Assembly (NCBI GenBank): GCA_903970515.1
Contig: CAJCJA010000013.1
Span: 1-32,883, forward strand
DNA from: Candidatus Saccharibacteria bacterium CG_4_10_14_0_2_um_filter_52_9
GTDB lineage: Bacteria > Actinomycetota > Acidimicrobiia > Acidimicrobiales > RAAP-2
Length of the DNA: 32,883 nucleotides
Direction of reading: 5' to 3'
The notes under the pieces were generated by a model. That model searched no databases. It was given only the letters and a program-made list of their open reading frames with translations, and was not told where the DNA came from. How positions within the stretch are numbered: the stretch's first letter is position 1; every line of letters begins with the position of its first letter. Positions 1 through 32,883 of this stretch are shown piece by piece. The translations under genes and the position numbers were made by a program.

Positions 1-407
<407 letters not shown>

Positions 408-491
408 AGTTTGATGTTCGTGCTCGTTCTAGGACGCTCAAAGAGCGGGTTCGCCCGTTCTGGTCGACGATGAGTCGATCGAGCGCATGGT
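408..491 (+). other. 23S-5S internal transcribed spacer with two hairpins
   Basis: This is the spacer between the two rRNAs. An 8-bp stem at 442-449/454-461 closes a TTCG tetraloop with one G-U pair. A second short stem, TCGAC/GTCGA, lies at 464-468/474-478. Such stems are typical of processing signals in rRNA precursors, but that role is inferred. I see no tRNA here. Confidence 0.6.
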
Positions 492-608
492 TTCCGGTGG
501 TTATGGCGGTGGAGATATACCTGTTCCCATTCCGAACACAGCAGTCAAGCCCACCTGCGCCGATGGTACTTGGGGGTCCCCCCCTGGGAGAGTAGGTCGC
601 CGCCGGGA
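492..608 (+). rRNA. 5S ribosomal RNA
   Basis: The 5S core is clear: the CCCATTCCGAACAC segment near 525-540, then CGCCGATGGTACTTGG and GGGAGAGTAGGTCGCCGCCGG. The two ends pair to form helix I (TTCCGGTGG at 492-500 with CCGCCGGGA at 600-608), which sets the boundaries and gives about 117 nt, the normal size. It follows the 23S gene as the last gene of an rrn operon. Confidence 0.96.
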
Positions 609-614
609 TTTCTT

Positions 615-646
615 GAAGAGCCCCCACCAATTGGTGGGGGCTCTTC
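615..646 (+). terminator. Perfect 16-bp inverted repeat, likely rrn terminator
   Basis: Positions 615-630 (GAAGAGCCCCCACCAA) are followed immediately by their exact reverse complement at 631-646. In RNA the central bases form the loop, leaving a very stable GC-rich stem just 6 nt after the 5S gene. No T-run follows, as is common for actinobacterial stem-type terminators. The symmetry could also stop transcription coming from the minus-strand gene that ends at 705. Confidence 0.85.
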
Positions 647-704
647 GCATTGCAGAATCGAACAACAAGTGTCGCCACGCGAAACTCGTGGCCGTATTCT
701 TGAC

Positions 705-1706
705 TTACTTTGTCGCGTCAAGAAATCGCAGCACTGCGCTCGTGGTCTCCTCGGGTCGTTCTTGCTGGATCCAATGACCGACGTCGTCGATCTCTATGAC
801 GCCGCGAAAGTCGGGGAGCAGATCGCTCATGGCTTCGGCGACACCCGCCATCATGAAACGCACGGGGTCGAGTGAACCCGTGAGGAACGCGATGGGCATG
901 GTGAGTGTCGACAGCGCGATGTCCTTGGAACGCCGCCAGTTCGCGTCGATGTTGCGATAGAAACTGAGCGGTCCGAAGAATCCTGACGTCGCAAAGGCCG
1001 CCGCAAAGGTATCGATGTCCTTCTCGCTCAACCAGCTCGGAAAGACCCCGGGAGCTTCGGCCAATGTACTGAGCAGCGTGGTGCCTTCGCGTGGGGCGGG
1101 TGTGAATGCCTTGCCGCTCTTCATGCCGTCACCCGAGGCGGAGTAGTAGAAGTCGCGTAGGAAGTGCCGCGTGTCACCCTCGAGTTCGGCCTCGGCAACG
1201 CCGACGGGCTGGAAATAGTTGATGTAGAAGAACTGCTCGGCGAAGACCGCGTCGTACATCTCGAGCGGGGCGCGGTGGGGTGTCGCGAGGGGCACGCTCA
1301 TGTTAAAAAGCGCGCGAACTCTACTTGGATGAAGTCGTGCCATCTCCCACAGCGCCAGCGCGCCCCAGTCGTGTCCGAGGAAGGTCGCTTGCTCGTAGCC
1401 GTAGTGATCGAGGAGTCCACAGAGATCCTCGGTGAGTCGGTCCGATCCGTAGTCGCTCACCTCGCGGGGACAGCTGCTCTCGCCGTAGCCCCTCCAGTCA
1501 AAGGCAATGGCGCGGTAGCCCGCGGTCCCGAGTGCGCTCAACTGGTGTCGCCATGAGTACCAGGTCTCTGGAAAACCGTGGCACATGACGACGGGGGGTG
1601 CGTCAATTGGTCCGTCGCTCACGACGTGGATCGTGAGCGCGTTGACGTTGATCAACTCATGATTGAATTCGTCCACCACTCGCTCGAATCTGCTCTCTCG
1701 TTGCAC
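705..1706 (-). CDS. Alpha/beta hydrolase, epoxide-hydrolase-like
   Basis: This 333-residue protein has the alpha/beta hydrolase fold of epoxide hydrolases and haloalkane dehalogenases. It shows the HGFPETWYSW oxyanion motif at residues 43-52 and the nucleophile elbow GHDWGA with Asp113, rather than the Ser of esterases. The probable catalytic His311 is in VGHWIQQERPEE near the C-terminus. The Asp nucleophile points to an alkyl-enzyme mechanism on epoxides or similar substrates, but the substrate is unknown. The start is a GTG at 1704-1706, and nearby in-frame GTG codons around residues 10-11 are alternatives. The gene is divergent from the TetR regulator at 1971 across 264 bp, so it is a natural candidate target of that regulator. 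It ends 59 bp from the rrn terminator. Confidence 0.85.
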   Translation of the reverse strand: MQRESRFERVVDEFNHELINVNALTIHVVSDGPIDAPPVVMCHGFPETWYSWRHQLSALGTAGYRAIAFDWRGYGESSCPREVSDYGSDRLTEDLCGLLDHYGYEQATFLGHDWGALALWEMARLHPSRVRALFNMSVPLATPHRAPLEMYDAVFAEQFFYINYFQPVGVAEAELEGDTRHFLRDFYYSASGDGMKSGKAFTPAPREGTTLLSTLAEAPGVFPSWLSEKDIDTFAAAFATSGFFGPLSFYRNIDANWRRSKDIALSTLTMPIAFLTGSLDPVRFMMAGVAEAMSDLLPDFRGVIEIDDVGHWIQQERPEETTSAVLRFLDATK

Positions 1707-1737
1707 GTGATTTGTTCACGACAGTAGCCGCCTTCGT

Positions 1738-1749
1738 CAAACGCGTTTG
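1738..1749. promoter_or_regulatory. 12-bp perfect palindrome, candidate TetR operator
   Basis: CAAACGCGTTTG is perfectly self-complementary and lies 31 bp upstream of the hydrolase start, in the only sizeable gap next to the tetR gene. Read on the minus strand its right edge runs into TTGACG, a -35-like hexamer. A related half (CGCGTTTT) follows at 1751-1758. The size and position suit a TetR-family operator, but binding is inferred. Confidence 0.4.
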
Positions 1750-1970
1750 GCGCGTTTTCTGCCTATCGATCCCTACGCGGGTCCGATTTCATTGAGTGCT
1801 GCGGCGCGTTAGAGGGCCGTGTCATTGCGCGACGACGCGGTGGTCCTAATGTACGAACTGGAGAATTCGCGGTGAAATCCCGATAAGTTGGTGGCGCACG
1901 GTTCGTCTCGCGCGGCCAGCGGTGATCGAGTGAGCGGGAATGTCGAGACGACAGCGTCAGGGAGAATCGC

Positions 1971-2642
1971 ATGGTTGTTGAGCACGAAGAGCAGCCCCCA
2001 CTGGAGCGTCGCTCGCGCGATCCCGAGCGGACGAAGGAAGAGATCCTCGTGGTCTCCACGCAGGAATTCGCGGACCGCGGCTTCGCGGGTGCTCGAGTGG
2101 ACGAGATCGCCAATAAGACCCGCACCACCAAGCGGATGATCTATTACTACTTCGGCTCCAAGGAACTGCTCTACATGGCCGCCCTCGAAAGGGCCTACGA
2201 GGACATTCGGGTGGTCGAAGCGAACGTCGACGTCGAGCACCTCGATCCGATTCGCGCGATACGACGACTCGCTGAGCTGACGTTCGATCGACACGAGGCA
2301 AATCCCAACTTCAGCCGCTTGATCAGTCAGGAGAACGTCCAGCGCGGGCAATTCGTGACCAAGGCGAGTGGCTTCCCTCGCCTCGAACGTCCGATTATCA
2401 AGATATTGGAACAAGTACTCGAGCGTGGGCGAGCCGAGGGTGTTTTCGTGCGCGACATCGACGCACTCGACGTGCACATGTTAATAAGTTCGTTCTGTTT
2501 CTTTCGCATCAACAACCGATTCACGTTCGCCGCGAGTTTCGGACGCAATCTCGTCGAACCGGATCGTCGCGCGATGTACCGCGAGATGATAGGCGACGTC
2601 GTCGTTGACTATCTCACGACACCCTCGCCCGAGGACCATTAG
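1971..2642 (+). CDS. TetR/AcrR family transcriptional regulator
   Basis: This is a 223-residue TetR-type repressor. The N-terminal DNA-binding part runs from about residue 20 (RTKEEILVVSTQEFADRGF) through the helix-turn-helix at about 43-62 (VDEIANKTRTTKRMIYYYFG). It ends with the SKELLYMA segment typical of the family. The rest is the all-helical ligand-binding and dimerisation domain; its ligand cannot be read from sequence. The ATG is supported by an AGGGAGA Shine-Dalgarno about 5 nt upstream. It is divergent from the hydrolase and convergent with ligC, whose stop is only 14 bp away. It could regulate the hydrolase, the lig operon or both. No IclR or LysR regulator, the usual controllers of pob and lig genes, is present in the window. 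Confidence 0.92.
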   Translation: MVVEHEEQPPLERRSRDPERTKEEILVVSTQEFADRGFAGARVDEIANKTRTTKRMIYYYFGSKELLYMAALERAYEDIRVVEANVDVEHLDPIRAIRRLAELTFDRHEANPNFSRLISQENVQRGQFVTKASGFPRLERPIIKILEQVLERGRAEGVFVRDIDALDVHMLISSFCFFRINNRFTFAASFGRNLVEPDRRAMYREMIGDVVVDYLTTPSPEDH

Positions 2643-2656
2643 TCTGGGTTTCGAAA

Positions 2657-4850
<2,194 letters not shown>

Positions 4851-4867
<17 letters not shown>

Positions 4868-5759
4868 CCTTCCAGTACAGGTGCATGGGATTGTCCACGA
4901 GCAACTTTTGTTGAGCCGTCGGCGTCGTGGCGATGCGAGGGATGAAATCGACCAACTTGCCGTCGTCGGGCATGAAGGATTTCAGGTTCGGATGTGGCCA
5001 GTCAGTGCCCCAGAGCACCCGGTCGGGGAAGTCGTCGATGATGCGCCGATAGAAGGGCACCGTGTCGTCGAAGCCCTCGGGCCCGGTAACGCTCAGTCGC
5101 TCCGGACAGGTGACCTTCGCCCACACGTTCTCATTCTCCTGCATGAAGCGCACGAAGAGTTGGAACGCCTCGCCGTCGACGCTTTGGGTGACGTCGGGTC
5201 GACCGAGGTGATCGACGACGAGCACCGTGGGGAACGAGGTGAACAGAGACCATTTCTCGGCGAGGTCTTGGGCTTCGAAGTACACCACGACGTGCCAGCC
5301 CAGGGGAGCGATCATCTCGGCGATGCGCAAGTAGTACGAATCTTCCTCAGGATCGACCAGTCGGCGAAGGTAGTTGAACCGCACGCCGCGCACGCCCGCC
5401 TCGTCGAGTTCTCGCAGCTGAGCCTCACTGAACGTCGGCTCGATCGTGGCGACGCCTCGAGCTCGCCCGTTCGAGGCGTACAGGGCATCGACCATGGCGT
5501 CGTTGTTGGCGCCGTGACACGTCGCTTGCACGACGACATTGCGGCTGAAGCCCAGGTGATCACGAAGCGCGAAGAGTTGATTCTTGCTGGCGTCACAAGG
5601 CGTGTACTTGCGCTCGGGAGCGAATGGGAACTCATCGCCCGGTCCAAAGACGTGACAGTGGGCGTCGACGGATCCGTCAGGTAGGACGAACGTCGGCACC
5701 GACGGGTCGGGGTCGAAGTAGAGCCAATCACTGTCGACGACGAAGGATGACACGCTCAT
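4851..5759 (-). CDS. ligI: 2-pyrone-4,6-dicarboxylate hydrolase
   Basis: LigI opens the lactone 2-pyrone-4,6-dicarboxylate to 4-oxalomesaconate. The 302-residue protein belongs to the amidohydrolase superfamily. It has HxH at His34/His36 (VDAHCHVFGP), His184 in VVDHLGRPD, and the base Asp253 in WGTDWPHPN, all as expected for the family. Other recognisable parts are FPFAPERKYTPCDA, VRGVRFNYLRRLVD and VTCPERLS. It lies between ligJ (ATGA overlap at 5756-5759) and ligA (17-bp overlap). In the pathway it takes the LigC product and supplies the substrate for LigU and LigJ. Confidence 0.96.
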
Positions 5760-6775
5760 CGACCCTGTTTCACGAGTAGACGCTCCAGTCGGGGATACAC
5801 CCGCCGCGCATTCGCGGAGTACACCTTGTCGCGGTCCTCATCGTCGAGCTTGAGTGCATCGACGTAGCGTTTGGTGTCATCAAAGTAGTGCCCGGTCGTT
5901 GGGTCGATGCCGCGCACCGCGCCCACCATCTCGGAGCCGAACAGGATGTTGTCGATGTCGATCACCTCGAAGAGAAGGTCGATACCTGCTTGGTGATAGA
6001 CGCACGTGTCAAAGAACACGTTGCCCATGAGGTGCGTCGCGAGGTCGGGTTTGTTGAGCATGTCAGCGAGCCCTCGGTATCGGCCCCAGTGGTAGGGAAC
6101 GGCGCCGCCGCCGTGGGGAATCACGAGACGAAGTTCGGGGAACGTAGAAAAAAGGTCGCCCTGAAGAAGTTGCATGAAGGCTGTCGTGTCAGCGTTCATG
6201 TAGTGGGCGCCGGTCGCGTGGAAATTGACGTTACAGCTGCTCGAGACGTGAATCATCGCGGGTACCTCAAGCTCGACCATCGCTTCGTACATCGGAAACC
6301 ACGAGGCGTCCGTCAGCGGGAGACCGTCCCAACGACCACCGCTCGGATCCGGACTCAGGTTGAGTCCGACGAAACCAAGTTCTTCGACGCACCGGCGAAG
6401 TTCCTTGATGGAATGCTCGACCGGTACCCCGGGGGATTGGGGGAGTTGACACGCACCAACGAATGTCGCGGGGAACAGATCAACGACGCGAGCGATCAGA
6501 TCGTTACACGCGCGCGACCAGGCGAGGCTCACGGCTTCGTTTCCAACGTGATGCTCCATCGCTGAGGCTCGTGGCGAGAAGATTGTCATGTCCGCGCCGC
6601 GCTCTCGCAAGAGACGCAATTGATTCTTCTCAATCGTTTCGACTATCTCTTCGTCGGAGATGACGGGGTAGGAGGGGAAGGGCTCGCCCGACGTGTAGGC
6701 GGCAACCTGGGCCGCGCGCCACAAGGTGTGCGCTTCGGGCGCGGTCGTGTAGTGCCCGTGGCAATCAATGATCAC
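5756..6775 (-). CDS. ligJ: 4-oxalomesaconate hydratase
   Basis: LigJ adds water to the enol form of 4-oxalomesaconate to give 4-carboxy-4-hydroxy-2-oxoadipate. It is an amidohydrolase-superfamily (amidohydrolase_2) protein of 339 residues. The metal-binding IIDCHGH is at residues 2-8. Segments shared with Sphingobium LigJ include RLLRERGADMTIFSPRASAM, IPHGGGAVPYHWGR, FFDTCVYHQ and ILFGSEMVGAVRGIDPTTGHYFDDTKRY. I chose the GTG at 6773-6775 over an ATG at 6811. The GTG places the HxH motif at the very N-terminus, as in known LigJ, and has GGAG at 6781-6784 with a 5-nt gap. It overlaps the end of ligU by 11 bp. Confidence 0.95.
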   Translation of the reverse strand: MIIDCHGHYTTAPEAHTLWRAAQVAAYTSGEPFPSYPVISDEEIVETIEKNQLRLLRERGADMTIFSPRASAMEHHVGNEAVSLAWSRACNDLIARVVDLFPATFVGACQLPQSPGVPVEHSIKELRRCVEELGFVGLNLSPDPSGGRWDGLPLTDASWFPMYEAMVELEVPAMIHVSSSCNVNFHATGAHYMNADTTAFMQLLQGDLFSTFPELRLVIPHGGGAVPYHWGRYRGLADMLNKPDLATHLMGNVFFDTCVYHQAGIDLLFEVIDIDNILFGSEMVGAVRGIDPTTGHYFDDTKRYVDALKLDDEDRDKVYSANARRVYPRLERLLVKQGR

Positions 6776-7868
6776 GTCGACTCCAAATTGAGCGCGGGAC
6801 GTACACGTCACCTCGCATGAGGAGTCGCGCGGTTCGTAGTAGCGCCGCGGACGTGATGTTCACGTCGTGCCCACTTACGGCGACGTCCATTGTCACGTCG
6901 AAATAACCCGAGGGGTGCTCGATCTGCAGGTTCGCCTCGCCCGACACAGTCGAGATCCCGCAGAGTTCGTTCGCCACGGACCCAGGAAGCAAACACGCGG
7001 TCGCGACCGACACCGCGCCGAAGACGCCGATCGCCTCGTGCACTCGCTTGGGAATGAAGGTTCGTGTCGTGACGACGCCACCGTGCTCGGCCTTGGCGAG
7101 CAGACTCATCTTGGGCACGGTCTTGGCACTGACGTCACCGAGATTCATCATGGTCCCCGCGGCGAGACGAAGCTCCTCCACGCGCGCGCAGACTGCCGCG
7201 TCCGCTTCAATCGTCGCGGGGTCCTCGTAACCGCTGAGCCCGACGTCGCTCGCGCGAAGACAGACAACCGGCATGCCGTTATCGACGCACGTGATCGCGA
7301 TGCCGTTGACGACGTCGAGGACGTGTCCGGTGGGCAAGAGGCTGCCGCAGGTCGAGCCTGCGATGTCGAGGAACTCAATCGGAATGGGCGCCGCCGAACC
7401 CGGGACGCCGTCGATCCGCGCGTCTCCGTCGTAGCGAACCTCGCCGTGGGGTGTTTGGATGCGCGCGACCGCGAGACTCTGGGTGTTCTCCATCCATATC
7501 CGTACGGACGTCACGTCGCCGCGGGGCTCGATGAGACCTTGGTCGAGGGCGAAAGGTCCAATGCCCGCGAGCAGATTGCCGCAATTTTGATTGTCCGATA
7601 CCTCGGCTCGGTCGGGCCACACCTGTAAGAACAGGTAGTCAACGTCGGCGTCAGGTCGCGTTGATCGACGGACGACGGCGACCTTTGACGTGAGCGGATG
7701 ACCGCCGCCGACGCCGTCAATCTCACGAACATCGGGCGAACCCATCGCGGCGAGCAGTACCCGGTCGCGCGTCGCGACGTCGTCGGGGAGATCGTCGGCG
7801 TGAAAGTACAACCCTTTCGAAGTTCCGCCCCTGATGAGCGAGGCCCGGATGGCGGTCTGCGAACTCAT
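6765..7868 (-). CDS. ligU: 4-oxalomesaconate tautomerase (PrpF family)
   Basis: LigU/GalD moves the double bond of 4-oxalomesaconate so that LigJ can hydrate it. The 367-residue protein is of the PrpF isomerase family (diaminopimelate-epimerase-like fold). It opens with [16 protein letters not shown] and carries [11 protein letters not shown] and SDNQNCGN. Lys62 and Cys96 sit where the Lys/Cys pair implicated in LigU-type isomerases is expected. The alternative name, 2-methylaconitate isomerase PrpF, is ruled out by the operon. The ATG overlaps the ligK stop as ATGA (7865-7868). The 3' end overlaps ligJ. Confidence 0.93.
6776..6784 (-). promoter_or_regulatory. Shine-Dalgarno that decides the ligJ start
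   Basis: Read on the minus strand this is GGAG, a 5-nt spacer, then GTG. It lies inside the 3' end of ligU and supports a GTG start at 6775 for ligJ over the upstream ATG at 6811, which would extend the protein beyond the family N-terminus. Confidence 0.6.
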
Positions 7869-8551
7869 TCGGGCGTCGTCTCCTCATAACGCAATCCCCG
7901 ATCGCGCAATTTGCTTCGCATGTCGTAGATGTCGAGACCCAATTCACCCGACGCAAGTCGCGACCTCTTGTCGCGCTCGTTGTTCTCGCGAAGCTCACAC
8001 GCTTCGATGACTCGCGCTGCGTCGTCACGCCGCACGACGACGACACCGTCGTCATCGCCGACGATCACGTCGCCCGGACGCACGTAGGCACCTGCACAGA
8101 CGATGGGAACTTGCACGTTCCCTGGCGTCTCCTTGACGGTTCCTTGCGCGGAGATGCATTTGGACCATACGGGAAAGTTCATCGTCGTGAGCTCGGCGAC
8201 ATCGCGCACGCCCGCGTCGATTACCAGTGCTCGCACGCCGTGGGCTCGCACACTCGTCGCGAGTAGTTCGCCGAAGTAGCCGTCATCGCACGGACTCGTG
8301 GGCGTGACGACGAGGATGTCACCGGGTTGCGCCTGTTCGACCGCAACGTGAATCGACCAATTGTCACCGGGCGCGACTTCGCAGGTGAGCGCGTTACCCG
8401 CGACTCGAACGGGGCGATAAATAGGGCGAAGGTGTGAGCCCACGAGACCGCGACGGCCCTGGGCTTCGTGGATCGTGGCGACGCCGTAATGACCCAGTTG
8501 GTCCACAATCTCCAACGCGGTGCGCGCGGTGTTCGTGACGACCACTGCCAT
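7865..8551 (-). CDS. ligK: 4-carboxy-4-hydroxy-2-oxoadipate aldolase / oxaloacetate decarboxylase
   Basis: LigK cleaves 4-carboxy-4-hydroxy-2-oxoadipate to pyruvate and oxaloacetate, the last step of the pathway. The 228-residue protein is of the RraA-like class II (metal-dependent) aldolase family. It has the GELLATS motif (Glu95) and the DAGVRD motif with Arg116 and Asp117, which bind substrate and metal in this family. RNase-E inhibitor RraA itself is shorter and would not fit a lig operon. It is the first gene of the operon. The ATG has a strong AGGGGGA Shine-Dalgarno at 8557-8563, and the promoter must lie in the 151-bp gap shared with divergent pobA. Confidence 0.94.
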
Positions 8552-8603
8552 TTCCGTCCCCCTACTGGGATGCGTCTCCCGTTGTACCGGCGCATCAGTC
8601 CCG

Positions 8604-8624
8604 GTTGATAATTAACTGAACAGT
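8604..8624 (+). promoter_or_regulatory. 21-bp element shared with livK upstream region (copy 1)
   Basis: This element lies in the ligK/pobA divergent region. It matches 9960-9980 at 16 of 21 positions; the pattern is GTT, 2 free, TAAT, 2 free, AC, 1 free, GAACAGT. Each 18-nt core starts GTT and ends GAAC, giving partial dyad symmetry. After it comes TACACT, a possible -10 box. It is a candidate binding site for a regulator of both catabolism and uptake. Confidence 0.5.
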
Positions 8625-8702
8625 ACACTACAAGATAAGGTGCACGAAAGGGTTTTTCGGCGGGTTGCGATCCGGTACTTGTGTTGAAGGTGGGACAACG
8701 AA

Positions 8703-9884
8703 ATGAAAGAGTTTCGCACGCAAGTGGCGATCGTGGGGGCGGGTCCAGCGGGGCTGTTGCTCGGGCACATCTTGCATCTCCAAGGGATCGAGAGCGTGAT
8801 CCTTGAGCACCGCAGTCGTGAGTACGTGGAGAAACGCGTGCGCGCCGGCGTGATCGAATTCGGAATCGCGAACCTGCTCGAGGACGTGGGCGTGGGCGGT
8901 CGGATGCGACGTGAAGGACTCGTGCATCGCGGTATTGAAATACGTTATGACCACAGCGCGCATCGAATCGCCTTAAGTGAGTTGGCCGACGGTCGCACGT
9001 ACACCGTCTACGGACAACAAGAGGTAGTGAAGGACCTCATTGCACTTCGTCTCGAACAGGGCGCAGCTCTGCACTTCGAAGCAGAAGTGTCGTCGATCGA
9101 GGACGTCACCACGAATGCACCATTCGTTCGTGCGAGCATGGATGGCGAAGACGTGCGCGTGCGCGCCGACTTCGTTGCCGGGTGTGACGGATCGTATGGC
9201 GCGTCACACCGAACGATCCCGGGTGAGGTTCTTCGTCGTTACGAACGTGTCTATCCGTTCTCGTGGTTGGGCATACTCGCCCAAGCGGCACCCGCCACCG
9301 AAGAACTGATCTACGGCCGGCACGAAAACGGTTTCGTCCTGTACTCGATGCGTTCGGCGAGCATCAGTCGTCTCTACCTAGGTGTGCGACCCGAGGACAC
9401 GTTAGAGCAGTGGTCCGATGATCGAATCTGGGATGAACTCACCGAAAGGCTTTCCACCGACGAGCGACCAGAAGTGAATCGTGGTCCGATCCTCGAACGT
9501 GGCATCACGGCAATGCGCAGCGTCGTCATCGAACCCATGCGATACGGTCGACTTTTTCTCGCGGGCGACGCCGCGCACATCGTGCCGCCCACGGGGGCGA
9601 AGGGAATGAACCTCGCCCTCGCCGACGTGCGCGTGCTCGCCGAAGCCTTCGATGCGTACTACTCGAAGAACGACGAGGTGCTCCTTGACGCCTATTCGGC
9701 CAAGTGCCTCGAACGGGTGTGGCGCGCGGAGGAGTTCTCCAACTACATGACGCAGATGCTGCACCCGAATGAGGACGACGCCTTCGAGAACGGGGTCCAA
9801 CGTGCGCGGTTACGACAGGCGACCCAGAATCGCGAGGCGGCCACGGTGCTCTCGCGCAACTACGTCGATCTCAATAGCCTGTGA
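8703..9884 (+). CDS. pobA: 4-hydroxybenzoate 3-monooxygenase
   Basis: PobA hydroxylates 4-hydroxybenzoate to protocatechuate using FAD, NAD(P)H and O2, and so feeds the lig operon. The 393-residue length is normal. The FAD-binding GAGPAG is at residues 12-17, followed by LLLGHILHLQGIESVILE. The second flavin motif GDAAHIVPPTGAKGMNLA is near residue 287. LIYGRHENGF contains the tyrosine that in Pseudomonas PobA activates the substrate phenol, and the C-terminal SRNYVDL carries the second active-site tyrosine. The loop HRSREYVEKRVRAG differs from the NADPH-preferring Pseudomonas enzyme, so cofactor choice is open. An ill-defined GGTGGGA Shine-Dalgarno precedes the ATG. It is divergent from ligK and followed by the importer genes. 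Confidence 0.96.
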   Translation: MKEFRTQVAIVGAGPAGLLLGHILHLQGIESVILEHRSREYVEKRVRAGVIEFGIANLLEDVGVGGRMRREGLVHRGIEIRYDHSAHRIALSELADGRTYTVYGQQEVVKDLIALRLEQGAALHFEAEVSSIEDVTTNAPFVRASMDGEDVRVRADFVAGCDGSYGASHRTIPGEVLRRYERVYPFSWLGILAQAAPATEELIYGRHENGFVLYSMRSASISRLYLGVRPEDTLEQWSDDRIWDELTERLSTDERPEVNRGPILERGITAMRSVVIEPMRYGRLFLAGDAAHIVPPTGAKGMNLALADVRVLAEAFDAYYSKNDEVLLDAYSAKCLERVWRAEEFSNYMTQMLHPNEDDAFENGVQRARLRQATQNREAATVLSRNYVDLNSL

Positions 9885-9959
9885 TGTGGAGGGAAGTCGG
9901 CGGGTTTGGAGGACCAGTTCTGAGGGAAAGACCTTATTTTCAAAGAATCTTCGATTTTG

Positions 9960-9980
9960 GTTCGTAATGTACGGAACAGT
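9960..9980 (+). promoter_or_regulatory. 21-bp element shared with ligK/pobA region (copy 2)
   Basis: This copy is 119 bp upstream of livK in a 214-bp gap with no gene. The 18-nt core at 9960-9977 has GTTC and GAAC ends. It shares 16 of 21 bases with 8604-8624. The 9-mer TAATGTACG inside it also occurs upstream of tetR (1847-1855), again followed by AAC, though that match alone could be chance. Confidence 0.5.
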
Positions 9981-10098
9981 GTGTTAAGAAAGTCACTAGC
10001 AAATGTTGAGGGGCGGGTGCCAGCAGATGGACCAATCGCGCGTCACGCAACTAGAAGTGACAGGGCAACAATCAATCCAAGAGCATTAGGGGGAACTA

Positions 10099-11307
10099 AT
10101 GAGACGAGGTAAGGGGAAACTCGCGACGATTGCAGTGGCATTTACGGCAATCGTCGCGTCGACCGTGTCAGTGGGTTTGGTGGGGGCGCAAGCAGGTAGC
10201 GCCGCGACCGCCTCGACATGGGTGATTGGCAATATCGGAACCTATAGCGGTGGCAACTCATCGAACTTCATTGGTGGGAACTTGTCGCTCGAAGCGTGGG
10301 CCGACTACACGAACGCCCACGGGGGTATCAATGGTCACAAGGTGAAGGTCATCTCTGACGATGACGCAGGTTCGCCGTCGACGGCGCTGAACGACGTGAA
10401 GCAGTTGGTCAACAACGATCACGTCTTGGCGATTGTGGGCGACAACAGTGGTGAGGACGCGAGCTTCCAGAGCTTCCTTACGGCGAACAACATTCCCGTC
10501 ATCGGGGGGAGTACGCCGCTGACGAGCTTCTTCATGTTTAAGAACTACTTCCCGGTGGGCACCACCTCGAATGAGTCGGTTCCGGACCTGCTGTTGTACG
10601 CGAAGAATGTGTTGCACCAGACGACCGGCGCGTACCTGTACTGTGTCGAGGCGCCGGTGTGCGCACAACTGCTGCCCGTCTACCAGGGCGCGTACAACGC
10701 GATTGGCGGCACGCTCGCGGTTTCGGAGACGACCTCAGTCGGCGATGCGAATTTCGACTCCCAGTGCCTCGCCGCACAATCAGCGAAAGCCCAGGACCTC
10801 GAGTTCGTCGGACCTTCGTTTGAGCTACCCGGCATCGCATCGGACTGCAACACGTTGGGCTATGACCCGACGCTGTTGAACGAAGACGTGGTCTTGACCC
10901 CGGCGCTCGCGACCCAACTGGGTTCATCGGCCGCGGTCTTCGCCTCGGACGCGTTCCCGTTCACGGCGACCAGCGGCCCAGCGGCGATCTACCACGCGGC
11001 GCTAGAGAAGTACGAGCCTTCGGTCTTGAACCCCAAGACCTTCACGCAGAACGATGCCGACTCGTGGGCTTCGGGTGAACTCTTCGAGGCGGCAGCGAAA
11101 GCGGGCCACCTCGGCAACAACCCGACGCGGGCGCAACTGATCGCGGGCCTGTACAAGTTGAAGGGCGACACCTTGGGAGGCCTTACGCCGCCATTGACGT
11201 TCAACAAGAACAAGGCGAACTCGGTGAGTTGCATTGACATCGTCGACGTTGACAACGGCAGCATCGAACTACCCCAAGGTTTGACGCCGTACTGCCCGGC
11301 ATCGTAG
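10099..11307 (+). CDS. ABC transporter substrate-binding protein (LivK/branched-chain type)
   Basis: This is the extracellular solute-binding protein (402 residues) of a LivKHMGF-type importer. Residues 1-39 form a Sec signal peptide: basic RRGKGK, a hydrophobic core, and cleavage after AGSAATA. No lipobox cysteine is seen, so it would be secreted or anchored otherwise. The mature part begins VIGNIGTYSG and has the periplasmic-binding fold signature ADYTNAHGGINGHKVKVISDDDAGSPSTALNDVKQLV and the hinge region IPVIGGSTPLTS. A good Shine-Dalgarno (GGGGGA) lies 5 nt before the ATG. It lies downstream of pobA and shares an upstream element with the lig/pob promoter region. This suggests an aromatic acid rather than an amino acid as ligand, but the ligand is inferred. 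Confidence 0.9.
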   Translation: MRRGKGKLATIAVAFTAIVASTVSVGLVGAQAGSAATASTWVIGNIGTYSGGNSSNFIGGNLSLEAWADYTNAHGGINGHKVKVISDDDAGSPSTALNDVKQLVNNDHVLAIVGDNSGEDASFQSFLTANNIPVIGGSTPLTSFFMFKNYFPVGTTSNESVPDLLLYAKNVLHQTTGAYLYCVEAPVCAQLLPVYQGAYNAIGGTLAVSETTSVGDANFDSQCLAAQSAKAQDLEFVGPSFELPGIASDCNTLGYDPTLLNEDVVLTPALATQLGSSAAVFASDAFPFTATSGPAAIYHAALEKYEPSVLNPKTFTQNDADSWASGELFEAAAKAGHLGNNPTRAQLIAGLYKLKGDTLGGLTPPLTFNKNKANSVSCIDIVDVDNGSIELPQGLTPYCPAS

Positions 11308-11365
11308 GAACCTCGTCGTACGCCATTCGTAGGAAATAAGAACACGGACATTGAAAACTAGGCAT

Positions 11366-11419
11366 GGCGTCGATGATCAGAAAAGATAGAGAATGCTCCC
11401 TTTTCTGATCATCGGCGTC
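11366..11419 (+). promoter_or_regulatory. 20-bp hairpin enclosing the start codon of the fused transporter gene
   Basis: Arms 11366-11385 and 11400-11419 are complementary over 20 positions (18 Watson-Crick and two G-U pairs), with 15 uninterrupted Watson-Crick pairs next to the loop. The 14-nt loop at 11386-11399 contains the GAGA ribosome-binding segment and the ATG at 11393. An inner GAG/CTC stem closes an AATG tetraloop over the start codon. In mRNA this would hide or present the start site, so it is a candidate translational or attenuation control. No T-run follows, so it is not a standard terminator. Confidence 0.7.
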
Positions 11420-14056
11420 GTGTCGGGTTCGATTTACGGAATGGCGGCGGTGGGGCTCGTCCTGAGTTATCGCACCTCAGGAATCTTCAACTTCGCCCAC
11501 GGCGCACTCGCCACGCTCGCCGCGTACGTCTTCTATTGGCTCCACTATTCACACGGCATGCCCTGGCCCTACGCGGCATTGATTGCGGTCGTACCGTTGA
11601 GCGTCGCGTTGGGCTTCAGTCTGGAAGGTTTCGCCCGAATCCTGGCGCGTTCAAGTTTGATCCTCCAGGTCGTGGGTACCGTGGGACTACTGCTCATCAT
11701 CGAGGCGGCGTGCACGCAGTGGTACGGGTCGAACGGTTCGTTCTATCCGGCGTTCTTGTCATTACACACCTTCGCGATTGGTGGCACGTTCGTCACCGTG
11801 AGTGACATCATCGTCGTCGCCATCTCCATCGTCTCGACCGTCTTGTTGTCGCTCCTACTTAAATTCACTCGGTTGGGTACGGCGATGCGCGCCGTCGTCG
11901 ACGATCCCGACCTGCTGTCGATCTCCGGCATCAATCCCATCAGCGTGCGCCGCGCCGCGTGGGTCATCGGAAGTTTTCTCGTCACGATGTCGGGTCTCTT
12001 GCTCGCGCCCAATCTCGGACTCGACGCGACCTCGCTCACGTTGCTCGTCGTGCAGGCCTTTGGTGCCGCGGCGATCGGACGTTTCCAGAGCCTCCCGTGG
12101 ACGTGGGTGGGCGGCATCGTCATCGGGGTCGCCGCCAGTCTCGCGACCAAGTACTTCACCTCGGTCAACATCTTTTCCGGATTACCCTCGGCGATCCCCT
12201 TCATCATCTTGTTCGGGGTGCTCGTCCTCGTGCGCCAGCGCGGGTCCATTGATTCATCGACGAGGCGAGCGAGTCGCGAACTGGCGCCGACGAATTTACC
12301 CTTCCAGTTCCAACTCTCCGGAGCGGTCGTGGTGGTGGGTGCGTTGATCGCCGTACCGTTCGTCTTTCCCGACTACCTCACGGCGTGGATGGGCGTGTTG
12401 ACGTTCGTGATGCTGTTGGGTTCGCTCGGTTTGCTCGTTCGCATCTCACGCCAAGTCTCGCTGTGCCAGATCACCTTCGCCGCCATTGGCGCGGTCGCGT
12501 TCTCACGATTCGCGAGTGCGGGCGTACCGTGGTTGTTGGCGCTGTTGTTGGCGGGCGTGTTCGTGGTTCCGATCGGCGCGCTCCTCGCCCTACCCGCCGT
12601 ACGTCTCTCGGGTCTGTACCTGGCCCTCGCGACATTGGGTTTCGGACTCTTAGTCCAGACAATGTTCTATGACTCCTCGTGGATGTTCGGCATCGAGAAC
12701 TTGGGCATTCCAATGCCACGACCGCATCTGAGCTGGCTGCCGGTCGACAGTGATCGCGGGTTCTACTTCCTCATTCTTTTCTTCGTGGTCTTGTCGACCG
12801 TCTTCACGGTGTGGCTCATTCGAGGTCGGCTCGGAGGATTGCTACGCGTCCTTGGTGAGTCACCGCTCACCCTTGAGGCGTTCGGTGTGAACACCCTCGT
12901 GACGCGCATTCTCGTATTTTGCCTCTCGGCATTTCTCGCCGCCATCGCGGGCGCCTTGTCCGGGAGTGCTTTGGGCACGGTGACGGGTCAGAACTTCGTG
13001 CCCCTGACGTCGCTCAATCTCTTTGTCATCGTCGTGATCGCGGCGTTTGGTGAACCGTGGTTCGCGCTCTTTGGCGCGTTGCTGGTGGGACTCATCCCCG
13101 CGTACTTCACCTCCCAAAGCGCGACCGACATCTTGCAATTGGCGTTCGGGTTGGGTGCACTCACGTACTCGATGGGCTTGGTGCCGAAGCGTCCCAAGTT
13201 CGTCGAGCGACTCGCCGAAGTCGCGGCCGAACGCGCGCGACGAAAGGCACCGCTCGCGGCGATTGCCAACGACCAGAGTAAGGACCTTGCGACGACACTC
13301 GACGCGAAGGGCGTCACGGTCCGCTTCGGGGGACTGGTCGCCGTGGACAACGTCAGCGTGCACGCGAGTACCGGCAAGGTGACGGGCGTGATCGGGCCCA
13401 ACGGTGCGGGAAAGACGACATTGTTCAATGCATGTTCGGGACTGAACGCGCCGAGCTCAGGCACCATCGTGCTCGGCGACGATGACGTCTCGGGGCGGCG
13501 CCCTTCGGTGCGGGCGCGCCTTGGACTCGGGCGCACGTTCCAGCAAGTGCAGCTTTGTGATTCGTTGAGCGTCGAAGAGAACGTGAGGATCGGGGCCGAG
13601 GGGGGACTCGTCGGTGCGAGCGCATTCCGACACCTCTTTCGTGGTCGCTCGCAGTCAGCACTGGTCGCGGGACGCAGTCGCGAGGCGCTCGCGCTCGTGG
13701 GCATTGAGCATCTGGCCTACCGCCCAGTGAGCACGCTACCCACGGGTCAACGTCGACTCGTCGAACTGGCGCGATGTCTCGCTGGTCGATTCACGCTACT
13801 GCTGCTCGACGAGCCCTCCTCGGGGCTCGACGCCCAAGAGACGAGTGACTTCGGTGCGCTGCTTCGCCGAGTAGTCGCGGAACGCGACATCGGGATCTTG
13901 CTCATTGAACACGACTTGTCGCTGACCATGAACGTGTGCGACGAGCTCTACGTATTGGACTTTGGAAGTCTCATCTATCAGGGAACGCCCGACGACGCCC
14001 GCAACTCTCCGAGTGTGCAAGCGGCGTACCTTGGTGACGCGGTGCTGCAATCATGA
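11393..14056 (+). CDS. Fused branched-chain-type ABC importer: permease LivH + permease LivM + ATPase LivG
   Basis: A single 887-residue protein joins three usually separate subunits. Residues 1-~290 are a LivH-type permease (GVVSGSIYGMAAVGLVLSYRTSGIFNFAHGALA). Residues ~305-610 are a LivM-type permease (LTFVMLLGSLGLLVRISRQVSLCQITFAAIGA, and ALPAVRLSGLYLALATLGFGLL). Residues ~635-887 are the LivG ATPase, with Walker A GPNGAGKTT near 668, Walker B LLLLDEPSSGLD, and the H-loop IEHD. The signature is LPTGQRR rather than LSGGQ. There is no stop or frame change at the junctions, so I read it as a true fusion. The only upstream candidate ATG is blocked by an in-frame TAG at 11387. It should pair with the separate LivF ATPase to make a membrane complex with two ATPase domains. 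Confidence 0.93.
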   Translation: MLPFLIIGVVSGSIYGMAAVGLVLSYRTSGIFNFAHGALATLAAYVFYWLHYSHGMPWPYAALIAVVPLSVALGFSLEGFARILARSSLILQVVGTVGLLLIIEAACTQWYGSNGSFYPAFLSLHTFAIGGTFVTVSDIIVVAISIVSTVLLSLLLKFTRLGTAMRAVVDDPDLLSISGINPISVRRAAWVIGSFLVTMSGLLLAPNLGLDATSLTLLVVQAFGAAAIGRFQSLPWTWVGGIVIGVAASLATKYFTSVNIFSGLPSAIPFIILFGVLVLVRQRGSIDSSTRRASRELAPTNLPFQFQLSGAVVVVGALIAVPFVFPDYLTAWMGVLTFVMLLGSLGLLVRISRQVSLCQITFAAIGAVAFSRFASAGVPWLLALLLAGVFVVPIGALLALPAVRLSGLYLALATLGFGLLVQTMFYDSSWMFGIENLGIPMPRPHLSWLPVDSDRGFYFLILFFVVLSTVFTVWLIRGRLGGLLRVLGESPLTLEAFGVNTLVTRILVFCLSAFLAAIAGALSGSALGTVTGQNFVPLTSLNLFVIVVIAAFGEPWFALFGALLVGLIPAYFTSQSATDILQLAFGLGALTYSMGLVPKRPKFVERLAEVAAERARRKAPLAAIANDQSKDLATTLDAKGVTVRFGGLVAVDNVSVHASTGKVTGVIGPNGAGKTTLFNACSGLNAPSSGTIVLGDDDVSGRRPSVRARLGLGRTFQQVQLCDSLSVEENVRIGAEGGLVGASAFRHLFRGRSQSALVAGRSREALALVGIEHLAYRPVSTLPTGQRRLVELARCLAGRFTLLLLDEPSSGLDAQETSDFGALLRRVVAERDIGILLIEHDLSLTMNVCDELYVLDFGSLIYQGTPDDARNSPSVQAAYLGDAVLQS

Positions 14057-14805
14057 CGCCAGCGAAGACTGAGGACCAAGCGACGTCGTTGGACCACGAC
14101 TCAGCGCTCCCGACACCGCTGCTGGAATTGAGGGGCGTGGGCGCCGCTTACGGCGACACCGTAGTGTTACGCGACTTCAACCTCGTGGTACCGGCGCGAT
14201 CGGTGGTGACGCTGCTTGGTCCGAACGGCGCGGGAAAGACCACGGTGATGCGCCTCGTCTCTGGCACCCTCAAGCCGGTTGCGGGCAACATCTTTCTCAA
14301 CGGCGCCGACGTGACGTCGAGTGCCGCGCACGCGAGGACCGCTAAGGGCGTCTGTCTCATTCCCGAGGGTCGGGGGATCTTTCGCTCGTTGAGCGTTCGA
14401 GAGAATCTCGAATTGTTTCGCCCGAGCACGTCGCGCGACATTTCTATCGACGCAGTACTCGAAGTGTTCCCGGTCCTCGCCGAGCGACTCGGACAAATCG
14501 CGGGCACCCTCTCGGGAGGGGAGCAACAGATGCTCGCCTTGTCGCGCGCCTTCTTCGCGAAACCCGCGATCGTGCTGGTCGACGAGGTCTCCATTGGCTT
14601 GGCGCCAAAGATCGTCGACCAGATCTTCGAGATACTTCGTCGTCTGGCGAGCGAGGGCGTCAGTCTGCTCATCGTCGAGCAGTACGTACGTCGCGCCCTC
14701 GACCTCGCGGACACCGTGTATCTTCTCAATCGCGGTGAGATCGTGCTGCAGGGTTCGACAAAGGACGTCGCCTATGAGGACGTCGCTGACGCGTACCTGC
14801 GATGA
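14053..14805 (+). CDS. Branched-chain-type ABC transporter ATPase (LivF)
   Basis: This is the second ATP-binding subunit (250 residues) of the importer. It shows Walker A GPNGAGKTT near residues 57-65, a Q-loop in the CLIPEGRGIFRSLSVRENLELF stretch typical of LivF, the signature LSGGEQQMLALSRAF and Walker B IVLVDEVSIGLAP. The N-terminal ~20 residues are extra and polar. The ATG overlaps the stop of the fused permease gene as ATGA, so the two are translationally coupled and their products are expected in near-equal amounts. It is cytoplasmic and peripheral to the membrane. Confidence 0.95.
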   Translation: MTPAKTEDQATSLDHDSALPTPLLELRGVGAAYGDTVVLRDFNLVVPARSVVTLLGPNGAGKTTVMRLVSGTLKPVAGNIFLNGADVTSSAAHARTAKGVCLIPEGRGIFRSLSVRENLELFRPSTSRDISIDAVLEVFPVLAERLGQIAGTLSGGEQQMLALSRAFFAKPAIVLVDEVSIGLAPKIVDQIFEILRRLASEGVSLLIVEQYVRRALDLADTVYLLNRGEIVLQGSTKDVAYEDVADAYLR

Positions 14806-14862
14806 ATGACGCGAAGAGTTCGCCCGCGAGACGTGCGTACCGCTACGCAACGCTCGATTGCT

Positions 14863-14880
14863 CACGTCGATATCGACGTG
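14863..14880. promoter_or_regulatory. Perfect 18-bp palindrome, candidate operator
   Basis: CACGTCGATATCGACGTG reads the same on both strands. It lies in the 88-bp gap between livF and the CoA-transferase gene, 13 bp ahead of the ATG at 14894. Length, symmetry and place fit a repressor operator for the downstream operon. A weak terminator hairpin is a less likely reading, as no T-run follows. Confidence 0.5.
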
Positions 14881-14893
14881 CGAGAGTGTCATT

Positions 14894-16093
14894 ATGACTT
14901 CTGAGCCTTCATCTGCGGCGCGTCCGCTCCACGGCATTAACGTCCTCGACCTCGGTCAGGTGTATGGGGGACCATATTGTGCGCACCTTTTGCTGCACTT
15001 GGGCGCGAGCGTCATCAAGGTCGAGTCACCGGGTCGCGGCGAACCTCTTCGGGCCAATCGTGCGGCGGGCGCGGGTGATCCGGTCGGCTTTCAACTTATC
15101 AACGGTGGCAAATCCTCCGTCGCACTCGATCTCAAATCCAAGGAAGGTCACGACGAATTTCTTGCGCTGGTGCGAAGCGCCGACGTGTTGATTGAGAACT
15201 TCGCTCCCGGCACCGCACTGTCGCTCGGCATCGACTACGAAACCCTGCACGCGATCAATCCGCGTCTGATCTACGCGACGCTCAAGGCGTACAGTGCCGA
15301 CAGTCCGAACGCCCATCTACGCGGCATGGACTTGACGGTGCAGGCGAGTTCGGGGGTGATGTCGGTCAACGGTTTCCCCGACGGACCACCGGTTCGTTGC
15401 GGTCCGTCGCTCGTCGATTTCTTGGGCGGCACGCACCTCGCGCTTGGTGTCACGGCGGCACTCCTCGAGCGTTCGATCACCGGTCGAGGGCAGCACGTCG
15501 ACGTGTCGCTCCAGGACGCGGTACTACCAACGTTGACGTCGAACTTCGCCGCGTGGCTCACGAATCCCGACAGCGCCTTCGAACGCACGGGCAATCGTCA
15601 CGGAGGCATGCGCGAGTCACCCTATAACGTCTACGCGACGAACGATGGTTGGATCGCCATCCTTTGCATCAGCGAGCCACAGTGGCGCGGACTGTGCGAA
15701 CTCCTCGATCGACTTGACTTGCGTGACGATCCAACGCTCGCCACCAATCATGGACGCGCGTTGCGGATGCTCGAGATCGACGACGTGGTGAGTGACTGGA
15801 CTTGTCGTCACGACTCGGTGAGTGCCATCGCTCTCTTGCAGGGCGCAGGCGTGCCGTGCGCGCAACTCAAGACGGTGCTCCAGGTTGTTGATGACGAGTC
15901 CACGAGAGCGGTGCCGATGCTGCGACACGTCGTGAACGATGACGGTACGGACAGCTACACCTTCGGTTCGCCCGTGCGTCTGAGCGAACACGAACCACTC
16001 GAGCCACTCGCCGTGTCGACGCTCGGCGAACAAAACGAGCAAGTCTTGAGCGCTCTGCACTCCTCTTCACGAGGTTCCCACGATGGCCGTTGA
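14894..16093 (+). CDS. CaiB/BaiF family (type III) CoA-transferase
   Basis: Type III transferases move CoA from one acyl-CoA to a free carboxylate, activating a substrate for CoA-dependent breakdown. The 399-residue protein has the family opening GINVLDLGQVYGGPYCAHLLLHLGASVIKVESPGRGEPLR. It also has GGKSSVALDLKSKEG, the catalytic Asp146 in GMDLTVQASSG, and RGQHVDVSLQDAVLP. I chose the ATG at 14894; an upstream TTG at 14858 would add 12 residues before the family start and read through the palindrome. The end overlaps the next gene by 11 bp, so this opens a seven-gene operon. The acid activated is unknown. Confidence 0.92.
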   Translation: MTSEPSSAARPLHGINVLDLGQVYGGPYCAHLLLHLGASVIKVESPGRGEPLRANRAAGAGDPVGFQLINGGKSSVALDLKSKEGHDEFLALVRSADVLIENFAPGTALSLGIDYETLHAINPRLIYATLKAYSADSPNAHLRGMDLTVQASSGVMSVNGFPDGPPVRCGPSLVDFLGGTHLALGVTAALLERSITGRGQHVDVSLQDAVLPTLTSNFAAWLTNPDSAFERTGNRHGGMRESPYNVYATNDGWIAILCISEPQWRGLCELLDRLDLRDDPTLATNHGRALRMLEIDDVVSDWTCRHDSVSAIALLQGAGVPCAQLKTVLQVVDDESTRAVPMLRHVVNDDGTDSYTFGSPVRLSEHEPLEPLAVSTLGEQNEQVLSALHSSSRGSHDGR

Positions 16094-16586
16094 CGATGCC
16101 GTGCGTACGGCGCTCGAGCGCGAAGTCGGCGTCGAGCACGAGGAGTTGCTCGGCGAGATAAGCGCGACACTCACGCGCCGTTATGCGGCCGCGGTGGGCG
16201 ATAGCGACCCGCTCTACCACGACGCCGCCTACGCGAAGAGTTTGGGCTACGCCAATGTCGTCGCGCCGGCCAACTTTCTTCCCGGGGTGATCTGTTGGAG
16301 CGAAGGTGCCCCCTACGACCGGCTTCGTGAAGACGGTACCGAGGCGGACACGCATCTGCCTGGCGTTCCCGCGAAAGGCGTGCGCGTGATGGGTGGCGGT
16401 GAAGAAATGCACTTCACGAGACCGGTGGTCGCGGGCACGGTCGTGTCGCGGCGCACAGTGCTACTCGATGTCACGCCGCGCGATTCGAAGCAGGGCCTCA
16501 TGCTCGTCGCGCGCTATCAAGACGAGTACGTCGACGAACGTGGACAAGAACTATTGCGCAGCGTGCGAACGGTGCTCTTGCGATAA
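16083..16586 (+). CDS. FAS1/MaoC N-terminal-like dehydratase subunit
   Basis: This 167-residue protein has a single hot-dog domain like the N-terminal half of MaoC/mesaconyl-CoA hydratase proteins. It shows LTRRYAAAVGDSDPLYHDAAYAKSLGYANVVAPANFLP, and GVRVMGGGEEMHFTRPVVAGTVVSRRTVLLDVTPRDSKQG. The conserved D-PLYHD stretch is the half-motif of these proteins. It most likely pairs with the next gene to form a two-subunit enoyl-CoA hydratase, as such halves often do. It overlaps the CoA-transferase gene by 11 bp and is 13 bp from the second hot-dog gene. Substrate not determinable from sequence. Confidence 0.85.
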   Translation: MAVDDAVRTALEREVGVEHEELLGEISATLTRRYAAAVGDSDPLYHDAAYAKSLGYANVVAPANFLPGVICWSEGAPYDRLREDGTEADTHLPGVPAKGVRVMGGGEEMHFTRPVVAGTVVSRRTVLLDVTPRDSKQGLMLVARYQDEYVDERGQELLRSVRTVLLR

Positions 16587-16599
16587 GGGAATGGACAAC

Positions 16600-17049
16600 A
16601 TGACGACCCCCAGTGACCTACGCGTGGGCAGCGCGCTCGCTGCCCAGACGAACGACACGTCCATCACCCAGGTGTTTCGCTACAGCGCTGCGACGTGGAA
16701 CACGCACCGGATCCACTACGACAAGGAGTACGCGCTCAAGGAGGGGTATCCGGACGTGCTCGTCCAGAGCCACCTCCACGGGGCGTTCCTCACGAAGTAC
16801 TGCACCGACTGGGCTGGACGCGCCGCGCGACTGACGGACCTTTCGTTGCGGGTGCGACGCTTCGCTGTCGCCGGCGAGACGTTGTCGATCGCGGGTACGG
16901 TGCGCGCGGTGCGAGCTGGCGAAGAACGACGAGCCCTCGTCGACCTCGATCTCGTCGAGACGCGCGGGTCAGATGGCGAGACGTGCGTCGAAGCGAGCGC
17001 CACCGTTGAGGTACCGCGCAGTTGGATTGGCGAGGGAGTCTTGCCATGA
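16600..17049 (+). CDS. MaoC-like dehydratase, C-terminal-type subunit
   Basis: This second hot-dog protein (149 residues) resembles the C-terminal half of MaoC/mesaconyl-CoA hydratases. The segment FRYSAATWNTHRIHYDKEYALKEGYPDVLVQSHLHGAFLTKY carries the likely catalytic His and Tyr-Asp region. It probably forms a heterodimer with the preceding gene product to hydrate an enoyl-CoA. Two in-frame ATGs lie at 16591 and 16600. I chose the second because AAGGGA at 16585-16590 then has a 9-nt spacer, while it would abut the first. Its stop overlaps the next start as ATGA at 17046-17049. Confidence 0.85.
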   Translation: MTTPSDLRVGSALAAQTNDTSITQVFRYSAATWNTHRIHYDKEYALKEGYPDVLVQSHLHGAFLTKYCTDWAGRAARLTDLSLRVRRFAVAGETLSIAGTVRAVRAGEERRALVDLDLVETRGSDGETCVEASATVEVPRSWIGEGVLP

Positions 17050-18845
17050 CCCGTACGTCACCGCTGAGGGTCGCGAACATTTCTGGTTACTGGGGTGACC
17101 GTCTGGGCGTCGCGCGCGAGATGGTCGACGGTGGACCGGTCGATGTCTTGACGGGTGACTATCTCGCCGAATTGACGATGCTCCTGCTCTACAAGACGCG
17201 CCAGCGTCGTCCTGACGAGGGATACGCGCGCACGTTTCTCACGCAAATGGAGTCAGTGCTCGGCACGTGCCTCGACCGTGGCATCAAGGTCGTCGTGAAC
17301 GCTGGGGGACTCAACCCCGCCGGACTCGCCAATGACCTCGGCGTGCTCGCAGAAAAACTTGGTCTCGCTCCCCGGATCGCCCATATCGAGGGCGATGATG
17401 TCCTGGATCGACTGGACACGTTCATGCAGTCGGGCATCACGCTTAACAATATCGACACTGGCGAATCATTGACGCAACGTCGCGTGGAACCGCTGACGGC
17501 GAACGTCTATCTAGGCGCGTGGGGAATCGTCGACGCACTCAACGCCGGAGCGGACGTGGTGATCTGTCCGCGCGTCACCGACGCGTCGGTCGTGGTTGGA
17601 CCCGCCGCGTGGGCGTTTGGCTGGGGGGCTGACGAATGGGACAAGCTCGCGGGCGCCGTGCTCGCGGGTCACATCCTCGAATGTGGGGCGCAAGCGACCG
17701 GTGGCAACTACGCCTTCTTCGAAGAGATCGAACGCCCGCTTCATCCGGGTTACCCGATTGCAGAAATCGAGCCCGACGGGTCCTTCGTCGTGACGAAGCA
17801 CCCGGGCACGGGGGGACAAGTCTCACTGGGTACCGTCACCGCACAGCTCCTTTACGAGATCGATCGACCGGCGTATCTCAATCCGGACGTCACCACGCAC
17901 TTTGATTCGGTACAGATACGCGACGAAGGTGGCGATCGCGTGCGACTCTGGGGCCAGCGGGGTTCACGACCGAGTGACCAACTCAAGGTCTGCATCAATT
18001 TCCTCGGAGGGTATCGAAACACGTACGCCTGCATGCTCACCGGTCTCGACATCGAGAAGAAGGCCACGTTCGCGACCGAGGCCGTGTTCGCGGCTGTCGG
18101 GGGACGAGAGAACTTCGAAGACGTCGACGTCCGTCTCATTCGAAGCGATCATGAGGACGCGGCGACGAACGCCGAAGCAACGGCACGTCTGTTGATCACT
18201 GTAAAAGACCACGACGCCGAAAAGGTGGGACGACGCTTCGCCGCGGGCGTCAACGGCATTGGCCTCGCACTGTATCCCGGGAGTTACAACGACGTCGTCG
18301 CGGCCCAGGCGAGTGAGTTCGCCGTCATGTGGCCGACGCTGATACCCGCTGACCTCATTACCCAGCGAGTCGTGCTCGCGGGCGAGCTCATCGCGCAACG
18401 CAACGCGGCGCTCGTCGACACCGGCGTCGCGTCGGATGGTTTCAGCCCACCGCCGTGGTCGGCGTCGCGTGATTGGACAGGTGTGGACACGACGTTGCTG
18501 CCGCTCGGAGAACTGATGGGGGCGCGATCAGGCGACAAGGGTGGGAACGCCAATGTTGGCGTCTGGGCGAGGTCGGAGGAGAGTTACGACTGGCTTCGCC
18601 AGTTTTTGAGTGTCGACAAGGTTCGAGAGTTACTTCCTGAAACCGCCGAACTCGTGATCGACCGCTACGAGTTGGCGAATTTACGGGCGCTGAATTTCGT
18701 CGTGCGCGGGATCCTCGGTCAGGGCGTCGCAGCGTCAACGAGACCCGACGCGCAGGCGAAGAGTTTGGGCGAGTACCTTCGCTCGCGTCGAGTCCCCGTG
18801 CCGACGTCGCTGCTGGGCGACGACCAGTTGCAAAAAGGGGCGTAG
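17046..18845 (+). CDS. AtuA family protein (acyclic terpene utilisation / DUF1446)
   Basis: This 599-residue protein has two parts. Residues 1-~450 are the AtuA/DUF1446 domain (ISGYWGDRLGVAREMVDGGPVDVLTGDYLAELTMLLL, NAGGLNP, VICPRVTDASVVVGPAAW, LECGAQATGGNYAFFEE, KHPGTGGQVSLGTVTAQLLYE). Residues ~485-590 are the AtuA C-terminal domain with ARSGDKGGNANVGVWARSEESY. The family is named from a Pseudomonas citronellol/geraniol cluster, but its chemistry is not established to my knowledge. The start at 17046 overlaps the previous stop as ATGA. Its setting with a CoA-transferase, hot-dog hydratases and an acyl-CoA dehydrogenase implies a step on a CoA thioester or branched acid. I see nothing proving a terpene substrate. 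Confidence 0.9.
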   Translation: MTRTSPLRVANISGYWGDRLGVAREMVDGGPVDVLTGDYLAELTMLLLYKTRQRRPDEGYARTFLTQMESVLGTCLDRGIKVVVNAGGLNPAGLANDLGVLAEKLGLAPRIAHIEGDDVLDRLDTFMQSGITLNNIDTGESLTQRRVEPLTANVYLGAWGIVDALNAGADVVICPRVTDASVVVGPAAWAFGWGADEWDKLAGAVLAGHILECGAQATGGNYAFFEEIERPLHPGYPIAEIEPDGSFVVTKHPGTGGQVSLGTVTAQLLYEIDRPAYLNPDVTTHFDSVQIRDEGGDRVRLWGQRGSRPSDQLKVCINFLGGYRNTYACMLTGLDIEKKATFATEAVFAAVGGRENFEDVDVRLIRSDHEDAATNAEATARLLITVKDHDAEKVGRRFAAGVNGIGLALYPGSYNDVVAAQASEFAVMWPTLIPADLITQRVVLAGELIAQRNAALVDTGVASDGFSPPPWSASRDWTGVDTTLLPLGELMGARSGDKGGNANVGVWARSEESYDWLRQFLSVDKVRELLPETAELVIDRYELANLRALNFVVRGILGQGVAASTRPDAQAKSLGEYLRSRRVPVPTSLLGDDQLQKGA

Positions 18846-18875
18846 GAGGATGGGTCGAGCAGAGGACTCGCGCGT

Positions 18876-19196
18876 ATGAAGCGACCCTGGTGTCGTCTCG
18901 ACGCGTCGGTGGTGTCGCGTCTTCCCGTCAACACCGGCGTCTTCGCCTTGCGCGATACGACGACTGGCACCGTGAGTCTGCACCTGGCGGGCGGGCGATC
19001 TCGATTCGGATTGCGCGGTGAGCTCGAGAAGGTTCTGTCGTCCAATCCCGAGAGCTCGTTCGACTTTACGTACGTCAGTACGAATAACTATTTCACCCTG
19101 TATCGCGAGATTGTCTCGTTCCCCGCACGTTTCGACCAGGGCAATCCCTTCGTTCGTCGTGATGGACTCAGCGCTGCTCAACGAGGTTCGTCGTGA
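18876..19196 (+). CDS. Unrecognised 106-residue protein within the CoA operon
   Basis: I do not recognise this family. It is soluble, without signal peptide or membrane segment. It reads as a small alpha/beta domain: TGVFALRDTTTGTVSLHLAG, an amphipathic helix around RGELEKVLSS, then an aromatic-rich stretch FDFTYVSTNNYFTLYREIVSF. The pattern faintly recalls GIY-YIG-like folds, but the key residues are not convincing. It looks real because it fills the gap between two operon genes and its TGA overlaps the acyl-CoA dehydrogenase ATG (TGATG). AGAGGA lies 9 nt before its own ATG. A stronger GGAGG at 18845-18849 abuts an ATG that opens a 9-codon frame ending exactly over this start; that mini-frame may be chance. 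Its place suggests a partner of AtuA or the dehydrogenase. Confidence 0.7.
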   Translation: MKRPWCRLDASVVSRLPVNTGVFALRDTTTGTVSLHLAGGRSRFGLRGELEKVLSSNPESSFDFTYVSTNNYFTLYREIVSFPARFDQGNPFVRRDGLSAAQRGSS

Positions 19197-20374
19197 TGGA
19201 GCTGACGAATCGCCAGCGCGAACTGTGCGCGCGAGTTCGCGCATTCGTCGTTGAGCGAATCGCGCCACTCGAGGAGACACTTGATCCCGACGAGAGCGAA
19301 CTCGACGAGGTGACGCTTGCGGCGCTCGTCGACGAGACCAAAGCAATGGGACTGTATAACTACGACGTGCCCGCTGAACATGGTGGGCCGGGACTCGACA
19401 CCGTCACCAAGACGCTGCTCGCTATGGAGATGTCCCAACACCGCGCCGGTCTCTACGTGCCGTGTTACGGCGCGTTCGGGCCTTCGGGTTTCGCGCAACT
19501 CTACGATGCGACACCCGAGCAACGAGAACGCTTTCTCTACCCGGCGCTGCGCGGTGAGAAACGGGTTTTTTTCGGCCTTACGGAACCGGCGGGAGGAAGT
19601 GATCCCGCGAACGCGATAATGACGACCGCCGTGCGCGAGGGCGACGAGTGGCTCCTCAACGGAACCAAGATTTTCATTGGCGAGTCGCACCGCGCGGACT
19701 TCGGACTCGTGTTCGCGCGTACCGGTGGCCCGGGGCGCGGTGGGATCAGTTGTTTCGTCGTCGAGACGAGTAGTCCCGGTTTCGAAGTGGTCCGCGCGAT
19801 CCACACCCTTCGATCTGGAACAACTCCAAGTGAGATTCGATTTAGCGACGTGCGCGTGCCGCACGAGAATCTCATTGGTCACGAAGGGGGAGGATTCGCA
19901 CTCGCGAATACGGCGCTCGTCCGCATACGGATACCGTATTCGGCCGCGTGCGTGGGACTCGCCATTAAGTCCCAGTCCCTCGTCCTCGAGCACGTGAAGG
20001 ACCGAGTCGTCTTTGGAAAAACGCTCTCGGAGCATGAAGGTGTGCAGTGGATGTTGTGTGACAACGAGCTCGACATCCACAGCGCGACGCTGATGGTGCT
20101 TCACGCGGCGTCGCGAGCGGATCAGGGTCTCAGTTTTCGCAAGGAGACCGCGCTCGCGAAGATCGCCGCGACCGAATCGAGTGCCCGAGTCGTCGATCGT
20201 TCCATGCAACTCTTCGGTGCGTGGGGCATGTCGAAGGACTTGCCCTTTGAGCGCTGGTTCCGTGAGTTACGGATTCGTCGCATTGGTGAAGGGACCACTG
20301 AGACCCAGCGCATGGTGATCTCGCGCGATCTTCTCGGTGATCCACACTACGAGGCACTATGGGAGGTCAAATGA
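19196..20374 (+). CDS. Acyl-CoA dehydrogenase
   Basis: This is a 392-residue FAD-dependent acyl-CoA dehydrogenase that makes an alpha,beta-unsaturated acyl-CoA and passes electrons to ETF. It shows the N-terminal helical domain, the FAD-loop FFGLTEPAGGSDPANAIMTTAV and WLLNGTKIFIGESHRADFGLVFART. It also has DVRVPHENLIGHEGGGF and the C-terminal QLFGAWGMSKDLPFERWFRELRIRRIGEGTTETQR. Glu365 in IGEGTTE is at the usual catalytic-base position. Start ATG 19196 overlaps the upstream stop by one base and is preceded by GAGG. A GTG three bases earlier is possible. The stop overlaps the amidohydrolase start as ATGA. It would precede the MaoC hydration step in a beta-oxidation-like scheme. Confidence 0.95.
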   Translation: MELTNRQRELCARVRAFVVERIAPLEETLDPDESELDEVTLAALVDETKAMGLYNYDVPAEHGGPGLDTVTKTLLAMEMSQHRAGLYVPCYGAFGPSGFAQLYDATPEQRERFLYPALRGEKRVFFGLTEPAGGSDPANAIMTTAVREGDEWLLNGTKIFIGESHRADFGLVFARTGGPGRGGISCFVVETSSPGFEVVRAIHTLRSGTTPSEIRFSDVRVPHENLIGHEGGGFALANTALVRIRIPYSAACVGLAIKSQSLVLEHVKDRVVFGKTLSEHEGVQWMLCDNELDIHSATLMVLHAASRADQGLSFRKETALAKIAATESSARVVDRSMQLFGAWGMSKDLPFERWFRELRIRRIGEGTTETQRMVISRDLLGDPHYEALWEVK

Positions 20375-21249
20375 CCAGCAACGCACTGCAAATGGAGACG
20401 CTCGTGGCGATCGACGTGCACGTGCACGTCGAACAAGACGAGCACGGTCATTTCTCGCTCGATCAAGAGTTGCTCGACGCGTCGGCAAAGTACTTCAAGT
20501 CGGGCGAGGATCGCGCTCCAAAACTCGAGGCGATCGCCGAGCGCTACCGTTCGCTGCGCATGGCGGCAGTCGTTTTCACCGTCGACGCCTCGAGCGCGAC
20601 CGGCCACGCGGCGATTTCGAGTGAAGAGGTCGCCGAGGAGGCTCAGAGGTATTCGGACGTGCTGATCCCCTTCGGGTCTGTCGACCCCCACCGTGGCGCG
20701 GCGGCTCTCGATCAAGCACGTCGTCTGGTCGAGGATCACGGGGTTCGCGGATTCAAGTTCCATCCGAGCTTGCAGAACTTTCAGCCGAATTCGTCTGATT
20801 ATTACCCGCTCTATGAAGTGCTCCAGGAACTGCGCGTCCCAACGATCTTTCACTCGGGGCAAACGGGCATCGGCGCCAATCTTCCGGGTGGGCGCGGTAT
20901 CAAACTCGCGCTGTCGGATCCCCTGTTGCTTGACGAGGTGGCGGCCGATTTTCCCGAACTCACGATTGTGCTCGCGCACGCGGGCATGCCCTGGTACGAG
21001 AACGCGCTCGCCATGGCGACGCACAAGTCGAACGTCTTCATCGATCTCTCGGGCTGGTCCCCGAAGTACTTCCCGGCGGGTCTCTTGCGCGCCGCGAATT
21101 CGTATCTTCGCGATAAGTTCCTCTTCGGATCCGACTTTCCGGTGATCACGCCCGAGAGATGGCTGCGCGATTTCGAGGGCCTCGAGATCGCCGACGACGT
21201 ACGTCCACTCATTTTGAAGGAGAACGCCGTTCGCGTGCTCGGTCTGTGA
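20371..21249 (+). CDS. Amidohydrolase_2 family hydrolase or decarboxylase
   Basis: This 292-residue metal-dependent TIM-barrel amidohydrolase is the last gene of the operon. It has the HxH site in VAIDVHVHVE near residues 13-22, then GVRGFKFHPSLQNFQPN, IFHSGQTGIGAN, VLAHAGMPWYENAL and the Asp in FLFGSDFPVITPERWL. Relatives include decarboxylases of aromatic acids and hydrolases that cut beta-ketoacyl-CoA thioesters in actinobacterial hydroxycinnamate breakdown. The CoA context favours the second, but this is inference. The ATG overlaps the acyl-CoA dehydrogenase stop (ATGA). An in-frame GTG/ATG four codons earlier would give MGGQ and is less likely. It is not LigI or LigJ, whose signatures it lacks. 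Confidence 0.88.
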   Translation: MTSNALQMETLVAIDVHVHVEQDEHGHFSLDQELLDASAKYFKSGEDRAPKLEAIAERYRSLRMAAVVFTVDASSATGHAAISSEEVAEEAQRYSDVLIPFGSVDPHRGAAALDQARRLVEDHGVRGFKFHPSLQNFQPNSSDYYPLYEVLQELRVPTIFHSGQTGIGANLPGGRGIKLALSDPLLLDEVAADFPELTIVLAHAGMPWYENALAMATHKSNVFIDLSGWSPKYFPAGLLRAANSYLRDKFLFGSDFPVITPERWLRDFEGLEIADDVRPLILKENAVRVLGL

Positions 21250-21313
21250 CGCCAAGGCGTCCGAACACCAGCGCCTGACGTCGGGTACTGGGGGAGCTTG
21301 CGTAATGCCTCAG

Positions 21314-21319
21314 TAGGAT
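21314..21319 (+). promoter_or_regulatory. -10 box TAGGAT, leaderless start of TPR gene
   Basis: TAGGAT lies 6 nt before the ATG at 21326, with no Shine-Dalgarno between. This matches the TANNNT-N6-8-start pattern seen at eight other genes here. Confidence 0.6.
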
Positions 21320-21325
21320 TGCACC

Positions 21326-22870
21326 ATGCCAACCCCTAAACCAGCACCCCGTCGCGTCTCGGCGGCTGATCGCCCGGGCGCGCCCGCTAGCGCACGTCGG
21401 GTGTCGGGTGGGGCGGGCAAAACTTCGCGATCAGCAAAAGCCAAGGGAGCGACATCGAGAACGTCGGCTCGCCCCCCACGAGAGGGCGCCGAACGCAGGA
21501 TCGATGGTCACGGCACAACGCCAAAGAAACGAGACGGTGGTCGCACGTCTGCCAGGGACGATGAATCACAAGAGCGCGCGCAATTGCGACGGACGAATCC
21601 GCGCGGTGATACTCGCAGCGGAGCTCAGCGAACGGATCGTCCTTCACGTGACACTCGTTCACGAAACTCGACGTCCACGTCCGCAGACAAAGGTCGTGGC
21701 ACGAGAGCGTCCTCTCGCGGGGACAAGTCGAAATCACCCCAACGACCACGTGAACGGTCCGACGAGAGGACCTTCGATCGTGATCCGCGCCCCTCGCGCA
21801 CCCCTATACGTGCGGCGATGCCGTCAAAATCGCGCAGCGCGTCCGCACGTTCCTTCGCCGAGGATCCACGCGAGCGCCGAGGTAGCGCCTCAGTGCGTTC
21901 GACTCGCGGCGCGACTCGTGGACCGGCGCCACGTCGCTTGACGCCTGAGGAGATAGAACGTCAAAAGATCGACACGCATTCGCGCGCGAAGGGTTGGGGT
22001 GGTGTCGCGCGAAAAGGCGCCGCCAACATCAAGAGTACGGGTCAAGCAATGGAAGTGACTCCGAGCGCCGGGGTGACGCCCGATCCACTCTCGAAGTGGG
22101 TGGAAGAAGTACGGCCAACCAAAAGCGCAACGAATGGAGCTTCCAAGGTCAAGGCGAAGGCGCCTTACGCGCTACCCGGTGACGTGGCGTCCGACGTTCG
22201 AAAGGCTTTTATTGGCACGGCCTACATGCGCGAGAAGATGGTCATGACCCTGACGCGCGCCGCCGAAGCCTACGACCGCAAGCGTTTCGAAGAAGCACTT
22301 CGCCTCGGTCGCAACGTCGCCGACGCCGTGCCCGGCGTTGCACCGGTGCGTGAATTGACCGGACTCGCCGCGTATCGTGCCGAACGCTGGAGTATGGCGA
22401 AGATTCACTTGCGCGCGCACTTCGTGATCACCGGAGATCCCGAACACCTGCCACTCGTGATGGACTGCGAACGCGCGAACCACCGTTACCGCGCGGTGGA
22501 AAAGTCCTTCGCCGAACTCGAAGAGAGCGAGCCGAGCGCCGAGGTGCTCGCCGAGGGGCGCATCGTCATGGCGTCCACTCTCGCCGACCAGCAGCGTTAC
22601 GACGAAGCGATTGCGTTACTCGTGAAAGCGGGAGGCGCCAAACAACTGCGCAACCCCTCGTATCGCCACGTGCGACTCTGGTACGCGCTGGGCGACATCT
22701 TCGATCGTGCCGGCGACCCGACATCGGCGCGTGAACTCTTTGCGCGCGTGGTGATCGCCGAACCCGACGCCTACGACGCGCAGGATCGTCTCAGCGAACT
22801 CGGTTCGAGTGCACCGCGCAAGAATCGTAAACGTCGCGTGACGCCGGTATCGAAGAAGAAACTGGACTAA
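21326..22870 (+). CDS. TPR-like protein with long basic disordered N-terminus
   Basis: This 514-residue protein has two halves. Residues 1-~205 are rich in Arg, Ser, Thr, Lys, Pro and Gly, with many RT/RS/SR steps and no predicted fold, as in nucleic-acid-binding tails. Residues ~285-495 are helical and TPR-like: REKMVMTLTRAAEAYDRKRFEEALRLGRNVADAVPGVAPVRELTGLAAYRAERWSMAKIHLRAHF, then DQQRYDEAIALLVKAGG and LGDIFDRAGDPTSARELFARVVIAEPDAYDAQDRLSELG. It ends with a basic tail KNRKRRVTPVSKKK. The function is unknown; RNA or ribosome association is a guess from the charge. It has its own leaderless promoter and its stop overlaps that of the convergent hydrolase by 4 bp. Confidence 0.85.
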   Translation: MPTPKPAPRRVSAADRPGAPASARRVSGGAGKTSRSAKAKGATSRTSARPPREGAERRIDGHGTTPKKRDGGRTSARDDESQERAQLRRTNPRGDTRSGAQRTDRPSRDTRSRNSTSTSADKGRGTRASSRGDKSKSPQRPRERSDERTFDRDPRPSRTPIRAAMPSKSRSASARSFAEDPRERRGSASVRSTRGATRGPAPRRLTPEEIERQKIDTHSRAKGWGGVARKGAANIKSTGQAMEVTPSAGVTPDPLSKWVEEVRPTKSATNGASKVKAKAPYALPGDVASDVRKAFIGTAYMREKMVMTLTRAAEAYDRKRFEEALRLGRNVADAVPGVAPVRELTGLAAYRAERWSMAKIHLRAHFVITGDPEHLPLVMDCERANHRYRAVEKSFAELEESEPSAEVLAEGRIVMASTLADQQRYDEAIALLVKAGGAKQLRNPSYRHVRLWYALGDIFDRAGDPTSARELFARVVIAEPDAYDAQDRLSELGSSAPRKNRKRRVTPVSKKKLD

Positions 22871-23994
22871 CCGAGCGACGCCAACGCCGCATTGAGCGCG
22901 AACGTTGCGCCTCGGGTGTCCTGGGTGAGGCTCTCGCGCATCAAGTTCATCATGTAGGCAACGGTGAGACCGGACGCCTGGTCCATCACGATGATGGAAC
23001 CCCCGTACCCGCCCCAGTAACACGCACTCGGTCCAATGGGCACCGTCGCACTCGAAAGCCCGTAGCCCATCCCGAAGTGCGTCTCGGTGCCGAGCGCGAG
23101 GTCGACGCCGTGCGCCTGGCTCTCGAAGATTGCGTCGCCGGTCTTCTCCGCGTAGAAGCGATGCCCGTTCGCTTCGCCGCGATTGGTGATGATCTGTTGG
23201 ACCAGCGCGACTGAATGAGCATTGCCGTGGCCGTTCGCGGCGGGGATCTCCGCCGCTCGCCACCAGCGGTGCCGTGGCATCGTGGCGTCCAAGGGCGGTG
23301 AGCTGAACGTGCGGTACGTGATCGAGTCCCTGGGCACACTCGAGAAATCGAGCGGCTCGGGAGGGATGACGTAGCTCACGCGACCTTCTTCGGATTCAGG
23401 AAGCCCAATGTGAAAGTCAGCGTCCAGGACGTTCGCCACCTCGCTTCGAAAGAAGTCGCCAATGGTCGTACCGGTGATACGCCGAACGATCTCCCCAATC
23501 AAATAGCCCTGGGTCACCGCGTGGTAGCCCGAGGCGGTTCCCGGTGTCCACCAGGGCTCTTGGCGCGCGAGAATGCCGACACAGCGCTCCCAGTCAGCGA
23601 GATCTTCGGGCGCCATTGGCTCGCCGAACCCCGAGAGCCCGGCGGTGTGTCCCATGATGTGTCGTACCAGGACGTCGGTCTTGTTCGCCTGGGCGAACTC
23701 GGGCCAGTACGTCGAAACTTTCGCGTGAAAATCCAGTTCGCCCCGATCAGCCAGCATCAAGGCCGCGAGGAACGTCATGGTCTTGGTCGTCGACCAGACG
23801 TTGACGAGCGTGTCGCGTTCCCAGGGGACCGTCTTCTCGGCGTCCTGAAATCCGCCCCATATGTCGACGACGAGCTCGCCTCGCTGAAACACCGCGACCG
23901 ACGCACCGACGTCGTCGCCCACGTTGAGGTTCTTTTCGAGTTGCTCACGCACCGACTCGAACTTCGGATCAGTGGTGCCGTGGACGATTCCCAT
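22867..23994 (-). CDS. Serine hydrolase, beta-lactamase family (EstB-like esterase)
   Basis: This 375-residue protein is of the class C beta-lactamase/esterase family. The catalytic SxxK is Ser68-Thr-Thr-Lys71 in NVWSTTKTMTFLAALML. The Tyr motif is Tyr157 in PGTASGYHAVTQGYLIGEIVRRITG, where class C beta-lactamases have YxN. Further family stretches are HIMGHTAGLSGF and CYWGGYGGSIIVMD near the C-terminus. No signal peptide is visible, so it is probably a cytoplasmic esterase or lipid-ester hydrolase and not a secreted resistance enzyme. A GGGGGT Shine-Dalgarno precedes the ATG. It is 41 bp downstream of the DinB-like gene on the same strand and may be co-transcribed with it. Confidence 0.92.
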   Translation of the reverse strand: MGIVHGTTDPKFESVREQLEKNLNVGDDVGASVAVFQRGELVVDIWGGFQDAEKTVPWERDTLVNVWSTTKTMTFLAALMLADRGELDFHAKVSTYWPEFAQANKTDVLVRHIMGHTAGLSGFGEPMAPEDLADWERCVGILARQEPWWTPGTASGYHAVTQGYLIGEIVRRITGTTIGDFFRSEVANVLDADFHIGLPESEEGRVSYVIPPEPLDFSSVPRDSITYRTFSSPPLDATMPRHRWWRAAEIPAANGHGNAHSVALVQQIITNRGEANGHRFYAEKTGDAIFESQAHGVDLALGTETHFGMGYGLSSATVPIGPSACYWGGYGGSIIVMDQASGLTVAYMMNLMRESLTQDTRGATFALNAALASLG

Positions 23995-24035
23995 TGCCTA
24001 CCCCCAGGTATTTGGTCTTGACTCTAACTGGTGTG

Positions 24036-24605
24036 TCACGAGGTCATACCCGTCAGACCGACGAGGGCCCTGGCGTGCTCGATCTCGCCCATGTGGCGAA
24101 GGGCGTGTTGGTAGATCCAACATTCGAGGGCGTCGCTGCGCGAGATGCCGCGTGTCCCGCCCACGCGGGCAGAAAAAGTATTGGCGATTCCTTCGCCGTA
24201 GGGGGAGGGGACGATGATGTCTTCGAAACTTTCGGGGTCGAGCGACGCGACGAAGTCTTCGGTTGCCATAAAGACCGAGTGCTGGAACGAGAGGAACGCT
24301 TCATAGTTGCCAATGCGCTGGTGCATCATTTCCTCAACGGTCTTCGCCTTGCCGTGGTCGAGTATCGCGAGGTCCATTTCCCGTGCCCATTCGTCGCTGA
24401 ATTGGGGCATCGGACCGCCGGCGAACACGACGCTCCCGTCTTCGATGAGTACCTGGTGCACAAGGGAGAAGGCGATCGGCAACACGTCCGGAAGGCTGAC
24501 GTGATTGACCTGTTCGAGGGTCATGGTGGCGCACGCGTCCTCGTAGAGCGAGTGCATGGCGCGTAGTCGACGAAGGAGTGATGAAGCGTAATCAAAGGGC
24601 ATCAT
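24036..24605 (-). CDS. DinB-like four-helix-bundle protein
   Basis: This ~189-residue protein has the pattern of the DinB/YfiT superfamily of metal-binding four-helix bundles. An N-terminal helix YASSLLRRLRAMHSLYEDACATMTLEQVNH is followed later by the C-terminal motif IYQHALRHMGEIEHARALVGL, with the HxxxHxGE metal-site signature. Members include thiol-dependent transferases such as mycothiol-dependent maleylpyruvate isomerase, but no role can be assigned here. I start at one of two adjacent ATGs (24605 or 24602). The longer reading from 24710 would run over the start of the divergent aldolase gene and adds a hydrophobic stretch foreign to the family. Confidence 0.75.
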   Translation of the reverse strand: MMPFDYASSLLRRLRAMHSLYEDACATMTLEQVNHVSLPDVLPIAFSLVHQVLIEDGSVVFAGGPMPQFSDEWAREMDLAILDHGKAKTVEEMMHQRIGNYEAFLSFQHSVFMATEDFVASLDPESFEDIIVPSPYGEGIANTFSARVGGTRGISRSDALECWIYQHALRHMGEIEHARALVGLTGMTS

Positions 24606-24690
24606 CGTAGTTTGGTCGATTGAGAAGCTCGCGACAAACGAAGAGAGGGCAGCAAGGCTTAAACCCAGTAAGTTTCCTAGAGCGGTCTTG

Positions 24691-24696
24691 TAGGAT
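24691..24696 (+). promoter_or_regulatory. -10 box TAGGAT, leaderless start of aldolase gene
   Basis: TAGGAT is followed by 6 nt and the ATG at 24703. The 12-nt string from TAGGAT to the ATG differs at one base from that at 21314-21325, which supports a shared promoter design. Confidence 0.65.
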
Positions 24697-24702
24697 TGCG
24701 CC

Positions 24703-25752
24703 ATGGACATTGCCGCACTTTTGGGCGCTGAGGCGTCATCGCTACTCGATCACAAGGCCAGTGCCTTCCCGAAAGAGTTACTCACGCTGCCGGGTCCCGA
24801 TTACTTGCAAGAGGTCTTCACCCAGACTGATCGATCACCCACCGTGCTACGCAATTTGGGCACGCTCTACAATCACGGCCGTCTCGGCGGCACGGGCTAC
24901 CTGTCGATCCTCCCCGTCGATCAAGGCGTCGAACATTCGGCGGCGGCGTCGTTCGCCCCCAATCCGGAGTACTTCGATCCCGCGCGCCTGTGCGATCTCG
25001 CCATCGCCGCCGACTGCAACGCCATCGCGACGACGCTCGGGACGCTGGGTTCGGTCTCGCGACGTTACGTGCATCGCATTCCCTTCATCGTGAAGATCAA
25101 CCACAACGATTTGTTGCGCTATCCCAATTCGTTCGACGAGCGAATGTTCGCTTCGGCTCGACAGGCGTCGGATCTGGGTGCGGTCGGCGTTGGGGCGACG
25201 ATCTATTTCGGTTCCGAGGAATCGATCCGCCAGATTGAAGAAGTGAGCGCCGCCTTCGCCGAAGCCCATCGGCTAGGGATGTTTACTGTTCTGTGGTGCT
25301 ACCTCCGCAATGAAGCGTTCAAGACCAAGGACGTCGATTATGACGTCAGTGCCGACTTGACGGGCCAGGCGAACCACATTGGCGTCACGATCGAAGCGGA
25401 CATCATCAAGCAAAAGCAACCGGTGAACAACGGCGGCTTCAACGCCTTGCACTTCGGAAAGACTGACCCTCGCGTGTACTCAGAACTCACCAGCGACAAT
25501 CCGATCGACCTGACTCGTTGGCAGGTGGTGAACTGCTACGCCGGACGCATTGGACTCATCAACTCGGGAGGTGAGTCGAAGGGCGACGACGACCTGGTGG
25601 GTGCCGTGCGCACCGCGGTGATCAATAAGCGCGCCGGGGGACAAGGTCTCATCCTTGGTCGAAAGGCCTTTCAGCGTCGACTCCACGAGGGCGCGAGCCT
25701 GGTGCACGCGGTCCAGGACGTCTACCTCGACGAAGCGGTCACGATCGCCTAA
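24703..25752 (+). CDS. Class I fructose-bisphosphate aldolase (DhnA type)
   Basis: This 349-residue protein is a Schiff-base aldolase of the DhnA/FbaB family, acting in glycolysis and gluconeogenesis. Recognisable parts are [86 protein letters not shown], and [16 protein letters not shown] with the phosphate-binding Gly-rich loop. It lacks the zinc-binding motifs of class II aldolases. It is divergent from the DinB-like gene and 16 bp from pgsA, which has its own -10 box. The enzyme call is strong, though other DhnA-type aldolases with different substrates exist. Confidence 0.9.
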
Positions 25753-25756
25753 GTAA

Positions 25757-25762
25757 TAGTCT
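25757..25762 (+). promoter_or_regulatory. -10 box TAGTCT, leaderless start of pgsA
   Basis: TAGTCT lies 6 nt upstream of the ATG at 25769 in the 16-bp gap after the aldolase gene. No Shine-Dalgarno is visible. Confidence 0.55.
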
Positions 25763-25768
25763 CCAAGC

Positions 25769-26380
25769 ATGGCGGGCGACACATACGTTGACGCGGGGTG
25801 GCGCACGTGGGCGAACCTGGTGACCGCGGTGCGCTTGGCGTTGATCCCGCTGTTCCTTTGGCTGTTGTTCTCGACCAACCACCGAGCGATCGCCGCGTGG
25901 TTGCTGGCGTTCCTGGGCGCGACCGACTGGATTGACGGCTTCCTCGCTCGGCGTCTCGGGCAGGTTTCTAACGTTGGCAAGATCATCGACCCGGTCGCCG
26001 ACCGGTTGCTCGTGATTGTGGGCCTGTTCGCCGTGGCGGCGGCAGCGGGGGTGCCCTGGTGGTTCGCGCTGACCACGCTCGCGCGTGAAGTCCTCGTCTC
26101 GGTGATGACCCTCGTGCTCGCGGCCTTGGGCGCCGCGCGTATCGACGTACTCTGGTGGGGCAAGGTCTCCACCTTCGCCCTCATGACGACGTTTCCCCTG
26201 TTCTTGCTCACGACCAACCCGCACCACGCACCACTCATGGACTGGCAACACGCCGCGCGCGACGCCTGTTGGGTGATTGGCATCATGGGGCTCAGTTTGT
26301 CGTGGATCGTCCTCGTGGGTTACGTGCGTCCCGCACTCGCGGCGTTGCGCGACGGGCGTCGGGGGCGACAAACCTTGTAG
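25769..26380 (+). CDS. pgsA: CDP-diacylglycerol-glycerol-3-phosphate 3-phosphatidyltransferase-like
   Basis: This 203-residue integral membrane enzyme is of the CDP-alcohol phosphatidyltransferase family. The complete catalytic motif DGxxARxxxxxxxxGxxxDxxxD is present in DGFLARRLGQVSNVGKIIDP and the following VAD, around residues 54-76. Several hydrophobic segments follow. PgsA makes phosphatidylglycerol phosphate from CDP-diacylglycerol and glycerol-3-phosphate. The gene sits directly before gcvH, and a pgsA-like gene is also near gcvH in mycobacteria. Family members using inositol phosphate are possible, so the acceptor is inferred. Confidence 0.88.
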   Translation: MAGDTYVDAGWRTWANLVTAVRLALIPLFLWLLFSTNHRAIAAWLLAFLGATDWIDGFLARRLGQVSNVGKIIDPVADRLLVIVGLFAVAAAAGVPWWFALTTLAREVLVSVMTLVLAALGAARIDVLWWGKVSTFALMTTFPLFLLTTNPHHAPLMDWQHAARDACWVIGIMGLSLSWIVLVGYVRPALAALRDGRRGRQTL

Positions 26381-26383
26381 ATT
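26378..26383 (+). promoter_or_regulatory. -10 box TAGATT before gcvH
   Basis: TAGATT is followed by 8 nt and the gcvH ATG at 26392; it overlaps the pgsA stop codon. The spacing is slightly longer than at the other genes. Confidence 0.45.
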
Positions 26384-26391
26384 TCTTCTCT

Positions 26392-26772
26392 ATGCAGATA
26401 CCCAGCGAACTTCGATACTCCAAGGACCACGAATGGGCGAAGGCCGACGGGGCTGTGGTACGAATAGGCATCACCGATTACGCGCAAGACGCCCTCGGTG
26501 ACGTCGTGTTCGTTGACGTGCCGAAGATTGGCGCGCAGGTGAGCGCGGGCGGCGTGCTCGGTGAAGTCGAATCGACGAAGTCGGTGTCGGAAATTTACGC
26601 ACCGGTATCGGGCACCGTGAGTGCGGTGAACGACACACTCAAGAACGCACCCGAGTCGGTCAACGCGGACCCGTACGGCGCGGGTTGGATTTGTGAGATC
26701 ACGACGACGTCGCTCGATGACTTCAACTCGTTACTCGACGCACAAGGCTACCAAGCACTCACCAACAACTAG
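26392..26772 (+). CDS. gcvH: Glycine cleavage system H protein
   Basis: This 126-residue lipoyl carrier protein shuttles the aminomethyl group in the glycine cleavage complex. It opens with IPSELRYSKDHEWAK and has ITDYAQDALGDVVFVDVP. The lipoylation site is the Lys of GEVESTKSVSEIYAPVSGTV, and the C-terminal half has NADPYGAGWICEI. A much longer frame begins at 26155 inside pgsA, but the true start is the ATG at 26392, which gives the normal family length. The genes for the P, T and L proteins are not in the window. It heads the conserved gcvH-FHA-merR-nuclease block. Confidence 0.97.
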   Translation: MQIPSELRYSKDHEWAKADGAVVRIGITDYAQDALGDVVFVDVPKIGAQVSAGGVLGEVESTKSVSEIYAPVSGTVSAVNDTLKNAPESVNADPYGAGWICEITTTSLDDFNSLLDAQGYQALTNN

Positions 26773-26798
26773 ACCTGACGAGCCTTCACAATCCTCAC

Positions 26799-26804
26799 TA
26801 ATGT
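26799..26804 (+). promoter_or_regulatory. -10 box TAATGT, leaderless start of FHA gene
   Basis: TAATGT is followed by 7 nt and GTG at 26812. This supports GTG 26812 as start over GTG 26803, which lies inside the box itself. Confidence 0.5.
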
Positions 26805-26811
26805 GAGTCCC

Positions 26812-27276
26812 GTGAACTGCCGTCGATGTGGGGAGATACTCAACGCCAATGCAAACTTTTGTTGGTCGTGCGGCGCTCCTCAGCATGAGGCGACATCGCC
26901 AGAGACGGTGGCGGTACCGGTCGTGAACATTCCGGATTCGCTCTACGTCAGTGCCTCGAAGGGACCAAGCGGTGTGCACGGTGACGAATTGGTGATCGTT
27001 TCGGGACCCGAAGCCGGTGGTCGGCTCGACTTGGACAAGGAGTTCATCAGTGCGGGACGTCATGAGCAGAGTGACCTGTTGCTCGATGACGTGTCGGTCT
27101 CGCGTCATCACGCACTGTTCACACGAACGGCGAGTGGGCGCATCACGCTGCGCGATCTCAACTCACTTAACGGCACCTACGTGAACGGCAAGCGCGTCGA
27201 AGAAACGGCACTGCACTCGGGTGATGAGGTGCAAATCGGAAAGTACAAACTCGTGTTTTGGGAGTCAACGCAATGA
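26812..27276 (+). CDS. Zinc-ribbon plus FHA domain protein (GarA/OdhI-like)
   Basis: This 154-residue protein begins with a zinc ribbon (CRRCGE...CWSCGA, four cysteines within the first ~20 residues) and ends with an FHA phosphothreonine-binding domain. The FHA half closely resembles mycobacterial GarA: SAGRHEQSDLLLDDVSVSRHHALF, LNSLNGTYVNGKRV and GDEVQIGKYKLVFW. GarA/OdhI control 2-oxoglutarate metabolism and are switched by kinase phosphorylation of an N-terminal ETTS motif. That motif is absent here. The GTG at 26812 gives Met-Asn-Cys and fits the leaderless promoter; GTG 26803 would add three residues. Its stop overlaps the MerR gene start (ATGA at 27273-27276). Confidence 0.9.
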   Translation: MNCRRCGEILNANANFCWSCGAPQHEATSPETVAVPVVNIPDSLYVSASKGPSGVHGDELVIVSGPEAGGRLDLDKEFISAGRHEQSDLLLDDVSVSRHHALFTRTASGRITLRDLNSLNGTYVNGKRVEETALHSGDEVQIGKYKLVFWESTQ

Positions 27277-28154
27277 ACGCACAGGGAACCATGAGAATCG
27301 GGGAAGTGCACGCCATTCTTCGTCGTGACGTACCCGACATCGAACTCTCGAAGATTCGCTACTACGAAGACAAGGGTCTGGTGCGACCCACGAGGAGTCG
27401 CAAGGGATATCGCCTCTATTCGCAGCGCGACGTGGCGTGTCTTCGTGAGGCCATCCGCCTAGCGAACGAGGAGTTCGTGCCCCTTCGCGTGGTGCGACTT
27501 CGACTGATCGAGCAGGGCTTGTTGGATGACGAACGGGCCCAACCCTCGAATTTTCAAGTCGCGAGAGCGTCGAGTGCGAGCGTCATCTCGATGCCCGTGC
27601 CGAACGACGCCGCGTATCGCGCCAGTGCCGACGTCACGACGCCCGACCCCGACGACGAAGTCGACGCCCCGCCCGTTCTTAACGCCGCGGCTTCCAACCT
27701 GATGGTCTTGGACGACGAGACGGCGACACCCGACGAGGATTTCGCAGAGTCATCCGCGCCGGTCGAGCAACCGAGGGAGTTCCTCACGACCGTTGAGTTT
27801 CTCGAGGCGTCGGGTCTTGACGCGTCCACGATGAACCAATTGATGGCGAGTGGACTGTTGCGTCCGCGAATCGTCGCCCAACAGAGTGCCTTTGACGCGT
27901 TGGACTTGCGCGTCGCGCACAGCGCCGGCGTGCTGTTGTCGCGCGGGGTTGACGTGCGATTCTTAGGATCGCTTCGACGAAACGTCGAGCGCGAGATTGG
28001 GCTCTTAAACGACGTCACGCAACCAATTCGGCTCCCGCAGCGTGGGCTCAGCGTTGGTCAGGCGCGTGACGCGTCGTATTCAGTGGGTATCGAACTTGAA
28101 GCGTTGCGCGCCGATCTGTTCGCACGCGCGCTCCAGGAGTATTTGGGCGACTGA
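27273..28154 (+). CDS. ftsR: MerR family regulator, FtsR-like
   Basis: This 293-residue DNA-binding regulator has an N-terminal MerR winged helix at residues ~7-80: RIGEVHAILRRDVPDIELSKIRYYEDKGLVRPTRSRKGYRLYSQRDVACLREAIRLA. An acidic, low-complexity linker spans ~110-175. A second helical domain, TTVEFLEASGLDASTMNQLMASGLL, follows, as in mycobacterial Rv1828/FtsR. Its place between the GarA-like FHA gene and the bifunctional nuclease gene is the same as in mycobacteria, where FtsR supports ftsZ expression. I infer the same family, but regulation of ftsZ is not shown here. The ATG at 27273 overlaps the FHA gene stop; a frame opening at 27258 is too long. Confidence 0.88.
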   Translation: MNAQGTMRIGEVHAILRRDVPDIELSKIRYYEDKGLVRPTRSRKGYRLYSQRDVACLREAIRLANEEFVPLRVVRLRLIEQGLLDDERAQPSNFQVARASSASVISMPVPNDAAYRASADVTTPDPDDEVDAPPVLNAAASNLMVLDDETATPDEDFAESSAPVEQPREFLTTVEFLEASGLDASTMNQLMASGLLRPRIVAQQSAFDALDLRVAHSAGVLLSRGVDVRFLGSLRRNVEREIGLLNDVTQPIRLPQRGLSVGQARDASYSVGIELEALRADLFARALQEYLGD

Positions 28155-28181
28155 GCAAGTCGACGCCGAGGCCGAGGGGTC

Positions 28182-28187
28182 TAGGCT
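28182..28187 (+). promoter_or_regulatory. -10 box TAGGCT, leaderless start of nuclease gene
   Basis: TAGGCT is followed by 6 nt and ATG 28194. The spacing favours that ATG over the GTG at 28191. Confidence 0.55.
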
Positions 28188-28193
28188 GGGGTG

Positions 28194-28718
28194 ATGATTG
28201 AAGTCGTGCTTCGAGCGGTCCGAGTTGACGTGGGTTCATCGACACCACTGTTGCTCCTCGAAGAAGTCGGTGGTGAACGAGTTTTGCCAATTTTCGTCGG
28301 CGCACCCGAAGCGACGGCGATTGCTTACGCGCTACAGAACGTGCCCACTCCGCGACCGATGTCGCACGACCTCTTGGGCAACGTCATCGCCGCACTTGGC
28401 GCGCAACTCTTCGCCGTTGAGATCACCGAGTTGATCGACAACACGTACTACGCCAATCTTCGTTTACTGCGCGACCGTGCCGAGATCAACGTGAGTGCGC
28501 GTCCCAGCGACGCCGTGGCGCTCGCGCTGCGAGTGGGCGCGCCGATTCTGGTCAATGACCAATTGATGAACGAGCAAGGAAAGATCATGCATTTGGACGA
28601 GACCGAGGAGAGCGACGAGCTCGACGAGTCTGACGATGAGGCACCCAGCGAAGCAGAACTGGTGGCCGAATTGCGCGACTTCTTGGAGAACATCCGTCCC
28701 GAGGACTTCAATAAGTGA
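28194..28718 (+). CDS. Bifunctional nuclease family (DUF151) protein
   Basis: This 174-residue protein has the bifunctional nuclease (BFN) domain over residues ~1-130: VGSSTPLLLLEEVGGERVLPIFVGAPEATAIAYALQNVPTPRPMSHDLLGNV, TYYANLRLLRD, and INVSARPSDAVALALRVGAPILVND. A strongly acidic tail (EETEESDELDESDDE-like) and a short helix follow. Bacterial members are conserved but their biological role is poorly defined; plant relatives show nuclease activity. The gene is the last of the gcvH block, matching mycobacterial order, and its stop overlaps the next start as GTGA. Confidence 0.9.
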   Translation: MIEVVLRAVRVDVGSSTPLLLLEEVGGERVLPIFVGAPEATAIAYALQNVPTPRPMSHDLLGNVIAALGAQLFAVEITELIDNTYYANLRLLRDRAEINVSARPSDAVALALRVGAPILVNDQLMNEQGKIMHLDETEESDELDESDDEAPSEAELVAELRDFLENIRPEDFNK

Positions 28719-29290
28719 GTCGCGCGTTGAAGTCGTTGGCGATCTTCTTCGCCTTCGCCGCCATCTTCACGATCAGTCGCCACTACGCCGATGAGAAGTC
28801 GAGCACCACGACGACCATCGACGGGACTTCGACGTCGACGACCGTCACCACGCTGGGCAGCGCCACAACGTGCCAGGGTAATGAGTTCACCGGTGTGTTC
28901 AATGAGGGCGAGGGAGCGGCTGGCACGATCGTCGCGAGCGTCACCTTGACGAAGGACACGGCGGGGAGTTGCGAGGTGAAGGGCTATCCGATCCTCACGC
29001 TCCAGGACCGTTCCGGCAGCGTGCTGTCGTCCAAGACGTTGGACTCAAGTCCGGTGCAGTTTCCCGCGGCGAAGGCCAACGAACCGCCCGTCCTCCTCAG
29101 CGTGAACGACGGAGGAACGATCAACTTCTCGCTCGGTTACTCCGACGTTCCCGAGGGCAATGAGACGTGCGCGTCCGCGACGTCGATCGCCGTGCAGTTT
29201 TCGTCGCAAGAATCCTCGGTGTCGCTCACCCCTAACTATCCGCTGCAACCGTGTAATAGTGCCACCGTGTGGGTAAGCCCTTTTTATTAG
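28715..29290 (+). CDS. Exported DUF4232-like protein
   Basis: This 191-residue protein has an N-terminal hydrophobic anchor (LKSLAIFFAFAAIFTI), then a Thr/Ser-rich linker (STTTTIDGTSTSTTVTT) and an extracellular beta-rich domain. The domain has the pattern of DUF4232: an early Cys, GAAGTIVASVTLTKDTAGSCEVKGYPILTLQD, and further cysteines near the end (ETCASATS, QPCNSA) that may form disulfides. The function of this family is unknown. The start is GTG overlapping the nuclease stop, so it is translationally coupled. It is convergent with the YhdH-like gene, stop to stop 16 bp apart. Confidence 0.78.
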   Translation: MSRALKSLAIFFAFAAIFTISRHYADEKSSTTTTIDGTSTSTTVTTLGSATTCQGNEFTGVFNEGEGAAGTIVASVTLTKDTAGSCEVKGYPILTLQDRSGSVLSSKTLDSSPVQFPAAKANEPPVLLSVNDGGTINFSLGYSDVPEGNETCASATSIAVQFSSQESSVSLTPNYPLQPCNSATVWVSPFY

Positions 29291-29306
29291 TCGTTCGCCC
29301 GACGAG

Positions 29307-30287
29307 CTAGACGGGATGTACGAGGATTCTTCCGCGCGTCGCGCCGCGTCGAATGGTCTCGAGAGCGTCGTCGAGGTCTTCTAACGCAATGTCACGATCG
29401 GTCAGTGCCGCAAAGTCCACACGCGGGGCGACGTCGCCCACTCGCTCCCACACCCGTTCTCGTGTCGCACGCGACGCTTCGACGGCGTCAATGCCCAAGA
29501 GAGCGACAGCTCGCGTGATGAAGGGATAGACGCTCGTGTGCAATTCGGGGCTCGCGACGAGTCCGCTCGCGGCGACCCCGGCGCCGTAACGCAGTGAACG
29601 AAGGATCTGCTGCAACGTCGCGCCGCCGACACAGTCAATCGCTCCCGCCCACCGTTCACTGGCGAGCACTCGTTCGGGTCGGTCGGCGATCTCGTCGCGG
29701 CCAATGATGCGCGTCGCACCACGTTCGAAGAGCCATTCGGATTCTTGGGGTGATCCCGTGGAGGCAACGGGCCGATAGCCGTACGCCTGCAGGAACGACA
29801 CCGCGAGTGATCCAACCCCTCCGGTGGCTCCGGTGACGAGTACCTCGCACGCCGGTTCGAGTCCATGGTCTTCGAGGGCGAGCAGGCTCGCCATGGCCGT
29901 GAAACCGGCCGTGCCGATGACCATGGCGTCGCGGGTCGAGACGCTGGCCGGCAACACGCTGATAAGTCGACTCGGCGCGTACACGAACTCGGCGAATCCG
30001 CCGTCGCGCGCGACGCCCAAGTCCGCTCCGTGCACGGCGACCCTCGTTCCCACGCCCAAGGCGGGGTCGTTCGAGGACACGATGGTGCCGGCCGCGTCCA
30101 CGCCCCCGATGAGTTCGTCCACGCGACGAACCCGACCATCGACACTCGCGACGAGGGCGTCCTTGAAATTGATGCCCGAGTATTCGACGTTGATGAAGAT
30201 ATCGTCGTCGTCCTTCGGAAAGGTTTCTCTCTCTTCGACGCCGGTCTGCAACGTGTCGTCGCGTTCTCGAATGACGAAACTGCGCAC
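29307..30287 (-). CDS. YhdH/YhfP-type quinone oxidoreductase (acryloyl-CoA-reductase-like)
   Basis: This 326-residue medium-chain dehydrogenase/reductase lacks the zinc ligands of alcohol dehydrogenases. It shows VEYSGINFKDALVAS (the NxKD motif of the YhdH/AcuI branch), GGVDAAGTIVSS, and GTAGFTAMASLLALEDHGL. The Rossmann VLVTGATGGVGSLAVSFLQAYGY and the end GATRGRILVHPV follow. AcuI-type members reduce acryloyl-CoA with NADPH, while others reduce quinones or enones, so the substrate is uncertain. It starts with GTG behind a minus-strand TAAAGT box and is divergent, by 54 bp, from an alpha/beta hydrolase gene. Confidence 0.9.
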   Translation of the reverse strand: MRSFVIRERDDTLQTGVEERETFPKDDDDIFINVEYSGINFKDALVASVDGRVRRVDELIGGVDAAGTIVSSNDPALGVGTRVAVHGADLGVARDGGFAEFVYAPSRLISVLPASVSTRDAMVIGTAGFTAMASLLALEDHGLEPACEVLVTGATGGVGSLAVSFLQAYGYRPVASTGSPQESEWLFERGATRIIGRDEIADRPERVLASERWAGAIDCVGGATLQQILRSLRYGAGVAASGLVASPELHTSVYPFITRAVALLGIDAVEASRATRERVWERVGDVAPRVDFAALTDRDIALEDLDDALETIRRGATRGRILVHPV

Positions 30288-30293
30288 GAAGAA

Positions 30294-30299
30294 ACTTTA
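30294..30299 (-). promoter_or_regulatory. -10 box TAAAGT (minus), leaderless start of YhdH-like gene
   Basis: On the minus strand TAAAGT is followed by 6 nt and GTG at 30287. Confidence 0.55.
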
Positions 30300-30329
30300 G
30301 AGGCCCTGGTCGGCGCCTCGACGAACATG

Positions 30330-30335
30330 TACGAT
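30330..30335 (+). promoter_or_regulatory. -10 box TACGAT, leaderless start of hydrolase gene
   Basis: TACGAT is followed by 6 nt and ATG 30342, supporting that start over the ATG at 30327. It lies 30 bp from the opposing box at 30294-30299, so two promoters face away from each other. Confidence 0.55.
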
Positions 30336-30341
30336 TCGCCC

Positions 30342-31115
30342 ATGACGATGATCACGTTGCGGGGTCAAGAAGTCTGGGCGCTGGAGCCAAAGAAGGGCCC
30401 GACGGTGCTCTTGTTGCACGGGGGACTAAGTAGCAGTGCGAGCATGCTCGGCTCCATTGGACCGCAATTGAAGAAGTCCTTTCGCGTGGCGGCCTTCGAT
30501 CGGCGCGGGCACGGACGAAGTCCCGACAACGATGAGCCGTTCCATTACGCCGACATGGCCAAAGAGACGATTGCCTTCATTGAGCATTTGCAGCGACGTG
30601 TGCACCTCGTAGGTCATAGTGATGGAGGAATCGTCGCGTTACTGGTGGCTCTCGAACGCCCCGACCTTCTCAAGCGCGTCGTCGTCATTGGCGCCAACTA
30701 CAACCACCGTGGTCTTTTGCCAACGCCCAAGTTCTCGGAGTCCTCACCGGGCTTTAGCGAGTGGGCCGAGAAATACGCAGCGCTCTCGCCCGACGGCATT
30801 TCGCACGCCGGCATCGTCGCGAAGAAGACGCGTTACCTCTACGCGCACGAACCGTTCCTACACCAGACGGACTTGCGCGGTATTGCGGTTCCCGTGTTGG
30901 TCATGGCGGGTGACGACGACGTCGCGACGTTACGTCACACCTGTCAGATGTACGAAGCGATTCCCGAAGCTCAACTGGCGATCATTCCGGGTGCTTCCCA
31001 CGGACTCTTGAAGGAGCACACGAAGCTAAGTGTCAAGCTGATCGTCGACTTCCTCAAGGGGGAGATCCCGCCGGTCACGACCGCACCCTTGCGTCGACGA
31101 GCGAAGAACTCCTAG
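30342..31115 (+). CDS. Alpha/beta hydrolase (serine type)
   Basis: This 257-residue hydrolase has the motifs TVLLLHGGLSSSASM (oxyanion region, residues 21-35), FDRRGHGRSPDN, the nucleophile elbow GHSDGG with Ser93, the acid region VLVMAGDDDVATLRHT, and a C-terminal His in PGASHGLLKEH. The Ser nucleophile separates it from the Asp-type hydrolase at 705-1706. The substrate is unknown; lactonase, esterase or C-C hydrolase are all possible. The start at 30342 is taken from the leaderless box and the family N-terminus. The open frame reaches back to 29865 only as antisense of the neighbouring gene. Confidence 0.88.
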   Translation: MTMITLRGQEVWALEPKKGPTVLLLHGGLSSSASMLGSIGPQLKKSFRVAAFDRRGHGRSPDNDEPFHYADMAKETIAFIEHLQRRVHLVGHSDGGIVALLVALERPDLLKRVVVIGANYNHRGLLPTPKFSESSPGFSEWAEKYAALSPDGISHAGIVAKKTRYLYAHEPFLHQTDLRGIAVPVLVMAGDDDVATLRHTCQMYEAIPEAQLAIIPGASHGLLKEHTKLSVKLIVDFLKGEIPPVTTAPLRRRAKNS

Positions 31116-31147
31116 TCGGGTGCAACCCCATCAAAAGGGGAACAACC

Positions 31148-31153
31148 TAGACT
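31148..31153 (+). promoter_or_regulatory. -10 box TAGACT, leaderless start of membrane protein gene
   Basis: TAGACT is followed by 7 nt and ATG 31161. Just upstream a 4-bp CCCC/GGGG stem (31126-31129/31137-31140) is too short to call a terminator. Confidence 0.55.
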
Positions 31154-31160
31154 GACGCTC

Positions 31161-32465
31161 ATGTTGCGCCAACTCGAAGCCTCCTGGAGCAATTCGGTGC
31201 AGCGCTGGAAGTCGTTGGCTGGTCTCGAGAGCGATGCAGTGCTCTATGGCATCTCGGGCGTATTCGCACTCGTTCTCGGGATGACCTCCACGCAGGTCGC
31301 CCAGTGGCACTGGGGGTACCTGACCGCGGTGCCCTACGGCGCCATGGCCGTAGCGGCGATCGTTTTCAGTCGGATTCATTGGCGACGCGCCATGGTGGTG
31401 CGTATTGCGCTGCTCGTCGTCGTCATCCTCGGGGCGATCGTGATACCGCTCGGGCTCGAAGCGCGCTGGCGCGCGGAAGATCCTAGCCAGGGTTACGCGC
31501 AACCTGAGGTCTCGGTCATCGAGCGCTCCGCCACCTGGGTCAGTCACGGCAAGGATCCCTACCGGTCGTACTACACCGACGGGCGTGTCGTCGACGAAGT
31601 GCACGGCGTTCCCGCCTACGAGTCGTTCTTCCCGTACTTTCCGCTCATGAGCATCTTCGGGTTGCCGTCTGCCGAGACCCACGAGACCCACGGGCTGAGC
31701 GACGCGAGGATCGTCATGTCGTTGATGACCTTGCTCGCGAGCGGGGCCTCTCTGTTGATGTTGCGCGCGTCGGGAAAGAAGAAAATGCGTATCGCCCAGG
31801 TGCTGCTCGCCCTGCCCACGGGAGCATTGTTTCTCTCGACGGGAGGCGACGACATGCCAATCTTGGCGCTCATGTTGCTAAGCGTCGCCGCGTTGCAACG
31901 ACGCGCGAACACCACGGCGGGGATCAGTTTGGGCATTGCGGCCGCGATGAAGCTGACGGCGTGGCCGCTCGCGGTCGGTGCGCTGCTGGTCGCTCGCGAT
32001 AATAAGAACCGCCCGGCGTGGTTGCGCGTGGCGTTGTGGGTCGCGGGCATCGTGACCGTGACGGTGCTGCCCTTCGTGTTCAAGGCACCTTGGGCCTTCG
32101 TCTCGAACGTCTTCGCATTCCCCCTGGGTCTCGCGCACGTCGCCTCGCCCGCCGCCAGCGACCTTCCCGGTCACGTGCTCACGACGTGGTTGCCAGTACT
32201 TGGCCACTTCCTTGCACCCGTGACGTTTCTCATCGGGGGCTATTTCCTCACCAAGTACGCGAGGCGACACTGGCCGCTTAGTCTTACGCAGCTTCTCTGG
32301 ATCATGGCGTGGGTCTTTCTCACCATGATGTGCGTGGCGTCAGCGACGCGCATTGGCTACGTGATCTATCCGATCAACCTCGCACTGTGGGCGTGGGCGT
32401 GCGACGAACGCCATAGCACCCAGCCGTACGCTGAGGTGTCGGCTCAGAGCGTCTCGGAGTTCTGA
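31161..32465 (+). CDS. Polytopic membrane protein, GT87/DUF2029-like mannosyltransferase
   Basis: This 434-residue protein has about ten hydrophobic segments, the first near residues 28-43 and the last near 385-410. An extracytoplasmic loop after the third holds WVSHGKDPYRSYYTDGRVVDEVHGVPAYESFFPYFPLMSIFGLP. This resembles the G-x-DPY...-Y-PL loop of polyprenyl-phosphate-dependent GT-C glycosyltransferases (GT87/DUF2029). AMKLTAWPLAVGALLVARDN also fits the family. Such enzymes mannosylate cell-envelope glycolipids in actinobacteria, but donor and acceptor are not shown. Its 3' end overlaps the opposing gene by 22 bp. Confidence 0.78.
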   Translation: MLRQLEASWSNSVQRWKSLAGLESDAVLYGISGVFALVLGMTSTQVAQWHWGYLTAVPYGAMAVAAIVFSRIHWRRAMVVRIALLVVVILGAIVIPLGLEARWRAEDPSQGYAQPEVSVIERSATWVSHGKDPYRSYYTDGRVVDEVHGVPAYESFFPYFPLMSIFGLPSAETHETHGLSDARIVMSLMTLLASGASLLMLRASGKKKMRIAQVLLALPTGALFLSTGGDDMPILALMLLSVAALQRRANTTAGISLGIAAAMKLTAWPLAVGALLVARDNKNRPAWLRVALWVAGIVTVTVLPFVFKAPWAFVSNVFAFPLGLAHVASPAASDLPGHVLTTWLPVLGHFLAPVTFLIGGYFLTKYARRHWPLSLTQLLWIMAWVFLTMMCVASATRIGYVIYPINLALWAWACDERHSTQPYAEVSAQSVSEF

Positions 32466-32883
32466 TAGATCCGGTAGGTCCAGTCACAGGAATTCGCATC
32501 ACGTGAAGTGACCGTGATACCGATCACCCAATAAAAGGTGTCACTTCCGGCCTTTTGGAAGAGGTCCTCGGGATCGCCGTTGGGAGCGCCCTGGGAGAAC
32601 AGGCTCCAACCTCGCGCCACGAGTTCGGCGCTGTAGTAACCAAGCACCTTGTCCGCCGGGGCGCTGGTTGCAAAATCGCGATAACAGTCGTAGTCACCCG
32701 CGCCGTCGTTGGGCAACACGAACGAACCAATCGCGCGAGTTTCCTCGGGTAAGACCATCGCCGATTCGATGTTGGCGGGAGGATTGTCTGGTTGCTTGCA
32801 ACCCGATAAGAGGTGGGATGACTCCGTGTTCAATCCGCCGACGACGATGGGAATGGTGGTGGTCGTGGTCACGCTCTGGTCCG
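32444..32883 (-). CDS. Exported hypothetical protein, 5' end beyond window
   Basis: The frame is open to the window edge, so the gene is cut at its 5' end. A GTG at 32870-32872 is unlikely to be the true start because it lies in a Thr run (VTTTTTIP), typical of the linker after a signal peptide or lipid anchor in this group. The visible ~146 residues include SGCKQPDNPPANIESAMVLPEETRAIGSFVLPNDGAGDYDCYRDFATSAPADKVLGYYSAELVARGWSLFSQG and a C-terminal YWVIGITV...CDWTYRIYQ. Cysteines may form disulfides outside the cell. I do not recognise the family. Confidence 0.65.
   Translation of the reverse strand, partial: DQSVTTTTTIPIVVGGLNTESSHLLSGCKQPDNPPANIESAMVLPEETRAIGSFVLPNDGAGDYDCYRDFATSAPADKVLGYYSAELVARGWSLFSQGAPNGDPEDLFQKAGSDTFYWVIGITVTSRDANSCDWTYRIYQNSETL

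Follow-up and report, generated by a model that had tools for sequence, protein, structure and literature searches.

A long hairpin enclosing the start codon of a fused LivH-LivM-LivG importer gene: most likely a shifted variant of the intercistronic stem-loops that follow binding-protein genes

Introduction

What does a long RNA stem do when the start codon of an importer's membrane part lies in its loop? The locus considered here is part of a contig of 32,883 nt (the whole of the analysed DNA, referred to below as the window) from an actinobacterial draft genome of 1.97 Mb. In this window, a gene for a Liv-type binding protein is followed by a gene for a fused importer, whose ATG is enclosed by a hairpin with one non-coding and one coding arm. 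We asked how exceptional this structure is, whether it is kept in relatives, whether stem-loops occur at the corresponding place in other importer operons of the genus, and which of several explanations accounts best for it.

Results

The importer genes and the parts of the hairpin

The features needed below are as follows.

10099..11307, + strand: gene for a livJ-type substrate-binding protein of 402 aa (Pfam Peripla_BP_6, 145.9 bits)
11308..11392, + strand: gap of 85 nt between the binding-protein stop and the livH start
11355..11385, + strand: non-coding left arm (pairing unbroken from 11361; the window's outermost pair is 11356/11429)
11364..11408, + strand: candidate leader ORF of 14 codons, ATG...TGA, read from the sequence; it passes through the left arm and on past the livH start
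11386..11399, + strand: apical part of 14 nt (GAG 11389-11391 / CTC 11396-11398, loop AATG 11392-11395)
11393..14056, + strand: fused LivH-LivM-LivG importer gene, 887 aa
11400..11430, + strand: right arm of the hairpin, coding for LivH residues 3-13
14053..14805, + strand: LivF-type ATPase gene, overlapping the end of the fused gene

The hairpin comprises an unbroken run of 25 pairs between 11361-11385 and 11400-11424, including four G-U pairs. It is longer than its earlier coordinates indicated: beyond one A.G mismatch, four further pairs extend it to 11356/11429, and 29 of the 31 columns across 11355-11385/11400-11430 are paired in the window version. The earlier note had described two 20-nt arms, one non-coding and the other coding for the beginning of LivH, and an inner GAG/CTC stem placing the ATG of a fused transporter gene in a tetraloop. 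Each of these parts was recovered. Positions 11366-11385 and 11400-11419 pair at 20 of 20 positions (18 Watson-Crick pairs and two G-U pairs, 11367/11418 and 11370/11415), the right arm is the coding one, the inner stem closes an AATG tetraloop that carries the ATG at 11393-11395, and the gene is a single ORF of 887 aa that carries an ABC ATPase domain in addition to two BPD_transp_2 stretches.

The gene pobA, encoding 4-hydroxybenzoate 3-monooxygenase, adjoins the importer, and protocatechuate 4,5-cleavage genes also lie upstream. An aromatic acid is therefore a plausible substrate.

Fold strength in the genomic background

The folding energy predicted for the 54-mer was -33.6 kcal/mol, compared with -11.8 ± 2.5 kcal/mol for shuffled sequences (z -8.8; 0 of 200 shuffles as good). 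In a 201-nt context the same helix was retained in the minimum-energy fold (z -6.0). For the genomic background, the window and 20 stretches of the same genome (305,762 bases, ~306 kb) were scanned for ungapped stems with loops of 3-40 nt. The livH hairpin was the top-scoring stem of this sample, with runners-up at 54 and 50. It also ranked first, with a score of 57, among 185 start-codon regions of ORFs in these bases (minimum ORF length 200 aa), the next of which scored 39. These results bear out the initial view that such pairing is very unlikely to arise by chance.

The predicted cost of opening the start region (-18 to +15) was 24.9 kcal/mol in the window and 28.6 kcal/mol in a second version of the element described below (L034), compared with 15.1 ± 4.0 kcal/mol and a maximum of 23.1 kcal/mol for 68 other start regions, within a set of 71 rows of which at least one (L143) is not a livH gene. 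No other start region of the set has a cost as high as these two, so initiation would be expected to meet an additional brake.

Scanning the window with Rfam at gathering thresholds returned rRNA matches only, and no riboswitch or other family at the hairpin. Two further candidates were rejected. A repeat element of the REP or MITE-like kind did not fit, a 161-nt query finding no match in the same genome other than itself and its reverse strand; for a promoter inside the loop, the promoter scan gave no promoter-like site, and inspection by eye revealed no shared -10-like sequence.

Conservation and covariation

Relatives of the element were sought in 99 genomes of the genus, 172 of the family, samples of 397 from the order and 395 from the class, and in one GTDB contig scan. 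Only two distinct versions were found across the contig scan and all of the genus, family, order and class searches. Some DNA match was present in 30 of the 99 genus genomes; the whole 1,001-base query was present in three, namely the genome of the window itself, G059 (99%) and G046 (80% nucleotide identity), and the remaining matches were pieces of 26-100 bases. The hairpin of G059 is identical to that of the window. That of G046 (locus L034) has 29 contiguous pairs and keeps the ATG between its arms despite a 9-nt insertion after the ATG; the protein start lies three codons earlier, the apical sequence is different, and the first 47 nt of the 85-nt livJ-livH gap have diverged. The left arm, whose absence or lack of pairing in close relatives, with no compensatory change, had been named in the earlier note as one finding that would speak against the element, is present and paired in both G059 and G046.

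Over the 31 aligned columns, the window and G046 differ at eight positions of the left arm and four of the right arm, the latter all synonymous. The window has 29 paired columns and G046 has 30: column 11355 is paired in G046 only, and one pair, 11384/11401, is lost there. Each of the eight left-arm substitutions preserves or creates a pair. In three columns both partners were exchanged (11357/11428, A-U to U-A; 11378/11407, C-G to G-C; 11360/11425, A.G to G-C), and the hairpin as a whole is kept. The covariation rests on these three double changes, since only two distinct versions are known. When the eight left-arm substitutions were placed at random, with transition biases of 1 to 8, the observed pairing was matched in at most 1e-5 of the draws from the window to G046 and reached in 0.0004-0.002 of the draws in the reverse direction, these chance figures being somewhat optimistic because the two structures themselves supplied the 31 columns.

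The departures from Watson-Crick pairing are informative about the form in which the stem is maintained. Both versions together contain 11 distinct departures, of which eight are G-U (four of these shared), and in the inner 23 columns, a count made after the fact, all seven departures are G-U. The chance of at least 8 of 11 is 0.009 if one departure in three is expected to be G-U, and 0.11 if one in two is. Because this expected share varies with the transition bias (0.18-0.54), the G-U excess is moderate evidence for an RNA. Taken with the retention of the stem at 80% identity and the compatibility of every left-arm change, it agrees with the earlier suggestion that the RNA form matters.

In the coding arm, 4 of 11 codons carry a synonymous change, compared with 381 of 782 in the gene, and 209 of 788 windows of equal size are as low. 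Synonymous sites of this arm are thus not unusually conserved, which fits a non-coding arm that follows the coding arm; neither form of constraint, on RNA or on DNA, explains the synonymous change well. The next orthologues, with about 43-50% protein identity, have no start-enclosing stem. The hairpin is exceptional in the scanned sequence, and two species have the start codon between its arms.

Stem-loops behind other binding-protein genes of the genus

Ninety PF13458 gene ends of the genus were sampled among the matches listed (30 loci and 60 further picked ones). A stem scoring at least 30 was present within 150 nt of 64 of them (26/30 and 38/60). Background ORF ends in the sample of the window's own genome yielded such a stem in 12 of 189 cases, or 3 of 96 where the next gene is co-directional; where the gap measured 60-200 nt, one of 20 was positive, and this one must be livJ itself.

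Downstream of the sampled ends, livH was recognised in 14 of 30 and 21 of 60 cases, its start in the first 30-locus set being estimated from a motif. All 15 livJ-livH gaps longer than 100 nt contain a stem scoring at least 28, which ends before the livH start and at least 42 nt upstream of it. Where the gap is shorter than 30 nt, one of 20 sampled junctions has a stem, which is located inside codons, and many such transporters of the genus therefore run without one. Stem-loops between binding-protein and livH genes are thus usual in the genus when the gap is long. At the other binding-protein/livH junction of the same genome (contig C41), an 18-bp stem lies between the genes at +25 to +63.

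The pair of genes is the same at these junctions and at the livH hairpin, and the 5' arm lies at a similar distance from the binding-protein stop, +7 to +43 there compared with +47 and +48 (outermost) here. The stems of the other long-gap junctions end before the livH start, whereas the livH hairpin spans it. Among 29 start regions of more distant homologues, for which the upstream gene was not confirmed as a binding-protein gene, eight have a stem scoring at least 28, every one of them before the start; in one of the 29 (L093) a weaker stem, scoring 25, spans the start.

Long stem-loops of up to 24 pairs and without U tracts follow most of the sampled Liv-type binding-protein genes (for example L177, 1453-1491; L198; L220). 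In L279 a 16-pair stem (224-260) lies in the first codons of livH, closely behind the binding-protein gene; as a case of a stem overlapping the livH start it was rejected, the stem being inside codons and the true start further upstream.

Discussion

A hairpin that probably sets the ratio of binding protein to permease

We consider it probable (roughly 0.55) that the hairpin acts in cis, as RNA, in a livJ-livHMG-livF transcript, and that its effect is to raise the amount of binding protein above that of the permease. Most likely it is a form of the known intercistronic stem-loop that has been shifted over the livH start codon. Such a stem may cap the 3' end of the livJ mRNA against 3'-5' exonucleases or cause partial termination, as in malE-malF and the clostridial importers; since it also encloses the ribosome-binding region, it would lower livHMG initiation in readthrough RNA. 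If anything opens the stem, it could be leader-ORF ribosomes, a helicase or RNase III, and a trigger is unnecessary if permease output is constantly low. Against this explanation stand the small number of double changes, the ordinary level of synonymous change in the coding arm, the lack of a start-enclosing stem in orthologues at about 45-50% identity, and the many short-gap junctions that have no stem. Near-complete sequestration would also keep the supply of an essential gene product low if the stem were never opened. Capping, termination, a translation brake and RNase III cleavage have the same direction of effect and look alike by sequence; a neutral origin is the exception.

The earlier note knew of nothing similar described for Liv importers. 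As stated this does not stand, intercistronic stem-loops that skew expression towards the binding protein over the permease being reported in the accessible text of PMC5927463 and PMC9045158. The 3' protective hairpins of malE-malF, an example of differential operon decay (PMC5927463, accessible text), likewise lie at the boundary between binding-protein and permease genes of a polycistronic importer operon. The livH locus shares with them a stable stem-loop between these genes, kept in G046 and G059, and differs in that the stem itself encloses the start codon and the ribosome-binding region. The internal terminators of clostridial ABC importers, as described in the accessible text of PMC9045158, resemble it as single stem-loops after the binding-protein gene with no anti-structure partner, and some of their types have few U residues; they are intergenic, whereas the livH stem is half coding and has no U tract. 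The enclosure of the start codon is the feature that remains unusual.

The data also agree with the idea that permease and binding protein are controlled separately. In this little-studied actinobacterial genus, long gaps behind Liv-type binding-protein genes generally contain a stem-loop, which offers a way to test, beyond E. coli and Clostridia, how importers keep their binding protein in excess. The livH locus adds a compact example, backed by covariation, of a single stem that could both cap the binding-protein mRNA and bury the permease start codon.

Alternative explanations

A neutral inverted repeat, in which a past template switch reverse-copied the livH start and replication errors have since kept the arms matched without any function, is an unlikely account. 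Template switching is described as homogenising the arms of inverted repeats (accessible text of PMC7202029 and PMC8604942), which would give matched double changes; synonymous change is not reduced in the coding arm, and with no outgroup the changes carry no direction. DNA correction yields Watson-Crick partners, yet most departures in the stem are G-U, which is moderate evidence against such upkeep, and junction stem-loops recur in unrelated sequence. Neutral upkeep by template switching is weakened by these points. A recent inversion of this kind, as proposed in the earlier note, is not supported, because the element predates the divergence of two species that share 80% nucleotide identity.

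It is rather unlikely that the hairpin is an internal transcription terminator or attenuator, where a partial stop of RNA polymerase would keep permease mRNA scarce and the enclosure of the start would be incidental. Terminators downstream of binding-protein genes were demonstrated with reporters in Ruminiclostridium, some of them nearly without a U-rich tract (PMC9045158, accessible text), and the junction stems of the genus are long and at the same place. The livH hairpin has no U tract, the 12 nt after the stem containing five scattered T in both versions (1-4 T at 16 other junction loci, counted for L215 after its best weak stem). A consensus terminator scan of the window gave no terminator at the hairpin, and ending within the codons of the next gene is less usual for a terminator.

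A regulated translational switch, in which translation of the leader ORF or cleavage by RNase III would open or destroy the stem under some condition and so turn the permease on or off, appears doubtful. In its favour, the candidate leader ORF passes through the left arm in both species, RNase III is encoded in the genome, and a stem of 25-29 pairs has a length suitable for that enzyme. The candidate ORF lacks a clear Shine-Dalgarno sequence, and its length and stop differ between the species: the G046 frame has a GTG start and ends in ATGA, its TGA overlapping the livH ATG, whereas the frame in the window ends within the right arm. Coupling through RNA unfolding is described in the accessible text of PMC12548453, where the downstream start regions of the MS2 lysis gene and of rpmI-rplT also lie within repressive hairpins. 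In the present locus the livJ stop and the stem are 48 nt apart, and livJ ribosomes should therefore not reach or open it, and only the hypothetical leader ORF could. The more specific proposal of a regulated start-codon gate is improbable. According to it, the fused permease would stay silent in readthrough RNA until a condition linked to aromatic use opened the stem, and leader-ORF ribosomes or RNase III would do the opening, so that binding protein and permease would be controlled separately from one transcript. Literature searches gave no published example of a Liv-type importer with such a gate.

A DNA element, whether a cruciform or an operator bound by a dimeric regulator, would account for the inverted symmetry and is very improbable, as arms of 25-30 nt that tolerate G-U without Watson-Crick symmetry and differ in sequence in G046 ill suit a protein operator, and no promoter-like site lies nearby.

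Other observations

The second strongest hairpin in the sample of the same genome (L146, 2138-2191, contig C21) is a 23-pair stem around AAAGGGTACTTGACAT. Positions 1-9884 of the window hold the end of an rRNA operon (the 3' part of 23S, and 5S) and, after it, the protocatechuate 4,5-cleavage genes, which lie on the minus strand. A 393-aa ORF occupies the position of pobA in G059, and a different ORF lies upstream of livJ on the G046 contig.
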